Assembly (NCBI RefSeq): GCF_006715785.1
Contig: NZ_VFNX01000002.1
Coordinates: 744,001-808,000, forward strand
DNA: 64,000 nucleotides
Reading direction: 5' to 3'
From: Streptomyces puniciscabiei
Lineage (GTDB): Bacteria > Actinomycetota > Actinomycetes > Streptomycetales > Streptomycetaceae
Within the stretch, counting starts at the first letter, position 1. Each line of letters starts with the position of its first letter. Below the pieces are notes generated by a model. It was not told the origin of the DNA. It saw nothing but the letters and a program-made list of their open reading frames with translations, and searched no databases. A program made the position numbers and the translations under genes. Shown in pieces: positions 1-64,000 of the stretch.

Positions 1-2
1 GC

Positions 3-563
3 GGGGTCGAGGGCTTCGAGGTGTTCTCCGATGTGGTCCAGCCGCATTCCCCGGGACTCGGCCGGCGGCTGTGGTACGGCGGCGGGAGCCTGGGCTCGGC
101 GCGCTGGGCGGGCGAGCACGGCATGAACTTCCTGACCAGCAGCGTGGTCAAGGCGGAACAGCCGGACGGGCCATGGGACTTCGCCGAGATCCAGCTCTCC
201 CTCATCCGGGAGTTCCGCGACCGTCACCCCGACGGCGAGGCGGCCCGGGTCTCGCAGGGCCTGGTCGTGATACCCACTGACTCGGCGAGCGACGAGCAGC
301 GCGCCAAGTACGAGGCGTACGTGGCCAAGCGGCTGCCCCGGACGGCCTCACCGCAGGGCCCGGGCCGGCTGCTGTTCGCCCCGGACCTGGTCGGCACCTC
401 CGAGGAGATCGCCGAACGGCTGCACGCACACGCCGCGTTCCGGGAGGTGGACGAGGTGGCCTTCGCACTGCCGTTCACCTTCGACCACGAGGACTACGTA
501 CAGATCCTCACGGACATGGCGACGAAGCTGGGCCCCGCGCTGGGGTGGAAGCCGGCCGGCTGA
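3..563 (+). CDS. LLM-class flavin-dependent oxidoreductase, C-terminal part (cut by window edge)
   Basis: The frame is open from the left edge and stops with TGA at 561-563, so only the last 186 residues are visible. The stretch GGGSLGSARWAGEHGMNF near the start and the helical tail ending in DMATKLGPALGW are typical of the luciferase-like monooxygenase superfamily, which uses FMNH2 or F420H2 to oxidise or reduce small organic substrates in the cytoplasm. The N-terminal half of the TIM barrel, which would separate FMN from F420 enzymes, lies outside the window, so the substrate cannot be named. The gene converges with the quinone oxidoreductase gene 14 bases downstream. Confidence 0.8.
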   Translation, partial: GVEGFEVFSDVVQPHSPGLGRRLWYGGGSLGSARWAGEHGMNFLTSSVVKAEQPDGPWDFAEIQLSLIREFRDRHPDGEAARVSQGLVVIPTDSASDEQRAKYEAYVAKRLPRTASPQGPGRLLFAPDLVGTSEEIAERLHAHAAFREVDEVAFALPFTFDHEDYVQILTDMATKLGPALGWKPAG

Positions 564-576
564 GCGCCGGTTCCCG

Positions 577-1479
577 TCAGTCCACGAGCAGCACGAGCTT
601 GCCGCGCACCGTCCCGGCTTCGCCGACGCGGTGGGCGTGGGCCACCTCGGTCAAGGGGAAGGTCCGGCCGACCTGGACGGAGAATCGTCCCGTTTCCGCC
701 ATGTGGGCGACCTGGGCCAGCGCGTAGGTGGCGCGGCCGGTGTCGCCGCGGCTGAAGCGGATGCCCGTCTGCCGCGCGCCGCGCAAGTCGGCGACCGTGA
801 TCACACGCTCGGGCGCGCCCGCGAGTTCCGCGAGTTCGGGAAGGACGCCGCTGCCGGCGACGTCCAGTGCGAAATCGACACCCGACGGCATGATCTGCCG
901 GACTCGTTCCGGCATCCCGTCGCCGTATGCCACCGGCTCGGCCCCGAGCGAGCGGAGGGCATCGTGCGTGCCCGGACTACCCGTGCCGATGACGCGCGCA
1001 CCGCGCTCCACGGCGAGTTGGACTGCGGCACTCCCGACGCTGCCGGATGCCCCGTTGATGAGCACGGTGCTGCCCGCTGTGACACCGAGCTGGTCGAGCG
1101 AGCGCGCCGCGGTCTCGGCTGCCGCGGGGATCGCCGCGGACCTCGCACAGTCGAGCGAGGCCGGGACCGGCGCCCAATCGGACAGCACGGCCGACTCCGC
1201 TTGGGCGGCTCCGTACGGTGAGGCTCCGAAGACCCGGTCGCCAACCGCGACACCCGAGACATCGTCGCCGATCTCGTCGACGATGCCCGCGGCCTCATGG
1301 CCCAGGGTCTGTGGCAGTTCCCGGTCCATCAGGCCCTGACGCTTTTTCCAGTCGCTGGCGTTGATCCCCGCGGCACAGACCTTGATCCGTATCTCTCCGG
1401 CGCCGGGACGGGGATCGGGGAGGTCGACGATCTCAAGAACCTCCGGGCCGCCGAACCGGCTGAACCGTACTGCCCTCAC
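577..1479 (-). CDS. NADP-dependent quinone oxidoreductase / zinc-free alcohol dehydrogenase (MDR family)
   Basis: A 300-residue medium-chain reductase. The GroES-like N-terminal domain carries GHEAAG at about residues 60-65, and the Rossmann domain carries INGASGSVGS at about 141-150. The structural zinc cysteines of classical alcohol dehydrogenases are missing, which fits the quinone reductase (QOR) branch that reduces quinones or enones with NADPH. I chose the GTG at 1479 because GGAAGGAG lies 8 bases upstream and the protein then begins VRAVRFSRFGGPEVLE, the usual start of this family. The frame stays open for 88 more codons but these look non-coding. The ribosome binding site sits inside a 22-base perfect palindrome (separate entry), which suggests regulation at that site. 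Confidence 0.88.
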   Translation of the reverse strand: MRAVRFSRFGGPEVLEIVDLPDPRPGAGEIRIKVCAAGINASDWKKRQGLMDRELPQTLGHEAAGIVDEIGDDVSGVAVGDRVFGASPYGAAQAESAVLSDWAPVPASLDCARSAAIPAAAETAARSLDQLGVTAGSTVLINGASGSVGSAAVQLAVERGARVIGTGSPGTHDALRSLGAEPVAYGDGMPERVRQIMPSGVDFALDVAGSGVLPELAELAGAPERVITVADLRGARQTGIRFSRGDTGRATYALAQVAHMAETGRFSVQVGRTFPLTEVAHAHRVGEAGTVRGKLVLLVD

Positions 1480-1483
1480 GACA

Positions 1484-1505
1484 CACTCCTTCCGCGGAAG
1501 GAGTG
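1484..1505. promoter_or_regulatory. 22-base perfect palindrome covering the ribosome binding site of the quinone oxidoreductase gene
   Basis: Bases 1484-1505 equal their own reverse complement: the left arm CACTCCTTCCG is followed directly by CGGAAGGAGTG. The palindrome contains the GGAAGGAG Shine-Dalgarno sequence and ends 4 bases before the GTG start. It could be a TetR- or MarR-type operator placed downstream of the promoter. In the mRNA it would fold back on itself, but without a loop, so a DNA operator seems likelier than a hairpin. No regulator gene adjoins it. Confidence 0.6.
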
Positions 1506-1571
1506 GCGGATCGTCCGACACCGCGTGTGCGCGTACTCCCTGTCCGGCCATCCGTCCGGCCCAGAGCACGT

Positions 1572-1600
1572 TTCTACTCCGATGCACCGACCCTATGTCA
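1572..1600 (-). promoter_or_regulatory. Candidate promoter of the quinone oxidoreductase gene
   Basis: Read on the minus strand, TGACAT (1600-1595) and GTAGAA (1577-1572) are separated by 17 bases, a fair match to a housekeeping promoter. It would give a leader of about 85 bases containing the 22-base palindrome. The rest of the 297-base gap (1480-1776) shows no other gene or site I can support. Confidence 0.3.
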
Positions 1601-1776
1601 TGGCCGCCCACCGTGGCGAGCCGCCTCCGGAGCCACCTCGACCCACACGGCCGGGACCGGACCAGCTCCGGGCGGTCCGAGGTGAGGCCGCCGGGCAGCG
1701 CGCGAACGACACGCACGGACGGGAGGAGCTGTCGGCCGCTCACGGGCGCCCTGCCCGGTTACCGCGCCGGGCCGGT

Positions 1777-2772
1777 TCACCAGCGGCCCGGTTCCGTGCC
1801 CACCACCGCCTCCGACCGCCTCCCGTCCACCCCCACCGGCACCTCCCCCGCGAGCATCACCCGGTGCATGATGCGGGCGGAGCCGACGTGGGCGTGGTCG
1901 CTCGGAGCCAGGTGGATGGTGGCCCGGTTGTCCCAGAAGGCGACGCTGCCCCGCTCCCAGCGGAAGCGGACGGTGTACTCGGGGCGGACGGCCTGCTCCA
2001 GCAGCATCTCCAGCAGTGCCGCGCTCTCCGGGCGGGAGACGTCGGTGATCTGTTCCAGGTAGTAGCCGTTGACGAACAGCACCCGCTCCCCCGTCTCCGG
2101 ATGCACCCGGACCAGCGGGTGCACCGAGGCCACCTGGTGGTCGAGGAGATGACGAAGGTAGGCGTCGTCGCCGGGCCGGGGCTGGTAGCCCACGCCGAGC
2201 CGGTGCTCGGCGCGCAGCCCGTCCACGAAGGCGCGGACCGGTGCGGACAGGCCGGCGTAGGCGGCGGCCAGGTTGGCCCAGGTGGTGTCGCCGCCGTACG
2301 GCGGGACGGTCTCGGCGCGCAGGATGGTCGCGGCGGGCGGGTCGATCCGGGCGCCGTGGTCGCAGTGCCAGCCGCGCAGCAGGGTGTGCCGGCGGCGCCG
2401 CAGCCACTCCTCGTGCTCCATGCCGAACCGCCCGCCCAGCTCCAGCCGGTCGGCGGTGGTCTCCACCTCGGGGAAGCCGGCCGGTGAGGCGCTGCCCCGC
2501 CGGCCGAGCACGACGGGTTCGCCGAACCGGCGGGCGAAGGCGACGTGCCCGGCGTGGTCGAGGTCCTGTCCGCGGAAGAACACCACCTTCCAGCGCAGCA
2601 GGGTCCGCCGGATCAGGGCCACCACGGCGTCGTCCAGCGGCCCGGCGAGGTCGACGCCGGTGATCTCGGCGCCGATGTGCCCGGCGGCCGGCGTCACCGC
2701 CACGCCTGGAACCTTCGGCTCCACGCCCTCGGCCCGCTCCGTCTGATCCGCGGTGGCCCTGTGCGTCGTCAT
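1777..2772 (-). CDS. TauD/TfdA-family Fe(II)/2-oxoglutarate dioxygenase
   Basis: A 331-residue protein, slightly longer than typical TauD. The iron triad is visible as H136-C-D138 in RGWHCDHG and H287 in DNRATIHLAP; R300 or R304 in ARIMHRV would bind 2-oxoglutarate. The family oxidises a C-H bond next to a sulfonate, ether or similar leaving group using O2. The HCD motif replaces the more common HTD or HSD. Start ATG 2772 gives MTTHRATADQ. The gene lies 58 bases downstream of the secreted GH32 gene on the same strand, so it is probably co-transcribed with it, an unusual pairing. The substrate cannot be told from sequence. Confidence 0.87.
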   Translation of the reverse strand: MTTHRATADQTERAEGVEPKVPGVAVTPAAGHIGAEITGVDLAGPLDDAVVALIRRTLLRWKVVFFRGQDLDHAGHVAFARRFGEPVVLGRRGSASPAGFPEVETTADRLELGGRFGMEHEEWLRRRRHTLLRGWHCDHGARIDPPAATILRAETVPPYGGDTTWANLAAAYAGLSAPVRAFVDGLRAEHRLGVGYQPRPGDDAYLRHLLDHQVASVHPLVRVHPETGERVLFVNGYYLEQITDVSRPESAALLEMLLEQAVRPEYTVRFRWERGSVAFWDNRATIHLAPSDHAHVGSARIMHRVMLAGEVPVGVDGRRSEAVVGTEPGRW

Positions 2773-2830
2773 TGCGCGCTCCCGTGCTCGTCCGAACCGG
2801 CTCCACCGAAGATCGTGGCACCCCTGGCCC

Positions 2831-4396
2831 TCACACGGCGAACTCCCGGACGACCGTGTTCCGGAACACCGCCGTGCCGCCGGCCGCGAAGAGGGCCAGC
2901 CGGTCGTCCACCAGATACGGGAACACCTCGCTGGAGTGCACGTACCGGCCGTCGTCCACGAACATCTCGACCGAGGTGCGGTCCACCAGGATGCGCAGCC
3001 TGACCCGGCCCGCGCCGGGGTCGAAGGGCGTACGGCTCTCCTGCCGGTTGCCACTCGTGTCGGGGCCCACGGTGCCGCGCCGGTTGAGGAAGGCGTAGTC
3101 GCTCCACACCCCCGCGTCGACGTGCCGGCCGCCGTCGGGTGAGCGGCGCAACTGCACGCCCGCTCCGGTGAGTCGGGACCAGGTGATCTCCGTCGTCAGC
3201 TCGTAGGAGATGCCCGAGTAGTCGAGGAGGCGGGTGCCGTCGACGGTGAGGTCGCCGAGGTTCACGGTGCGCGAGACGTAGGAGTCGAGCGCGGGGACGG
3301 GGCGGGAGGCCAGGTAGTAGGAGCCGGAGGCGGACTTCACCAGCGTGATCTCGCGGACGATCGAGTCGGTGCCGTTGAATCCGTCCGCGTCGATCGTGGG
3401 TGTGGTGTGGGCGTACGCCCAGTTGTTGAGCCAGCCGAGGGCGTAGCGCGCGGCCGGGTCCGGTGAGCCGTCCGCCCGCCGTTTTTCGAAGGTGACCGCC
3501 GCGTACCAGTCCCAGCCGTGGTCGAGCCACTGCGGGTCGGGGGAGTCGGGGGTGAACGAACCGCCGTCGAAGGAGCCGGTCCAGTAGGCGTACGTGGCCG
3601 GCTGCCCGGACCCGGTGCCGTCCGCGCTCGCCCCCAGCACCCACTTCGCCGTGCCGTCGTCGGCGGTGATCCTGAACAGGTCGGGGCATTCGAGCACACC
3701 GATGCCGTCCTTGACGTAACCGCCCGCGTGGGTCCAGGACTTGAGGTCGGCCGAATGGTAGAAACCGACCCTGTCGCCCTGGGCGAGGACCATCACCCAG
3801 CGGTCGTGGTCCTCGTCGCGGATCACCTTCGGATCGCGGAAGTCGGCGCCCACACCCGGACTGGCCAGTACGGGGCCGGTGCCGTAGTTCGTGAACGTCC
3901 GGCCGCCGTCCGTGGAGTGGTACAGGAACTGCTCCTGGTGGTCGGTGCCGCCGCCGGGTGACATCGTGACGACGGCGACCACCGCACCCGCGCCGAAGCC
4001 GGCCGTGTCGCCGCTGTCGACCACGGCCGAGCCCGACCAGACGTCGCCGTTGACGGTGGTGTCCTTGGGCACGGCGATCCCCCGGTCGGTGAAGGAGACC
4101 AGGTCGGTGCTGGTGGCCAGGCGCCAGGCGGTGCCCACCTCGCCGCCGTCGAGGTAGTCGGCGTTGTAGAGGTAGTAGTAGTGGTACTCGCCGTCGATCC
4201 ACACCGGGCGCTGGGGGTCGTTCTTCCACTGGTCGGGAACCGTGAAGTGGTAGCCCGCGCGGTAACTCAGGCAGCTCCGCGCCGACTTGGGTCTCGGATG
4301 CGGCCCGGCGCCGGCGGGTGCCGCGGGCAGCAGTGCCGCGCCGGCTCCGGCGGCGGTCGCGGCGAAGAGGGATCTTCTGGTCGGGCCACGCATCAC
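2831..4396 (-). CDS. Secreted glycoside hydrolase family 32 (levanase/inulinase-like)
   Basis: A 521-residue GH32 protein with a twin-arginine signal (RRSLFAATAAGAGAAL, residues 7-22), so it is probably exported folded. The three GH32 catalytic motifs are present: WKNDPQ at 57-62 (D60 nucleophile), FRDP at 186-189 (transition-state stabiliser) and ECP at 236-238 (E236 acid/base). A beta-sandwich domain follows, with DRTSVEMFVDDG near residue 480. It should release fructose or fructo-oligosaccharides from levan or inulin outside the cell. The non-standard WKNDPQ motif differs from WMNDPNG of ordinary invertases, so transferase activity is possible. Start GTG 4396 (GAGAGG 8 bases upstream) or ATG 4393. 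Divergent from the sugar-importer operon. Confidence 0.9.
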   Translation of the reverse strand: MMRGPTRRSLFAATAAGAGAALLPAAPAGAGPHPRPKSARSCLSYRAGYHFTVPDQWKNDPQRPVWIDGEYHYYYLYNADYLDGGEVGTAWRLATSTDLVSFTDRGIAVPKDTTVNGDVWSGSAVVDSGDTAGFGAGAVVAVVTMSPGGGTDHQEQFLYHSTDGGRTFTNYGTGPVLASPGVGADFRDPKVIRDEDHDRWVMVLAQGDRVGFYHSADLKSWTHAGGYVKDGIGVLECPDLFRITADDGTAKWVLGASADGTGSGQPATYAYWTGSFDGGSFTPDSPDPQWLDHGWDWYAAVTFEKRRADGSPDPAARYALGWLNNWAYAHTTPTIDADGFNGTDSIVREITLVKSASGSYYLASRPVPALDSYVSRTVNLGDLTVDGTRLLDYSGISYELTTEITWSRLTGAGVQLRRSPDGGRHVDAGVWSDYAFLNRRGTVGPDTSGNRQESRTPFDPGAGRVRLRILVDRTSVEMFVDDGRYVHSSEVFPYLVDDRLALFAAGGTAVFRNTVVREFAV

Positions 4397-4440
4397 GCAT
4401 CGGTCCTCTCGTGACGGTCCATGGCACCAGGACTGTGGGA

Positions 4441-4537
4441 CCTAACTCGTTAAAGGTCAAGCGTTCCCACGCCTTGACAGGGACGTAACACGCTTCTCAT
4501 CATCTGGGTCGTCTCACTTTTGCTAACACGAGTTAGG
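4441..4537. promoter_or_regulatory. Divergent promoter region with paired operator-like inverted repeats (fructan locus)
   Basis: CCTAACTCGT at 4441-4450 recurs inverted as ACGAGTTAGG at 4528-4537, 77 bases apart. Each copy is itself nearly palindromic: TAAC-TC-GTTA at 4443-4452, and CTAAC-N4-GTTAG at 4523-4536. Between them lie TTGACA at 4474-4479 facing the importer operon and TTGACC (4460-4455, minus strand) facing the secreted GH32 gene. Paired sites of this kind fit binding by the LacI-type regulator encoded at 9181-10269, possibly with looping. Matching of this regulator to these sites is inference. Confidence 0.55.
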
Positions 4538-4544
4538 CACCTGG

Positions 4545-5954
4545 ATGACCGACTCGCACCTCTCCCGCCGCGCACTGCTGCGCTACGGCGCCTACGGCGC
4601 GGGGGCCGCGGCCCTCGCCGGCACCGCCGCGAGCTGGGACCGCCTCACCGGAGCGGACATACCGGGTCGCGACGACGGCTCCCTGGTCGTCGCGACCCTG
4701 GGTTCCGCGTTCTCCCCGGACGGAATCCGCGCGCTGGTCACCGGCTTCCGCAGGCTGCACCCCGACATCAAGGTCCGCATCAACGCCGTGCAGGCCGTGG
4801 ACTGGTCGGACTTCTTCGCCAAGATCCTCACGCAGATCGCGGCGGGCACCGCGCCCGACCTGGTCTATGTGGCCACCGAGGGGGTGCAGTTGTTCGCCCG
4901 GCACCTGGGCGTGGCGCTGGACCGCTGGGTGCAGCGGGACGCGGCGGAGCTGACGGAGTACTTCGCCGACGTCCATCCCTCGCTGGTGGAGTCGATGATG
5001 TACGAGGGCAGCCTCTACCAGCTGCCGATCGAGTTCAACGCGGCCGACATGTACCTCAACACCCGGGTGGTGCGACGAGCGGGCGCGGACCTCCCGGCGG
5101 ACGGCTGGACCCGGGACGACTTCACCGCGCTGCTGCGCCGGATGAAGAAGGCCAACGACGCGCACTTCACGCCGTACTTCTGGACGAACCGGCTCTGGGG
5201 CGGGGTGGTGCCGTGGCTGTTCGCGAACGGCACCAACCTGCTCGCCGAGTCCAAGGCCCCCGGCGGCCGCTGGCTGTGGGACGCCTTCTATCCGGCGGCG
5301 CAGCGGCAGGGCCGCGGCGGCGGCTTCCGCTGGACGACCCCGCAGGCCACCGGCGCCCGGGTCGAGGAGGCGTACGACTATCTCGCCGCCCTGATCGAGG
5401 AGGGGCTGTGCACCCGGCCCGAGGGCGGCAACGGCCAGAACCTCATCGGGGTGTTCTCCACCGGCCGGGTCGGCGTGACGCCCGCCGGCGGCTTCTGGGC
5501 GGGCGGTCTGCATCTGGCCGGCATGCCCGACGACGCCTTCGACGTGCGGTACTTCCCGCGCTGGCGCACCCAGCGGCACCAGTTCGGCGCGGCCGGATAC
5601 GCGCTGCTGCGCACGTCGAAGAAGCAGGACGCGGCCTGGGAGTTCATCAAGTACTCGGCCCGGCTGGACACCCTGACCGAGCTGTTCTCGACCAACCAGA
5701 CCACCCCGGCCCGCCGTTCGATGCTGACCACGGCCCGCTACCGGGAGACCGGCCCGGCGCACTGGCGGGTCTTCTACGACACCCTCGACAAGTTCCCCGA
5801 CACCGGCCCCATTCCGGCCCCGCCGCAGGTCGCCGAGGTGGCTCAGGTACTGCTCAAGCACACCGGGACGGCTCTGGCGAGCCCGCGCTCGGTCGGGCCG
5901 GCGCTGCGGCGGATGCAGGGCGATCTGGAGAAGGCCATGGAGCGTGACGTATGA
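4545..5954 (+). CDS. ABC sugar transporter, extracellular solute-binding protein (family 1)
   Basis: A 469-residue binding protein with a twin-arginine export signal (LSRRALLRYGAYGAGAAALAG, starting near residue 6) but no obvious lipobox cysteine. The body has the family-1 pattern, including DLVYVATEG, a central ARVEEAYDYLAALIEEG helix and the C-terminal STNQTTPARRS segment. It should capture an oligosaccharide, most likely short fructans from the neighbouring GH32 enzyme, and pass it to the two permeases. The ATG at 4545 is 8 bases after the downstream operator-like repeat. It overlaps the next gene by ATGA and is the first gene of a four-gene operon. Confidence 0.9.
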   Translation: MTDSHLSRRALLRYGAYGAGAAALAGTAASWDRLTGADIPGRDDGSLVVATLGSAFSPDGIRALVTGFRRLHPDIKVRINAVQAVDWSDFFAKILTQIAAGTAPDLVYVATEGVQLFARHLGVALDRWVQRDAAELTEYFADVHPSLVESMMYEGSLYQLPIEFNAADMYLNTRVVRRAGADLPADGWTRDDFTALLRRMKKANDAHFTPYFWTNRLWGGVVPWLFANGTNLLAESKAPGGRWLWDAFYPAAQRQGRGGGFRWTTPQATGARVEEAYDYLAALIEEGLCTRPEGGNGQNLIGVFSTGRVGVTPAGGFWAGGLHLAGMPDDAFDVRYFPRWRTQRHQFGAAGYALLRTSKKQDAAWEFIKYSARLDTLTELFSTNQTTPARRSMLTTARYRETGPAHWRVFYDTLDKFPDTGPIPAPPQVAEVAQVLLKHTGTALASPRSVGPALRRMQGDLEKAMERDV

Positions 5955-6928
5955 CGGACACGACCAACGCGACGGACGCGGCGGACGCCCGGATCGCCGC
6001 CGTACCGACCCGGGCAGCGGGCCCGCGCACGGTGGCCGGACGGCGCTCGGCGCGCGAGCGGGGCACGCGGCTGCTGGCGGCGCTGTTCCTGGCCCCGACC
6101 GTGGTCGGGATCGTGGTCTTCACGGTCGTACCGATCATCGGCTCGGTCGTGTTGAGCCTGTTCCACTGGAACGTGATCGACTCGCCCGGCTTCGCCGGAA
6201 CGGCCAACTACCGTGAGGTGTTCACCGATTCGACCGTGTTGGTGTCGTTCCGCAACACGCTCGTCTTCATGGTGTTCGCGGTCGCCGCACAGCTGCTGAT
6301 CGCGCTGTCGCTCGCGCTCACCCTGCAGGGTCGGATGCCCACGTGGCTGCGCTCGGTCTTCCGCTCGGCGTTCTTCTTCCCGCTCGTACTGTCGGCCGCG
6401 TCCATCTCGGTCGTGATGAAGTACCTGTTCAACCAGGACTTCGGAGTGGTCAACTGGCTGATCGGGTTGATCGGGATGGCTCCCGTGCCCTGGCTGACCT
6501 CCGAGCACGGAGCGATGGCCACGGTGATCATCGTGTACGTCTGGCAGCAGTTCGGCTTCTCGTTCCTGCTGTTCGTGGGCGGCCTGAACAACATCCCGAA
6601 GGAGATCCACGAGGCGGCCTCGCTGGACGGCGCGACGGGGCTGCGCAAGCACCTCGCCATCACCCTCCCGCTGCTCTCCCCCACCCTGCTGGTGGCCTCG
6701 GTGGTCGGCATCATCAACGCCCTGCAGGTCTTCGAGCAGCCGTACGTGCTCACCGACGGCGGGCCCGGCGACTCCACCCGCACGGTCGTGATGGTCATCT
6801 ACGAGAAGGCCTTCGAGCAGCTGCGCTTCGGCGAGGCGTCCGCGGTGGGCGTGCTGCTGTTCGTGCTGATCATGGCGGTGACCGCCGTCCAGTTCCGGCT
6901 CAGCCGGCGTTTCGTCCACTACCAGTGA
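5951..6928 (+). CDS. ABC sugar transporter permease (MalF-like)
   Basis: A 325-residue inner-membrane protein with six predicted transmembrane segments; the first (ALFLAPTVVGIVVFTVV) follows a charged N-terminus. The EAA loop that contacts the ATPase is visible as EIHEAASLDGATG, with the conserved G at its usual spacing. It forms the heterodimeric channel with the next gene product. It starts inside the stop codon of the binding-protein gene (ATGA at 5951-5954), so translation is likely coupled. No ATPase gene is in the operon; streptomycetes commonly energise such importers with the shared ATPase MsiK encoded elsewhere. Confidence 0.92.
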   Translation: MTDTTNATDAADARIAAVPTRAAGPRTVAGRRSARERGTRLLAALFLAPTVVGIVVFTVVPIIGSVVLSLFHWNVIDSPGFAGTANYREVFTDSTVLVSFRNTLVFMVFAVAAQLLIALSLALTLQGRMPTWLRSVFRSAFFFPLVLSAASISVVMKYLFNQDFGVVNWLIGLIGMAPVPWLTSEHGAMATVIIVYVWQQFGFSFLLFVGGLNNIPKEIHEAASLDGATGLRKHLAITLPLLSPTLLVASVVGIINALQVFEQPYVLTDGGPGDSTRTVVMVIYEKAFEQLRFGEASAVGVLLFVLIMAVTAVQFRLSRRFVHYQ

Positions 6929-7818
6929 GCCGGGTGATCCCCTTGAGCCGAGCAACCCTGTCCCCCCGTCAGGCCCCCCTGGCCGTCGGCCGCGCCCGGC
7001 ACGTGCTCGGGCCGTGGGCGCGGATCGCCGGGCTGACCTTGTGCGCCCTGCTCACGCTCGGCCCGGTCGTGTGGACCGTCTCCACCTCGCTGCGCACTCC
7101 GGCGGACTCGTTCAATCTGCCCCCGCAGATCATTCCGGCCCATCCGAGCACGGCCGCCTATCGCGGTGTCTTCGACCAGATCGACGTGTGGCTCCTGGCG
7201 CTCAACTCGACCCTCGTGACCGCTTTGATCGCGGTGGGTCAGATGATCACGGCGGGGCTCGCCGGTTACGCGTTCGCCCGGCTCGAGTTCCGGTTCAAGA
7301 AGCCGCTGTTCGCTCTGGTCCTGGCGACCATGATGGTCCCGCTCCAGGTCACGATCGTGCCGGTGTTCCTGGTGCTCAAGTCGATGGGTCTGGCCGACAC
7401 GCTCCTCGGGCTGATCGTCCCGGCGTTCCCGACCGCGTTCGGCACCTTCCTGATGCGCCAGTACTTCCTCGGCATGCCGAAGGACCTGGGCGAGGCCGCG
7501 ATGCTGGACGGCGCAGGGCCCTGGCGGATCTTCCGTTCGGTGTATGCCCCACTGGCCACCCCAGGCCTGGCGATCGTCGGCGTCCTTGCCTTCAACTACC
7601 ACTGGAACGAGTTCTTCCGCCCCCTGATCCTGGAGACCTCGGCCCAGAACTACACCCTCCCGCTGGGCCTGGTCTCCCTGCAGGGCAACCTCGGCACCGG
7701 CTCCATCTCCGTCGTCCTCGCCGGTGTCGTCCTCTCGATGATCCCCGCCGTCGCCGTGTTCGTCGTCGGTCAGCGCCCTCTCCGCGAGGGCATCACCTCC
7801 GCAGGAGTCAACCGTTGA
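6925..7818 (+). CDS. ABC sugar transporter permease (MalG-like)
   Basis: A 297-residue second permease with six hydrophobic segments. The EAA loop reads DLGEAAMLDGAGPWRIF near the C-terminal third, and FNYHWNEFFRPL is typical of MalG-type subunits. I take GTG 6925, which overlaps the TGA of the previous gene (GTGA); GTG 6934 is an alternative, and neither has a strong ribosome binding site, so translation is probably coupled. The frame is open far upstream, but that part is the shadow of the first permease. The gene product pairs with the MalF-like subunit and must borrow an ATPase from outside the operon. Confidence 0.9.
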   Translation: MSRVIPLSRATLSPRQAPLAVGRARHVLGPWARIAGLTLCALLTLGPVVWTVSTSLRTPADSFNLPPQIIPAHPSTAAYRGVFDQIDVWLLALNSTLVTALIAVGQMITAGLAGYAFARLEFRFKKPLFALVLATMMVPLQVTIVPVFLVLKSMGLADTLLGLIVPAFPTAFGTFLMRQYFLGMPKDLGEAAMLDGAGPWRIFRSVYAPLATPGLAIVGVLAFNYHWNEFFRPLILETSAQNYTLPLGLVSLQGNLGTGSISVVLAGVVLSMIPAVAVFVVGQRPLREGITSAGVNR

Positions 7819-9218
7819 GCCTCGCACGCCCCACCCCGGACCCGGCCGCGCCCCGCTTCCGGGTCCGCCCGCCCGCGGGCTGGATCAACGACCCCAACGG
7901 CCCCTTCCGCTGGCGTGGCCGCCATCACCTCTTCTACCAGCACAACCCGGCGGCGCCGGTGCACGCGAACGTCCACTGGGGGCACGTCTCCAGCCCCGAC
8001 CTGGTGCACTGGGAGCACCACCCGATCGCCCTGACCCCGACCCCGGGCGGCCCCGACGAGGCGGGCTGCTGGTCGGGCTGTGTGGTGGACGACGCCGGCG
8101 TTCCCACGGCCGTGTACACGGGCGTCGGCCACACCCACACCGGTCTCGGCACCATCTGTCTGGCCCGGGCGGCGGACCCCGACGACGATCGGCTCGTCGA
8201 GTGGCGTCCCCTGCCCGAGCCCGTGGTCACGGCACCGCCGGCCGGACTGGACGTGGTGATGTTCCGCGACCCGTTCCTGTTCCGGCACGCCGGGCGGCGC
8301 TGGGCGCTGGTCGGCGCGGGCCACGCGGACGGCACCCCGTCGGTCCTGCTGTACGACTGCGAGGAACTGACCGCGTGGCGGTTCGCCGGCGTCCTGCTGG
8401 ACGGCCACGACCCGGTCGCCGCCGACGCGTTCGGCGACAAGGCGGTCGGCTGGGAGTGCCCGCAGCTGTTCGGGACGGGCGGCGGCGAGCACGTGCTGGT
8501 GGTGTCCCTGTGGGACGGAGCTCCCCGCTCGACCGCGTATCTGACCGGCCGTCTGGAGGCGGACGTGCAGGGCGGATTGAGGTTCACGACCGGTGCCTGC
8601 GGCCCGCTCGACCTGGGCCGGGACTTCTACGCGCCCGCCGTTCGCCAGGAGCCCGGCCGGGTGCTGATGTGGGGCTGGTCGTGGGAGGCGCGGGAGACGG
8701 CGGAGGTGCTGGCGGCGGGCTGGGCCGGCACGCTCACCGCGCCGCGGGTCGTCGACGCGCACCCGGACGGCACCCTACGGGTCGGGCCGGCGCCGGAGCT
8801 GGAACTCCTGCGCGCCGCGGAGCCGTTCGCGACGGCGCCGGGCCGGGCGGTGCCGCTCCCGGCGTCGTACGACCTCACCGTCACCGCACACGGCCCCACG
8901 ACCGTCACCCTGCTGCGGTCGGCGGACCTGACGCTCACGATCCGGCTGGATCCGGCGGCGGGCACCGTCGTCCTGGACCGCGGCGCTCGGCCGCACACCG
9001 GAGCCGAGGGCTCGGCCCCGGTCACGGTGCGCGTGCCGCCCGGCCCGGCCCTCGGCGTCCGGGTGCTGGTGGACGGCTCGCTGCTCGAACTCTTCGTCGC
9101 GGACCGGGCGACGGTGACCGAGCGGGTCTACCGCCGCCCGGACGACGTCGCGGAGCTGGAGGTCACCGGGGACGCCGAGGTCAGCGCGTGGGAGCAGGTC
9201 CCACCGAGGCGCGGCTGA
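7815..9218 (+). CDS. Cytosolic glycoside hydrolase family 32 (beta-fructosidase/sucrose hydrolase)
   Basis: A 467-residue GH32 enzyme without a signal peptide. It has the classic motifs WINDPNG at 23-29 (D26 nucleophile), FRDP at 150-153 and WECPQLF at 213-219 (E214 acid/base). A C-terminal beta-sandwich with DGSLLELFVAD follows. It should hydrolyse imported sucrose or fructo-oligosaccharides to fructose and glucose. The start is TTG 7815, overlapping the TGA of the permease gene. AGGAG at 7803-7807 lies 7 bases upstream, which decides this unusual start. The 3' end overlaps the convergent LacI gene by 38 bases. It is the intracellular partner of the secreted GH32 at 2831-4396. Confidence 0.9.
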   Translation: MSLARPTPDPAAPRFRVRPPAGWINDPNGPFRWRGRHHLFYQHNPAAPVHANVHWGHVSSPDLVHWEHHPIALTPTPGGPDEAGCWSGCVVDDAGVPTAVYTGVGHTHTGLGTICLARAADPDDDRLVEWRPLPEPVVTAPPAGLDVVMFRDPFLFRHAGRRWALVGAGHADGTPSVLLYDCEELTAWRFAGVLLDGHDPVAADAFGDKAVGWECPQLFGTGGGEHVLVVSLWDGAPRSTAYLTGRLEADVQGGLRFTTGACGPLDLGRDFYAPAVRQEPGRVLMWGWSWEARETAEVLAAGWAGTLTAPRVVDAHPDGTLRVGPAPELELLRAAEPFATAPGRAVPLPASYDLTVTAHGPTTVTLLRSADLTLTIRLDPAAGTVVLDRGARPHTGAEGSAPVTVRVPPGPALGVRVLVDGSLLELFVADRATVTERVYRRPDDVAELEVTGDAEVSAWEQVPPRRG

Positions 9219-10269
9219 CCACGGGGCAGGCCAGCCGCCGTACCGTGGCGGGCGGGGTGCGGCCGGTGTCGATGGCGTCCAGCAGCAGCCGGGCCGCCGC
9301 CTCGCCCATCGCCCGGTGCGGCAGCGCGACCGTGGTCAGGGCAGGGGTGAGGTAGGCCGCCATGTGTTCCTGGTCGTCGTAGCCGACCACCGACAACTCG
9401 CCGGGTACGGCGATCCCGAGCCGGGTCGCGGCATGCAGCACGCCTGCCGCGACCCGGTCGTTGTAGCAGAAGATCCCGGTGGGCCTGCGGTGCGGGCCGG
9501 TGCCCTCGAGCAGCCCGGTCGCGCCCTGGTAGCCGCCGGCGATCTCGCCCCCGGTGCGCACGACCCACTCCTCGGGCACGGTGACGCCCTCGGCGCGCAG
9601 GGCGTCCCGGAAGCCGCGCAGCCGCTCCACGGAGGCGATGTCGTCCTGCCCGCCGACCACGGCGAGCCTGCGGTGCCCCGCTTCCAGCAGCAGACGCGCG
9701 GCCGTGCGCCCGCCGGCCCGCTCGGCCGGGATGACGGCGGGCAGCGAGTCGTCCTCGGGCAGACAGTTGGCGAGCACCGAGTGGGTGCGGTGCAGGCCCT
9801 CGGGGACCCGGAGCCGGCGCAGGGACATGGCCGCGTAGATGATGCCGTCGACACGCCGGTCGAGGAGTTCGGCGACGGCCGCGTCCTCCTTGGCCGGGTC
9901 ACCGCCGGAATCCACGGTGAGCACCAGGTGGTCGCTCGCCCAGGCGGTCTCCATCGCGCCGCGCAGCAGCCGCCCGGCGAACGGGGACGAGGCGATCTCG
10001 TCGGTGACCAGCCCGATCACGGCAGTACGGCGGCGGCGCAGACCGCGGGCGACCGGGTCGGGCCGGTAACCGAGCTGGGCGGCGGCCTGCCGGATGCGTT
10101 CCTGGGTGGCGGGCGAGAGATTGCCCTCGGCGCGGCCGTTGAAGACGAAGGACACGGCGGTGTGCGACACCCCTGCGAGCCGTGCGACATCCCGTGACGT
10201 GGGCCGTCCGCCGCCCGTGCCGTTGCTGTCCGCACCGCCGCCCATGCCGTCCGCTGCCCTCTCCCCCAC
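9181..10269 (-). CDS. LacI-family transcriptional regulator (probable fructan/sucrose regulator)
   Basis: A 362-residue LacI/GalR repressor. The helix-turn-helix TSRDVARLAGVSHTAVSFVF lies at about 24-43, followed by a hinge and a periplasmic-binding-protein-like effector domain with GIFCYNDRVAAGVL and VVGYDDQEHMA. It converges on and overlaps the cytosolic GH32 gene, which places it with the fructan operon. The paired inverted repeats at 4441-4537 are its likely targets. GTG 10269 and ATG 10245 are both possible starts; the shorter form still keeps the whole DNA-binding domain. A small inverted repeat (CTCAC 10287-10291, GTGAG 10299-10303) upstream could serve autoregulation. Confidence 0.9.
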   Translation of the reverse strand: MGERAADGMGGGADSNGTGGGRPTSRDVARLAGVSHTAVSFVFNGRAEGNLSPATQERIRQAAAQLGYRPDPVARGLRRRRTAVIGLVTDEIASSPFAGRLLRGAMETAWASDHLVLTVDSGGDPAKEDAAVAELLDRRVDGIIYAAMSLRRLRVPEGLHRTHSVLANCLPEDDSLPAVIPAERAGGRTAARLLLEAGHRRLAVVGGQDDIASVERLRGFRDALRAEGVTVPEEWVVRTGGEIAGGYQGATGLLEGTGPHRRPTGIFCYNDRVAAGVLHAATRLGIAVPGELSVVGYDDQEHMAAYLTPALTTVALPHRAMGEAAARLLLDAIDTGRTPPATVRRLACPVVSRASVGPAPTR

Positions 10270-10339
10270 CCGTCCGGTTGATCACGCTCACCCTATCCGT
10301 GAGGCTGTAGGGACGACACTGTCGAGGGAAGGTCCCATC

Positions 10340-11170
10340 GTGAACGGCATTCCGGTGCACACGCTCAACGACGGTACGACGCTCCCCGCCATCGGCCTGG
10401 GCACCTGGCCGCTGGACGACGCGGCGGCCGAGCGGGCCGTACGCTCCGCGCTCGGCCTCGGCTACCGGCTGGTGGACACCGCGGTGAACTACCGCAACGA
10501 GACCGGTGTCGGGCGGGCCGTGGCGGCCGGCGGCGTGCCCCGCGACGAGGTGGCCGTCACCACCAAGCTGCCGGGCCGCCACCACGGCTACGAGGAGACG
10601 CTCGCCTCGTTCGAGGAGTCCCGGCGGCGGCTGGGCCTGGAGTACGTGGACCTGTATCTGATCCACTGGCCCAATCCCCGGGTCGGCAAGTACGTCGACT
10701 CCTGGAAGGCCATGATCAAGCTGCGGGAGGACGGGCTGGTCCGCTCGATCGGTGTCTCGAACTTCACGCCGGAGCAGATCATGCGGCTGGAGAAGGCGAC
10801 CGGCGTGCTGCCGTCGGTGAACCAGATCGAGCTGCACCCGCTGTTCCCGCAGGAGGAGCTGCGCGCCTTCCACGCGGACCAGGGCATCGTCACCGAGAGC
10901 TGGAGCCCGCTGGGCCGGGGCAGCGGTCTGCTGGCGGATCCCGCGGTGGCTCAGGTCGCCGCGGCGCACGGGGTGACACCGGCGCAGGTGCTGCTGCGCT
11001 GGCACCTGCAGGTCGGCGCGCTGCCCGTTCCGAAGTCGGCCGACCCGGGCCGGCAGCGCGCCAACCTTGACGTCTTCGGCTTCGAGCTGGACTCGGACCA
11101 GCTGGCGGTGATCGGCCGCCGCTCCCCTCGGCGGCTCGGCGGCGACCCCGAGAAGCACGAGGAGTTCTGA
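10340..11170 (+). CDS. Aldo/keto reductase (2,5-diketo-gluconate reductase-like)
   Basis: A 276-residue single-domain TIM-barrel oxidoreductase using NADPH. The catalytic tetrad is visible as D46, Y51 (VDTAVNYRNETG), K76 (TTKLPGR) and H109 (LIHWPNP). SIGVSNF and PVPKSADPGR are the usual family signatures, the latter binding the NADPH phosphate. GTG 10340 is chosen because GAGGGAAGG lies 7 bases upstream; the longer upstream frame is antisense to the LacI gene. The physiological substrate is unknown. It converges with the XRE regulator gene, 13 bases apart. Confidence 0.9.
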   Translation: MNGIPVHTLNDGTTLPAIGLGTWPLDDAAAERAVRSALGLGYRLVDTAVNYRNETGVGRAVAAGGVPRDEVAVTTKLPGRHHGYEETLASFEESRRRLGLEYVDLYLIHWPNPRVGKYVDSWKAMIKLREDGLVRSIGVSNFTPEQIMRLEKATGVLPSVNQIELHPLFPQEELRAFHADQGIVTESWSPLGRGSGLLADPAVAQVAAAHGVTPAQVLLRWHLQVGALPVPKSADPGRQRANLDVFGFELDSDQLAVIGRRSPRRLGGDPEKHEEF

Positions 11171-11183
11171 AGGGGCCGGGGCG

Positions 11184-12059
11184 CTACTGCTCCTCGATCC
11201 GCTCCTGCGCACCGCCGGGCCGGGTGCCGTCACCGGCCGGCGCTGCGAGGCTGCCGAGGATGTCGAGCAGTTCGGCGCTGCGGCTGCCGGGCTCGGCGTG
11301 GAAGACGACCAGGGTGAGTCCGTCGGTGCCGTCCACGGACAGCTTGGTCGACTGCAGGTCGAGCTCGCCGATCTGCGGGTGGGTCAGGTGGCTCACCCGG
11401 CCGCGGCGGGGCCGTACCTCGTGCCGGGCCCACAGGGTGCGGAAGCGTTCGCTGCGCAGGGACAGCTCGCCGACCAGGTCGCGCAGCCGCGGGTCGTCCG
11501 CGTCCGCCCCCGCCTCGGAGCGCAGTGCGGCCACGCCCTCCTCGGTGAGGTCCGCCCAGTCCCGGCGCAGCTCGCGCTCGGCCGGGTCGAGGAGGACGGC
11601 CCGCAGGAGGTTGACGCCGGGCCGGTAGTTCGGGGTGAGCGCGGTGGCGAGGGGGTTGGCGGCCAGGCAGTCGGTGTAGCGGTTCTGGACGTAGGCGGGG
11701 TTGCGGGGCCAGCCGTCGATGAGCTGGAGCAGGCTCGCCGGGACCTGACGCGCAGGGTGCCCGGAACGCGGCGACGGGCGGGGCCGGTCCTGTGCGAGGC
11801 CGACGAGGTGGGCGGTGGCGTCGGCGTCGAGCCGCAGCACACCGGCGATGGCCTGGAGGACCTGCACGGACGGGTTGCGGTCACGGCCCTGCTCCAGCCG
11901 CAGGTAGTAGTCGGAGCTGATGCCGGCCAGCATTGCGACCTCCTCGCGGCGCAGCCCCGGCACCCGGCGCAGCCCGCCACCGGGCAGCCCCACGTCCTGG
12001 GGCCGTACCAGCGCCCGGCGGGCGCGCAGGAACTCGCCGAGCGCGTTCGTTCGGTCCAT
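11184..12059 (-). CDS. XRE-family regulator with MmyB-like ligand-binding domain
   Basis: A 291-residue protein with an N-terminal helix-turn-helix (REEVAMLAGISSDYYLRLEQGRD, about 38-60) and a C-terminal PAS-like MmyB domain. Fragments NRYTDCLAANPLA, VNLLRAVLLDP and HPQIGELDL are diagnostic of this actinobacterial family, which is thought to sense a lipid or small-molecule ligand. It is divergent from the aldo/keto reductase at 12223-13086, the classic arrangement of an MmyB-type regulator with the oxidoreductase it controls. The start ATG 12059 is well placed. Confidence 0.9.
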   Translation of the reverse strand: MDRTNALGEFLRARRALVRPQDVGLPGGGLRRVPGLRREEVAMLAGISSDYYLRLEQGRDRNPSVQVLQAIAGVLRLDADATAHLVGLAQDRPRPSPRSGHPARQVPASLLQLIDGWPRNPAYVQNRYTDCLAANPLATALTPNYRPGVNLLRAVLLDPAERELRRDWADLTEEGVAALRSEAGADADDPRLRDLVGELSLRSERFRTLWARHEVRPRRGRVSHLTHPQIGELDLQSTKLSVDGTDGLTLVVFHAEPGSRSAELLDILGSLAAPAGDGTRPGGAQERIEEQ

Positions 12060-12090
12060 GGCCCCACCGTACGGCGGCCCGGCCGGCCGT

Positions 12091-12107
12091 GACTGGCCCT
12101 GTCAGTC
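12091..12107. promoter_or_regulatory. Candidate operator between the XRE regulator and aldo/keto reductase genes
   Basis: GACTG (12091-12095) and CAGTC (12103-12107) form a short inverted repeat with a 7-base spacer in the 163-base divergent intergenic region. Size and location suit an XRE dimer. The arms are only 5 bases, so chance is a real possibility. Confidence 0.3.
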
Positions 12108-12222
12108 CCAGGATCGACGGGGTACTGCAACGGCGGCCGCGGCGGGCGCAGGGTGGAGAGCGTGGCCGCCGACGGGAACCGGGTGGCCCGGACATCGCAA
12201 GCATCATCCGAAGAGGTACGAC

Positions 12223-13086
12223 ATGACTGCACAGCTCGGCGGCACCCTCACCCCGGCCGACGGCCTGACCCTGACCCGCGTCGGCTACGGCGCCATGCAG
12301 CTGGCCGGGCCGCACGTCTTCGGCCCCCCGAAGGACCGGGACCGGGCGGTGGCGGTGCTCCGCGCCGTGGTGGAGGCGGGCATCACGCACATCGACACCG
12401 CCGACTTCTACGGGCCGGTGGTGGTCAACGAGCTCATCCGGGAGGCCCTGCACCCCTACCCCGAGGACCTGCACATCGTGACCAAGGTCGGCGCCCGCCG
12501 GGGAGCCGACGGCAGCTGGATGCTGTCCCGGCACCCCGAGGACCTGAAGGCGCAGGTGTACGACAACCTGCGCAGCCTCGGTGTGGAGTCGCTGGACGTC
12601 GTCAACCTGCGGGTGGGCGATGTGGACTCCCCGAACGACGACTCCCTGGCCGAGCAGTTCGGCGCGCTGGCCGAGCTGCGGGAGCGGGGTCTGATCCGGC
12701 ACCTGGGGCTGAGCACGGTGACCGCGGCGCAGCTGGACGAGGCCCTGGCGATCGCGCCCGTGGTGACCGTGCAGAACCTGTACAACCTGGCCAACCGGCA
12801 GGACGACGCCCTGGTGGAGCGCACGGCGGCCGAGAACGTCGCCTTCGTGCCGTACTTCCCGCTCGGCGGGTTCTCCCCGCTGCAGTCCGAGACGCTGGCG
12901 AAGGTCGCCGGCCGGCTTCAGGCCTCGCCGCAGCAGGTGGCGCTGGCCTGGCTGCTGCGCCGGTCGCCGAACATCGCGCTCATCCCCGGCACCTCCTCGC
13001 CGGAGCACCTGCGGGAGAACATCGCCGCCGCGTCCCTGGCGCTGCCGGACGACGCGGTGGCCGAGCTGGACGGCATCGCGGGCTGA
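12223..13086 (+). CDS. Aldo/keto reductase, family lacking the canonical active-site histidine
   Basis: A 287-residue TIM-barrel protein. D58, Y63 (HIDTADFYGP) and K88 (TKVG) correspond to the catalytic Asp, Tyr and Lys. At the position of the usual His the sequence reads VVNLRV, so the fourth residue appears replaced, as in many bacterial members of this branch. IPGTSSPEHLRENIAAA is the C-terminal cofactor-binding signature. Start ATG 12223 with AGAGG 6 bases upstream. It is divergent from the XRE/MmyB regulator, its likely controller. A degenerate duplication of the sequence around its stop codon follows it. Confidence 0.9.
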   Translation: MTAQLGGTLTPADGLTLTRVGYGAMQLAGPHVFGPPKDRDRAVAVLRAVVEAGITHIDTADFYGPVVVNELIREALHPYPEDLHIVTKVGARRGADGSWMLSRHPEDLKAQVYDNLRSLGVESLDVVNLRVGDVDSPNDDSLAEQFGALAELRERGLIRHLGLSTVTAAQLDEALAIAPVVTVQNLYNLANRQDDALVERTAAENVAFVPYFPLGGFSPLQSETLAKVAGRLQASPQQVALAWLLRRSPNIALIPGTSSPEHLRENIAAASLALPDDAVAELDGIAG

Positions 13087-13134
13087 AACGGCCCGGTCCT
13101 GGGCGCCGGGCTGAACGGCCCGGGCCTGGGTACC
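13080..13134. repeat. Degenerate tandem duplication across a stop codon
   Basis: Two adjacent units, 13080-13107 and 13108-13134, both begin GGGCTGAA and continue as ACGGCCCGG-TCCTGGG versus CGGCCCGGGCCTGGG. The first unit contains the TGA of the aldo/keto reductase gene. One of four such duplications noticed at gene ends in this window. Confidence 0.6.
13109..13133 (+). promoter_or_regulatory. Weak SigB-type promoter candidate for the LigD-like genes
   Basis: GGCT (13109-13112), a 15-base spacer and GGGTAC (13128-13133) fit the GNNT-N14-16-GGGTAC/T pattern reported for Streptomyces SigB. The start would be near 13140, 30 bases before the GTG at 13172. The -35 pattern has very little information and GGGTACCC is palindromic, so this is only a candidate. 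Confidence 0.25.
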
Positions 13135-13171
13135 CGGGGCCGGTGAGGCGGTCGTACGGAAGGAGCCGCAG

Positions 13172-13780
13172 GTGGCAGCGGAGGACCGGCTGCGGACGTA
13201 CCGCGGCAGGCGTGACTTCGAGCGGACCCGCGAGCCGTCGGGGCAGGAGCCCCGGCCCGGGGGTGACGAACCCCATTTCGTGGTGCAGATCCACGACGCG
13301 AGCCGGATGCACTTCGACTTCCGGCTCCAGGTGGACGACGTCCTGAAGTCGTGGTCGATACCCAAGGGTCCGTCCACGGATCCCGCGGACAAGCGGATGG
13401 CCGTGCCCACCGAGGACCATCCGCTGGATTACGAGGAGTTCGAGGGCGTGATCCCGAAGGGCGAGTACGGCGGCGGGACGGTGATCGTCTGGGACCGGGG
13501 CACGTACGAGCCGCTCAGTCACGACCGCAGGGGGCGCCCGGTGGACTTCGCGCAGTCGCTGGAGCGCGGGCACGCCACCTTCCGGCTGCACGGCAGCAAA
13601 CTGCGCGGCGAGTACGCCCTGACCCGCTTCCGCGGGGACGAGGGTGAGCAGGAGGCCTGGCTGCTGGTGCGCAAGGGGTCGGCGCGGTCGGCCGGGCACG
13701 GCACCCCGGATCCCCGGCGGGCCCGCTCGGTGCGCACCGGACGCACCCTCGCCCAGGTCGCGGCCGCCGGCGAGGAGTGA
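13172..13780 (+). CDS. LigD-type 3'-phosphoesterase domain protein
   Basis: A 202-residue stand-alone DNA end-processing domain, the PE domain of LigD. The metal and active-site residues appear in IHDASRMHFDFRL (H41, H47, D49), followed by SIPKGPS and GVIPKGEYGGG. In non-homologous end joining this domain trims 3'-phosphate and ribonucleotide ends. GTG 13172 follows a GGAAGGAG ribosome binding site by 11 bases. The ligase domain is encoded 6 bases downstream as a separate gene, so the two parts of a LigD are split here. No polymerase domain and no Ku gene are in the window. Confidence 0.9.
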   Translation: MAAEDRLRTYRGRRDFERTREPSGQEPRPGGDEPHFVVQIHDASRMHFDFRLQVDDVLKSWSIPKGPSTDPADKRMAVPTEDHPLDYEEFEGVIPKGEYGGGTVIVWDRGTYEPLSHDRRGRPVDFAQSLERGHATFRLHGSKLRGEYALTRFRGDEGEQEAWLLVRKGSARSAGHGTPDPRRARSVRTGRTLAQVAAAGEE

Positions 13781-13786
13781 GGGGCG

Positions 13787-14797
13787 GTGCCGGGGCTGCT
13801 GGACGGGCTGCCGGCCTACGTGCGGGAGCTGCTGCGCCCTGCCGGGCCGGGCACGGAGCTCGCCGCGGCCCCGATGCTCGCCACGCTCAGCGACCGTCGT
13901 GACTTCGGCGAGGGCCGGCTGTTCGAACGGAAGCTGGACGGCGTCCGGCTGCCGGCGGTGCGCGAGGGCGACCGGGTGCAGCTGCTGTCGCGCACGGGTC
14001 AGCGGCTGAACGACACCTACCCGGAGATCGTGACGGCGCTCGCGGCGCAGGGGTGCACCGACTTCACGGTGGACGGCGAGGTCGTCGCGTTCAGCGGCGG
14101 CCGTACCGACTTCGCGCGGCTGCAGCGGCGGTTGGGGCTGACCCGGCGCCGGGACATCGAGGCGTCCGGGGTCGCGGTCACGTACTACCTCTTCGACCTG
14201 CTGCGCCTGGAGGGCGCCGACACCCGTCAACTCCCCCTGCGCCTCCGCAAGTCGCTGCTGCGGCGGGCGCTCTCCTTTCGCGCCCCGCTGCGGCTGACCC
14301 CGCATCGCAACGCGGGTGGCGCCGAGTTGCCGGCCGAGGCCTGCGGCCGGGGCTGGGAGGGGCTCATCGCCAAGCGGGCGGACGGACCGTACCGGACCCG
14401 CAGGTCGCCGGACTGGCTGAAGCTCAAGTGCGCCCAGGGGCAGGAGTTCGTGATCGGCGGCTTCACCGAACCGGCGGGCAGCCGCGTCGGGCTGGGGGCG
14501 CTGCTGCTCGGCCACTACGACGGTGACCGGCTCCGCTACGCCGGGAAGGTCGGTACCGGCTTCGACCGGCGGACCCTGCTGGATCTGCGCGAGCGGCTGG
14601 ACGCGTTGTGCCGGGAGGCCTCGCCCTTCACCGGCGCGGTGCGCGAGGCCCGCGCCCGCTGGGTGGAACCGGAGCTGGTCGCGCAGATCGCGTTCACCGA
14701 GTGGACCCGGGACGGGATGCTGCGGCATCCCCGCTACCTGGGACTGCGCGAGGACAAACGGCCACGGGACGTGGTCCGCGAGCGCGCGGCGGCCTGA
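13787..14797 (+). CDS. ATP-dependent DNA ligase, LigD-like ligase domain
   Basis: A 336-residue ATP-dependent ligase. The adenylation motif is FERKLDGVR with the nucleophile K49. DFTVDGEVVAF (motif III), YYLFDLLRLEG, GWEGLIAKR (motif IV) and SPDWLKLK (motif V) follow in order, then an OB-fold ending LREDKRPRDVVRE, as in LigD ligase domains. It seals nicks, probably in stationary-phase end joining together with the phosphoesterase gene directly upstream (6-base gap, almost certainly one operon). Start GTG 13787. Confidence 0.92.
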   Translation: MPGLLDGLPAYVRELLRPAGPGTELAAAPMLATLSDRRDFGEGRLFERKLDGVRLPAVREGDRVQLLSRTGQRLNDTYPEIVTALAAQGCTDFTVDGEVVAFSGGRTDFARLQRRLGLTRRRDIEASGVAVTYYLFDLLRLEGADTRQLPLRLRKSLLRRALSFRAPLRLTPHRNAGGAELPAEACGRGWEGLIAKRADGPYRTRRSPDWLKLKCAQGQEFVIGGFTEPAGSRVGLGALLLGHYDGDRLRYAGKVGTGFDRRTLLDLRERLDALCREASPFTGAVREARARWVEPELVAQIAFTEWTRDGMLRHPRYLGLREDKRPRDVVRERAAA

Positions 14798-14903
14798 CAC
14801 CCGCGCCCACGCACGCATACGGATCACCGGGTTCCGCCCCCAACTTCCCTGTGGTGCCTCTATGTTCACGGCGACACCCTGCTCGCCTGTCGAAAGGTCC
14901 CGC

Positions 14904-15338
14904 ATGCGTACCGCGCTTCGTGCCGCCGTCACCGGCGCGCTGACCCTCGCCACCGTTCTGGCCTGCGGCTCCGCGCAGGCGACCCCGCCGGGACCGGGGG
15001 TGACGGCCCGGATCATCGGCCGGACCACCGTCGGCGGCACCGACTACACCCTGCGGGAGATCACCGTCCCGCCCGGCCAGAGCACAGGCTGGCACTATCA
15101 CGACGGGCCGCTGTACGGCGTGGTGAAGCAGGGCACGCTCAGCCACTTCGACTCCACCTGTGCCGCCGACGGCGTGTACCGGGCGGGCGCGACGATCCAG
15201 GAGCCGGCCGGTGCGGACCATGTGCACATCGGGCGGAACCTCGGCGACACCCCGCTCGTGCTCGACGTGCTGTACGTGCTGCCGCACGGCGCCCCGTTCT
15301 CGGAGGACGCGCCGAATCCGGGCTGCCCCTTCCAGTGA
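14904..15338 (+). CDS. Secreted cupin-domain protein
   Basis: A 144-residue protein with an N-terminal signal peptide (MRTALRAAVTGALTLATVLA, with a cysteine at about residue 21 that could be a weak lipobox). A small cupin barrel follows: STGWHYHDGPLYGVVKQG holds the metal-binding HxH, and ADHVHIGRN the distal His. Function is unknown; such extracytoplasmic cupins are common in streptomycetes. ATG 14904 has GAAAGG 7 bases upstream; an in-frame ATG at 14862 would lengthen the N-terminus but weaken the signal. It converges with the phosphatase gene. Confidence 0.82.
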   Translation: MRTALRAAVTGALTLATVLACGSAQATPPGPGVTARIIGRTTVGGTDYTLREITVPPGQSTGWHYHDGPLYGVVKQGTLSHFDSTCAADGVYRAGATIQEPAGADHVHIGRNLGDTPLVLDVLYVLPHGAPFSEDAPNPGCPFQ

Positions 15339-15357
15339 TCAGGTGCAGGGAGGCCGG

Positions 15358-17688
15358 TCAGGTGCCGGGCAGCGCCTGTTCGGCCCAGATCGTCTTGCCC
15401 CGGCCCGTCTGCCTGCTGCCCCAGCGCTGGGTGAGCTGCGCGACCAGCAGCAGTCCGCGGCCGCCCTCGTCGTAGACCTGCGCCCGGCGCAGGTGCGGTG
15501 AGGTGGAACTGGCGTCGGAGACCTCGCAGATGAGCGCGCGGTCGCGGATCAGCCGGAGCTGGATGGGCGGTTCGCCGTAGCGGATGGCGTTGGTGACGAG
15601 TTCGCTGACGACGAGTTCGGTGATGAAGGCGGCCTCGTCGAGCCCCCACACCGCCAGCTGTTCGCCGGCCGCCTGCCGGAAGGCGGCGACCTCGGCCGGG
15701 TCCGGCGGGACGTCCCAGGTGGCGACCCGGTCGGCGCCGAGGGCGCGGGTGCGCACGAGCAGCAGGGCGACGTCGTCGCCGGGCTGGTCCGACAGGACGG
15801 CCTTCAGGACGCCGTCGCACAGGGCCTCCAGGGAGTCGGCGGGGGCGCCGAGGGCTCGGCACAGGTCCTCGGTGGCACCGTCGACGTCCCGGCCGCGGTC
15901 CTCGACCAGGCCGTCGGTGTAGAACGCGACGACAGAGCCCTCGGGCAGCTCCAGCTCCGTCGCCTCGAACGGCAGCCCGCCGACGCCGAGCGGTGGTCCG
16001 GCGCTCATGGTGACGGACTCGGCGGTGCCGCCCGGCAGGACGACGACCGGGGCCGGATGGCCGGCGGCGGCCACCCCGAGCCGCCGGGAGACGGGGTCGT
16101 ACACGGCGTACAGGCAGGTGGCGCCCAGTTCGGCGACCTCTTCGCGGCTGTTCTCGGCGGCCAGGTGGGTGACCAGGTCGTCCAGATGGGTGAGGAGTTC
16201 GTCGGGCGGCAGGTCGACGTCGGCCAGCGTGCGTACGGCCGTCCGCAGCCGGCCCATGGTGGCCGAGGACTGGATGCCGTGGCCGACCACGTCGCCGACG
16301 ACCAGGCCCACCCGGCCGCCGGAGAGCGGGATGACGTCGAACCAGTCGCCGCCGATGCCGGCCACCGATCCGCAGGGGAGATACCGGTGGGCCACCTCGA
16401 CCGCCGCCTGCCGGGGCAGGCCGCTCGGCAGCAGGCTGTGCTGGAGGGCGAGGGCGGTGCTGCGTTCGCGGGCGAACCGGCGGGCGTTGTCGATACAGAC
16501 GGCGGCGCGGCTACCGAGTTCCTCGGCGAAGACGGTGTCGTCGGGGCCGTAGTCGTCGGGGTGGGCGATGCGGACGCAGACGGCGACGCCCAGGGTGGTG
16601 CCGCGGGCCCGCAGCGGCACCGCGATCAGGGAGTGGGCGCCGTGCCGGTAGCGGCGGCCCTGGGGCGCGCGTGCGTTGCGCTCGGCGAGCCACTCGGCGA
16701 ACTCGGGCTCGCCGGCCTGGCTGAGCACCGCGCGGCCCTCGCGCAGGGCGCGGATGGGCGGGGAGTCCGGTGCGTAGACGTCGGTCTCGCCGATGCGGAC
16801 GGCCGCGCCGGGGTCGCCCTCGAAGGTCGAGCCGTGGGCGATGCGGTGCAGGACGACACCGCCCTGCGGGATCATCGGCGGCTCGTCCGCGCCGAGCACC
16901 CAGTCGAGCAGGTCGACGCTGGCGAAGTCGGCGTGGTGCGGGACGAGGACCTCGATCAGTTCCTCGGCCGTGCGCACCACGTCCAGGGTGGTGCCGATGC
17001 GGGTCGACGCCTCGTTGAGCAGGGCCAGGCGGCGCCGGGCCCAGTACTGCTCGCTGCTGTCGAAGGCCGCCATGGCGACGCCGGTCAGCTCGCCGGAGCC
17101 GGCGCGCAGCGGCCACATCTCGATGCTCCACAGATGTTCCCGGTTCAGTGCCGGGGTGCCGGCGAAGCTCTCGTAGCGGACGGGCCGGCCGGTCTCGGCG
17201 ACCTCCTTGAGGTGGCGCAGAAAGCCCGCGTTGTATTCGGCGTCCTCCACGGTGTCCGGGAAGAACCGGCCGGTGAGCGCGGCCTCGGGTACGCCCATCA
17301 CCTTGCAGGCGGCGTCGTTGAGCCGCAGATAGCGCTGGTCGAGGTCGAAGACCGACATGGACATGGAGGCCTGCTCGAAGGCCTCGGCCGCCAGTGTGCG
17401 GCCGGGTGGGTCGGAGGTGACGACGAAGCAGGCGGGCTTCCCGTCGGCTCCGGCGACGGCACAGGCGGTGAGGGTCACGTCGATGCGGTGGCCGTCACGG
17501 TGGCGCAGCGCGACGGTGCCGGTCCGCGCGGTGAGTGTCTCGTCCGGGATGTCCCCGGCGAGCAGCCCGGCCGCGGGCCGGCCCACGACATGCTCGGCCG
17601 AGTGGCCGGTGAGCCGCCGCGCGCCCTCGCTCCACCCGGTCACCGTACCCAGGGCGTCGATGATCGCCACGGCGGCGCCATGCTTCAT
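15358..17688 (-). CDS. PAS-PAS-GAF-SpoIIE (PP2C) phosphatase with C-terminal RsbW-like ATPase domain
   Basis: About 776 residues with several signalling modules: two PAS domains (IIDALGTVTGWSEGARRLTG; MSVFDLDQRYLRLNDAACK), a GAF domain (about 230-400), a SpoIIE/PP2C phosphatase domain (GGDWFDVIPL, VVGDVVGHG, FYTDGLVEDRGRD) and a HATPase_c domain (ELVVSELVTNAIRYG). Such proteins act as partner-switching regulators: the phosphatase activates an anti-anti-sigma factor and the ATPase may phosphorylate or bind one. ATG 17688 (MKHGAAVAI) is the likely start; TTG 17724 is in frame. The acidic metal-binding residues of the phosphatase appear intact. Confidence 0.9.
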   Translation of the reverse strand: MKHGAAVAIIDALGTVTGWSEGARRLTGHSAEHVVGRPAAGLLAGDIPDETLTARTGTVALRHRDGHRIDVTLTACAVAGADGKPACFVVTSDPPGRTLAAEAFEQASMSMSVFDLDQRYLRLNDAACKVMGVPEAALTGRFFPDTVEDAEYNAGFLRHLKEVAETGRPVRYESFAGTPALNREHLWSIEMWPLRAGSGELTGVAMAAFDSSEQYWARRRLALLNEASTRIGTTLDVVRTAEELIEVLVPHHADFASVDLLDWVLGADEPPMIPQGGVVLHRIAHGSTFEGDPGAAVRIGETDVYAPDSPPIRALREGRAVLSQAGEPEFAEWLAERNARAPQGRRYRHGAHSLIAVPLRARGTTLGVAVCVRIAHPDDYGPDDTVFAEELGSRAAVCIDNARRFARERSTALALQHSLLPSGLPRQAAVEVAHRYLPCGSVAGIGGDWFDVIPLSGGRVGLVVGDVVGHGIQSSATMGRLRTAVRTLADVDLPPDELLTHLDDLVTHLAAENSREEVAELGATCLYAVYDPVSRRLGVAAAGHPAPVVVLPGGTAESVTMSAGPPLGVGGLPFEATELELPEGSVVAFYTDGLVEDRGRDVDGATEDLCRALGAPADSLEALCDGVLKAVLSDQPGDDVALLLVRTRALGADRVATWDVPPDPAEVAAFRQAAGEQLAVWGLDEAAFITELVVSELVTNAIRYGEPPIQLRLIRDRALICEVSDASSTSPHLRRAQVYDEGGRGLLLVAQLTQRWGSRQTGRGKTIWAEQALPGT

Positions 17689-17764
17689 ATGCCCAAGGAT
17701 GTTCCGATTGCCCGAGCACATCAAGCGCGCGGGCCCGCCGGTCCGCCGGTGCGAGCGGTGACCT

Positions 17765-18232
17765 TCAGCCCCGGTGGGCGTGCAGGGCGGCGAGCGCCCG
17801 GTCGGCGTGGGTGTTCATGCGCAGCTCGCTGCGGACGACCTCCAGCACCGTGCGGTCCTGGGCGATCACGAAGGTGACGCGCTTGGTGGGGGCGAGGGAG
17901 AAGCCGCGCTTGACGCCGAACCGCTCGCGGACCGCGCCGTCGGCGTCGGAGAGCAGCGGCATGCCGAGGCCATGCCGGCCGGCGAACTCCTGCTGCTTGT
18001 CGACGCTGTCACCGCTGATGCCGACCGGCTGGGCACCGACGGCGGCGAACTCGGCGGCGAGGTCGCGGAAGTGGCAGGCCTCGGCGGTGCAGCCGGGAGT
18101 GAGGGCGGCCGGGTAGAAGAAGAGGACCACGGGCCCTTCGGCCAGCAGCTCGGTGAGCCGGCGAGTGGTGCCGGTCTCGTCGGGCAGGGCGAAGTCCTCG
18201 GCCTTGTCGCCGGCCTCGACGCGTTCCGTCAT
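17765..18232 (-). CDS. Peroxiredoxin (BCP/PrxQ-like)
   Basis: A 155-residue thiol peroxidase. TPGCTAEAC holds the peroxidatic C48 and, five residues on, C53, the resolving cysteine of PrxQ-type enzymes. FFYPAALTPGC and SDADGAVRERFGV are further family marks. It reduces peroxides using thioredoxin in the cytoplasm. ATG 18232 overlaps the end of the DoxX gene by 4 bases (18229-18232), so the two are translationally coupled and probably one operon. Confidence 0.93.
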   Translation of the reverse strand: MTERVEAGDKAEDFALPDETGTTRRLTELLAEGPVVLFFYPAALTPGCTAEACHFRDLAAEFAAVGAQPVGISGDSVDKQQEFAGRHGLGMPLLSDADGAVRERFGVKRGFSLAPTKRVTFVIAQDRTVLEVVRSELRMNTHADRALAALHAHRG

Positions 18233-18609
18233 GACCGCCCCTCCTCGTTCCGGGCGACCGACCGGGCCCACAGCACCAGCGGCACCTGCAGCGGCAGCCG
18301 CGCGAGGGCGGCCGTCCGCAGCGGCTTGGGCCGGTGCCGCCAGTCCACGGCCATCTGCACGTTCGCCGGGAACACGCCGACGAAGAAGGCCGCGGCCGCC
18401 TTCGCTGCGACCGCGCGGGTGCGGGGTGCGGCTATCCCGGCGGCCAGGGCGAGCTCCGCGACACCACTGCCGTACGTCCATGCCCTGGGTGAGCCCGGCA
18501 GGGCGCGCGGTACGACCGCGTCGAAGGGACGCGGGGTGGCGAAGTGGGCGACCCCGGCCGCGGCCAGCAGGCCGGCGAGCAGCAGGGGTGAGCGTTCGGA
18601 CCGGGGCAC
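18229..18609 (-). CDS. DoxX-family membrane protein
   Basis: A 126-residue protein with three to four hydrophobic helices (LLLAGLLAAAGVAHFATP, GVAELALAAGIAA, AKAAAAFFVGVFPANVQMAV). The pattern fits DoxX-like proteins, small membrane proteins linked with oxidative stress or sulfur oxidation in other bacteria. Start GTG 18609 with GAGGAGGA immediately upstream. It leads an operon with the peroxiredoxin, which supports a redox-stress role. Confidence 0.8.
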   Translation of the reverse strand: MPRSERSPLLLAGLLAAAGVAHFATPRPFDAVVPRALPGSPRAWTYGSGVAELALAAGIAAPRTRAVAAKAAAAFFVGVFPANVQMAVDWRHRPKPLRTAALARLPLQVPLVLWARSVARNEEGRS

Positions 18610-18690
18610 GGTTCCTCCTCTGATGACCTGCCGCCGGATATTACTGGACGGTAGGCGCCGGGGTGGCCCGTTGCCGCAGAACGCCGGCCG

Positions 18691-19242
18691 TCACGCGGTG
18701 GTGACCGCGTCGTCCGCGTCCCGGTCGGAGTCCTCGTCGGTGGTGTACGCGAGGAAGTCGTCGACCATGCGGTGGTACAGGGTCGCCATCTGCCGCAGGT
18801 CCTCGGCCCGCCGGCCGGCGAGGGCGAGCTGCATGCCCCGGGCCCCGGCCTCACGGACCCGGTCGACGGCCTCCCGGCCCGCGTCGGTCAGCCGGATCCG
18901 CTGGGCGCGCCGGTCGACGGGGTCCGGGACCCGCGTGACGTATCCGGCCTCTGCAGTTGCTGCACGGTCCGTGTGACATGGGAGGCCTCCACGCCCAGGC
19001 GCTGTGCCGGCTCCCCCCGGACGCAGCGGTTCGCTGTCGGCGACCTGCCGCAGCAGGGCCACCGCCGCCCGGTCCAGCGGCACCCCGGCCAGCGCCATCA
19101 GCCGCTCGTTCTGCCGGGCCCGGGTGCCGAGGTAGGTGATGCGCGTCAGGGCGCGCTCGATCTCGCACCGTGATCGGTCGGCCGTGGGGCGCGTGTCGCA
19201 CCGGCCACCCCTCGGCGAAGCTGCTGGAATCGGCGAGTCCAC
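18691..19242 (-). CDS. MarR-family regulator with two compensating frameshifts in the DNA-binding region
   Basis: The start (IERALTRITYLG, PLDRAAVALLRQVADSEPLRPG) and end (AGYVTRVPDPVDRRAQRIRLTDAGREAVD) are clear MarR. In between, about 21 codons read as nonsense, while the neighbouring frame reads EPAQRLGVEASHVTRTVQQLQ, a normal recognition helix. The two switches are an extra base in the run of six C at 19013-19018 and a missing base at 18950/18951. The frame therefore stays open overall, but the protein as read would lack its recognition helix. These may be real mutations or two sequencing errors. The start is unclear: GTG 19242 is the nearest in-frame start, giving 183 residues. Confidence 0.6.
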   Translation of the reverse strand: MDSPIPAASPRGGRCDTRPTADRSRCEIERALTRITYLGTRARQNERLMALAGVPLDRAAVALLRQVADSEPLRPGGAGTAPGRGGLPCHTDRAATAEAGYVTRVPDPVDRRAQRIRLTDAGREAVDRVREAGARGMQLALAGRRAEDLRQMATLYHRMVDDFLAYTTDEDSDRDADDAVTTA

Positions 19243-19269
19243 CGCCGCCCGGAAACCCGGAGGAACCCC

Positions 19270-19557
19270 ATGGCCTTCGCCGTCGTCGCCCAGTACCAGT
19301 GCGCCCCCGCCGACGCGGACGCCGTGCGCGAAGCGCTGCGCAAGATGCGCGAACTGGTCCCGTCGGAACCCGCGAACCTCGCCTACGAGGCCCACGAGGT
19401 CGTCGACCGGCCGGGGGCCTTCGTGCTGTACGAGCGCTACACGGACCGCGCCGGCTTCGAGGCGCACAAGGAGACCGGCCACTTCGCGGAGCTGATCCGG
19501 GGAACGGTGTTCCCGCTGCTGAAGGAGCGGACCGTCACCTTCGCCGAGAGCCTCTGA
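19270..19557 (+). CDS. Putative quinol monooxygenase (ABM domain)
   Basis: A 95-residue ferredoxin-like fold protein. VVAQYQCAPADADAV at the start, AYEAHEVVDRPGAFVLYERY in the middle and a C-terminal strand are typical of antibiotic biosynthesis monooxygenase (YgiN-like) domains, which oxidise quinols without cofactors. ATG 19270 has GGAGG 7 bases upstream. It is divergent from the frameshifted MarR gene, a common regulator-target layout, so loss of that repressor could leave it constitutive. Confidence 0.85.
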   Translation: MAFAVVAQYQCAPADADAVREALRKMRELVPSEPANLAYEAHEVVDRPGAFVLYERYTDRAGFEAHKETGHFAELIRGTVFPLLKERTVTFAESL

Positions 19558-19570
19558 CCGCACGGAGGCC

Positions 19571-19663
19571 GCGGGCGCCCGTCCGGGACACGTCACCCGT
19601 CGGCGGGCGCCCGTCCCCCGGGACGTCCCGGGCGTCCCGGGGGACGCCGGAACGGCATTCCGG
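19571..19663 (+). terminator. Terminator-like double hairpin after the monooxygenase gene, with a direct repeat
   Basis: A perfect 14-base stem (CGTCCCCCGGGACG at 19612-19625 with its complement at 19633-19646, 7-base loop) is followed at once by a 6-base stem (CCGGAA 19647-19652, TTCCGG 19658-19663). There is no U tract, as is normal for Streptomyces terminators. GCGGGCGCCCGTCC occurs twice just upstream (19571-19584 and 19603-19616). Confidence 0.65.
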
Positions 19664-19683
19664 CGGCCTGCCACGGAAACCCT

Positions 19684-19724
19684 GGCTGTCGTGATCACGG
19701 CTCGTGGTCACGAGAACGACAGCC
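19684..19724 (+). promoter_or_regulatory. Nested inverted repeats in the leader of the SH3-domain gene
   Basis: GGCTGTCGT (19684-19692) pairs with ACGACAGCC (19716-19724). Inside it, CTCGTG-GT-CACGAG (19701-19714) and the palindrome GTGATCAC (19691-19698) add further symmetry. The outer stem ends 10 bases before the ATG and abuts the GGAGG ribosome binding site, so it could be an operator or an RNA element. I see no match to a known riboswitch. Confidence 0.4.
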
Positions 19725-19734
19725 GGAGGCTTCC

Positions 19735-20334
19735 ATGATCCGACGGACTCTCCAGAGCGGGCTGCTGGCCGCGGTGGCGGTGCTCGCGCTCCTGCCCACG
19801 GCGGCGGGCGCCGCCACGGCGGACGCCGCCACACAGCGCCCGGTTCCCGGCACCACCGCACAGCACCAGGTCCACCGCGCCCACCGCACCGCAGGGCGCG
19901 TCCACCACCGCAGGTACGTCACCCACCACCGGCACCACCGCGCCCACCTCCGCACGCATCACGCCCGCCGGGCGCACCGGATCCACCGTCTCCCGGCGCG
20001 TCGGGCGGCGTACTTCATGCCGCGGACGGCGGCCTACCGTCTCGCCATGCACCGGCTGCAGTACCGGCTCGCGGTGCAGTGGATGACGCACCGTCACATC
20101 CAGCCGCTCACGGGCCGCGTCGCCACGCGTCACACCGTGCTCAACGTCCGCTCCGGACCCGGCACGGGCTACCGGGTGATCGGCCACCGGCAGCGGGGCC
20201 GGGTCCTGACGCTCACCTGCCGGACGCGGGGCTCCTGGGTGCACGGGAACCGCACCTGGTACCGGCTGCCGCACCACGCGGGATACGTCTCCGCCCACTA
20301 CATCCGCCCCGCCCGCTCCGTCCCCTGGTGCTGA
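19735..20334 (+). CDS. Secreted SH3b-domain protein with His/Arg-rich linker
   Basis: A 199-residue protein. Residues 1-27 are a signal peptide (SGLLAAVAVLALLPTAAGA). Residues about 43-92 are extraordinarily rich in His and Arg (for example VTHHRHHRAHLRTHHARR). The C-terminal part is a bacterial SH3 domain: LNVRSGPGTGYRVIGHRQRG and GYVSAHYI are diagnostic. SH3b domains usually bind peptidoglycan or cell-wall peptides. The linker could bind metal ions or anionic wall polymers, which is inference. A strong terminator follows. Confidence 0.82.
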   Translation: MIRRTLQSGLLAAVAVLALLPTAAGAATADAATQRPVPGTTAQHQVHRAHRTAGRVHHRRYVTHHRHHRAHLRTHHARRAHRIHRLPARRAAYFMPRTAAYRLAMHRLQYRLAVQWMTHRHIQPLTGRVATRHTVLNVRSGPGTGYRVIGHRQRGRVLTLTCRTRGSWVHGNRTWYRLPHHAGYVSAHYIRPARSVPWC

Positions 20335-20363
20335 CGGCACGCCGCCGCAGCACCACCCAGCCG

Positions 20364-20401
20364 CCGAAGGCCCGTTCGACGACCCCCGAACGGGCCTTCG
20401 G
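20364..20401 (+). terminator. Strong rho-independent-type hairpin after the SH3 gene
   Basis: CCGAAGGCCCGTTCG (20364-20378) pairs perfectly with its complement at 20387-20401 around an 8-base loop. It sits 30 bases after the SH3 stop codon; it is followed by TTCGCC rather than a T run. Confidence 0.8.
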
Positions 20402-20521
20402 TTCGCCCGCACCTCACCCACCTCCTACCTCACCGCGTGTTGCAGTCGCCGTCCTCCCGGGCATCCATTCCGACAACAGGGGCGAACCCGCCCATACTGG
20501 AAAGGGAGTCGAGGACGCACG

Positions 20522-21328
20522 ATGCGGCACCCCCAAGCATCGACCACGCCGGACGAGGCACTGGTGGTGGAACTGCGCGAGCTGAAGGACCGTACGGGGC
20601 TGAGCCTGGCGGCGCTGGCCGCGCGCACCCCGTACAGCAAGTCCGCGTGGCACCGCTATCTGTCCGGCGGCACACCGCCCCCCAGACAGGCCGTGGAAGC
20701 GCTCTGCCGGCTCGCCGGCGCCGCCCCCGAGGCCGTACTGGCGCTGTGGGAGGCGACCGGGACTCCCGCGACCGCGGCCGACGCACCCGACGCCGGGCCC
20801 GGGGAGCCCGGCCGAGCTCGCCGGCTCGCGCCCCGGCTGCCGGGGCGGTTCCCGTCGTGGTTTCCGCTGTCCGTGTTCGCGCTGTGCGGTACGGCCACGG
20901 CGGTGGCCGCCGTCACCGTCGCCCTGTCCGCGCGGCCGGGTACCGCGCCCGCCGCGCAGGCCCTGCCCTCGGCGCCCCACTGTCACGGGCGGTCCTGTCA
21001 GGGCGAGTTGCCCGACGCCACGGCGTGCGCCCGGGACGCGCGGACCACGAGCACGGTCAGCGGCCGCGCCTACACCGTCCGGCTGCGCTGGTCGCCGGCC
21101 TGCGGGACCGCCTGGTCCGAGGTGCGGCTGCGGGCTCCCGGGGCCCGTGAGGTGTCGGTGCGCGCGGGCCAGGACGTGATGTCGGCCGGATATCCGGCCG
21201 ACGACTCCACCCGGGACAGCAGTCCCATGCTTTCGGTGTCCTCGCCCCGAGGCGTGGAGGCCTGCGCCGAGGTGGCCGGGGAACTGGCCTGCACGGGCCT
21301 GGACGTGGAGCCCGGCGCGCCGGGGTGA
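20522..21328 (+). CDS. Helix-turn-helix membrane protein with DUF2690-type extracytoplasmic domain
   Basis: A 268-residue protein. An XRE-like helix-turn-helix (GLSLAALAARTPYSKSAWHRYLSG, about 27-50) is followed by an acidic Pro/Ala linker and one transmembrane helix (WFPLSVFALCGTATAVAAVTVAL, about 117-140). The outer domain contains four or more cysteines (CHGRSCQGELPDATAC, SPACGTAW, VEACAEVAGELACTG) as in DUF2690. The layout suggests a membrane-bound DNA-binding sensor. The target is unknown. ATG 20522. The 228 bases after it (21329-21556) hold no gene I can support. Confidence 0.85.
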   Translation: MRHPQASTTPDEALVVELRELKDRTGLSLAALAARTPYSKSAWHRYLSGGTPPPRQAVEALCRLAGAAPEAVLALWEATGTPATAADAPDAGPGEPGRARRLAPRLPGRFPSWFPLSVFALCGTATAVAAVTVALSARPGTAPAAQALPSAPHCHGRSCQGELPDATACARDARTTSTVSGRAYTVRLRWSPACGTAWSEVRLRAPGAREVSVRAGQDVMSAGYPADDSTRDSSPMLSVSSPRGVEACAEVAGELACTGLDVEPGAPG

Positions 21329-21556
21329 CACCGTGGCACGCGCACGGCGCCCGTACGCCTGGGCAGGGTGCCCCGCCGTGCGCGCGGGGAGCGGGTCAGC
21401 CGGCGGTGACGAGCTGCTGCCCGGTGCCGCTGCGTTCGGGGCGGCGCGAGGAGCGCAGGGCGGCGACGCCGATCGGGCTCGGTGCGCCGCAGCGGTGTGT
21501 GCGCGGCACCCTCGCCCCGGTGGACAGGTGCGCGCCCGCCCCGGTGCCCCGCGTGC

Positions 21557-22207
21557 TCAGTCCTGAAGTGCCTCGATCACGCCGGCCAGGTGGGCGCGGA
21601 CGGCCGCTTCGGCCGCCTGCGGATCCCTGGCCCTGATCGCCTCGATCACCGCCAGGTGCTCGTTCAGGGACTGCTGCGGACGCCCCGGCCGGAGCGCCAA
21701 CTGGAAGCGGTGGCGTACCAGTTGGGCGTTCAGCCGCTCCAGCAGCTCCACCGCGGTCCGCTGCCCGGAGATGACCCGGATCCGGTCGTGGAGCCGGTGG
21801 TTGAGGTCGGAGTACGTCACCGGCTCACCGTCGGCGACGGCCTTCTCCATCGCCGCGCCGAGGTCGGCCAGCTCGGTCAGCTGCTCGTCACTGGCGGCGA
21901 CGGCGGCCTTGGCCGCACACAGTCCCTCCAGGACCATGCGGCACTCCGTGATGGCGACCGCTTCCTCCACGGTCACCACCCGCACCCGCGAGCCGCGGTT
22001 GCGGATCCTCTCGACCAGTCCCTGCGCCTCCAGATCGATCAACGCCGCACGGATGCCGGCCCGCGTCACACCGAACTTCTCGGCGAGTTCGTTCTCCACC
22101 AGCCGCTGGGCCGGTGCCATCCCGCCGTGCAGGATCGCCTGCCGCAGCTGTGCGAGCGCATGCTGTTTGGCCTGCTCTCCAGTGGTCGGACGGGCTTCCT
22201 TCGGCAT
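21557..22207 (-). CDS. GntR-family regulator, FadR/FCD subfamily
   Basis: A 216-residue regulator. The winged helix (AQLRQAILHGGMAPAQRLVENELAEKFGVTRAGIRAALIDLEAQGL) is followed by an all-helical FCD effector domain with D/H metal-ligand candidates (SDLNHRLHDRI, LNEHLAVIEAI). FCD proteins usually sense carboxylic acids. ATG 22207 is preceded by GGGAG at 7 bases; the frame opens 10 codons earlier. No metabolic gene adjoins it on the same strand, so the regulon is not obvious. It probably represses itself through the site at 22258-22269. Confidence 0.9.
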   Translation of the reverse strand: MPKEARPTTGEQAKQHALAQLRQAILHGGMAPAQRLVENELAEKFGVTRAGIRAALIDLEAQGLVERIRNRGSRVRVVTVEEAVAITECRMVLEGLCAAKAAVAASDEQLTELADLGAAMEKAVADGEPVTYSDLNHRLHDRIRVISGQRTAVELLERLNAQLVRHRFQLALRPGRPQQSLNEHLAVIEAIRARDPQAAEAAVRAHLAGVIEALQD

Positions 22208-22243
22208 CGTGCTCTCCCTGAGTGAGTGCCTGTGCAAACTGAA

Positions 22244-22269
22244 TCTGGCCAGACAAGATTGTCAACAAT
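22244..22269. promoter_or_regulatory. Candidate GntR/FCD operator and adjacent palindrome
   Basis: ATTGT-CA-ACAAT at 22258-22269 is a perfect 12-base inverted repeat with a TTGTNNACAA core, the form typical of FadR-subfamily sites. A second palindrome, TCTGGCCAGA (22244-22253), lies 4 bases away. Both are about 40-60 bases upstream of the GntR start, in an AT-rich patch, which suits autoregulation. Confidence 0.55.
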
Positions 22270-22296
22270 TTTGTTCGCGACTTACGGGCCGGGCCC

Positions 22297-23154
22297 TCAG
22301 CCCGTCCGGTACAGCTCACCGATCAGTTCGAGGACCGCCTGGAGCGCCGGGTGCGGGTCGTCGCGCCACCAGGCGAGCCGTACGGCGACGGGTTCGGCGT
22401 CGCGCACCGGCCGGTAGACGACGCCGGGCCTCGGGTACTGGTGCGCGGTCGACTCCGCGGTGACACCGATGCCGCGTCCGGCGGCGATGACGGTGAGCCA
22501 GTCGTCGACGTCGTGCGTCTCCGCGACGGCGGGGCGGGAGCCCTCCGGCCACAGCTCGGGGGTGGTGGTGCCGGTGCGCCGGTCCACCCACAGGGTCCGG
22601 CCGGTGAGGTCTGCGAGCCGTACGGACCGGCGGCGGGCCAGCGGATCGTCGGCGGCCACCGCGCACAGGCGCCGCTCCAGGCCCACGATGGCCGTGTCGA
22701 ACCGCCGGTCCTCCAGCGGCCGGCGCACCACCGCGAGGTCACAGGCCCCTTCGGCGAGACCGGCGGACGCCGTGTTCACGCGGACGAGATGCAGCTCGGT
22801 CCCGGGGTGGTCGGCGGCCCAGCGCCGCTGGAAGGCGACGGTGTGGCGGCCGACGGCCGACCAGGCGTAGCCGATCCGCACCCGGGTGTGTCCCGAGGTG
22901 GCCTCCTGGACCAGGGCGGCGGCGTCCGCCAGTACCCGGCGGGCCTGCGCCACCACCCGCAGCCCGGTCGCCGTCGGGGTCACCTCGCGCGAGGTCCGCC
23001 TCAACAGCCTTACCCCCAGCGCACGTTCGAGACCGGCCAGGGTACGGGAGACGGCCGCCTGGGACACCCCGAGGGCGATCGCCGCGTCGGTGAAGGTGCC
23101 CTCGTCGACGATGGCGACGAGACAGCGCAGCTGCCGGAGCTCGAGCTCATCCAT
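22297..23154 (-). CDS. LysR-family transcriptional regulator
   Basis: A 285-residue LysR protein. The N-terminal helix-turn-helix (TFTDAAIALGVSQAAVSRTLAGLERALG, about 20-47) is followed by the substrate-binding domain (VRIGYAWSAVGRHTVAFQRRW; GRGIGVTAESTAHQYP). ATG 23154 begins MDELELRQLRCLV; the longer upstream frame is the shadow of the exporter gene. It is divergent from the EamA-type exporter gene, which it probably controls, with only about 30-70 bases between them. Confidence 0.9.
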   Translation of the reverse strand: MDELELRQLRCLVAIVDEGTFTDAAIALGVSQAAVSRTLAGLERALGVRLLRRTSREVTPTATGLRVVAQARRVLADAAALVQEATSGHTRVRIGYAWSAVGRHTVAFQRRWAADHPGTELHLVRVNTASAGLAEGACDLAVVRRPLEDRRFDTAIVGLERRLCAVAADDPLARRRSVRLADLTGRTLWVDRRTGTTTPELWPEGSRPAVAETHDVDDWLTVIAAGRGIGVTAESTAHQYPRPGVVYRPVRDAEPVAVRLAWWRDDPHPALQAVLELIGELYRTG

Positions 23155-23223
23155 GCATTCAGCGTATAGATCGCGAAGCGCATGCATTTTGCGCAAGCAC
23201 CGGGCCGGGCGGACGCTCCTGCC

Positions 23224-24114
23224 ATGCGACGAGCTCTCGAACATCCCGCGGCGACGGCGTCCCCTGCGGTCCCGGACCCGGCGCCGGGACAACTGGCCGG
23301 CGTGGCGGCCATGTTCGGCAGCGGCCTGTCCAACCAGACCGGAGCGGCGATCGGCGCGCTGGCCTTCCCGGTCCTCGGCCCGCTCGGCGTCGTGGCGGTA
23401 CGCCAGTACGTCGCCGCGCTCGTCCTGGTGGCCGTCGGCCGGCCGCGCCTGCGCGCCTTCACCCGGCGCCAGTGGTGGCCGGTACTGCTGCTGGCCGGGG
23501 TCTTCGGCACCATGAACCTGAGCCTGTACAGCGCGATCGACCGGATCGGGCTGGGGCTGGCGGTGACCCTGGAGTTCCTGGGGCCGCTCGGCATCGCGCT
23601 GGCCGCCACGCGCCGGCGGCTGGACGCGGGGTGCGCGGCGCTGGCCGGGGCCGGAGTGGTGGTGCTGATGCGCCCCCGGCCGTCCACCGACTACCTCGGC
23701 CTGGGCCTGGGCCTGGTGGCGGCCTGCTGCTGGGCCGCGTACATCCTGCTCAACCGGATCGTCGGGCGGCGCGTCCCGGGCGCCCAGGGGCCGGCCGCGG
23801 CCGCGTGCGTGTCGGCGCTGACCTTCCTGCCGATCGGCGCCGTCGTCGCCGTACGGCATCCCCTGACGGCCGGAGCGGTGCTGTGCGCGGTGGCGGCGGG
23901 CGTGCTGTCGTCCGCCGTGCCGTACCTCGCCGACCTGCTCACGCTGCGCAGGGTGCCGGCCCGGACGTTCGGCCTGTTCATGAGCGTCAACCCGGTGCTG
24001 GCGGCGGTGGTCGGCTGGGCGGTCCTCGGGCAGAGCCTCGGTCTGCCCGAGTGGGCGGGGATCGGGGCCGTGGTCGCCGCGAACGCGGTCAGCCTCGCGA
24101 CCGCGCACCGCTGA
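23224..24114 (+). CDS. EamA/RhtA-type amino acid or metabolite exporter
   Basis: A membrane protein of about 296 residues with ten predicted helices in two EamA repeats; the second repeat is recognisable at YLGLGLGLVAACCWAAYILLNR. The sequence MNLSLYSAIDRIGLGLAVTLEFLGPLG is characteristic of the RhtA threonine/homoserine exporter group. Start ATG 23224 is preferred by family pattern; ATG 23182 is in frame and lies 11 bases after a TATAGA -10 candidate (23165-23170), so a nearly leaderless longer form is possible. It is divergent from LysR, its probable regulator. Confidence 0.87.
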   Translation: MRRALEHPAATASPAVPDPAPGQLAGVAAMFGSGLSNQTGAAIGALAFPVLGPLGVVAVRQYVAALVLVAVGRPRLRAFTRRQWWPVLLLAGVFGTMNLSLYSAIDRIGLGLAVTLEFLGPLGIALAATRRRLDAGCAALAGAGVVVLMRPRPSTDYLGLGLGLVAACCWAAYILLNRIVGRRVPGAQGPAAAACVSALTFLPIGAVVAVRHPLTAGAVLCAVAAGVLSSAVPYLADLLTLRRVPARTFGLFMSVNPVLAAVVGWAVLGQSLGLPEWAGIGAVVAANAVSLATAHR

Positions 24115-24166
24115 GAACGACCGGCACGCCCGCTCCCGCCTTCGCCGCGGACGCCGCCATCCCGCT

Positions 24167-24496
24167 CCGCCCCCCGGGCTGCGCGCCCTCGCGGGCCAGA
24201 CCCCCCGCCTGCAGCGGCTGCCCTTCGCGGTCCGAGACCAGCTGCTGCTCTACACCGACGGGGTCACGGAGGCCCGCGATCACGCACGCGCCTTCCATCC
24301 GCTGGCCGAAGGGGTGGCCCGCCATGTGTGCGACGAGCCGGCGCGGACGCTCACCGCGCTCCATGACGAACTGCCGGCGCATGTCGGCGGCCGGCTGCAC
24401 GACGACGCCGCCCTGCTCCTGCTCCGGAAGCAGGCCGCGGACGAGCCGGCGTGTGTGCCGTCATGGGGCGAGGCCGCCGCAGGTCAGCACACCTAG
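24167..24496 (+). pseudogene. Remnant of a SpoIIE/PP2C phosphatase gene (C-terminal end only)
   Basis: Reading the frame of the stop codon at 24494-24496 backwards gives about 109 residues matching the end of a PP2C domain: RLPFAVRDQLLLYTDGVTEARD, then HPLAEGVARHVCDEPARTL and LHDDAALLLLRK. There is no start codon or ribosome binding site at its front, and the whole N-terminal part, with the first metal-binding aspartates, is missing. The homology fades into the end of the exporter gene. It is therefore a decayed fragment rather than a gene. Its tail overlaps the convergent ATPase gene by 4 bases. Confidence 0.75.
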
Positions 24497-24918
24497 GGCG
24501 CGACGAGTTCGGCCCACCGGGTGACCGCGTCGAGGTGGGTGCGTATGCCATGGCGGGTGGCCAGGGCGCGGACGATCGCCTCGCCCCTGCCGTGCTCGTC
24601 GGGGTCGATCCCGATGAGGGGCCGGCCCACCGGCAGGGCGGGTCCGGCGTCGGTGACCTCGATCCGCAGCGTGCGGCCGCCGTCGCCGCCCACCCACGAC
24701 AGCCGGAGCACGGCCGGGGGCCGGGCGTGCACGATCGCGTTGGTGACGAGCTCCGACACCACGAGCAGGGCGTCCTCGACGAGATGCGGACACACACTCC
24801 AGTCCGCGAGGACCGCCTCCGCACGACGGCGTACGGCCGAGACGGCGCCGGCGACGGGAGGCACCGGGCACACGTGTTCGCATGCCGCCTGTACCAGCGT
24901 CTTGAGCTGTGCCGTCAT
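24493..24918 (-). CDS. RsbW-like ATP-binding protein (HATPase_c)
   Basis: A 141-residue GHKL-type ATPase domain. ALLVVSELVTNAIVHA is the N box and EVTDAGPALP the G1 box; the terminal G2-like segment is GRGEAIVRALATRHG. Such small proteins act as anti-sigma factor kinases or related signalling switches. ATG 24918. It converges with the SpoIIE phosphatase remnant, suggesting that a former phosphatase-kinase pair once stood here. Its sigma factor partner is not adjacent. Confidence 0.85.
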   Translation of the reverse strand: MTAQLKTLVQAACEHVCPVPPVAGAVSAVRRRAEAVLADWSVCPHLVEDALLVVSELVTNAIVHARPPAVLRLSWVGGDGGRTLRIEVTDAGPALPVGRPLIGIDPDEHGRGEAIVRALATRHGIRTHLDAVTRWAELVAP

Positions 24919-25028
24919 GGTCTCTCCCGGTGGTGTGTACGGCCGGTCCGGCGCCGCCTCAACGACGCGTTCGGGCTCGCATGCACGCTATGGAGACAAA
25001 TCAGGCGGGTCAATGAACGGCGGTCGGC

Positions 25029-25077
25029 ATTACCGAACGCCCTCCCGCGGGCACGGCGTCCGTACGGGTAATAGGCT
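25029..25077 (+). promoter_or_regulatory. Candidate promoter and half-sites upstream of the IclR gene
   Basis: ATTACC (25029-25034) and GGTAAT (25067-25072) form a widely spaced inverted repeat. TAATAG (25069-25074) could be the -10 of a promoter giving a very short leader before ATG 25084. Autoregulation by the IclR protein is inference. The rest of 24919-25083 shows nothing else. Confidence 0.3.
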
Positions 25078-25083
25078 CGCTTC

Positions 25084-25851
25084 ATGGCCGGACCGGTCCA
25101 GTCGATCGAGCGGGCGGCGGCGATTCTGCGTCTGCTCGCCGGCGGGCCCCGCCGACTCGGTCTCGGCGAGGTGGCGGCCTCGCTCGGGCTGGCGAAGGGC
25201 ACCGCCCACGGCATCCTGCGCACGCTCCAGCACGTGGACTTCGTGGAACAGGACGCGGCGACCGGGAAGTACCAGCTCGGCGCCGCCCTCTTGCACCTCG
25301 GCACCAGTTACCTCGACGTCAACGAACTGCGCTCGCGCTCGCTCAACTGGGCCGATGCCCTGGCCGCCCGCAGCGGGGAGGCGGTACGGCTCGGCACCCC
25401 CCTGGAGGGCAGAGTGCTCGTCGTCCACCATGTGTTCCGGCCGGACGACACCTTCCAGACCCTGGACGTGGGCTCCCTGCTGCCCCTGCACGCCTCCTCG
25501 CTCGGCAAGGTACTGCTGGCGTTCGGGACCGCGAGCGTCGAGCCGGCCCAGGGGCGGGGGCTGGAGGCGTACACCCGGCACACCCTGGTGGATCCCGAGC
25601 GGCTCGCCCGGGCGCTCGCGGAGGTCAGGGAACTCGGATGGGCAGCCGAGATCCAGGAAATGAGCATGGGCGAGGCCGGGATCGCCGCACCGATCCGCGG
25701 GCACGGCGGCCTCGTCGTCGGCGCCATCGGGCTGTCCGGGCCGATCGAGCGGATCTGCGACAGCCAGGGCCACCCCCGCCCGAGTCTGGTCACGCTGCTC
25801 CGCGAAGCCGCACGGGCGATCTCCAGAGACCTCGGAGCCGCCCGCTGGTAG
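25084..25851 (+). CDS. gylR: IclR-family regulator, GylR-like (glycerol operon regulator)
   Basis: A 255-residue IclR protein. The winged helix-turn-helix ([30 protein letters not shown], about 25-54) is followed by the effector domain ([47 protein letters not shown]). It precedes the glycerol kinase gene by 44 bases on the same strand. This is the position and the likely role of GylR, the Streptomyces repressor of the glycerol operon, which responds to glycerol-3-phosphate. The symbol rests on context and family, not on a database comparison. Confidence 0.85.
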
Positions 25852-25895
25852 AGCAGGACAGCCGCCCCTCGATCCGTCGGAAGGCAGACCCGATC

Positions 25896-27410
25896 ATGGC
25901 CGAACGGTACGTAATGTCCATCGATCAGGGCACCAACTCCACCCGATGCATCCTGTTCGACCACCGTGGGCGGCTGGTCTCGGTCGCGCAGAAGGAGCAC
26001 CAGCAGCACTTCCCCCGGCCCGGCTGGGTGGAGCACGACGCCATGGAGATCTGGCAGAACCTGCGGCACATCGTGCCCGAGGCGCTCTCCGACACCGGTG
26101 CCGGCAGGGGGCAGATCACCGCCATCGGCCTGGCCAACCAGCGCGAGACGACCGTTCTCTGGGACCGGCGGACCGGCGCCCCGCTGAGCCGGGCGATCGT
26201 CTGGCAGGACACGCGTACGGCACCGCTCGTCGAGGACCTCGGACGGCACCCCGGGGAGGAGTTCTTCCTTCAGCGGTGCGCCCTGCCGCCCTCGACCTAC
26301 TTCTCCGCGCTGCGGATCCGGTGGCTGTTCGACCACGTCAAGGGGATCGAGCAACGCGCCAAGGACGGCGAGGTGCTGTTCGGCACGATGGAGAGCTGGC
26401 TGATCTGGAATCTCACCGGGGGCGCCGCGGGCGGCCTGCACATCACCGACGTCACCAACGCCAGCCGCACCATGCTGATGAACATCCGCACGCTCACCTG
26501 GGACGACGAACTGCTGGCCTTCTTCGGGGTGCCCCGTGCGATGCTGCCCGAGATCCGGCCCTCCGCGGAGACCTACGGCGAAGCCCGCGCGCTGCTGCCC
26601 GGGGTCGCGATCACGGCCGCCCTCGGCGACCAGCAGGCCGCCCTCTTCGGCCAGACCTGCTTCTCCCCCGGCGAGGCCAAGTGCACCTACGGAACGGGCA
26701 GCTTCCTGCTGCTCAACACCGGCAGCGAGCTGGTGCGGTCCCGGCACGGACTGCTCACCACCGTCGCGTACCGGATCGGGGACCAGCCGCCGATGTACGC
26801 CCTGGAAGGGTCGATCGCCATCACCGGCGCGCTCGTCCAGTGGTTCCGGGACCGCCTGGGGCTGATCAACAGCGCCCCGGAGATCGAGACCCTCGCGCGG
26901 ACGGTCGAGGACAACGGCGGCTGCTACATCGTCCCCGCGTTCTCGGGCCTCTTCGCTCCGCGCTGGCGCAGCGACGCGCGCGGGGTCATCGTCGGCCTCA
27001 CCTCGTACATCACCAAGGGGCACCTGGCGCGTGCCGTCCTGGAAGCCACCGGATGGCAGACCCGGGAGGTCGTCGACGCCATGAACGCCGACTCCTCGGT
27101 GTCCCTCCAGCAACTCAAGGTGGATGGCGGCATGACCGCGGACAACCTGCTCATGCAGTTCGTCGCCGATGTGCTCGACGTGCCCGTCGTGCGCCCCATG
27201 GTCGCCGAGACGGTCTCGCTGGGCGCCGCCTACGCGGCCGGGCTCGCCGCGGGCTACTGGCCCGATCTGGAGGTGCTGCGCCGCAACTGGCACCGGGCCG
27301 CCCAGTGGCTGCCCGCGATGGACCCCGAACTGCGGGAGTCGGAGTACGACAACTGGCAGCGGGCCGTGGAGCGGTCCTTGGGCTGGGTCAGGCCACCACG
27401 CTCCGGCTGA
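25896..27410 (+). CDS. glpK: Glycerol kinase
   Basis: A 504-residue FGGY kinase that phosphorylates glycerol to glycerol-3-phosphate with [13 protein letters not shown] near the start is the ATP-binding phosphate-1 motif. [36 protein letters not shown] and [13 protein letters not shown] are all diagnostic. ATG 25896 is preceded by GGAAGG at 11 bases. Unlike the typical gyl operon, neither the glycerol facilitator (glpF) nor the glycerol-3-phosphate dehydrogenase (glpD) gene is adjacent. A truncated transporter gene follows instead. Confidence 0.95.
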
Positions 27411-27450
27411 CGCCGGCCGCCCTGGAGACCGAGGGCCCGACCGGGCCAAT

Positions 27451-27906
27451 TTTCGGGGGCCGAAGATCACGCTGATGCTGGGAGCGGTGATCGTCGCCGC
27501 CGGATACGGGCTCAACACCGTGCTGATGAGCGAGGTCTGGCAGCTGATCCTGGTGTCCTGCGTCATCGGCGCGGGCGTCGGCTTCGCCTACGGAGCCATG
27601 CCCGCCCTGATCATGGGTGCGGTGCCGCCGTCGGAGACTGCGGCCGCCAACAGCCTCGACACGCTGATGCGCTCCATCGGCACGTCCGTGGCCGGCGCGG
27701 TCGCCGGGGTGATCCCGTCCCAGCTGACGATCAGCCTGGGCGGGCACGCGCTGTCGTCCGAGAACGGCTTCAAGGTCGTCATGGCGATCGGCGCGGGTGC
27801 GGCGATCCTGGCATTCGTCCTCGCCTCCTTCCTCCCCCGGCCCCGCCCGGCCACCCCGGCGCCCGCACCGGCGCCCGCGGAGTCCTCGGCGGAGACGGTG
27901 GGCTGA
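27451..27906 (+). pseudogene. Remnant of an MFS transporter gene (last four helices)
   Basis: About 150 residues match only the C-terminal end of a 14-helix drug-type MFS transporter: LMLGAVIVAAGYGLNTVLM, LILVSCVIGAGVGFAYGAMPALIMGAVP, ANSLDTLMRSIGTSVAGAVAGVI and a last helix ending in a Pro/Ala tail. The frame enters directly from the glycerol kinase 3' region with no ribosome binding site. ATG 27475 could in principle start a 143-residue peptide, but without the rest it would not be a working transporter. Probably the scar of a deletion next to glpK. Confidence 0.75.
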
Positions 27907-28230
27907 GCCGGCGGGGGGCCGAGACGGCCGGGGTGCGGCCCGCGGGAGAGCCCGCGCGGACGCATCCCCGGCCGCTGTTCCCTTCGCCGGGCGGGAGGGG
28001 GCTCGCGGCATCGGCCCGTGAGTCCAAGGGCGGCAGGGCGGCTCGAACGCGGTTCCGAGGCCCGGTACGGCGGCGTCTTCACCGAAGTCGGGCCTGCCCT
28101 CCCACGACAGCCGGCGCCGACGGAGCCGCCGCGCCTTTCCGTCCGCGGCACGCAGACGGTGCGGGTCCGTTCAGGGGAACCGGTGGCCCAAGGCGCGTGA
28201 GGCCGGCGCAAGTGGTCGAGATCTTCAGCC
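27907..28230. other. Gene-free stretch of 324 bases
   Basis: No open frame here shows a family motif or a plausible start. A short hairpin (CGCGGG 27941-27946, CCCGCG 27951-27956) follows the MFS remnant and may end its transcript. Otherwise I see nothing specific except the promoter region expected for the ligase gene that begins at 28231. Confidence 0.4.
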
Positions 28231-29220
28231 GTGACCGCCCAGCCCCTGCCGCTCATCGCTCCGATGCTCGCCACTCCCGGCACCCTGCCGCCCACCGCCC
28301 AGGACCAGCGGTGGGCGTACGAGACCAAGCAGGACGGCCAGCGGGTGATGGTCTATCTGCCCGGCGACGGCAGCGTGCTGCTGCGGGCCCGCTCGGGCGA
28401 GGACATCACCGCGGCCTATCCCGAACTGCGGCCGCTCGGCGGTGCCTTGGGCACCACGCCCGCCGTGCTGGACGGCGAGGTGCTGGCCCTCGACGAACAG
28501 GGCCGGGCCGACTTCCAGCTGCTGCAGAGCCGGATGGGCCTGGCGCACTCCCCCGCGCGGGCGGCTCGCCGGGCCGCCCAGGTGCCGGTGCATCTGGTGC
28601 TGTTCGACGTGCCGTACTGCGAGGAGCCCCTGCTGCGGCTGCCGTACGTACGGCGGCGGGCCCGGCTGACGGAGCTGGGCCTGGCCGGGCCGTACTGGTC
28701 GACCCCGGGTGCGGTGACCGGGCACGGCGCCGAGGCGCTCGCGGCGACCAGGGAACACGGCCTGGAGGGTCTGGTGTGCAAGCGGCTGGACTCGGTGTAC
28801 GAGCCCGGGGTCCGCTCGCGCGCCTGGATCAAGATCCGCAACATGCGCGCGGAGGATGTCGTCGTCGGCGGCTGGCTGCCCGGCAAAGGACGCCTGAGGG
28901 GGCTGCCCGGCGCGGTGCTGGTCGGCCAGCGCGACGCGAGCGCCCGGCTGAGGTACGTCGGCGGTGTGGGCACGGGCTGGAGCGAGGCCGAACGGACGGA
29001 GCTGGCCGCGCTGCTGCGGGACATGGTGAGCGAGCGGTGCCCCTTCGATCCGGTGCCGCGCGTCCCGGGCGCCCACTGGGTGCTGCCCCGGCTGGTCGGC
29101 GAGGTCAGCTACAGCACCCGTACCCGGGCCGGGCTCCTGCGCCAGCCGTCCTGGCTGCGGCTGCGCCCCGACCTCACCCCGGAGGAATCGGCGGCGGACC
29201 TGCCGGAGGGCTTCGGCTGA
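28231..29220 (+). CDS. ATP-dependent DNA ligase (small, LigC-like)
   Basis: A 329-residue ligase, second in this window. YETKQDGQRV holds the adenylated lysine K33. VLDGEVLAL is motif III, VLFDV precedes motif IIIa, GLEGLVCKRLD is motif IV and RAWIKIRN motif V. An OB-fold completes it. Compared with the gene at 13787 the KQDGQR motif and the N-terminus APMLATPG resemble LigC-type repair ligases. GTG 28231 is the start. It seems monocistronic. Confidence 0.9.
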   Translation: MTAQPLPLIAPMLATPGTLPPTAQDQRWAYETKQDGQRVMVYLPGDGSVLLRARSGEDITAAYPELRPLGGALGTTPAVLDGEVLALDEQGRADFQLLQSRMGLAHSPARAARRAAQVPVHLVLFDVPYCEEPLLRLPYVRRRARLTELGLAGPYWSTPGAVTGHGAEALAATREHGLEGLVCKRLDSVYEPGVRSRAWIKIRNMRAEDVVVGGWLPGKGRLRGLPGAVLVGQRDASARLRYVGGVGTGWSEAERTELAALLRDMVSERCPFDPVPRVPGAHWVLPRLVGEVSYSTRTRAGLLRQPSWLRLRPDLTPEESAADLPEGFG

Positions 29221-29374
29221 GGGCACACGCTCCCGTACGCCGTACTGCGCGCCGCCGCGCCGTACCGTGCGCCGCCGCGCCGTTCGGTACACCGATTGCT
29301 GTACGCCGCCCTGCCGTAGGGCGCATCGCCACCCCGCCGTGGACGCCCGCGCACCGAGCCCCCATGATGGCCGG

Positions 29375-29893
29375 ATGGATCTTCATGTGGAGCTGCCCCC
29401 GGCGATCGACGCGACCGGACTGCTCGCCCTCGCCGAGGGCCATCACGGCCGGCCCGCACGGGCGTTGGGCATCCGGGAGGCCTCCGGTCACCTCGTCAAG
29501 GTGTACGCGCTGCAGGCGCCGGGGCGTACCGTCGGTCCGCAGGCCGTGGACACCGCGCTGGACCTGGCCGCGGGCCATCTGGCCCTGGGACGGGCACGCG
29601 GCTCGCTGGGCCTCGCGGTCCTGGTCGTGCACGCGGGCGGCGACGGCGACTACGTCCTCGTGCACAGCTGGATCGAGGGCCACATGTCCGACCTGGCCGT
29701 GTTCACCGGCCCGGCCGGGCGGCCGGCCGAGCTGCGGCCGGGCCGGGCGGGGCTCGCCCCCTGTGTGTGGGAGGCCGCGCTGCTCGCGCACGAGCGGGAG
29801 GCGTACTCCCGGCACGTCCTGGACGGCAAGGGCCCGCTCGCCGAGCGCCTGACCGCCTGGAGCACCGACACCCTGGACGGCGAGGTCCGGTGA
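29375..29893 (+). CDS. Hypothetical protein (172 residues)
   Basis: I do not recognise this protein. The coding signature is strong from ATG 29375 (MDLHVELPPAIDATG). It has an alternating beta/alpha appearance with LAVLVVHAGGDGDYVLVHSWIEGHMSDLAVF in the centre and an acidic, Arg-containing C-terminal helix. No signal peptide or membrane helix. It overlaps the GNAT gene by GTGA (29890-29893), so the two proteins are made together and may work on the same small molecule or protein. Confidence 0.7.
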   Translation: MDLHVELPPAIDATGLLALAEGHHGRPARALGIREASGHLVKVYALQAPGRTVGPQAVDTALDLAAGHLALGRARGSLGLAVLVVHAGGDGDYVLVHSWIEGHMSDLAVFTGPAGRPAELRPGRAGLAPCVWEAALLAHEREAYSRHVLDGKGPLAERLTAWSTDTLDGEVR

Positions 29894-30366
29894 CCGGCAC
29901 TCCCCGGGTGCGGCACGCCGACCGTGCCGATCTGCCTCGCGTGGCCGAACTGGCCGCCCAGCACGCCGCGTACGAGCGCGCCGCCCCGCCGGCGCCCGAC
30001 CTCGCCGCCCGGCTGGCGGGCCTGCTGTTCGACACGCCCGCTCCGCGGCTGCGCTGCCTGGTCGCCGAGGCCCCGGACGGCGAGCTCGTCGGCTACGCCA
30101 CCTGCGCGCCCGAACTGTCCACCTGGGACGGGCGGGAGTATCTGCACATGGACTGCCTGTTCCTGGCCCCCGGCCACCGCGGCCTCGGCCTCGGCCCGCT
30201 GCTCGTGGACGCGGTGGTCGCCGAGGCCCGGCGGCTCGGCGTCACGGAGGTGCAGTGGCAGACGCCCGCCTGGAACGAGGGGGCCGTCCGGTTCTACGAC
30301 CGGCTCGGTGCCCGCGCGAAGCAGAAGCTGCGCTACAGCCTCCCGGTCGGCGAAGCCGGCGCATGA
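29890..30366 (+). CDS. GNAT-family N-acetyltransferase
   Basis: A 158-residue acetyltransferase. YLHMDCLFLAPGHRGLGLGPLLVDAVVAEA contains the acetyl-CoA pyrophosphate loop (RGLGLG), and EVQWQTPAWNEGAVRFYDRLGARAK the C-terminal motif B. It transfers an acetyl group from acetyl-CoA to an amine that sequence does not identify. GTG 29890 overlaps the stop of the hypothetical protein gene. Between it and hemC, 30395-30472 reads [19 protein letters not shown] in good codon usage and may be a remnant of another gene end. Confidence 0.88.
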   Translation: MTGTPRVRHADRADLPRVAELAAQHAAYERAAPPAPDLAARLAGLLFDTPAPRLRCLVAEAPDGELVGYATCAPELSTWDGREYLHMDCLFLAPGHRGLGLGPLLVDAVVAEARRLGVTEVQWQTPAWNEGAVRFYDRLGARAKQKLRYSLPVGEAGA

Positions 30367-30543
30367 GCCGCGAACCGGTGACGGCCCGGGAGCTGTGTCC
30401 CCGGAGCGGGCCGACGCACTCGCGGCCCGGCCCGGCTGGGCGGCGGACCTGTTCCCGTACGGCCGGCGGTGACCGAAGGGGGACGCCCGCGCAGCGCGAG
30501 TGGGGCCGACCGGGCGTCGGGCCGGAGGGTCTATCGTGTCCCC

Positions 30544-31479
30544 ATGTCCGTCCCGGAACTCATCCGAATCGTCTCCCGCGACTCCCCCATGGCCCTGGCC
30601 CAAGTCGAGCGGGTCCGCGCCGAGTTGGCCGTGCTGCACCCCGGTGTGCGCACCGAGGTGGTGCCGGTGAGGACCACCGGCGACAAGTGGCTCGGCGATC
30701 TCTCGAAGGTCGAGGGCAAGGGGGCGTTCACCAAGGAGGTCGACGCGGCCCTGCTGGCCGGGGAGGCCGATCTCGCGGTGCACTGCGTCAAGGACGTGCC
30801 CGCCGACCGGCCGTTGCCCGCCGGGACGGTGTTCGCCGCCTTCCTGAAGCGGGACGACGTCCGGGACGCGCTGATCCACCCGGGCGGGCTCACCCTGGAC
30901 GAGTTGCCGGCCGGCACCCGGATCGGCACGTCCTCGGTGCGCCGCGTGGCCCAGTTGGCCGCCACCCACCCGCACTTGGTGTGCGTGCCGTTCCGCGGCA
31001 ACGCCAACCGCCGGCTGGAGAAACTGGCCGCCGGGGACGCGGACGCGCTGCTGCTGGCGGTGGCCGGTCTGGAGCGGATCGGCCGGACGGACGTGATCAG
31101 CGAGGTGCTCTCGGCCGAGACGATGATGCCGCCGATCGGTGCCGGCATCCTCGCCCTGCAGTGCCGGGAGGACGACACCGATGTGATCGACGCCGTCACC
31201 GGGCTGGGCGACCCGGACACGTATCGCGAGGCGACGGCCGAGCGGATGTTCCTGCATGTGCTGCAGGGCCACTGCAACAGCCCGATCGCCGGCTACGCGC
31301 GCGTGGACCGCGGCGGGGAACTGTCCCTGCGGGCCTGTGTGTTCACCCCGGACGGCAAGACCCGGCTGAACGCCCACGAATGGGCCGGACGGCTGGACCC
31401 GGCCACGCTCGGCACGTCGGTCGCGGTGGCGCTGCTGCGGCAGGGTGCGCGCGAGATCATCGACGGTATCCCGCACTGA
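30544..31479 (+). CDS. hemC: Hydroxymethylbilane synthase (porphobilinogen deaminase), stand-alone copy
   Basis: A 311-residue enzyme that joins four porphobilinogen units to hydroxymethylbilane in tetrapyrrole synthesis. [21 protein letters not shown] (catalytic D84), GTSSVRR and C244 in [11 protein letters not shown], which holds the dipyrromethane cofactor, are all present. ATG 30544 follows a TATCGT-like -10 very closely. No hemA, hemB or hemD is near, so this is probably a second copy beside the one normally in the hemACD cluster of streptomycetes; that assumption cannot be checked here. Confidence 0.92.
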
Positions 31480-31501
31480 CCGCGGGGCGGCGCCGGCCGG
31501 T

Positions 31502-31617
31502 TCAGGCCGTACCGGACGCCGTCTGGTCGCCCAGGAGGACTCAGGCGGTACCGGACGCGTCTGGTCCCCCTGGAGGACTCAGGCGGCGCCGGGCTCCGTC
31601 TGGTCCTTCAGGAAGGC
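31502..31617. repeat. Three degenerate tandem copies of a gene end
   Basis: Units at 31502-31540, 31541-31578 and 31579-31617 (39, 38 and 39 bases) each start TCAGGC and contain GTCTGGTC. On the minus strand each encodes a version of LxxDQT followed within five codons by a stop; the third unit is the true 3' end of the gene at 31579-32103. The outer two appear to be decayed duplications. Confidence 0.7.
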
Positions 31618-32103
31618 GCTGACCTGGTGGGCCAGGCTGTGCTGCCCGGCGACCGCGGGGGCGGCCGCCGTGGTCGCCTCCAGGACGCCGATGCCACCGG
31701 TCCACAGCCGGCGGTCGGTCCACTCCTCCTCCACCCGCAGCTGCACCTGCACGTCCACGTGGGTCAGGGCGGCCTCGGGAGCGGCGGCGTAGAGCACGGC
31801 GGTGGCCCGGCGCAGCGGATAGACGTCGAAGCCCTCGATGAACTGCGAGTTGCGCCAGTCGATGAACGCGCTCTCGCCGTCGGAGCCGACCCGGACGTCG
31901 AGCTGGCCGTCCTCCAGGTGGATGCCGTAGTGCCGGGCACCGCGGTTCTCCACCGTCACCCGGACACTGAAGTACGTCAGACCGGCGGCGGCGTCGTCAC
32001 GTCCGCGCGGCGGCTCCGCGGCCTCCAGACGGTGGACGCGGACCCGCAGACCGGCATGCTCGTCGTACTCCTGCCAGTCCCCGACCACGTTCGGCTCGTA
32101 CAC
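31579..32103 (-). CDS. Hypothetical protein, DUF4352-like beta-sandwich
   Basis: A 174-residue soluble protein of unknown role. LTYFSVRVTVENRGARHYGIHLEDGQLDVRVGSDGE has the look of an immunoglobulin-like or DUF4352 domain, with further strands and a Trp-containing end (WTDRRLWTGGIGVLEA). No signal peptide. ATG 32103. Its 3' end has been copied twice downstream (repeat entry). The 190 bases upstream are free of genes. Confidence 0.7.
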   Translation of the reverse strand: MYEPNVVGDWQEYDEHAGLRVRVHRLEAAEPPRGRDDAAAGLTYFSVRVTVENRGARHYGIHLEDGQLDVRVGSDGESAFIDWRNSQFIEGFDVYPLRRATAVLYAAAPEAALTHVDVQVQLRVEEEWTDRRLWTGGIGVLEATTAAAPAVAGQHSLAHQVSAFLKDQTEPGAA

Positions 32104-32293
32104 AGTGCCCCTCTCGACCTCCGAGAGCTGCTGTCTATCTGTGCGCCGAGCGCACTGTCAAATGCGCAGAATGCGCTCTGGCCAGGGAGTTCGCCCGCTT
32201 TGATCGCTGATCAAGCGCTGCCCAGGAAGGATGCGTTCGCGGCGCTTTCGGCGGGGGTACCCGCGCGTGCCGCACATCACGTCCGCGGCAAGA

Positions 32294-33154
32294 TCACCGG
32301 GCCAGCCGGCCGAGCAGTGAGGAGGCCGCCGCGATGCCGAGCGCGGAGGCCACCGCGAGGACGGCGAAGTCGGTGCCGAGGTGCGCGGGCGTGCCGAGCA
32401 GCAGGCCGCGCAGGGCGTCGACCTGATAGCTCAGCGGGTTCACCGTGCTGACGGCCTGCAGCCAGCCCGGCATCACCGAGACGGGGTACAGGGCGTTGGA
32501 GCCGAAGAACAACGGCATCGTGATCGCCTGCCCGAAGCCCATCAGCCGGTCGCGGCTGAGCACGATGCCGGCGATGGTCATCGACAGGCAGGAGAAGAAC
32601 GCGGAGGCGAGGACCACGGCGAGGGCGACGCCGAGCAGCTTCAGCGGGTTCCAGGTCAGGGCGACACCGAGCAGGGCGGCGATGACGATCACGACGATCG
32701 CCTGGATCAGCGACTTCACCCCGGCGGCGAACGCCTTGCCGGTGATCAGTGCCGAACGCGGGGTCGGGGTGACGAGGAGCTTGTTCAGGATGCCCGCGTC
32801 GCGCTCCCAGATGATCTGGATGCCGTAGAAGATCGCGATGAACATCGCCGACTGGGCGATGATGCCGGGCGCCATGAAGTCGATGTACGGGACGCCGCCG
32901 GTGGGTATCGCCCGGATCCGGGTGAAGGTCTGACCGAAGATCAGCAGCCACAGGGCGGGCTGGACCGCGCGGGTGTACAGCTCGGTACGGTCGTGCCGCA
33001 GCTTCTGCAGCTCGACGGCGCACATGGCGACGACCCGGGCGGGCAGCAGCCGCCAGCCGGCGCGCGGCACGGGCGGGCGGAGCAGCAGGGCGGTGTCGCT
33101 GCCGGGCGTGCGGTCAGCCGACGCGGCGCGCGGTGCGGCGGGTGCTGCGGACAT
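32294..33154 (-). CDS. ABC-2 type transporter permease (DrrB-like)
   Basis: A 286-residue membrane protein with six hydrophobic segments. FMAPGIIAQSAMFIAIFYGIQIIWERDAGILNKLLVTPTPR is the typical ABC-2 permease signature, and PLFFGSNALYPVSVMPGWLQAV the conserved element before the last helix. It pairs with the ATPase encoded immediately upstream to export drugs, lipids or polymers, as DrrAB does for daunorubicin. Its GTG/ATG-proximal region overlaps the end of the ATPase gene by 41 bases, so translation is coupled. Confidence 0.9.
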   Translation of the reverse strand: MSAAPAAPRAASADRTPGSDTALLLRPPVPRAGWRLLPARVVAMCAVELQKLRHDRTELYTRAVQPALWLLIFGQTFTRIRAIPTGGVPYIDFMAPGIIAQSAMFIAIFYGIQIIWERDAGILNKLLVTPTPRSALITGKAFAAGVKSLIQAIVVIVIAALLGVALTWNPLKLLGVALAVVLASAFFSCLSMTIAGIVLSRDRLMGFGQAITMPLFFGSNALYPVSVMPGWLQAVSTVNPLSYQVDALRGLLLGTPAHLGTDFAVLAVASALGIAAASSLLGRLAR

Positions 33155-34721
33155 CGCGGAAACCTCCTCCGGAGTGGTCGTCGAGGCCGCTGCCGGCGAC
33201 GTCGCGGAAGACGTCCTCCAGCGTGGGCAGAGTGTCGGTGCCCTGGCGTTCGGCGAGGTCGCGGCGCAGCTCGGCCGGGGTGCCGAGGGCGCGGAGGCGG
33301 CCGCGGTGCATCAGGCCGACGCGGTCGCAGTACTGGTCGGCCTCGTCCATGTAGTGGGTGGTGACGAGGACGGTCATGCCGGTGGCCGCGCGGACGGCGT
33401 TGATGTGCTCCCAGACGCCGGTACGGGCGATGGGGTCGAGTCCGATGGTCGGCTCGTCGAGGATCAGCAGCCTGGGCGCGCTGACCAGCGCCTGGGCCAG
33501 CTCCAGGCGACGGACCATGCCGCCGGAGTAGGTCCCGGCGAGCCGGTCGGCGGCGTCCGTGAGCCCGACGGCGGTCAGCGCCTGGCCGACCCGTTCGGCA
33601 CGCTCGCGGCGGGGCACGTCGAAGACCCGGGCGAACAGGGCCACGTTCTCCCGGCCGGTGAGCCCGCTGTCGGCGGACAGCTGCTGCGGGACGTAGCCGA
33701 GCAGCCGGCGCACCGCCATCCGCTCCTTCGCCGCGTCGTGCCCGAACACACCGACCATGCCGGCCGGGACCGGCAGGAGGGTGGTGATGCAGCGGATGGC
33801 GGTGGTCTTCCCGGCCCCGTTGGGACCGAGCAGCCCGAACACCTCCCCCTCCCGAACGGCCAGGTCGAGCCCGTCGACGGCAAGCGTGTCACCGAAGGCG
33901 TAGGCGAGCCGGGTACAGCTGACGGCATCGGCGACCGGGGTGCCGGTGGGCCCGGTGCGCGCGACTTCGGCGGCTGCATCGACGCCAGGGGCGGCCTCGG
34001 GTTGCGCGACTTCGGCGGCTGCATCGACGGCGTCGGTGACCGGGGCGGGGGCGGCTGCGGGACGCGCGGCTTCGGTCGGTGGGGCAGTGGCGGCGGATCC
34101 GGTGGCCGCCTCGCCGGTTCCGGCGGAGCCGGTGGCTGCCCCGGGGCCTTCGGTGGACCGGCCAGGGGCCGCACCGACGCCGCCGACTGCGGCAGGTACG
34201 TCGACGGGGGCGGGGGTGGCTGCGGGACGCGCGGCTTCGGTCGGTGGGGCAGTGGCGGCGGATCCGGAGGCCGCCTCGCCGGTTCCGGCGGAGCCGGTGG
34301 CTGTTCCGGGGGCGTCGGTGGACCGGCCAGGGGCCGCACCGACGCCGCCGACTGCGGCAGGTACGTCGACGGGGGCGGGGGTGGCTGCGGGACGCGCCGC
34401 TTCGGCCGGTGGGGCAGTGGCGGCGGATCCGGAGGCCGCCTCGCCGGTTCCGGCGGAGCCGGTGGCTGCCCCGGGGCCTTCGGTGGACCGGCCAGGGGCC
34501 GCACCGACGCCGCCGACTGCGGCAGGTACGTCCGGGGTGTTCGCGGCGTCACCAGTGGTGCCGGTGGTGTCCACCCCATCGCCGGGGCTGTCGGCGGTCT
34601 CCACATCGCCAGGGGCGTCACTGGTGCCGACGGCGGCTACCGGGGCGGCAGCGGTGCCGGCGTCGCCGCGGCTGTCCGTGGGGCCGGCGTCGTCGGGGGT
34701 GTCCGTGCTGTCCCTCGTCAT
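33114..34721 (-). CDS. ABC transporter ATPase (DrrA-like) with repetitive N-terminal extension
   Basis: A 535-residue protein, about 200 residues longer than usual. The ABC domain begins near residue 265: Walker A GPNGAGKTT at about 299-307, Q-loop YVPQQ, signature YSGGMVRRLEL, Walker B LLILDEPTIGLD and switch VTTHYMDEAD. The front is Ala/Pro/Gly-rich and contains three almost identical 55-residue repeats (residues 64-118, 119-173, 174-228). Codon third positions there are G/C-rich, so translation is plausible, though a downstream start cannot be excluded. It energises the permease at 32294-33154. Confidence 0.88.
   Translation of the reverse strand: MTRDSTDTPDDAGPTDSRGDAGTAAAPVAAVGTSDAPGDVETADSPGDGVDTTGTTGDAANTPDVPAAVGGVGAAPGRSTEGPGAATGSAGTGEAASGSAATAPPAEAARPAATPAPVDVPAAVGGVGAAPGRSTDAPGTATGSAGTGEAASGSAATAPPTEAARPAATPAPVDVPAAVGGVGAAPGRSTEGPGAATGSAGTGEAATGSAATAPPTEAARPAAAPAPVTDAVDAAAEVAQPEAAPGVDAAAEVARTGPTGTPVADAVSCTRLAYAFGDTLAVDGLDLAVREGEVFGLLGPNGAGKTTAIRCITTLLPVPAGMVGVFGHDAAKERMAVRRLLGYVPQQLSADSGLTGRENVALFARVFDVPRRERAERVGQALTAVGLTDAADRLAGTYSGGMVRRLELAQALVSAPRLLILDEPTIGLDPIARTGVWEHINAVRAATGMTVLVTTHYMDEADQYCDRVGLMHRGRLRALGTPAELRRDLAERQGTDTLPTLEDVFRDVAGSGLDDHSGGGFRDVRSTRRTARRVG
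34038..34532. repeat. Three tandem 165-base repeats inside the ABC ATPase gene
   Basis: Units 34532-34368, 34367-34203 and 34202-34038 (minus-strand order) each encode a 55-residue block starting DVPAAVGGVGAAPGRST. They differ at only a few codons (for example EGPGAAT/DAPGTAT). The unit is an exact multiple of three, so copy-number changes would keep the frame. Confidence 0.9.
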
Positions 34722-34757
34722 GGGTTCTGGACCTCCGTCATGATCGTCGGCCTCCCG

Positions 34758-35243
34758 TCATGCTTCCTCGGCCTCCTCGTGCAGGCCGGCCGCCAGCCTG
34801 CGCAGCGCGGGCAGGGCCGCCCGCAGGGCCTCCCGATCGGTGTCGTCGAGGCGGGACACGTGAAGGCCGACGAGTTCGGCCCGGCGTCGCCTCCAGTCGC
34901 CGAGCCGTTCCTCGGCGGGCGCGGTCAGCCGCAGCCGGGCCGCGCGCCGGTCGGCGGGGTCGGTCTCGCGCAGCAGGTGTCCGCCCCGGACGAGCTGGTT
35001 GACCAGGGTCGACACGGAGTTGCCCGCCAGGTGCAGGGCCTTCGCCGCGTCCGAGACGCCGATGCCGGGGCGGGACTCGACCAGCCGGAGCAGTTCCACC
35101 TCGGCACCGCGCAGCCGGGGCCCGTTGAGCTCGCCGCGCAGCCGCCGCCGGATCAGCCGTTGGATGCGCACCAGCGCGTCCGCCAGTTCCTCCGGGAAGG
35201 TGTCGGACTCCGTTGTCGCTCGCCGCGACGCCTCGGTCTCCAT
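34758..35243 (-). CDS. MarR-family regulator of the ABC exporter operon
   Basis: A 161-residue MarR protein. The winged helix reads AEVELLRLVESRPGIGVSDAAKALHLAGNSVSTLVNQLVRGGHLLRETDPADRRAARLRLT in order, with the DxRxxR wing intact (split here only by description). It is the first gene of the operon with the ATPase 36 bases downstream and the permease. An excellent 10-3-10 inverted repeat lies 8 bases upstream of ATG 35243, so it probably represses its own operon and releases it on binding an exported compound. Confidence 0.9.
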   Translation of the reverse strand: METEASRRATTESDTFPEELADALVRIQRLIRRRLRGELNGPRLRGAEVELLRLVESRPGIGVSDAAKALHLAGNSVSTLVNQLVRGGHLLRETDPADRRAARLRLTAPAEERLGDWRRRRAELVGLHVSRLDDTDREALRAALPALRRLAAGLHEEAEEA

Positions 35244-35251
35244 GCCAGAAG

Positions 35252-35274
35252 ATTATCTCTGCTACAGAGGTAAT
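35252..35274. promoter_or_regulatory. Probable MarR operator
   Basis: ATTATCTCTG (35252-35261), CTA, CAGAGGTAAT (35265-35274): a 10-base inverted repeat with one mismatch and a 3-base spacer. It lies immediately upstream of the MarR start codon in an otherwise GC-rich region. Length and symmetry match known MarR-type operators. Confidence 0.7.
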
Positions 35275-35338
35275 GCCCGGCCAAGTGAGGCCAAGGGCAG
35301 GGCAAAGGGATCTGATCGCATCCTATTTGTACTTAATT

Positions 35339-35364
35339 GTTTTGTGATGTCCGAGAGCGGGAAA
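35339..35364 (+). promoter_or_regulatory. SigB/F-type promoter candidate of the first sigma factor gene
   Basis: GTTT (35339-35342), a 16-base spacer and GGGAAA (35359-35364) resemble the GTTT / GGGTAT form used by SigB-class sigma factors. The same arrangement (GTTT-N14-GGGGCA) lies at the matching place before the second sigma factor gene. Transcription would begin near 35371, just before the shared 18-base element. This suggests autoregulation or cross-regulation. Confidence 0.45.
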
Positions 35365-35374
35365 AGGACGAACA

Positions 35375-35392
35375 GTGCTTCGGACCGGAGGC
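35375..35392 (+). promoter_or_regulatory. 18-base leader element shared by both sigma-factor genes (copy 1)
   Basis: GTGCTTCGGACCGGAGGC at 35375-35392 recurs exactly, on the minus strand, at 57915-57898. It begins 10 bases after the -10 candidate (11 in copy 2). A second shared box, TCCCCCTTTC (35431-35440), lies 38 bases further on. Confidence 0.75.
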
Positions 35393-35473
35393 ACGTCCGT
35401 GGGAGGCGGCTCTTTGCCGCACGCCCCGCTTCCCCCTTTCCCGGTCCGAGCGCGCCTCCCACGGTGTCTGTAG
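35375..35473 (+). CDS. Possible upstream leader ORF (32 codons) of the first sigma factor gene
   Basis: Starting at GTG 35375, which follows AAAGGA by about 7 bases, 32 codons run to TAG 35471-35473, 30 bases before the sigma factor ATG. The peptide begins VLRTGG and contains LPPFPVR. The second sigma factor gene has a 31-codon counterpart that also begins VLRTGG. After the first six codons the peptides barely match, so the shared sequence may act as DNA or RNA rather than protein. Confidence 0.35.
   Translation: MLRTGGTSVGGGSLPHAPLPPFPVRARLPRCL
35380..35464 (+). promoter_or_regulatory. Two crossing helices (possible pseudoknot) in the sigma factor leader
   Basis: TCGGACCGG (35380-35388) is complementary to CCGGTCCGA (35441-35449), and CCGTGGGAGGCG (35397-35408) to CGCCTCCCACGG (35453-35464). 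The order A-B-A'-B' means the helices either form a pseudoknot or exclude one another. The first helix uses the shared 18-base element. The second helix ends 39 bases before the ATG. Confidence 0.5.
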
Positions 35474-35503
35474 ATCCAGCACCTGCTGAGAGAGGTGCGC
35501 ACC

Positions 35504-36295
35504 ATGCGTGTCACCGGCAGTACCACCTCCCATCCCCACGACGACGCCCCCGACACGGCGGAGTCCTTCGAGCGGCTCGCGACGCTGCCCGACGGCCCCG
35601 AGCGGCGGGCGTTGCGTGATGAACTGGTCCAGCTGTGGCTGCCCATGGCCGAGCGGATCGCCGTGCGGTTCCGTGGCCGCGGGGAGACGCTGGAGGACCT
35701 GTACCAGGTGGCCGCCCTCGGCCTGGTGAAGGCCGTCGACCACTACGATCCCGGGCGGGGCCGCGCCTTCGAGGCGTACGCCGTGCCCACCATCACCGGT
35801 GAGATCAAGCGCCACTTCCGCGACCACATGTGGACGCTGCACGTGCCGCGCCGGGTGCAGGACCTGCGCAACCGGGTCCGCGCCGCCGGCAAGGAACTGG
35901 CCCAGAGCACTTCGGGGCGCCCGCCCACCGTGGCGGAGATCGCCGCCCACACCCGGCTCACCGAGGACGAGGTGCGCACCGGCATGGAAGCGCTCGAGTG
36001 CTTCTCCGCGCTGTCCCTGGACGCCGAGGTGGCCGGCACCGACGGCTACGCGCTCGGGGACTCCCTGGGCGGCCTCGACCCCGGATACGAGCTCGTGATC
36101 GACCGCACCGCCGTCCGGCCCTGTCTGGAGGCACTGCCCGAACGCGAGCGCATCATCCTCTACCTGCGGTTCTTCCGTGGGATGACGCAGAGCCGGATCG
36201 CCCAGCAGCTGGGCATCTCACAGATGCACGTCTCACGGCTGCTCAGCAGCTGCTTCGACCGGCTGCGCGAGGAACTGCTCGCCGAGGTCCGCTGA
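35504..36295 (+). CDS. RNA polymerase sigma factor, SigB/SigF/SigG family
   Basis: A 263-residue group 3 sigma factor for stress or development. Region 2 shows LWLPMAERIAVRFRGRGETLEDLYQVAALGLVKAVDHYDP; region 3 follows at PPTVAEIAAHTRLTEDEV; region 4 has the helix-turn-helix MTQSRIAQQLGISQMHVSRLLS. The typical SigB N-terminus is short and unstructured. ATG 35504 has GAGAGG 8 bases upstream. It is closely similar to the gene at 56891-57745 (both contain HDDAPDTA near the start), making them paralogues that also share leader elements. No anti-sigma gene adjoins it. Confidence 0.93.
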   Translation: MRVTGSTTSHPHDDAPDTAESFERLATLPDGPERRALRDELVQLWLPMAERIAVRFRGRGETLEDLYQVAALGLVKAVDHYDPGRGRAFEAYAVPTITGEIKRHFRDHMWTLHVPRRVQDLRNRVRAAGKELAQSTSGRPPTVAEIAAHTRLTEDEVRTGMEALECFSALSLDAEVAGTDGYALGDSLGGLDPGYELVIDRTAVRPCLEALPERERIILYLRFFRGMTQSRIAQQLGISQMHVSRLLSSCFDRLREELLAEVR

Positions 36296-36302
36296 GCCCG
36301 CA

Positions 36303-36326
36303 GAGGCCTCACTCCTGCGAGGCCTC
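36303..36326. terminator. Bidirectional terminator between the sigma factor and ANTAR genes
   Basis: GAGGCCTC occurs at 36303-36310 and 36319-36326 with an 8-base loop; the two copies pair with each other. It lies between convergent genes and overlaps the last codons of the ANTAR gene. Confidence 0.55.
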
Positions 36327-36623
36327 GGGCACCTGAGTGGGGCCGTACCGGTCCAGAGCGTCCTCCAGCGCGGTCAGCACATCGGACGGGATCTCGCCGC
36401 GGCGGCCCCAGATGAGGATCAGCTCAGCGATGTTGCGCAGCTTGATGTTGGTGTGCTGGGAGACCTCCCTCAGTACTTCCCAGCCCTCGTCCGGCGTCAC
36501 CCTGCCCAGGGCCACCACCATCCCGATCGCCTGGTCGACGACCGCGTGGGAGATCACGGCCTCCTTCATCTGGTCGACCTCGGCCTGCAACTCGGAGATC
36601 CGCTCGGACTCGCTCGCGCCCAT
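36309..36623 (-). CDS. ANTAR-domain protein
   Basis: A 104-residue protein. A short coiled-coil start (SERISELQAEVDQMKEAV) leads into an ANTAR RNA-binding domain: VDQAIGMVVALGRVTPDEGWEVLREVSQHTNIKLRNIAELIL. ANTAR domains bind paired RNA hairpins to prevent transcription termination. There is no GAF or receiver domain, so the sensing partner must be separate. ATG 36623; the open frame extends 12 codons upstream. Its RNA target is unknown. Confidence 0.85.
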   Translation of the reverse strand: MGASESERISELQAEVDQMKEAVISHAVVDQAIGMVVALGRVTPDEGWEVLREVSQHTNIKLRNIAELILIWGRRGEIPSDVLTALEDALDRYGPTQVPEASQE

Positions 36624-36642
36624 GCCCCCATCGTGCTCGCCT

Positions 36643-36668
36643 GCCTGGACCGGTGCCACCGCGGGTAC
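36643..36668 (+). promoter_or_regulatory. SigB-type promoter candidate of the VOC gene
   Basis: GCCT (36643-36646), 16 bases, GGGTAC (36663-36668) fits GNNT-N14-16-GGGTAC/T. The start would lie near 36675, giving a leader of about 77 bases. A sigma factor gene of the right class is 350 bases away. Confidence 0.4.
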
Positions 36669-36751
36669 TCGACAGGCAGCCCACCCGCTTCCGGTTGGAC
36701 ACTGGTGCGAGAGCGGTGGCCGCCCGGCCCCGAGAGCAGGACGCGACTGAC

Positions 36752-37561
36752 ATGAACGACAACGCCCCCGTCAGTGGTGGACCGCGGAAACGAGACGTCG
36801 TCTCCACGCACTCCGTCTTCGGTGCCCCGTGCTGGGTCAGCCTGACCAGCCGTGACCTCGAGGCCACCCAGGACTTCTACTCGGCCGTCCTGGGCTGGCG
36901 CTGGCGCGGCGCCGAACTCGGCGAGCACTTCCGTATCGCCCTGGCGGACGGGGTGCCGGTGGCCGGGATCGCCGCCGTGGCGGCCATGTGGCAGATGGCC
37001 GTGGCCTGGACGCCGTACTTCGCGGTTCCGGACGCCGATGTGGCCGTGGCCCGGGCCCGGGAGCGCGGGGGTACGGCCGCCGTCGGGCCGCTGTCCTTCC
37101 CGCCCGGCCGGGCGGCCCTGCTCGCCGACCGGGACGGGGCCACCTTCGGGATCTGGCAGGGGGAACTGGTCGGCAACTGGGAGGCCTGGCGGCGGGCGTC
37201 ACCGACCTTCATCCGGCTGCACACCCGCAACGCCTTCGACTCGGCGATCTTCTACGGCGAGATCCTCGACTGGGCGACAGGGGTGCCGGGCTGCTGCGAG
37301 GTGGAGTACGAGGGCGGCGAGGTGGTGCTGCGCAGCCAGGGCGACGTCGTGGCACGCATCGACTCGGGCGCGGTGGAGGCCGCCCCGGACCCCTCCGTCC
37401 GGCCGCACTGGCAGATCCACTTCGCCGTCGCGGACGTGACCGGCTGCGCCCGGGCGGCGGAGAAGCACGGCGGCAGCGTGCTGAGCGAGGACGAGGACGA
37501 GGCGATCCTCCGCGACGCCGACGGGGCCCAGTTCACCGTCACCTCACGCCGGCTGCGCTGA
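36752..37561 (+). CDS. VOC-family protein with two glyoxalase-like domains
   Basis: A 269-residue protein with two vicinal-oxygen-chelate domains. The first starts at CWVSLTSRDLEATQDFYSAVLGWRWRG, the second at FIRLHTRNAFDSAIFYGEILDWATG. The second ends in GAQFTVTSRRLR. Such proteins include glyoxalase I, dioxygenases and drug-binding resistance proteins; the metal ligands are not all obvious, so no reaction is assigned. ATG 36752, with a likely stress promoter upstream. It converges with glgX at 37562, where the two stop codons abut. Confidence 0.85.
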   Translation: MNDNAPVSGGPRKRDVVSTHSVFGAPCWVSLTSRDLEATQDFYSAVLGWRWRGAELGEHFRIALADGVPVAGIAAVAAMWQMAVAWTPYFAVPDADVAVARARERGGTAAVGPLSFPPGRAALLADRDGATFGIWQGELVGNWEAWRRASPTFIRLHTRNAFDSAIFYGEILDWATGVPGCCEVEYEGGEVVLRSQGDVVARIDSGAVEAAPDPSVRPHWQIHFAVADVTGCARAAEKHGGSVLSEDEDEAILRDADGAQFTVTSRRLR

Positions 37562-39702
<2,141 letters not shown>

Positions 39703-39706
<4 letters not shown>

Positions 39707-40260
39707 CGGCTGCCCTCCAGGGCGTCGTCCACCACAGCGGCCGGCGCGGCGACCTGCGCCGCGAGCGTGTCGTCCACCGCTCCGGCCGGCGCGGCCAGCA
39801 CCGCGACCGGCGCCTCGCGCGGCACCTGGAGCCCCTCCCGCAGCGTCGGCGAGGGGGCGGTCGGCACCAGCGGGACGCGCTGGCCGGCGCGGGCGCGCTG
39901 CGAGAACCAGATGATCTTGCTGCCGGTGTCCGAGGCGCAGCAGCCCCAGCCGTCGCTCATGGCGGCGATGTCCGCGAGGCAGGCCCGCAGGTCCTGATCG
40001 GGGCGCAGGTCCGGGTCGTCGTCGCCGAAGGCGGTGATGAGGTGCTGGCCGTTCCACCACATCTCGATGGAGGTGTGCTTGTCCTTCGCGTGCTCGTCGA
40101 TCGCCCGCAGCAGCAGTTCCGCGCTGCGGCAGACGGGATCCTCGAGGTTCTCGAGGTCCCAGTAGCGGAGGTGGGCGGCCAGGATGCGGCTGACCTGACC
40201 CACCCGTTCCGGGCTGACTTCCACGTCGAGGTGGTAGTAGCAGGGCACTGCGGTCTTCAT
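39703..40260 (-). CDS. RsbW-like ATP-binding protein coupled to glgX
   Basis: A 185-residue protein beginning MKTAVPCYYHLDVEVSPERVGQVSR. Its N-terminal 115 residues show a GHKL ATPase outline (HLRYWDLENLEDPVCRSAELLLRAIDEHA as the helical N-box part; MSDGWGCC and GSKIIWF towards the end), though the N box is degenerate. The C-terminal tail is Ala/Val/Pro-rich. It may act as a signalling switch controlling polysaccharide metabolism, which is inference from location. ATG 40260 follows GAGGAG by 9 bases. Its stop overlaps the glgX start. Confidence 0.75.
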
Positions 40261-40590
40261 CGTCGCTTGCTCCTCACCGGCGAAGCTCTCGCTCCCCTCG
40301 CCCGTCCGGGAGGGATCCCGGATGCCAGTCCGGGAATGGAGTCCCGGACACACAGCGTGAGCGCTGATCGCTTCTGAGTCACCTCCACGGTGACGGTGCT
40401 ACGCCATTCGTGCAACACGAGACCCCGACACACCATCCGTCGTTGAAGATCCAACAAGACGCTGCGTCGTCGTCCGTGCACCATAAGTGAAAGCCTCGAT
40501 CGCCGTAACGGTGCCGTGCCCTCCCGCGCGCGGACACCACCCGACCGTCGGGAACGCGCCCAGTCGAGAGCGTGGAAGGTGAAGAGGGCA
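40261..40590. other. Divergent intergenic region upstream of the glgX and glgE operons (330 bases)
   Basis: No gene is visible. On the glgX side it contains the palindrome doublet described separately. The middle part (40430-40500) is the least GC-rich and probably holds the promoters, but I find no clear -35/-10 pair in either direction. Confidence 0.5.
40305..40349. promoter_or_regulatory. Palindrome doublet upstream of the RsbW-like/glgX operon
   Basis: TCCGGGA-GGGA-TCCCGGA (40305-40322) and GTCCGGGA-ATGGAG-TCCCGGAC (40328-40349) share the arms TCCGGGA/TCCCGGA with 4- and 6-base spacers. They lie 45-90 bases upstream of ATG 40260. Two copies of one palindrome suggest cooperative binding by an unidentified regulator. 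A related palindrome, CCGGAAT-GGG-ATTCCGG, is at 57783-57799 before the second sigma factor gene. Confidence 0.5.
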
Positions 40591-40890
40591 ATGCTGCTAC
40601 CCGCCAAGGCCGAAGTGGCCCGGGCGTTGCGGCGTTACCGGGCGTGGGAGCGCGTCATGCTCGCCTCGCCCCACGACCGCACGGTCCGGGCCACCTTCGA
40701 GGACTCGGGCTACACGCTGTGCGTACTGATGGGCAAACGCTGCGCCCGCGAGGCCGCGGACGCCGCCGAACGCTATCTGCGCACCAATCTGGTCACCTAC
40801 CTGCGCGAGCAGGACGGACGGCCGCGGCCGCACCGATCGGCCAGAAGAGCGCCGCCACCGGAGCGGCGTTCCACGGCGCCAAGCCCCTGA
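40591..40890 (+). CDS. DUF5133 family protein
   Basis: A 99-residue Streptomyces protein of unknown function. MLLPAKAEVARALRRYRAWERVMLASP and YTLCVLMGKRCAREAADAAERYL are the family pattern: helix, small beta hairpin, long helix, with two cysteines at the CVLMGKRC turn. The C-terminal end is Arg/Pro-rich. ATG 40591 has AGAGG upstream; the frame opens earlier at 40516. It precedes glgE on the same strand with a strong hairpin between, so it is either separately terminated or attenuates glgE transcription. Confidence 0.82.
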   Translation: MLLPAKAEVARALRRYRAWERVMLASPHDRTVRATFEDSGYTLCVLMGKRCAREAADAAERYLRTNLVTYLREQDGRPRPHRSARRAPPPERRSTAPSP

Positions 40891-40947
40891 CCTGGCACCG
40901 TACAAGGCGTTCCCCCCGGGGCCGGCGCGAGTCGGCCCCTCTCGGAT

Positions 40948-40978
40948 CGCGAAGCCGGGCCGGGTGCCCGGCTTCGCG
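40948..40978 (+). terminator. Hairpin between DUF5133 and glgE (terminator or attenuator)
   Basis: CGCGAAGCCGGGC (40948-40960) pairs perfectly with GCCCGGCTTCGCG (40966-40978) around a 5-base loop. It ends 6 bases before the GGAGG of glgE. It could terminate DUF5133 transcripts or regulate read-through or translation of glgE. Confidence 0.7.
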
Positions 40979-40997
40979 CACGGCGGAGGTGAGATAC

Positions 40998-42985
40998 ATG
41001 CCCAGGACCCCGGCCATCGGCCGCGTACCGGTACGTGACGTCCGGCCGGCCGTTGAGTGCGGCAGGCGCCCGGCGAAGGCGGTGGCCGGGGAGACCTTCC
41101 GGGTCACGGCCACCGTGTTCCGTGAAGGGCATGACGCCGTGGGCGCCAATGTGGTCCTGCGCGATCCGAAGGGCCGCCGCGGCCCGTGGACGCCGATGCG
41201 GGAGCTGTCCCCGGGCAGTGACCTGTGGGGTGCGGACGTCACCCCGGACGTGACGGGCCGCTGGACCTTCCGGGTGGAGGCCTGGAGCCATCCGCTGGCG
41301 ACCTGGCAGCACACCGCCTCGGTCAAGGTGCCGGCCGGGATCGACATCGGGCTCGTGCTGGAGGAGGGGGCCGAGCTCTACGAGCGTGCGGCCGCCGGAG
41401 TGCCGAAGGGCCCGGATCGGAACGTCGTCCGCGCCGCCGCACAGGCCCTCGGCGACGACTCCCTGTCGGTCGACGAGCGCCTGCGGGCGGCCCTGTCGCC
41501 CGAGGTGGACGCGCTGCTGAGCCGCTATCCCTTGCGGGAGTTGGTCACCGCCTCCGACCCGATGCCGCTGCTGGTGGAGCGCGAACGCGCCCTGTACGGC
41601 TCCTGGTACGAGTTCTTCCCGCGCTCGGAGGGCACGGCCGAGCAGCCGCACGGCACCTTCCGCACGGCCGCGCGCCGGCTGAAGCCGATCGCGGAGATGG
41701 GCTTCGACGTCGTCTACCTCCCGCCCATCCACCCCATCGGCACCACCTTCCGCAAGGGGCCCGACAACACGCTCACCGCCGGGCCCGAGGACGTGGGCGT
41801 GCCCTGGGCGATCGGCTCCCCCGAGGGCGGCCACGACGCCGTCCACCCGGACCTGGGCACGATCGAGGACTTCGACTGGTTCGTGGCCCAGGCGCGCTCC
41901 CACGGCCTGGAGATCGCCCTCGACTTCGCCCTCCAGTGCTCCCCCGACCATCCCTGGGTGCAGAAACACCCCGAGTGGTTCCATCACCGGCCCGACGGCA
42001 CGATCGCGTACGCGGAGAACCCGCCGAAGAAGTACCAGGACATCTACCCGATCGCCTTCGACGCGGACATGGACGGCCTGGTCGCCGAGACGGTACGGAT
42101 CCTGCGGCACTGGATGGACCACGGCGTGCGGATCTTCCGCGTCGACAACCCGCACACCAAGCCGGTCGTCTTCTGGGAGCGGGTCATCGCCGAGGTCAAC
42201 GGCACGGACCCGGACGTGATCTTCCTGGCGGAGGCGTTCACCCGGCCGGCGATGATGCACACCCTGGCCCAGATCGGCTTCCAGCAGTCGTACACGTACT
42301 TCACCTGGCGCAACAGCAAGCAGGAACTGACCGAGTACCTGGGCGAGTTGTCGGGGGAGGCGGCGGCCTGCATGCGGCCGAACCTCTTCGTCAACACCCC
42401 GGACATCCTGCACGCCTACCTCCAGCACGGCGGGCGCCCGGCCTTCGAGGTGCGGGCCGTGCTCGCCGCGACCCTCTCCCCCACCTGGGGCGTCTACAGC
42501 GGCTACGAACTGTGCGAGAACACCCCGCTCAGGGAGGGCAGCGAGGAGTACCTCCACTCGGAGAAGTACCAGCTCAGGCCGCGCGACTGGGAGGCGGCCG
42601 CACGCGAGGGCCGGACCATCGCCCCGCTCATCACCCGGCTCAACACCATCCGACGGCAGCACCCCGCGCTACAGCGCCTGCGGAACCTCCGCTTCCACCG
42701 GACCGACAACGATGCCGTGCTCGCCTACAGCAAGAGCGCGGGTACGGACACGGTCATCGTGGTCGTCAATCTCGACCCGCACCACACCCAGGAGGCCACG
42801 GTCTCGTTGGACATGCCGCAACTCGGCCTGGACTGGAGCTCTGCCCTGTCCGTGCACGACGAACTGACGGGCGAGACGTACCACTGGGGCAGGACCAACT
42901 ACGTGCGCCTGACGCCCGGCAGCGCGCCGGCGCACGTGCTCCACGTCGGGCGTTCGACGCCCCGGAACGGAGGGCCCGCGGCCTC

Positions 42986-42989
<4 letters not shown>
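40998..42989 (+). CDS. glgE: Alpha-1,4-glucan:maltose-1-phosphate maltosyltransferase GlgE
   Basis: A 663-residue GH13_3 enzyme that extends alpha-1,4-glucan using maltose-1-phosphate. After N-terminal domains ([25 protein letters not shown]), the barrel contains [20 protein letters not shown], a GlgE hallmark, the nucleophile D383 in [12 protein letters not shown] and acid/base E412 in FLAEAFTRP. The C-terminal beta domain ends [15 protein letters not shown] 40998 has GGAGGTGA just upstream. It overlaps treS by ATGA. Gene order glgE-treS-mak-glgB is that of the Streptomyces GlgE pathway. Confidence 0.96.
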
Positions 42990-44704
<1,715 letters not shown>

Positions 44705-44735
44705 CCGACCGGCGCCGAGGAAAGGACGCGTCACC

Positions 44736-46100
44736 ATGCCGAAGACCATCACTGTCCGACCGAGAACGGTGGCGGGTCTCGACGGGCCCCTGGCCTCGCT
44801 CGGCGGGCTGCTGCGCCAATGGCTGCCGAGGCAACGCTGGTTCGCGGGCAAGGACCGGCCCGTCACCGATCTGTCGGTGCTCTCCGTGACCGAACTGTTC
44901 CCGGGGTGTCTGCATCTGCTGGTGCACGCCTCGCACGCGCCCGTTCCCACGCCGGGAGGCAGCTCCCCGCCCGGTGACTGCTACCAGCTGCTGCTCGGTC
45001 TGCGCGAACACCTCGCCCCGCGTCTGGAGCGGGCGTACATCGGCCGGGCCGAGCACGGCCCGTTCGCCGGCCTCGCCGTCTACGACGCGCTGCACGACCC
45101 GCGCTCGGCGAACCTGCTGCTGGAGCGGCTGCGGCAGCCCGGCGCGGCCGGCCCCCTGCGGTTCGAGGCCGACCCGGCCGCCCCCGTGCCCGGCGGTCTG
45201 CCGCCGCGCCTGCTGGACGCCGAGCAGTCCAACTCGTCGATCGTCTACGGCGACGCGTACATCCTGAAGGTCTTCCGCCGGATCCAGCCGGGCGTCAACC
45301 CGGACCTGGAGGTGACGGCCGCGCTCGCCGCACAGGGGTGCACCCGGGTGCCGGCGCCGGTGGCCTGGTTCGGTACGACCGCACCGCAACCCGCCACTCT
45401 GGGCGTGCTGCAGCCCTTCCTGCCGGACGCGACGGACGGCTGGACGCTGGCGCTGCGCGCGCTCGCCGCCGGTGACGACTTCACCGCCGAGGCACGCGCA
45501 CTGGGCCGGGCCATGGCCGAGGTGCACCTCGCACTGGCCGAGGCGTTCGGTCCGGCCGGGCCGGGCGAGAACGGCCGTACGGCCGAGGCGATGTGCGCGC
45601 GGCTGGACGCGGCCGCGCACGCCGTGCCGGGGCTGGTGCCCTACGTGCCGGGGCTGCGGGCCGCGTTCCGGGCGCTCGCCACCTGCGACACGGGGCCGCC
45701 CGCCCAGCGCATCCACGGCGATCTGCACCTCGGGCAGGTGCTGCAGGCCGGCCGTGACTGGTTCGTCATCGACTTCGAGGGCGAGCCGTCCCGGCCGCTC
45801 GCCGAGCGGCGGGCCCCGCACTCCCCCGTACGGGACGTGGCGGGGATGCTGCGCTCCTTCGACTACGCGGCCCGGCAGCGCCGCCCCTGGCGACCCGAAT
45901 GGGCGCGCCGCTGCCGGGAGGCGTTCTGCGCGGGCTACGCGGCCAGCGCCGGCTGGGATCCACGCAAGAAGCACGCGCTGCTGCGCGCGCACGAGACGGA
46001 CAGGGCGGTCTACGAGGTGCTGTACGAGGCAAGACACCGGCCCGACTGGCTGCCGGTACCGATGGCGGCGATCAAGCGGCTCGCCGTGTGGGGAGGATGA
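44736..46100 (+). CDS. mak: Maltokinase (Mak, Pep2)
   Basis: A 454-residue kinase converting maltose to maltose-1-phosphate for GlgE. The N-terminal cap has [13 protein letters not shown], which is diagnostic of maltokinases. The aminoglycoside-phosphotransferase-like core has [11 protein letters not shown] (catalytic Asp near 328) and [17 protein letters not shown] (metal-binding Asp near 346). ATG 44736. Its gene lies between treS and glgB, as in other GlgE clusters; the 3' end is 4 bases from the glgB start. Confidence 0.94.
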
Positions 46101-46104
46101 CGTC

Positions 46105-48306
46105 ATGGCCCTGCGCGACACCTCGCGTCCCGAGGCCGCCGGCCCCGCGCCGGCCCCGGCCCCGCCGCTCGACCCGGCCGACCACGGCCGGCTGCTCGGC
46201 GGCGCCCACCACGATCCGCACGCCCTGCTCGGCGCCCACCCGGTCCCGGGCGGCACCCTGTTCCGGGCGCTGCGTCCGAACGCGCGCGCCGTGCACGTCG
46301 TGGTCGACGGAGTGCGCAGCCCCCTGCGCTCGGAGGGCGACGGTCTCTTCGCGGCCGTCCTGCCGTACGCGGAGATCCCGTCGTACACGCTGCTGGTGAC
46401 GTACGACGACGCCGAGCAGGAGGTGCACGATCCGTACCGCTTCCTGCCCGCCCTGGGCGAGCTGGACCTGCACCTGATCCGTGAGGGCCGGCACGAGCAG
46501 CTGTGGCAGGCGCTCGGCGCCGAGCCGATGACGCACCAGGGCGTGACCGGCACCCGCTTCACCGTGTGGGCGCCCAACGCCCAGGGCGTGCGGGTGGCCG
46601 GGGACTTCACGTACTGGGACGGCACCCAGTACCCGATGCGGTCGCTCGGCGCGTCCGGGGTGTGGGAGCTGTTCCTGCCCGGGATCGGCGAGGGCGCCCG
46701 CTACAAGTTCGAGATCACCTCGCGGTACGGCCACCGGTTCCTCAAGGCCGACCCGATGGCGCGGTGCACGGAGGTGCCGCCGGACACGGCCTCGATCGTC
46801 ACGGCCTCGGCGTACGACTGGGGCGACGCGGAGTGGATGGCCCACCGGGGTGACACGCCCGTGCACCAGGCGCCGTTCTCCGTGTACGAGGTGCATCTGC
46901 CGTCCTGGCGCCCAGGGCTGAACTACCGCCAGCTCGCCGAGGAACTGCCCGCATACGTGAAGGAGATGGGCTTCACGCATGTCGAGCTGATGCCGGTCGC
47001 CGGGCATCCGTTCAGCGGCTCCTGGGGCTACCAGGTGACCTCCTACTACGCGCCGACACCCCGCCTCGGCTCGCCGGACGACTTCAGACACCTGGTGGAC
47101 TCCCTGCACCGGGCCGGCATCGGCGTGATCATGGACTGGGTGCCGGCGCACTTCCCCAAGGACGACTGGGCGCTGGCCCGGTTCGACGGGGACCCGCTCT
47201 ACGAACCCGGGAACGCGACGCGCGCCGAGCACCCGGACTGGGGGACGTACGAGTTCGACTACGGCCGCACCGAGGTACGCAACTTCCTGGTCGCCAACGC
47301 GGTGTACTGGTGCCAGGAGTTCCACATCGACGGGCTGCGCGTGGACGCGGTCGCCTCGATGCTCTACCTCGACTACTCGCGGGATTCCGGCCAGTGGGAG
47401 CCGAACGTCTTCGGCGGGCGGGAGGACCTGGACGCGGTCGCCTTCCTGCAGGAGATGAACGCCACCGTCTACCGGCGCTGCCCGGGCGTGGTGACCATCG
47501 CCGAGGAGTCCACCGCCTGGGACGGGGTGACCCGGCCGACGGACAGCGGCGGGCTCGGCTTCGGGCTGAAGTGGAACATGGGCTGGATGCACGACTCGCT
47601 GCAGTACATCCAGAAGGAGCCGGTGCACCGCAAGTACCACCACAACGAGATGACCTTCTCGATGGTGTACGCGTACAGCGAGAACTACGTCCTGCCCATC
47701 TCCCACGACGAGGTGGTGCACGGCAAGCAGGCGCTGGTGTCGAAGATGCCGGGCGACTGGTGGCAGCGGCGCGCGAACCACCGCGCGTATCTCGGCTTCA
47801 TGTGGGCTCATCCGGGCAAACAGCTGTTGTTCATGGGCCAGGAGTTCGCCCAGGGGGCGGAGTGGTCCGAGGCGCACGGCCCCGAGTGGTGGCTGCTCGG
47901 CGACGACTACCACTCGGCCGGGGACCACCGGGGCGTGCGGGACCTGGTACGGGACCTGAACACCGTGTACCGGGCGACCCCGGCGCTGTGGCAGCGGGAC
48001 ACCGATCCGGGCGGCTTCCGGTGGGTGCTGGGCGACGCCGCGGACGACAACGTCTTCGCGTTCCTGCGGTTCGCCGCCGACGGCTCCCCCCTGCTGTCGG
48101 TGTCGAACTTCTCCCCGGTCGTCCGGCACGACTACCGGCTGTGGACCGGCGAGGAGATCCCGGCCTGGCAGGAGGGGCTGAACACCGACGACCTCCGCTA
48201 CGGCGGCAGCGGGGTCGGCGACGAGGGGCTGCTGAAGCCCGAGGACGGGTTCCTGACGCTCACGCTGCCGCCGCTGGCCACGGTCTGGCTGGCGCCGGAG
48301 CACTGA
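46105..48306 (+). CDS. glgB: 1,4-alpha-glucan branching enzyme GlgB
   Basis: A 733-residue GH13_9 enzyme forming alpha-1,6 branches in the glucan made by GlgE. It begins with an N1 domain and a CBM48 ([19 protein letters not shown]). Catalytic motifs: [11 protein letters not shown]414 in [19 protein letters not shown]467 in TIAEESTAW and [28 protein letters not shown] is another signature. ATG 46105 follows GGGGAGGA by 7 bases. A short hairpin sits 15 bases after its stop (separate entry). Confidence 0.95.
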
Positions 48307-48321
48307 AACCACAGGTGTCGG

Positions 48322-48339
48322 CTGCCCGCCCAGGGGCAG
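48322..48339 (+). terminator. Weak hairpin after glgB
   Basis: CTGCCC (48322-48327) and GGGCAG (48334-48339) flank a 6-base loop. It is the only candidate end of the glgE-treS-mak-glgB transcript before the ligase gene. Confidence 0.35.
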
Positions 48340-48400
48340 TCGGGGGTCGTACAGAGCCTCGACTGCCCGTCGTGGCATGGACACGGAAGGGTGGCACCAC

Positions 48401-49489
48401 GTGCGCACCGTGGGAGTGGAGGAAGAACTCCTTCTGGTCGACCCGGACAGCGGCGAGCCGAAGGCACTGGCGGCGGCCGTCCTGGCGCGGGTCGCCCATG
48501 ACGATCCGGGGCAGGAGGTCTTCGAGAAGGAGCTGTTCCGGCAGATGCTGGAGTTCGCCACTCATCCGCAGTCGGACATGGCGGACCTCGGCGAGGAGAT
48601 CGTGCGCTGCCGCAAGGAGGCGGCGCGGCACGCCGGGGAGCTCGGCTGCGCGGTGGTGGCGCTGGCCACCTCTCCCCTGCCGGTCAGCCCCGCCCTCAGC
48701 GTGAACGACCGCTACCAGTGGCTGGCCGAGCACTACGGGATACCGACGTGGGAGCAGCTGGTGTGCGGCTGCCATGTGCATGTGTGCGTGGAGTCCGACG
48801 AGGAGGGCATCGCCGTCCTCGACCGGATCCGCCCCTGGCTCCCGGTCCTCCGCGCGATCAGTGCGAACTCGCCGTTCTGGCAGGGCCGGGACACCAGCTA
48901 CGCCAGCTACCGCAGTCAGGTGTGGAACCGCTGGCCGTCGGCCGGGCCGACCGAGCCGTTCACGTCGGCCGAGCGGTATCACCAGCGGGTGGCGGACATG
49001 GTGGCCACCGGGGCGGTGCTGGACACGAGGATGGTCTACTTCGACGCGCGGCTGTCCGCCCGCTATCCCACCGTCGAGGTCCGGGTGGCGGACGTGTGCC
49101 TCGGCGCGGACACCGCCGTGCTGATCGCGACGCTGACCCGCGCGCTGGTGGAGACGGCCGCACGTGACTGGCGGGCCGGCCGGCCGGCGCCCGGCCACAG
49201 CGTGAGCCTGCTCCGGCTCGCCGACTGGCAGGCGGCCCGGTTCGGCCTGGAGGAGAACCTGCTCGACCCGGCGGCCATGCGGCCCGAACCCGCGCCACAG
49301 GTGCTGCGGTCGCTGCTCGCCCACACCGGGGACGCGCTGACCGCGACCGGCGACGCGGACCGGGCCGAACAAGGCATCACGGAGCTGCTGCGGCGCGGCA
49401 ACGGGGCCCGCGAGCAGCGCAGGCTGCTGGAGCACGGCGGCGGCCTGCGGGAGGTCGTCACCGAGTGCGTCCGGCGTACCCAGGGCTGA
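48401..49489 (+). CDS. Carboxylate-amine ligase, glutamate-cysteine ligase type 2 (YbdK-like)
   Basis: A 362-residue GCS2-family ligase. VGVEEELLLVDPDSGEP at the very start binds ATP/Mg2+. GCHVHVCVESDEEGI and RSQVWNRWP carry further active-site residues; YFDARLSARYPTVEVRVADVC is typical. It may join glutamate to cysteine or to another amine weakly; its real substrate is uncertain. GTG 48401 is preferred because GGAAGGG lies upstream and the family starts here; ATG 48377 is in frame. It could be co-transcribed with glgB. Confidence 0.9.
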   Translation: MRTVGVEEELLLVDPDSGEPKALAAAVLARVAHDDPGQEVFEKELFRQMLEFATHPQSDMADLGEEIVRCRKEAARHAGELGCAVVALATSPLPVSPALSVNDRYQWLAEHYGIPTWEQLVCGCHVHVCVESDEEGIAVLDRIRPWLPVLRAISANSPFWQGRDTSYASYRSQVWNRWPSAGPTEPFTSAERYHQRVADMVATGAVLDTRMVYFDARLSARYPTVEVRVADVCLGADTAVLIATLTRALVETAARDWRAGRPAPGHSVSLLRLADWQAARFGLEENLLDPAAMRPEPAPQVLRSLLAHTGDALTATGDADRAEQGITELLRRGNGAREQRRLLEHGGGLREVVTECVRRTQG

Positions 49490-49526
49490 CCGCCGGGCGT
49501 GACCAGGGCTCACCGCCCGCGGTCAG
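49481..49526. repeat. Degenerate 23-base tandem repeat between convergent gene ends
   Basis: Units 49481-49503 and 49504-49526 both start CAGGGCT and continue ACCGCC at the same offset. The first holds the TGA of the carboxylate-amine ligase gene, and the second reaches into the end of the DUF6480 gene. Confidence 0.45.
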
Positions 49527-49756
49527 AAGATCAGCACCAGGGCGTACACCAGGAAGAACAGCGCGACCAGGGCGACGACGACGAGGATCAGCGTCAGCGG
49601 CGCCTTGGCCCACCCGCGGGGCGGGTTGTGCGTCTCCTGGGGCCCCGCCTCGGGCATGCTGCTCTCGGCGGGCGGCGTCTCGCCGGGCGGTACCGAGCCC
49701 CCGGGCTCCAGCCCGGTGGTCCGCTCCGGTTCCGGATCGGGGTTCACATGACTCAT
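49523..49756 (-). CDS. DUF6480-like small membrane protein
   Basis: A 77-residue protein. The first 45 residues are acidic and Pro-rich (MSHVNPDPEPERTTGLEPGG) and one C-terminal transmembrane helix follows (APLTLILVVVALVALFFLVYAL). This arrangement, a charged cytoplasmic tail on a single anchor, is found in the actinobacterial DUF6480 family. Function is unknown. ATG 49756. It is divergent from the acyl-CoA synthetase gene. Confidence 0.75.
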   Translation of the reverse strand: MSHVNPDPEPERTTGLEPGGSVPPGETPPAESSMPEAGPQETHNPPRGWAKAPLTLILVVVALVALFFLVYALVLIF

Positions 49757-49839
49757 GTCTGCCGAGTCCCCAGGACACGGCCGCATCATCAGCCGATCAC
49801 GACTTCCTCGTTCGCGGCACCGAACACGTTCCGCTGGGC

Positions 49840-49878
49840 TACATTCGAGCACCGCCGACACCGAGCCGGTCGGCGGTG
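49840..49878 (+). promoter_or_regulatory. Promoter element and 5' hairpin of the acyl-CoA synthetase gene
   Basis: TACATT (49840-49845) is a good -10 hexamer, though no clear -35 precedes it. Transcription would start near 49852. CACCGCCGAC (49850-49859) pairs perfectly with GTCGGCGGTG (49869-49878) around a 9-base loop, so the mRNA would begin with a 10-base-pair hairpin. Confidence 0.4.
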
Positions 49879-49906
49879 TGACCCTCTGTACACCCAGGAG
49901 CAGCGC

Positions 49907-51805
49907 ATGCCCGACGTCGCCCTCGCTCCCGCCGTTGCCCCGCCGCTCACCGGCGGTCTCGCCGACAGCGTCTTCGACACCGCGGAGCGCAGTCCCACCC
50001 TGCCGGTGCTCGCCCACCGGGCGGACTCGGCGGCCACCGTGTGGCAGGAGGTGACGGCCGTCGAGCTCCGCGACGAGGTCGTCGACCTGGCCAAGGGGCT
50101 GATCGCCGCCGGGATCTCCCCCGGCCACCGGGTGGCCCTGATGTCCCGTACCCGCTACGAGTGGACGGTGTTCGCCCACGCCCTGTGGACCGTGGGCGCC
50201 GAGATCGTGCCCATCCATCCGGCCTCCTCGCGGGACCAGGTCGAGTGGATCCTGCGGGACGCCGGCTGTGTGGCCGTGGTCGTGGAGGACGAGCAGGGCG
50301 TCATGACCGTCGGCACGGTGTGCGCCGGGCTGCCCCGGCTGCGCCACGTCTGGCAGCTGGACGCGGACGCGCTGCCCGAACTCGCCGAGCTGGGCACGGT
50401 CGTGCCGTACACCACCGTGGAGTCGCTGCGCCGGATCGTGCTGCCGGACGCCACCGCGGCGGTCGTGTACACCTCCGGCACCTCCGGCCGTCCCCAGGGC
50501 TGCGCGCTGAGCCACCGCAACCTCGCCTACCCCTGCGACACGCTGCTGGCCGGCTGGCTGCACACCGCGGCCCCGCCGGGCGTACAGCCGTCCGTGCTGG
50601 CGTTTCTGCCGTTCTCCCATGTGTACGGCCTCATGATCATGCTGATGTGCGTGCGCGGCGGTGCCCTGATGGGGCACGAGCCGGAGCTGACCGAGGCGTC
50701 GCTGGCGTCGGCGCTGACCACGTTCCGGCCGACGTACCTGTACGGCGTGCCGTCGGTGTTCGAGAAGCTCTACAAGAAGTTCCTGCAGGCGGCCGGGCAG
50801 GCCGGCCGGGGTGCGCTGTTCGAGCGGGCGGCGCAGACCGCGCGGGACTTCGCCGAGTCGCAGGAGCGCCAGCGGCTGGGCACCGGGCCGGGGCCGGGGT
50901 TCGAGCTGAGGCTGCAACACGCCCTGTACGAGCGGACGGTGTACCGCAGGCTGCGCGCGGCGCTCGGCGGGCGGGTGGTGCGCGGCACCTCCGGCGGTTC
51001 CTCGCTCAGCCGGGAACTGTCGCTGTTCTACGAGGGCATCGGGGTGTTCGTCCACGACGGGTACGGCCTCACCGAGGCCTCCGGCGGGATCACCATGCAG
51101 CCGCTCGGCCGGGAGAAGTCCGGCACGGTCGGCCGGCCGCTGCCGGGCACCGAGATGCAGGTGGCCGACGACGGGGAGATCCTGGTGCGCGGCCCGTCGG
51201 TGTTCCAGGGGTATGCCGGCGACGAGCCGGCGACGCGGGCCGTGCTGCGCGGCGGCTGGCTGGCGACCGGGGACATCGGGCGGATGGACTCCGAGGGCTA
51301 TCTGACGATCACCGGGCGCAAGAAGGACATCATCGTCACCAGCGGCGGCAAGAGCGTCGCCCCGGCGCCGCTGGAGGAGCGGCTGCGCATGCATCCGCTG
51401 GTCCACCAGGCGGTCGTGATCGGCGACGACCGGCCCTGCGTCGGCGCCCTGATCACTCTGGACCCGGACTTCCTCGCGCACTGGCGGGGCACCCTGGCAC
51501 TGCCGGGCGACAGTCCCGGCCGGGAGAGCCGTGAGGAGAGCGCGCTGCGGGAGGAGATCGCGCGGGCCGTCGCCTCCGCCAACAGCGCCGTGTCCCGGTC
51601 GGAGTCCATCCGGGTCTACCGGGTGCTGCCGGAGCCGTTCGCCACGGACAACGGACTGCTCACCCCGTCGATGAAGCTGCGCCGGGACGCCATCGTGCGG
51701 CACTACGCCGCCGAGATCGACGCCATGTACCAGGCGCGGTCCCGGGCGGCGCGATGGCCGCAGGAGCCGGCGGACTGGGACGAGCAGGACGACGTCTTCC
51801 GCTGA
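49907..51805 (+). CDS. AMP-dependent synthetase / long-chain acyl-CoA ligase
   Basis: A 632-residue adenylate-forming enzyme that activates fatty acids to acyl-CoA. The P-loop motif is VYTSGTSGRPQGC; the A5 motif is GYGLTEASGG; the A8 hinge is GYLTITGRKKDIIVTSGGKSVAP, and the terminal lysine motif lies in TPSMKLRRD. The length and the RGTSGGSSLSRELSLFYEGIGVFVHDGYG region fit the long-chain (FadD15-like) subgroup. ATG 49907 has AGGAG 7 bases upstream. It is followed by a 240-base region containing only a doubtful small ORF. Confidence 0.93.
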   Translation: MPDVALAPAVAPPLTGGLADSVFDTAERSPTLPVLAHRADSAATVWQEVTAVELRDEVVDLAKGLIAAGISPGHRVALMSRTRYEWTVFAHALWTVGAEIVPIHPASSRDQVEWILRDAGCVAVVVEDEQGVMTVGTVCAGLPRLRHVWQLDADALPELAELGTVVPYTTVESLRRIVLPDATAAVVYTSGTSGRPQGCALSHRNLAYPCDTLLAGWLHTAAPPGVQPSVLAFLPFSHVYGLMIMLMCVRGGALMGHEPELTEASLASALTTFRPTYLYGVPSVFEKLYKKFLQAAGQAGRGALFERAAQTARDFAESQERQRLGTGPGPGFELRLQHALYERTVYRRLRAALGGRVVRGTSGGSSLSRELSLFYEGIGVFVHDGYGLTEASGGITMQPLGREKSGTVGRPLPGTEMQVADDGEILVRGPSVFQGYAGDEPATRAVLRGGWLATGDIGRMDSEGYLTITGRKKDIIVTSGGKSVAPAPLEERLRMHPLVHQAVVIGDDRPCVGALITLDPDFLAHWRGTLALPGDSPGRESREESALREEIARAVASANSAVSRSESIRVYRVLPEPFATDNGLLTPSMKLRRDAIVRHYAAEIDAMYQARSRAARWPQEPADWDEQDDVFR

Positions 51806-51847
51806 CGCCCGCCGTCCGGGAACATCGTCGGGATCACCAGGCGGCGG

Positions 51848-51973
51848 GTGCATGGCGTCGCGCGGCCGGGGCACCTTCCGGCCGAGGGCCACGAGGAGGA
51901 AGTCCGACTGCAGGACCCGACCGATGCGGACGGATATCCGGCCCGGCTGCGGGAACTCGCAGGCACAGAATGA
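51848..51973 (+). CDS. Doubtful small ORF (41 codons) or gene remnant
   Basis: GTG 51848 to TGA 51971-51973 encodes a peptide ending EEEVRLQDPTDADGYPARL followed by RELAGTE. Codon usage is coding-like and the tail looks like the amphipathic end of a protein. There is no clear ribosome binding site. It may be a fragment left by deletion between the synthetase and the ATPase gene. Confidence 0.25.
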   Translation: MHGVARPGHLPAEGHEEEVRLQDPTDADGYPARLRELAGTE

Positions 51974-52046
51974 GATCAGCACCGACAGCCGTCCTGGTCA
52001 CAGGGCCGAGCCACGGCCCTGACCGACCGGGACCGGGGAATGCGAG

Positions 52047-52481
52047 ATGGCGACGGAGCCGCGTGGGAACGACACACCGCCCTCGGAGGACGGGTACGAG
52101 CGCACCTTCTCCTTCGACGGTGAACTGCGCAATGTCACGGAGGCCCGGCTCGCGGCGGAGAACTTCCTGTGCGCGCTCGCCACCCAGGCCCCGCCCGCCG
52201 CGCCCGAGTACTGGGACGACATCCTGCTGGTCGTCACGGAGCTGGCCGCCAACGTGATCCAGTACGCGCCCGGGCCGTTCGGTCTGCGGATGCGCCGCAC
52301 CTTCGACGGCGTGCACGTGACGATGCGCGACACGAGCACCACCAAGCCGGAACCGCGGCCCTTCCACCCGCGCACGGGCGGCGGCGGAATCGGCTGGCAC
52401 CTGGTGCACACGCTGTGCACGCAGGTCAGCGTCGTCGTCCATGACGAGGGCAAGGACATCCATGTGTTCCTCCCCTGGTGA
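52047..52481 (+). CDS. RsbW-like ATP-binding protein (HATPase_c)
   Basis: A 144-residue GHKL ATPase domain. WDDILLVVTELAANVIQYAPG is the N box, HVTMRDTSTTKPEP the G1 region and GGGGIGWHLVHTLCTQVSVV the G2 box, with an intact glycine run. It begins with a short polar segment and FSFDGELRNVTEARLAAENFL. Such proteins are anti-sigma factor kinases or related switches; the partner sigma factor is not adjacent. ATG 52047. Confidence 0.88.
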   Translation: MATEPRGNDTPPSEDGYERTFSFDGELRNVTEARLAAENFLCALATQAPPAAPEYWDDILLVVTELAANVIQYAPGPFGLRMRRTFDGVHVTMRDTSTTKPEPRPFHPRTGGGGIGWHLVHTLCTQVSVVVHDEGKDIHVFLPW

Positions 52482-52691
52482 CCGCGGCACGTGTACGACG
52501 TGTATCTGTGCGACAACCGGTTACTCCAGCCCCAGCGGGGGCATGCTGGTGCCCACGCGTTCGTCTGCCTGCCGCACCCGGCTGGCGGGACGGCTCGGGG
52601 CACGGTGGGATCACAGGTGGTGCGCACCGATCCAGGGCAGACGAACGGTGTGGAGTCGGACCGCCTGGAGCCGCAGAAAGGGATGAACACC

Positions 52692-54056
52692 GTGACACGA
52701 CCCAGGATCCTGGTGGTTGGCGCAGGCTTCGCCGGAGTCGAGTGCGTCCGCCGTCTGGAGCGCAAACTCGCGCCCGCCGAGGCCGACGTCACCCTGGTGA
52801 CGCCGCAGTCCTACCAGCTGTATCTGCCCCTGCTGCCCCAGGTCGCCTCCGGCGTGCTCACGCCGCAGTCGATCGCCCTGAGCCTGCGCCGCAGCAAGAA
52901 GTACCGCACCCGGATCATCCCGGGCGGCGCGATCGGCGTGGATCTGAAGGCCAAGGTGTGCGTCGTCCGCACCATCAACGACAAGATCGTCAACGAGCCG
53001 TACGACTACATCGTGCTGGCACCCGGCAGCGTGACCCGCACCTTCGACATCCCGGGGCTGACCGAGCACGCCTTCGGCATGAAGACCCTCGCCGAGGCCG
53101 CCTACATCCGCGACCACGTCATCTCGCAGCTGGATCTCGCCGACGCCAGTGACGACCCGGCGGAGCGGGCGGCGCGGCTGCAGTTCGTGGTGGTCGGCGG
53201 GGGCTACGCCGGCACCGAGACCGCCGCCTGTCTGCAACGGCTGACGCACGCCGCCGTACAGCGCTACCCGCGGCTGGATCCCGGCCTGATCAAGTGGCAT
53301 CTGATCGACATCGCGCCCAAGTTGATGCCGGAGCTCGGCGAGAAGCTCGGCCGCAGCGCGCAGGAGATCCTGGGGCGGCGTGGCATCGAGGTGTCGCTGG
53401 GCGTGTCGATCGACAAGGCCGGCGCGGCGGAGGTCACCTTCACCGACGGCCGGGTGGTGCCGACACACACACTGATCTGGACGGCGGGCGTGGTCGCGAG
53501 CCCGCTGATCGCCACGCTCGGCGCGGAGACGGTGCGGGGCCGGCTGGCGGTCACCCCCGAGATGTGCCTGCCGGGCCACGACGGGGTGTTCGCGCTCGGT
53601 GACTCGGCCGCCGTGCCGGACCTGACCAAGGGCGACGGCGCGGTGTGCCCGCCGACCGCGCAGCACGCCATGCGGCAGGGCAAGAAGGTCGCGGACAACG
53701 TCATCGCGACGCTGCGGGGCGCGCCGATGCAGCCGTACGTGCATCACGACCTGGGCCTGGTCGTCGACCTCGGGGGCAAGGACGCGGTGTCCAAGCCGCT
53801 CGGCGTCGAGCTGCGCGGGGTGCCGGCCCAGGTGGTCGCCCGCGGTTACCACTGGTCGGCGCTGCGCACCAATGTCGCCAAGGCCCGGGTGATGACCAAC
53901 TGGCTGCTGAACGCGGTCGCCGGCGACGATTTCGTCCGCACGGGCTTCCAGGCCCGCAAGCCGGCCCGGCTGAAGGACTTCGAGTTCACCGACGCGTATC
54001 TGACACCGGAGCAGGTACGGGCACGGGTGGACGGCACCGGCGCCGACAACCCGTGA
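52692..54056 (+). CDS. Type II NADH dehydrogenase (NDH-2) / FAD-dependent oxidoreductase
   Basis: A 454-residue flavoprotein oxidising NADH and reducing quinone at the membrane without proton pumping. The FAD-binding motif is ILVVGAGFAGVECVRRLE; the NADH-binding motif is FVVVGGGYAGTETAACL; the second FAD motif is VFALGDSAAVPD followed by CPPTAQHAMRQGKKVADN. The C-terminal region lacks a clear membrane helix but has the usual amphipathic segment. GTG 52692 is preferred since AAAGGGA lies 10 bases before it; ATG 52683 sits too close to that site. Confidence 0.9.
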   Translation: MTRPRILVVGAGFAGVECVRRLERKLAPAEADVTLVTPQSYQLYLPLLPQVASGVLTPQSIALSLRRSKKYRTRIIPGGAIGVDLKAKVCVVRTINDKIVNEPYDYIVLAPGSVTRTFDIPGLTEHAFGMKTLAEAAYIRDHVISQLDLADASDDPAERAARLQFVVVGGGYAGTETAACLQRLTHAAVQRYPRLDPGLIKWHLIDIAPKLMPELGEKLGRSAQEILGRRGIEVSLGVSIDKAGAAEVTFTDGRVVPTHTLIWTAGVVASPLIATLGAETVRGRLAVTPEMCLPGHDGVFALGDSAAVPDLTKGDGAVCPPTAQHAMRQGKKVADNVIATLRGAPMQPYVHHDLGLVVDLGGKDAVSKPLGVELRGVPAQVVARGYHWSALRTNVAKARVMTNWLLNAVAGDDFVRTGFQARKPARLKDFEFTDAYLTPEQVRARVDGTGADNP

Positions 54057-54615
54057 GGTGAACCGGATCGTCGACGCCGCCGGTCGCCTGCCCGGGGCCG
54101 GCGTTCCTCACCGGTGGCCGGCACCGGTCATATGGACGGGGAACAGGGCATCGGCGCGAACTGGTCGTGCCGCGACTCGGTCAAGGGCGCGGGGCTCTGT
54201 TCGTTCCGCGGCCACCGCCGCACGGCCGTGACCCGATCCGCAGGCGCGGCGCACCGTCCCGGCTCGCGACCTGGTACGGGAGCCCGGCGCGGCCAGGCAC
54301 CCCGTCGGCACCCGCCCCCCGCGGAAACCCGGCAGAATCCGGCGCGTCACCCCCGCCCCCGATGCGGCGCGCCCGGCCAGGATGCCGTACCCGGCCCGGG
54401 ACCGGCGCCCCCTCGTCCGGGCATGTGCCAGGGACGGCCCGCACCCTGCCATGGACGGCCCGCCACCCGGCCGTGGCGAGGCCGTCTCTGCGGCGCCTAC
54501 CCGCCCGCGGCCGCGCCCCCGGGTGGCCGCCCCCCTCGCCGAGGGCAAGCAGTCCGCACCGGCGTGCGATGCTGGGTCGGAGATCGATTTCCAGCACGGG
54601 AGAGAGCGCGGCGGC
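54057..54615. other. Gene-free stretch of 559 bases
   Basis: Long frames are open on both strands because of the G+C content, but none has a family motif, a ribosome binding site or consistent coding bias. GGACGGCCCGC occurs twice (near 54430 and 54455). The GGGAGAG that probably serves the next gene is near 54598. I see no tRNA, small RNA or mobile element remnant. Confidence 0.4.
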
Positions 54616-56871
54616 GTGAGCACAGCGGGACGACCTGGGCGGGTACGGATGTGGGACCGGCTCGCGGCGTCCGATCCCGGGCTGCTCCGGCTCACCGCGG
54701 GACTGCGCACGGTCACCGCGATCGCGCTCACCCTCGCCGTCCTGGCCATCCTGCGGGTGCCGGTGCCCCAACTGGTCGCCGGCGCCATGGCGGCGATGGT
54801 GTCGACCTTCGCCATCCGGGAGCAGCAGCGCCCGGCGCAGGCCCTCACCCTCGCGCTCGGTCTGCCGGTGGCCCTGGCGTCGGTGTCGCTGGGCGCGCTG
54901 CTGAACGGGCGGGTCGTCGCCGGGGACCTGTTCTTCGTCGTCCTCATCTTCTGCGCGGTCTACGGCCGCAGGTTCGGCGACCGCGGCACGGCGCTCGGCC
55001 TGATCGGCTTCCAGATCTACTTCCTCTCCCTGTTCGTGCACGCGACGAGTTCGGTGCTGCCCGCGCTGTACGGGGTCATCTGCGTGGCCTTCGCGTGCAG
55101 CGCCGCCGCGCGCTTCGTGCTGCTGCCGCAGACCCCGGCGGGCACGCTGGACCGGCTGCGGCGGGCGTTCCGCGCCCGGCTCGCGCAGCTGATCGCCGTC
55201 CAGGCCGAGTTGCTGGACGCCGGGCCGGACGACGTGGACAAGGTCCTGGAGGAGCTGCGCACCGCCACCGCGCGGCTGCACGAGACGGCACTGCTGATCC
55301 AGGGGCGGCTGGAGGACGGCACCTCCGACCCGGCGGTGGCCCGGCTGCTGCAGCGCCGGATCGCGGACGCCGAGATCGCCTCCGAGCGGCTCGGACTGCT
55401 GCTGCTGACCTCGCGCAGCGCCGAGCGGACCGACACCCTCACCCTGCATCTGCCGGGCGCCGCGCTGCCGTCGGGCGGGGAGCTTCCGGTGCGGGAGGAG
55501 GCGACGGAGGCGCTGCGCCGGGATCTGCAGGCGCTGCGGCTGCTGATGCTGCGGCCGGTCGGTGAGGCCCGGGGGACCGCGCTCGCCCAGGTGCGCAACC
55601 GGCTGCTCGGCTACCGCGAGGAGGAGCGACTGCCCAAGGCCTCGCCTGCCGTGCAGGACGTCTTCCGTGGGCTCGGCGAGGCCGCCCGGGCCGCGCTGGG
55701 GCTGCGGGTCGCGCTGGACGGGCCGCAGGACGAGTCCGACGACACCCCGGCGACAACCCGCTCGCGCGAGGAGCTGGACGCGGAGGACGCCGCGATCGAG
55801 GCGGGCGAGGAGGCCGAGGCCGAGGAGCCGGGGCCGAGCGGTCTGCAGCGGCCCACCACGCGGGCCGCGGTCCAGGTGGCCGTGGGCTCCGCGCTGGCCA
55901 TCGCGGGCGGCGAGCTGTTGTCCAGTCAGCGCTGGTACTGGGCGGTGCTGACCTGCTGGATCGTGTTCATCAACACCGCCTCGACGGGCGAGATCCTGGT
56001 CAAGGGCTACCGGCGGTTGCTGGGCACGGTGCTCGGGGTGGTGGCCGGCATCGTGCTGGCCGGTCTCGTCGGGCACCACACGTGGACGGCCTTCGGCCTG
56101 GTGCTGGTGTTCATCTTCGCGATGTTCTACACCGCGCCCCTGTCGTACACGCTGATGTCGTTCTTCGTCACGGCGATGCTGGGGCTGCTGTACACGCTGC
56201 TGAACACCTACAGCATGGCGGTGCTGGTGCTGCGGGTGGAGGAGACGGCGCTCGGCGCGGCCTGCGGGGTGATCGCGGCCGCGGTGGTGCTGCCGATCCA
56301 CACCGACCGCCGTACGAACGAGCTCCTCGGTACGGTCCTCGACCGGCTCGCCGAGGTGACCCGGGCCGCCGTGGAGCAGCTGAGCGGCGGGGCGGGCGCC
56401 GATCTGGTGGAGCAGGCGCGCGATCTGGACCAGGCGCTGGCCGACCTGCGCGCGGCCACCCAGCCGCTGACCCATCCGATCACCCCGCTGCGCTCGCGCC
56501 GCGACACCGCCCGGTACGTGGTGGCGCTGCTGGAGACCTGCGCCTACCACGGGCGTTCGCTCGCGGCCACGGCCGAGCTGCTGCCGACGCATCCGTCGAT
56601 CGCCGCGGATCCCCGGCTGCGCGGGGCGTGCGGGCGGATCGTGCACAACATCGAGGCGATCGCCGCGCATGTCGCCGACCCGCGGGCCACGGCGCGGATC
56701 GAGACCGGCCCCAGCATCGCCTCGATGCTGGAGCCGGGGACGCTGCGCACCCCGCGCTACGGCCGGGTCACCGACCGGGTGCTGCGCCATCTGCAGCGGC
56801 TGGACGAGGGGGTCTCGGGTCTGGCCCGGTCGCTGGGCATCACCACCCAGGCGGACCGGCCGGGCAAGTGA
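54616..56871 (+). CDS. FUSC-family membrane protein (aromatic acid/efflux exporter-like)
   Basis: A 751-residue protein with two sets of about five to six membrane helices: residues about 30-170 (TVTAIALTLAVLAIL, FFVVLIFCAVYG) and about 415-570 (TTRAAVQVAVGSALAIAGGELLSSQRWYWAVLTCWIVF). A long helical cytoplasmic part lies between and after them, with an acidic cluster (DAEDAAIEAGEEAEAEE). This is the layout of FUSC/YccS and aromatic-acid exporter proteins. GTG 54616 is chosen (GGGAGAG about 10 bases upstream); ATG 54649 is possible. The substrate is unknown. Confidence 0.88.
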   Translation: MSTAGRPGRVRMWDRLAASDPGLLRLTAGLRTVTAIALTLAVLAILRVPVPQLVAGAMAAMVSTFAIREQQRPAQALTLALGLPVALASVSLGALLNGRVVAGDLFFVVLIFCAVYGRRFGDRGTALGLIGFQIYFLSLFVHATSSVLPALYGVICVAFACSAAARFVLLPQTPAGTLDRLRRAFRARLAQLIAVQAELLDAGPDDVDKVLEELRTATARLHETALLIQGRLEDGTSDPAVARLLQRRIADAEIASERLGLLLLTSRSAERTDTLTLHLPGAALPSGGELPVREEATEALRRDLQALRLLMLRPVGEARGTALAQVRNRLLGYREEERLPKASPAVQDVFRGLGEAARAALGLRVALDGPQDESDDTPATTRSREELDAEDAAIEAGEEAEAEEPGPSGLQRPTTRAAVQVAVGSALAIAGGELLSSQRWYWAVLTCWIVFINTASTGEILVKGYRRLLGTVLGVVAGIVLAGLVGHHTWTAFGLVLVFIFAMFYTAPLSYTLMSFFVTAMLGLLYTLLNTYSMAVLVLRVEETALGAACGVIAAAVVLPIHTDRRTNELLGTVLDRLAEVTRAAVEQLSGGAGADLVEQARDLDQALADLRAATQPLTHPITPLRSRRDTARYVVALLETCAYHGRSLAATAELLPTHPSIAADPRLRGACGRIVHNIEAIAAHVADPRATARIETGPSIASMLEPGTLRTPRYGRVTDRVLRHLQRLDEGVSGLARSLGITTQADRPGK

Positions 56872-56890
56872 CGGGCCGTCGGCCGGGCCC

Positions 56891-57745
56891 TCACGCCGTG
56901 CCGGGCCCGTACGCGCGCCGGCCCATGGCCTCGTCGCGGACCCGGGCGCAGCTGCGGCTGATCAGCCGGGAGACGTGCATCTGGGAGATGCCCAGCTGGT
57001 CGGCGATGCGGCTCTGCGTCATGTCCTCGAAGAACCGCATGTAGAGGATGGCCCGTTCCCGTTCGGGCAGTCGGCGCAGCCCTTCCTTGGCGGCCTCGCG
57101 GTCGACCACGACGTCGTACGAGGTGTCCGCCGCTCCGAGGGTGTCGGCGAGGCTGTAGCCGTCCTCCCCGCCGGCCAGTTCGGCGTCCAGCGACAGGGTG
57201 CTGAAGCTCTCCAGCGCCTCCATGCCCGCACTGACCTCCTCCTCGCTGAGGCCCGTGTGGGCGGCCAGGGCGGTGACGGTGGGTTCGGGGCTGCCGGGGT
57301 GCTGGGTGAGCTCGCGGCGGGCCACGCGCACCCGGTTGCGCAGTTCCTGCACCCGGCGCGGCACCCTCAGGGCCCACATCCGGTCCCGGAAGTGCCGCTT
57401 GACCTCGCCGGTGATGGTCGGCACGGCGTAACTCTCGAAGGCCCCGCGGGACGGGTCGTACCGGTCGACGGCCTTGACCAGCCCGAGCGCCGCCACCTGC
57501 CGCAGGTCCTCGACGGACTCGCCGCGGTCGCGGAAGCGGCCGGCGATCCGGTGGGCCATGGGCAGCCAGGCGGCGACGAGTTCGTCGCGTACGGCGTCCC
57601 GCTCGGGGCCGTCCTCCAGCTCCGCCAGCCGGTCGAACAGCGCGGCGGTGTCGGGGGCGTCGTCATGGGACCGCCGCGCCGGAGCTGCGGCGGCGGAGTC
57701 CGTGGTGGGCGTGCCGGGACGGCTTGTCGACATGTCGGTCAGCAT
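56891..57745 (-). CDS. RNA polymerase sigma factor, SigB/SigF/SigG family (second copy)
   Basis: A 284-residue sigma factor paralogous to the one at 35504. Region 2 reads AWLPMAHRIAGRFRDRGESVEDLRQVAALGLVKAVDRYDP; region 4 ends MTQSRIADQLGISQMHVSRLISRSC. ATG 57745 has AGGAG 8 bases upstream. The gene for an RsbW-like protein lies 233 bases upstream on the same strand, its probable anti-sigma partner. The leader contains the promoter-like pair, the 18-base element and the TCCCCCTTTC box shared with the other sigma gene. Confidence 0.93.
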   Translation of the reverse strand: MLTDMSTSRPGTPTTDSAAAAPARRSHDDAPDTAALFDRLAELEDGPERDAVRDELVAAWLPMAHRIAGRFRDRGESVEDLRQVAALGLVKAVDRYDPSRGAFESYAVPTITGEVKRHFRDRMWALRVPRRVQELRNRVRVARRELTQHPGSPEPTVTALAAHTGLSEEEVSAGMEALESFSTLSLDAELAGGEDGYSLADTLGAADTSYDVVVDREAAKEGLRRLPERERAILYMRFFEDMTQSRIADQLGISQMHVSRLISRSCARVRDEAMGRRAYGPGTA

Positions 57746-57782
57746 GCGGAATCGCTCCTGAGACGTGGTGCCGGGCACACGG

Positions 57783-57799
57783 CCGGAATGGGATTCCGG
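57783..57799. promoter_or_regulatory. Palindrome in the leader of the second sigma factor gene
   Basis: CCGGAAT-GGG-ATTCCGG is a perfect 7-base inverted repeat with a 3-base spacer, 38 bases upstream of the start codon. It resembles the palindromes before the glgX operon (arms TCCGGGA). Confidence 0.4.
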
Positions 57800-57819
57800 G
57801 CCGGGCTCGAACGGTTGTG

Positions 57820-57915
57820 TCAGGGGTCGCCGCGGGTCGCTCGCCCGGTCCGCCGAAAGGGGGACCCAGGCGGTCCTACGGTTCCCGCTGGGCGCGCGCC
57901 TCCGGTCCGAAGCAC
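57820..57915 (-). CDS. Possible upstream leader ORF (31 codons) of the second sigma factor gene
   Basis: GTG 57915 to TGA 57822-57820 gives a 31-residue peptide beginning VLRTGG and containing PPGSPFRR. It is the counterpart of the 32-codon ORF before the other sigma factor gene, with start at the same distance from the -10 candidate. It ends 74 bases before the sigma ATG. A GGGGCAGGCGG stretch upstream could bind ribosomes weakly. Whether it is translated is unknown. Confidence 0.35.
   Translation of the reverse strand: MLRTGGARPAGTVGPPGSPFRRTGRATRGDP
57898..57915 (-). promoter_or_regulatory. 18-base leader element shared by both sigma-factor genes (copy 2)
   Basis: Exact minus-strand copy of the element at 35375-35392. 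The companion box TCCCCCTTTC is at 57864-57855, 33 bases further on. The crossing helices seen in copy 1 cannot form here, so the DNA or RNA primary sequence itself seems conserved. Confidence 0.75.
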
Positions 57916-57926
57916 GAGTTTCCGCC

Positions 57927-57950
57927 TGCCCCTTGCTCCGGGGGACAAAC
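57927..57950 (-). promoter_or_regulatory. SigB/F-type promoter candidate of the second sigma factor gene
   Basis: On the minus strand GTTT (57950-57947), 14 bases, GGGGCA (57932-57927). It lies 11 bases before the shared 18-base element, as in copy 1 (10 bases). The -10 part is a poor match to GGGTAT, but the parallel placement gives it weight. Confidence 0.4.
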
Positions 57951-57978
57951 ACCACGGGGGCGGAACTTCCCGCACCGT

Positions 57979-58413
57979 TCAGCGCAGCGGTACGACGGCC
58001 GTGATGCGCTTGCCCCCGCAGGGCAGCTGCGCGACCCGGACGTCCCGTGACAGGCGGCAGACGATGGGCCAGCCACGGCCGCCCGGGCGGGTGCGGCCGC
58101 GGTCGTCGCCGGGCGGGGCGACCACCGGCAGCTCGTCGCTGCGGTCGCTGACCGACACCCGTACGCCGCCGGAGTCGACGTCGACGTCGAACCCGGTGAT
58201 GCCGCCGCCGTGCAGGATGGCGTTGGTGGTGAGCTCCGAGGTGACCAGCAGGGCGTCCTCCATGGCCGCGGCATCGCAGCAGATGGCACATGCCCGGCAC
58301 CGCTCGGCCACCACGCGCCGCACGGTTCTGCGGGCGTCGGCCGGCCGGCACGGCACTCGGCGGCGAGCTTCCCGCAGGGTCCCGGAGCAGTTGGTCCGGT
58401 GCTTGTCGCGCAT
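57979..58413 (-). CDS. RsbW-like ATP-binding protein, probable anti-sigma factor
   Basis: A 144-residue GHKL ATPase domain. DALLVTSELTTNAILHGGG is the N box; VSVSDRSDELP the G1 region; GGRGWPIVCRLSRDV the G2 box. The middle part has an unusual cluster of cysteines (ERCRACAICCDAA), which could bind metal or sense redox state. ATG 58413 has GGAGGAAGGG just upstream; the frame opens 24 codons earlier. It precedes the second sigma factor gene on the same strand, so the pair probably forms a partner-switching unit. Confidence 0.87.
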   Translation of the reverse strand: MRDKHRTNCSGTLREARRRVPCRPADARRTVRRVVAERCRACAICCDAAAMEDALLVTSELTTNAILHGGGITGFDVDVDSGGVRVSVSDRSDELPVVAPPGDDRGRTRPGGRGWPIVCRLSRDVRVAQLPCGGKRITAVVPLR

Positions 58414-58537
58414 CCCTTCCTCCTTGAGCGATGCCCGGTTTGCCAAGCTCTCTCCTTTTCGCCTGACCTTTTCCGGAGCTGTCAAACACGCTCGGTGCCG
58501 GTGTCATCACCGCGGCCTCGCCGGGTACCCGGCGCGT

Positions 58538-58780
58538 ATGACCGATGTCGTGGACGCGGACGAATTGCTGCGGCGCATCCAGCGCGGCCGGCACCATGCG
58601 GCCGAGGCGGAACGGGCCTGGCGGGAACGCGCGCAGAGCCTGACGGCGACGGATCCGGACGGCGCGCGGGAGGCGGCGGCCCGGGCGTGGGCGTTCGAGG
58701 CGGTGGCGCGGGTGCTGGGGGAGATCATCTGCCCGGGTGGGCCGCCGGTCGCCGGGGAAGGCGTGAAACAGGTCACCTGA
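58538..58780 (+). CDS. Hypothetical small helical protein (80 residues)
   Basis: Not recognised. The sequence is mostly helical and charged (ADELLRRIQRGRHHAAEAERAWRERAQ), with Ala-rich stretches suggesting a coiled coil, and ends with CPGGPPVAGEG. No signal or membrane helix. ATG 58538 lies 6 bases after the palindrome CCGGGTACCCGG (58521-58532). Divergent from the anti-sigma-like gene, 124 bases away. Confidence 0.6.
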   Translation: MTDVVDADELLRRIQRGRHHAAEAERAWRERAQSLTATDPDGAREAAARAWAFEAVARVLGEIICPGGPPVAGEGVKQVT

Positions 58781-58890
58781 CCGGCTACCGATTGGTAGAA
58801 CACCCGCGAGATGGTTTATCGTTCATACATACGTGATGCCGGAGGTGACCGGAACCGTCCTTCCTCCCTGCCTGGCATCACCGCAGACGG

Positions 58891-58920
58891 CCCTGGCTGG
58901 CTTCCCCCGTCCAGCCAGGG
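58891..58920 (+). terminator. Hairpin between the small helical protein and cNMP-binding genes
   Basis: CCCTGGCTGG (58891-58900) pairs perfectly with CCAGCCAGGG (58911-58920) around a 10-base loop, followed by CTTCTTG. Probably an intrinsic terminator, or a leader structure if transcription of the next gene starts in the AT-richer patch at 58810-58835. Confidence 0.65.
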
Positions 58921-59059
58921 CTTCTTGCTGCCCGGAACCGGCTGTGGACCGGGCCCCGCGGCGAAATCCGCGTCCCCCGAGGTGCCCGCGGGGGCGGCAG
59001 CGGCTGAAATGGGCTTAGCGAAAGCACCCGCGAACCGCCTCGGCGAGGAGCCCCGCGCC

Positions 59060-59518
59060 ATGACCAAAGCGATAAAACTGCTGACCGCCCTGCCCCAGGC
59101 ACAGCGCGAGCGCCTGATGGAACTGGCCAAGGAGGTCTCGTTCCCCGAGGACACCCGCATCTTCGAGGCGGGCGGCACCGCCGACCGGTTCTGGGTGATC
59201 CGTTCCGGCGCGGTCCACCTGGACCAGCAGGTCACCTCCCGGCAGCGGGTCACCGTGGCCACGCTCGGCGCGGGCGACATGCTCGGCTGGTCCTGGCTGT
59301 TCCCGCCGTACCAGTGGGACTTCGGCGCGGTGGCCTTCACCGACGTGCGCGCCTACGAGTTCGACGGGCCCTCGGTGCTCGCGCTGTGCGTGGAGGACCC
59401 GCTGCTCGGGCTGTCGCTGGTGCGGACGGTGGCCGAGATCCTCGCCCACCGCCTGGAGACGACCCGGGGCAAGCTGATGGACCAGTACACGAGCCGACGG
59501 CGTCCCGGCCTGATCTGA
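59060..59518 (+). CDS. Cyclic-nucleotide-binding-domain protein without DNA-binding domain
   Basis: A 152-residue single CNB domain. PEDTRIFEAGGTADRFWVIRSGAVHLDQQV and LGAGDMLGWSWLFPPYQWDFGAVA form the beta roll; the phosphate-binding cassette near GDMLGWSWLF lacks the usual Arg and Gly-Glu pair, so it may not bind cAMP. The C-terminal helix (LSLVRTVAEILAHRLETTRGKLM) resembles the Crp dimer helix but no helix-turn-helix follows. ATG 59060. It may sense another ligand or act as an adaptor. It converges with the MFS gene with a 1-base gap. Confidence 0.8.
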   Translation: MTKAIKLLTALPQAQRERLMELAKEVSFPEDTRIFEAGGTADRFWVIRSGAVHLDQQVTSRQRVTVATLGAGDMLGWSWLFPPYQWDFGAVAFTDVRAYEFDGPSVLALCVEDPLLGLSLVRTVAEILAHRLETTRGKLMDQYTSRRRPGLI

Positions 59519-59519
59519 G

Positions 59520-60818
59520 TCAGATCCGGTAGCGTCGCAGCGCCGGTACGGAGGCGCCCAGGGCCAGCATCACCACGACGACCAGCGCGCCGCCGCCCGC
59601 CACCGCGGCCCGCGGCCCGAAGGCCGAGCCGGCCGTGCCGTGCAGGACGTCGGCCAGGCGTGGCCCGCCCGCGACGACCACCGTGAACACGCCCTGCATC
59701 CGGCCGCGCATCTCGTCCGTCGCGGCCGACAGGAGGATGGCGCCACGGAACACCATCGACACCATGTCGGCGACACCGGCCGCGGCGAGGAAGGCCAGGG
59801 CCACCCAGAGGTTGCGGCTCAGCCCGAACCCGGCGACGGCCACGCCCCAGCCGACGACCGCCCCGATGACCATCCAGCCGTGCCGACGGGCCCGGGAGAA
59901 CGCCCCGGAGAACAGGCCTCCGAGTACCGCGCCGACGGGGATGCCGGCGAACAGCACGCCGAGCGCGAGCCCTTCGCCGTACGAGTGGTACGTCTGCGCC
60001 GCGAGCTGGGGGAACAGGGCGCGGGGCATGCCCAGGACCATGGCGACGATGTCGGCGAGGAAGGACAGCAGCAGCACCTTGTGCCGCGAGATGTACCGGA
60101 AGCCGGCGGCGATCTCCCGCACTCCCGCCCGGCGGGCCGCGCCCTCGCCGAGCGGTGGCAGCGCCGGCAGCCGGAAGACGGCCCACACGGTCACGCACAG
60201 CGCCACCGCGTCGATCAGGTACAGCTCGGGGAGCCCGATGACCGGGATCAGCACACCGGCGAGCAGGGGGCCGGCGACCAGGCCGGTCTGCATGACCGTG
60301 GAGCCGAGCGCGTTCGCGGCGGGCAGCTGCTCGGCGGGCACCAGGCGGGCGATGGAGGCGTTGCGGGCCGGGGAGTTGAGCCCGAAGAACGCCTGCTGGC
60401 ACGCGAGCAGCACCATCAGTACGGCGACGGAGTCCATCCCCGTGACGGCCTGGGCCCAGAACAGCAGCGAGGTGACCGCGATACCGGTGTTGGTGACCAG
60501 CAGCAGCTTGCGGCGGTCCACGGTGTCGGCGACCGCGCCGCCCCACAGCGCGAACGCCACCATCGGCACGAGACCGGCCAGGCTCGCGTACCCGACCCAC
60601 GCCGAGGAGTGCGTGACGTCGTAGATCTGCTTGGGCACGGCCACGGCGGTCAGCTGGCTGCCGACGGCGGTGACGATGGTCGACGACCACAGGCGCCGGT
60701 AGGCCGGGATGCCCAGCGGGCGGGTGTCCATCGCCCAGCGGCGCCAGCCGCGCCGGGGCGGGGCCGCCGCAGCCGTCGCGGCGTCGGGTGGGGCGGTGCT
60801 GCTCTCGCTGGTGTCCAC
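59520..60818 (-). CDS. MFS transporter (EntS/macrolide-efflux-like)
   Basis: A 432-residue protein with twelve predicted membrane helices. WSSTIVTAVGSQLTAVAVPKQIYDVT and GGAVADTVDRRKLLLVTN (motif A) are typical of the EntS/MefA group that exports siderophores or macrolides. The middle loop contains GEGAARRAGVREIAAGFRY. It begins with an acidic Ala/Pro-rich tail; start GTG 60818. Substrate unknown; no biosynthetic genes adjoin it. Confidence 0.9.
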   Translation of the reverse strand: MDTSESSTAPPDAATAAAAPPRRGWRRWAMDTRPLGIPAYRRLWSSTIVTAVGSQLTAVAVPKQIYDVTHSSAWVGYASLAGLVPMVAFALWGGAVADTVDRRKLLLVTNTGIAVTSLLFWAQAVTGMDSVAVLMVLLACQQAFFGLNSPARNASIARLVPAEQLPAANALGSTVMQTGLVAGPLLAGVLIPVIGLPELYLIDAVALCVTVWAVFRLPALPPLGEGAARRAGVREIAAGFRYISRHKVLLLSFLADIVAMVLGMPRALFPQLAAQTYHSYGEGLALGVLFAGIPVGAVLGGLFSGAFSRARRHGWMVIGAVVGWGVAVAGFGLSRNLWVALAFLAAAGVADMVSMVFRGAILLSAATDEMRGRMQGVFTVVVAGGPRLADVLHGTAGSAFGPRAAVAGGGALVVVVMLALGASVPALRRYRI

Positions 60819-60913
60819 GGGTGTCCTGTGTCCGATTGAGGTTGCTCGCTACATCTTTTCCATTCGAGAGCCTAACTATCTCAGGAACGCCCGCGCACAT
60901 CGAACGGGTTTGC

Positions 60914-61531
60914 TCAGGCTCCGGTCAAGAGCGTGGCCCCCAGCGCCAGCACGGTGAGGGCGACCAGGCCGTCCAGGACCCGCCACGCCGCCGGCCGGGC
61001 CAGGAAACGGCCGAGCAGCCGGGCGCCGAAGCCGAGCGCCGCGAACCAGCACAGGCTGGCGAGCGCGGCGCCGAGCCCGAAAGTCCAGCGCAGCGCGCCC
61101 CGGTCGGCGGCGAGGGAACCGAGCAGGAACACGGTGTCCAGGTACACGTGCGGATTCAGCCAGGTCATCGCCAGGCAGGTCAGGACCGCCCGGCGCCGGG
61201 AACCCGCGGCGTCCCCCTCGGCGCTGAGCCCGGCCGTGCCCGGCACGATCACCCGGCGGGCGGCGAGGACCCCGTAGCCGAGCAGGAAGAGACCGCCGAC
61301 GGTCCCGACCGCCCGGAGAGCCCTGGGCCACGCCACCACGACCGCCCCGACCCCGCCGACGCCGAGCGCGATGAGCAGCGCGTCGGACAGCGCGCAGATC
61401 CCCACCACGGCGAGGACCGCGTCCCGGCGCACCCCCTGCCGCAGGACGAAGGCGTTCTGGGCGCCGATGGCGACGATCAGGGAGAGGCCGGTGCCGAATC
61501 CGGCGGCCGCGGCGGTCAGGGCGTGGTTCAT
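60914..61531 (-). CDS. LysE/ArgO-family amino acid exporter
   Basis: A 205-residue membrane protein with five to six helices. GFGTGLSLIVAIGAQNAFVLRQGVRR at the start and TWLNPHVYLDTVFLLGSLA in the middle are LysE signatures. It exports basic amino acids (arginine, lysine). Divergent from an ArgP/IciA-type LysR regulator gene, 70 bases away, the standard lysE-lysG arrangement. Confidence 0.93.
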   Translation of the reverse strand: MNHALTAAAAGFGTGLSLIVAIGAQNAFVLRQGVRRDAVLAVVGICALSDALLIALGVGGVGAVVVAWPRALRAVGTVGGLFLLGYGVLAARRVIVPGTAGLSAEGDAAGSRRRAVLTCLAMTWLNPHVYLDTVFLLGSLAADRGALRWTFGLGAALASLCWFAALGFGARLLGRFLARPAAWRVLDGLVALTVLALGATLLTGA

Positions 61532-61601
61532 GCGATCGAACCTAAGAAGGCCGACGGTCCGAAGTACAGCTAAACATTCTTACGTATCCTCAGCAGCCGT
61601 G

Positions 61602-62486
61602 ATGACCGACATTCCGCTGGAACAGGTGCGGACCCTGCTCGCCGTGGTAGACGAGGGCACCTTCGACGCCGCCGCGGCCGCCCTGCACGTGACCCCGTCG
61701 GCGGTCAGCCAGCGGGTCAAGGCCCTCGAACAGCGCACCGGCCGGGTACTGCTGCAGCGCACCAAGCCGGTGCGGCCCACCGAGTCCGGCGCGGTACTGG
61801 TGCGCTACGCCCGGCAGCTCGCCCGGCTGGAACGCGACGCCCGGGCCGAACTCGGGCTGAACGGCGCCGGGGAGCCGACCCGGGTGCCGGTGGCGGTGAA
61901 CGCGGACTCGCTGGCGACCTGGTTCCTGCCGGCGCTGACCCGGGTGGCGGGGCTCTGCTACGAACTGCACCGGGAGGACGAGGACCACACGGCGGCCCTG
62001 CTGCGCGAGGGTCTGGTGATGGCGGCGGTGACCACGGCCGCCGATCCGGTGCCGGGCTGCACCGTCCGGCCACTCGGCCGGATGCGCTATCTGCCCGTCG
62101 CCGCACCGGAGTTCACCGCCGCCCACCTCGGCGGACGGCCGCTGCCCGAGGCACTGGCCGAGGCCCCGGCCGTGCTCTTCGACCGCAAGGACGACTTCCA
62201 GGACGCCTTCGTACGCCGGCTGGGCCGGGGCTCCGCCGGACGGCACAGGCACCTGGTGCCCACCTCGGAGGGCTTCCTGGACGCGGTCGCCGCCGGGCTC
62301 GGCTGGGGCATGGTGCCGGAGGTACAGGCGCATCCGCTTCTGGCCGGGGGCCGGTTGGTGCTCCTCGCGCCCGAGGAGTGGATGGACGTCACGCTGTACT
62401 GGCAGCAGTGGAGACTGGACTCCCCCGCGCTGGCCGCACTGGCCGAGGCGGTGACGGCGACGGCCGCCGAGTCCCTACGCCGCTGA
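61602..62486 (+). CDS. LysR-family regulator ArgP/LysG type
   Basis: A 294-residue LysR protein. The helix-turn-helix TFDAAAAALHVTPSAVSQRVKALEQRTG (about 19-46) and MTDIPLEQVRTLLAVVDEG are typical of ArgP/IciA/LysG. The effector domain contains VNADSLATWFLPAL and TSEGFLDAVAAGLGWGMVPE. It should activate the divergent exporter gene when lysine or arginine accumulates. ATG 61602 or GTG 61599. The intergenic region is AT-richer (CTAAACATTCTTACG near 61570), probably the regulator site. Confidence 0.92.
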   Translation: MTDIPLEQVRTLLAVVDEGTFDAAAAALHVTPSAVSQRVKALEQRTGRVLLQRTKPVRPTESGAVLVRYARQLARLERDARAELGLNGAGEPTRVPVAVNADSLATWFLPALTRVAGLCYELHREDEDHTAALLREGLVMAAVTTAADPVPGCTVRPLGRMRYLPVAAPEFTAAHLGGRPLPEALAEAPAVLFDRKDDFQDAFVRRLGRGSAGRHRHLVPTSEGFLDAVAAGLGWGMVPEVQAHPLLAGGRLVLLAPEEWMDVTLYWQQWRLDSPALAALAEAVTATAAESLRR

Positions 62487-62838
62487 CGGCCGCGTCACGT
62501 TTCATCCGTTTCGCACCCCAGGCAAGGCACTGCGGAGTACGGTGGTCGGGCGGTGGCGCGGCGGACGGCGGTCCCGGCCGGATCCCCGCCCCCAACTCCG
62601 CGCCCCCGGTGCCCGGTCGGGTACGGGTGCCCGCGGCCCTGTCGCCCATCCGCCCCCGTTCCCCGGCCTGTTGCACGCATACGACCCGCCCGGGCCGTGC
62701 GCGCGCCCGTGGCCGGATCGCGGCCGTCGCCCGATCCCCTGTCGCCCACGCCGTTTCACCCGGCCCCGACCGGTCACCCGAACCCGCAGTACGCATTCGA
62801 CAGGCACGGACGACTTCGATCGGATCCAGGAGACTTCC
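62487..62838. other. Gene-free stretch of 352 bases upstream of the WhiB gene
   Basis: No frame here shows coding features beyond G+C bias. It must contain the WhiB promoter, but I find no convincing -35/-10 pair. A palindromic CGATCGGATC patch lies close to the WhiB ribosome binding site (62816-62825). Confidence 0.4.
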
Positions 62839-63090
62839 ATGGACAACTGGCGCGACCATGCCGCGTGCCGCCATGAGGACCCCGACCTGTTCTTCCCCAT
62901 CGGCACCACCGGTCCGGCGCTCGTGCAGACCCAGCGGGCCAAGGCGGTCTGCGGCCGGTGCCCCGTCCAGGAGGAGTGCCTGGACTGGGCGCTGGAGACG
63001 GGCCAGGGCATCGGCGTCTGGGGCGGGACGACCGAGCTGGAGCGCCGGGCACTGCACCGTCGCGCCCGCTCCCGGCCACGCTCCGGCTGA
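62839..63090 (+). CDS. WhiB-family Fe-S transcriptional regulator
   Basis: An 83-residue WhiB-like protein. The four cluster-binding cysteines are C10, C38, C41 and C47 (AACRHED, CGRCPVQEEC), followed by the turn GIGVWGG (57-63) and a basic DNA-binding tail (RRALHRRARSRPRSG). Such proteins bind an NO- and O2-sensitive [4Fe-4S] cluster and work with the housekeeping sigma factor. ATG 62839 has AGGAGA 7 bases upstream. Its 3' end is followed by degenerate copies of its last codons. Confidence 0.95.
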   Translation: MDNWRDHAACRHEDPDLFFPIGTTGPALVQTQRAKAVCGRCPVQEECLDWALETGQGIGVWGGTTELERRALHRRARSRPRSG

Positions 63091-63190
63091 CCGGTGCGGC
63101 TCGGGCCGGCCTTGGCGGACGCGGCCGACCCGAGCGACTCCGGCTGACCGGATGGCTCGGGATGACCTGGGCGGCTCCGGCCGGCCCGGC
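63081..63190. repeat. Degenerate repeats of the WhiB gene end
   Basis: CTCCGGCTGACCGG, including the WhiB stop codon, occurs at 63081-63094 and 63138-63151, each followed within a few bases by GGCTCGGG. A third partial copy, CTCCGGCCGG, begins at 63175. The spacing (57 and 37 bases) is irregular. Confidence 0.55.
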
Positions 63191-63206
63191 GCCCGCGGTC
63201 CGGGCC

Positions 63207-63659
63207 TCAGCGGCCACCGCGGCGCAGGGCCCCCCACTCCCGCTCCTGCCGGGCCACCTCCTCCTTCGCCGCGTCGATCACCTCGTCCGCGATCCAGCAC
63301 AGCGGCTCGGCATCACTCACGAGCGGCTCGTTGTCGGGGCCCCGGCCGCTCTCCCGGCCGCGCAGGACCCAGGGACGTACGCCGGGGCCCTTGTCGTGCG
63401 GCAGGTGCGCGTAGTCGTACAGGCGGCGGGCCACCCACAGCTCCATCGACCGGTCCGCCCACCAGTCCTCGACATCGAGCGGATTGGCGGACAGCCCGGG
63501 CATGGGTACGCCGGTGAGGTCGTCGGTGCTGGAGGCCTCGGCCAGGTCGGCGCCGGGCCCCTCGGACCAGCGGACGTACAGGCCCTGGTGCTTCTCCACC
63601 AGGCGGGCCACCTCGGCGAGCGTGGACAGGACCGGCAGGTCCGCCTCCGGTGCGCTCAT
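63207..63659 (-). CDS. DUF6098-like hypothetical protein
   Basis: A 150-residue soluble protein of unknown function. LPVLSTLAEVARLVEKHQGLYVRWSEGPGADL begins it, and MPGLSANPLDVEDWWADRSMELWVARRLYDYAHL and SDAEPLCWIADEVIDAAKEEVARQ follow, which I associate with the Streptomyces DUF6098 family. It ends in a long charged helix. No signal peptide. ATG 63659. The family name is from memory of the pattern and should be taken as tentative. Confidence 0.7.
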   Translation of the reverse strand: MSAPEADLPVLSTLAEVARLVEKHQGLYVRWSEGPGADLAEASSTDDLTGVPMPGLSANPLDVEDWWADRSMELWVARRLYDYAHLPHDKGPGVRPWVLRGRESGRGPDNEPLVSDAEPLCWIADEVIDAAKEEVARQEREWGALRRGGR

Positions 63660-63738
63660 GGCATGACCTCCCTCGACGGCGCCGCGCGACCGGAGTACCC
63701 CCTGGCGCGGGCACGGAATCCGACGGCGGCCCGCGCCT

Positions 63739-64000
63739 TCACGGATCCTCGCGCGGCGGCTCCCGGCCGGGCAGCCGCAGGGTGAAGACCGCGCCCGCGC
63801 CGGGCTCGCTCGCGGCCTCCGCCGTCCCCGCGTGGGCGGCGAGCAGGTGGCGCACGATCGGCAGGCCCAGGCCGCTGCCGCCGGTGCGGCGGCTGCGGGA
63901 CTTCTCGGCGCGCCAGAACCGGTCGAAGACGTGCGTAAGGTCCTCGGGCGCGATGCCCGGGCCGGTGTCGGTGACGGTCAGCACGACGTCGGCGCCGTCC
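63739..64000 (-). CDS. Sensor histidine kinase, C-terminal end (cut by window edge)
   Basis: The last 87 or so residues of a two-component histidine kinase. TVTDTGPGIAPEDLTHVFDRFWRAEKSR is the G1/F box of the ATP-binding domain and GGSGLGLPIVRHLLAAHAG the G2 box. The His-containing dimerisation domain and the sensor lie beyond position 64000. The frame continues to the window edge. The response regulator is expected further along, upstream of this gene. Confidence 0.92.
   Translation of the reverse strand, partial: DGADVVLTVTDTGPGIAPEDLTHVFDRFWRAEKSRSRRTGGSGLGLPIVRHLLAAHAGTAEAASEPGAGAVFTLRLPGREPPREDP

Follow-up and report, generated by a model that had tools for sequence, protein, structure and literature searches.

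The targets of CsrA/RsmA are protein-bound mRNA hairpins with GGA in the loop, and the target RNAs of ANTAR proteins are composed of two hairpins whose hexaloops carry A1 and G4; we know of no CsrA in Streptomyces. Within this genus, the dauA motif is a leader RNA that precedes a STAS (anti-sigma antagonist) gene, as presented in the available part of PMC11109978. According to the available text of PMC8346170, osmotic stress and differentiation in Streptomyces are governed by SigB-like sigma factors, accounts of whose control centre on promoters and anti-sigma partner switching, and the rsbA-sigB arrangement of S. coelicolor contains an internal promoter, sigBp1.

The window studied here, a stretch of 64,000 nucleotides of Streptomyces puniciscabiei DNA, carries two genes for SigB/F/G-type sigma factors, gene 1 (35504..36295, plus strand; TIGR02980, E 2.8e-83) and gene 2 (56894..57745, minus strand; TIGR02980, E 6.8e-82). 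A sequence-only reading of this DNA had reported that both leaders share an exact 18-mer, which follows a promoter-like pair of GTTT and GGG and opens a GTG frame, and all of this can be read directly: the 18-mer is present twice, at 35375-35392 (+) and 57898-57915 (-), GTTT and GGG precede both copies, and the two GTG frames are 32 and 31 codons long. With up to 3 mismatches allowed, 3 sites were found in the window against 0.28 expected, which rules out chance. The promoters as read are of the SigB type, with -35 GTTTTG, a 14-nt spacer and -10 GGGAAA for gene 1 (35339..35364, +), and -35 GTTTGT, a 13-nt spacer and -10 GGGCAG for gene 2 (57926..57950, -); 10 bases lie between each -10 box and its 18-mer. 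A recent duplication was considered for the two genes and rejected, because their proteins are 69% identical (over 249 residues), fall in separate well-supported tree groups, and have leaders that diverged outside the two helices P1 and P2 described below; nor do the leaders align continuously, as would be seen after a duplication without selection. Directly upstream of the gene-2 leader lies a HATPase_c_2 gene (57979..58485, -; PF13581, E 4.6e-10), whose product matches the RsbA-family model weakly, under the cut-off of that model, and which to judge from its sequence probably encodes an RsbW/RsbA-like anti-sigma factor. A gene for a cyclic-nucleotide-binding domain protein (58811-59518, +) is divergent from it. 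As well, an ANTAR-domain protein gene (36309-36659, -) is convergent to gene 1 and occupies the same position in 17 of 80 named loci, and a protein that by eye resembles an ABC-transporter ATP-binding protein, and whose N-terminal part repeats VPAAVGGVGAAPGRST-type units over a long stretch, is encoded at 33114-34721 (-).

In the 9.1-Mb source genome, the inner 15-mer occurs exactly 3 times, namely at the two window sites and at one place without promoter or sigma gene. Across the genus, the exact 15-mer was found in 74 of 150 Streptomyces genomes, with at least 105 places listed against 3 for the reversed pattern. Among the 93 listed places that were read, 73 stand ahead of a SigBFG gene, and 72 of these 73 also have GTTT-N-GGG upstream; 2 others combine the promoter with a different gene, and 18 have neither promoter nor sigma gene. 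A looser pattern, applied to a named collection (at least 120 stretches, 80 loci given), returned 79 Streptomyces loci, and 77 of the 80 precede a sigma gene; the three exceptions are L250, where the sigma coding sequence lies slightly further downstream, L225, with a DUF5133 gene instead, and L259, from a Bacteroidia bin and without promoter, which was taken as a chance match. With 77 of 80 named loci and 73 of 93 exact genus places standing before a sigma gene, the 18-mer places are not scattered apart from such genes, and the earlier suggestion that the 18-mer, which looks selected, is an element of SigB/F/G leaders is supported. When 296 genomes from the class were scanned, exact GTGCTTCGGANNNGAGGCRC matches were restricted to Streptomyces, and of 18 one-mismatch places outside the genus the 15 checked (L419-L433) all lacked a sigma gene behind them. 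Among 150 family genomes, exact GTGCTTCGGANNNGAGGCRC was also found in three further genera, and the sister-genus loci (six read, plus L178) all have the promoter and a SigBFG gene. In total, the collection comprises 236 distinct leaders that have the promoter and are followed by a SigB/F/G-type gene.

Leaders can also be approached from the protein side. In 12 genomes, P1 was present (with up to 3 mismatches) in 26 of 105 upstream regions fetched by SigBFG protein, these being 103 genes that score above the family cut-off and 2 that do not reach it, with the two window genes left out; adding the latter gives P1 at 27 of 105 SigBFG genes over the cut-off. All 26 P1-bearing regions fit a loose promoter pattern, and two of them (L405 and L406) lack a clear GTTT/GGG pair. 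Moreover, at 270 motif places with up to 1 mismatch, GTTT-N12-17-GGG was found in the sense orientation at 229 and mirrored at 1, and the last GGG starts 15-17 nt ahead of P1 in 213 of the 229 leaders with a GGG (231 examined). These promoters resemble the SigB consensus of B. subtilis, which the available text of PMC8346170 quotes for S. coelicolor promoters as GTTTAA-N12-14-GGGWAW; the starts published there lie mostly 8-11 nt past the -10 box. Taken with the spacing between GGG and P1, this published spacing would put P1 among the first transcribed bases, and we infer that transcription starts at P1 or a few bases from it.

In a tree of 138 sigma proteins, 57 leaderless ones were split off by one branch (support 100/100, length 0.97), on the opposite side of which stand 75 leader-bearing proteins and 6 labelled leaderless, and the leader label needs 6 changes on the tree, 5 of them forced. 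At least 2 of these 6 labels are mislabels: the stretch of L505 starts past the leader (L369 shows the leader), and L171 was labelled leaderless owing to a one-base insertion; L489, L492, L495 and L496 are labelled leaderless on the leader side without such an explanation. On the evidence of this tree, the leader is a marker that divides one part of the SigBFG family from the rest, with some losses, and predates the split between gene 1 and gene 2. In addition to sigma genes, a few other genes carry the element. Promoter and P1 stand ahead of an ANTAR-like gene in L067 (Pfam score 26.1, cut-off 27.3) and of a DUF5133-type gene (PF17196) in L087; L225, from Streptomyces griseus, has a full leader at about 2434 before its DUF5133 gene, with no sigma gene following; L307 has promoter, P1 and, by eye, a P2-like helix at about 318 directly before a FUSC_2 membrane protein gene; and L456, from a sister genus, has a SigB-type promoter and P1 with one mismatch at about 1500 before an SsgA-family cell division gene. 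To judge from these loci, the element is portable, and its carriers have so far always stood behind a SigB-type promoter.

The variants of the 18-mer define P1 as GTGCTTC-GGANNN-GAGGCRC, a 7-bp hairpin with a six-base loop. In gene 1, P1 (35375..35394, +) has the stem GUGCUUC/GAGGCAC and the hexaloop GGACCG and lies at the predicted mRNA 5' end; in gene 2, reading and folding give P1 (57896..57915, -) the stem GUGCUUC/GAGGCGC and the same hexaloop. At 75 places the 18-base block is constant but for one T, and information falls on both flanks; GTG lies outside the 15-base search word, yet is kept in 74 of 75, and RC comes next (R in 75/75, C in 74/75). For pair and loop counts, 234 of the 236 leaders were kept, most of them found by patterns fixing 17 of 20 positions, so that the invariance of P1 is partly by construction. 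The loop is GGACCG in 139 leaders and GGACAG in 73, with 13 other loop sequences among the 234, and its first base is G in 234/234, GGA being part of most search patterns; GGCAGA in L390 is a less biased exception to the GGA loop. Pair 2 alternates between U-A and U-G, a U-G pair is present in 233 of the 234 leaders, pairs 4 and 6 are invariant, and pair 5 varies in 1/234. The closing pair 7-14 is mismatched in 8/234 and compensated from C-G to U-A in L316 and to G-C in L180 and L390; covariation of P1 is thus thin, its compensating changes being three single cases. The near-invariance of P1 suggests that something reads its sequence. The GGAGG of P1 was also considered as a Shine-Dalgarno (SD)-like standby site, which was rejected because GCAGG and GAAGG variants exist. 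In L301-L304 the P1 loop is GGANNTGAGG, which puts ATG or GTG across the loop end.

The sequence-only reading had noted that the 18-mer starts an ORF beginning VLRTGG and had named a leader peptide among the roles it offered; translation of such a peptide would control the sigma gene. VLRTGG is indeed readable in 158 of 170 distinct leaders, partly by choice of the search word, the codon-4 variants ACC, ACA and ACT are synonymous, and the predicted start site leaves the GTG nearly leaderless. Against this, the frame is broken by TGA at codon 5 in 4 of the 170 leaders (L301-L304), its length ranges from 4 to over 35 codons, CTT and GGC are fixed in 170/170 despite available synonyms, and codon 4 becomes Asn, Ser or Lys in three sister-genus loci. 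The three frames are open for at least 30 codons in 125, 132 and 141 of the 170 leaders, which do not show the conserved ORF of a leader-peptide attenuator, and a peptide of this kind is scarcely credible. The second half of the proposed bipartite box, the 10-mer TCCCCCTTTC, also falls away as a shared element: of 234 leaders, the two in this window are the ones in which it comes after the 18-mer (35431..35440, +, 38 bases after the 18-mer in gene 1; 57855..57864, -, 33 bases after it in gene 2), where it reads as an unconserved part of the P2 loop. CCCCCTTTC follows the 18-mer in 3 of 234 leaders, and 18-mer and 10-mer together gave 0 matches in a contig collection that may leave out the source genome; the bipartite box was rejected.

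Just 3' of P1, most Streptomyces leaders pair CCGYGGGAG with CTCCCRCGG to form P2, a long-range helix whose end is about 40 nt short of the start codon. The arms in gene 1, assigned by covariation, are CCGTGGGAG (35397..35405, +) and CTCCCACGG (35456..35464, +); gene 2 has a short core, GCGGG (57884..57888, -) with, from the fold, CCCGC (57832..57836, -), which lies below the 9-base complementarity filter. That filter was passed by 48 of 79 leaders, against 21-35 in exchanged controls, and a first alignment of 47 of the 79 was made of 46 of these 48 (L035 and L094 dropped) and gene 2. For three of five measures, none of 500 shuffles reached the observed level, and for the other two 12 and 3 did, a result biased toward P2 since this alignment was chosen for complementarity. 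An independent set was drawn from 94 other sources, located through P1 or through the sigma gene, and 91 of these matched the model. In these 91 leaders, 9 of 9 P2 pairs have changes on both sides, and covariation was counted in 43 cells (47 with P1), a level reached by 0 of 500 shuffles. Own P2 arms pair in 733 of 819 cases, compared with a mean of 692 and a maximum of 704 in 2000 exchanges, and, in agreement with covariation, slid controls have 36-59% of cells paired against 91% for P2; these P2 figures are not probabilities, the independent alignment having been fitted to the model and many leaders being orthologues. The aligned leaders show P2 to be a covarying helix, also in sequences that were not used to define it. 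In sister genera P1 is present and the P2 model reaches low scores (33-45 bits in 4 genomes), which would suit a P1 that is merely a 5'-terminal stem-loop stabilising the mRNA or tuning promoter escape without carrying a signal, as would its predicted place at the extreme 5' end. A stabiliser needs a stem, not identical bases in paralogues of 69% identity and in other genera, and 79 of the 105 SigBFG upstream regions do without P1; we regard such a role as unlikely.

P2 also bears on the possibility that P1 acts as DNA, as an imperfect palindrome from +1 to +20 that is bound by a repressor or activator and controls SigB-type promoters. An operator would account for a near-invariant sequence at a fixed place at the start site, for a palindrome spanning 20 bp, and for the few non-sigma genes that bear promoter and P1. 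A palindrome could work both ways, though, and P1 keeps a single orientation (229 sense, 1 mirrored of 270); its conserved letters are asymmetric, with GGA on one side of the loop and the U-G pair in 233/234; the U-A/U-G exchange at pair 2 suits RNA pairing more than a DNA dyad; and P2 indicates selection of the leader as RNA. Strict place and orientation, asymmetric loop, wobble pairs and P2 favour RNA over a DNA operator, which on these sequences is improbable. Two properties of a structured leader RNA are present, namely compensating changes (throughout P2, and in three single cases in P1) and a fixed place between a promoter and one gene class. DNA operator, RNA motif, small RNA target and leader peptide had all been offered for the element: the RNA motif fits best, the operator is less likely, and the peptide did not stand. 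The further suggestion, that the element links both sigma factors to one signal, may apply, and a few copies head other genes.

The 3' arm of P2 contains CUCCC, which is anti-SD-like, and its 5' arm GGGAG, which is SD-like. This relation was examined in 69 of 104 leaders, those whose start codon is secure and whose P2 is clear (gene 2 is not one of them), in which the end of P2 lies 35-52 nt from the start codon in 62, 28 nt in one and 82-85 nt in six. The 3' arm pairs with its own SD at -16.46 kcal/mol, compared with -15.06 after exchange (lowest of 40: -15.91) and -12.07 kcal/mol for other windows. In B1, the 20 gene-1-type leaders sorted by SD region, pairing of the SD with the arm and its preceding bases is worth about -22 kcal/mol, equal to the strength of P2; own pairing there (-21.96) does not surpass what exchange among B1 leaders gives (mean -21.32, lowest -22.21), so that shared descent may explain part of the anti-SD signal. 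In B2, own pairing (-18.03) separates from foreign pairing (lowest exchange -17.96), and in type A, the gene-2 type, arm and SD pair at -12.2 against -11.6 for other windows, which leaves no anti-SD link; the type A examples that were folded form both P1 and P2, with the SD inside a local hairpin.

Minimum-energy folds of the 69 leaders keep P1 in 43 and P2 in 35, and pair arm with SD in 25, of which 20 have lost P1. For gene 1, the fold with the SD region GAGGTGCGC (35492..35500, +) paired to the arm reaches -65.7 against -58.6 with P1 and P2 formed, and the SD is 27% unpaired with P1 and P2 imposed against 17% in the minimum fold. In the SD-paired fold, the anti-SD segment GCGCGCCTC (35450..35458, +), which overlaps the P2 3' arm, pairs with the SD, and P1 bases pair with an anti-P1 segment, GGTCCGA (35443..35449, +), the complement of UCGGACC in P1. 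Of 36 gene-1-type leaders, 23 contain the TCCGA core, where 3.7 would be expected, and in such leaders the base before it does not track the variable loop base. Compared with shuffles, the gene 1 leader folds with z -2.23; the gene 2 leader, with z 0.13, folds no better than shuffles, and its SD, AGGAG (57755..57759, -), has a mean unpaired probability of 0.20. The folding models suggest an alternative fold that would hide the SD in the gene-1 type and make a two-state switch plausible for these leaders; neither folding nor arm-SD energies revealed such a fold in gene-2-type leaders.

Sequence comparison demonstrates conservation of the element, its fixed place and orientation behind the promoter, the covariation of P2 and the link to one part of the SigBFG tree. 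The explanation that we favour, and hold to be probable, is a conserved 5' leader RNA that acts in cis on SigB-type sigma genes and in which P1 would be read by a factor and the P2 region would gate translation. SigB-type RNA polymerase would start at or a few bases from P1, giving an mRNA that opens with GUGCUUC-GGANNN-GAGGCRC, and P1 may serve as the docking hairpin of a candidate trans-acting factor, either an RNA-binding protein or a small RNA, since its sequence is kept and not its pairing alone. In the gene-1 type, P2 would hold back the anti-SD arm CUCCC: with P1 and P2 formed, the SD would be less occluded and the sigma factor made, and upon opening of P1 the arm would pair with the SD and translation would be off. 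A small RNA pairing with the loop or 5' arm of P1 is a very doubtful alternative. The conserved 5' segment with its exposed GGA could offer a target, and S. coelicolor is reported to make an RNA antisense to sigB; in the available part of PMC5775266 this as-sigB is cis-antisense, and a pairing site would not require a fixed 3' arm. More specifically, and tentatively, P1 could be the hairpin by which an as yet undescribed RNA-binding regulator of actinobacteria recognises its targets. Such a regulator would set the translation of the whole family of SigB-type sigma mRNAs together, along with that of a few other stress genes, and its binding would flip gene-1-type leaders between P1 plus P2 (on) and anti-P1/anti-SD (off), a reading that we consider possible and rather less than probable.

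Searches with Rfam release 15 gave no gathering-level match in the window or in 12 related loci, and none up to E 1 in both leaders. Among the papers listed by literature searches, titles and abstract beginnings describe no such element, and further papers on sigB, sigI, sigL and sigM may show leader sequences. The available parts of PMC6742748, PMC8780764, PMC11109978, PMC5775266, PMC13011467 and PMC8079986 hold no description of such a leader element, and the main text of PMC8346170 contains neither 'untranslated' nor 'leader', its available parts making no mention of a conserved leader element. The P1/P2 element looks like an undescribed RNA control element. A 5' hairpin that many sigma mRNAs share, even those of diverged paralogues, would bring in a layer of RNA control and could coordinate the family; if the reading with a regulator is true, this would be a post-transcriptional layer over partner-switching control. 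It raises the testable question of what binds GUGCUUC-GGANNN-GAGGCRC.

Compared with known systems, gene 2 resembles sigBp1 of the available text of PMC8346170 in that its promoter is flanked by an anti-sigma-type gene on one side and the sigma gene on the other. The ANTAR target RNAs were considered because an ANTAR gene adjoins gene 1 and the L067 leader has an ANTAR-like gene behind it; P1 shares with them a hexaloop hairpin, but its loop GGANNN breaks the A1/G4 rule, with position 4 variable, and this candidate was rejected, the convergent ANTAR gene being a feature of gene-1-type loci. Like CsrA/RsmA targets, P1 is a small hairpin close to the 5' end of mRNAs for regulators and exposes GGA in its loop, whereas its GGA lies at the 5' side of the loop and far from the SD. 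Among cis-regulatory leader RNAs, which include structured translational riboswitches, the dauA motif, as given in the available part of PMC11109978, is likewise a Streptomyces 5' leader whose structure can engage the SD; its three-stem junction, compared by text description only, does not appear in the folds of P1/P2 leaders. In contrast to dauA as described there, the genes behind P1/P2 are mostly sigma factors, and the core of the element is a 5'-terminal hairpin of fixed sequence.
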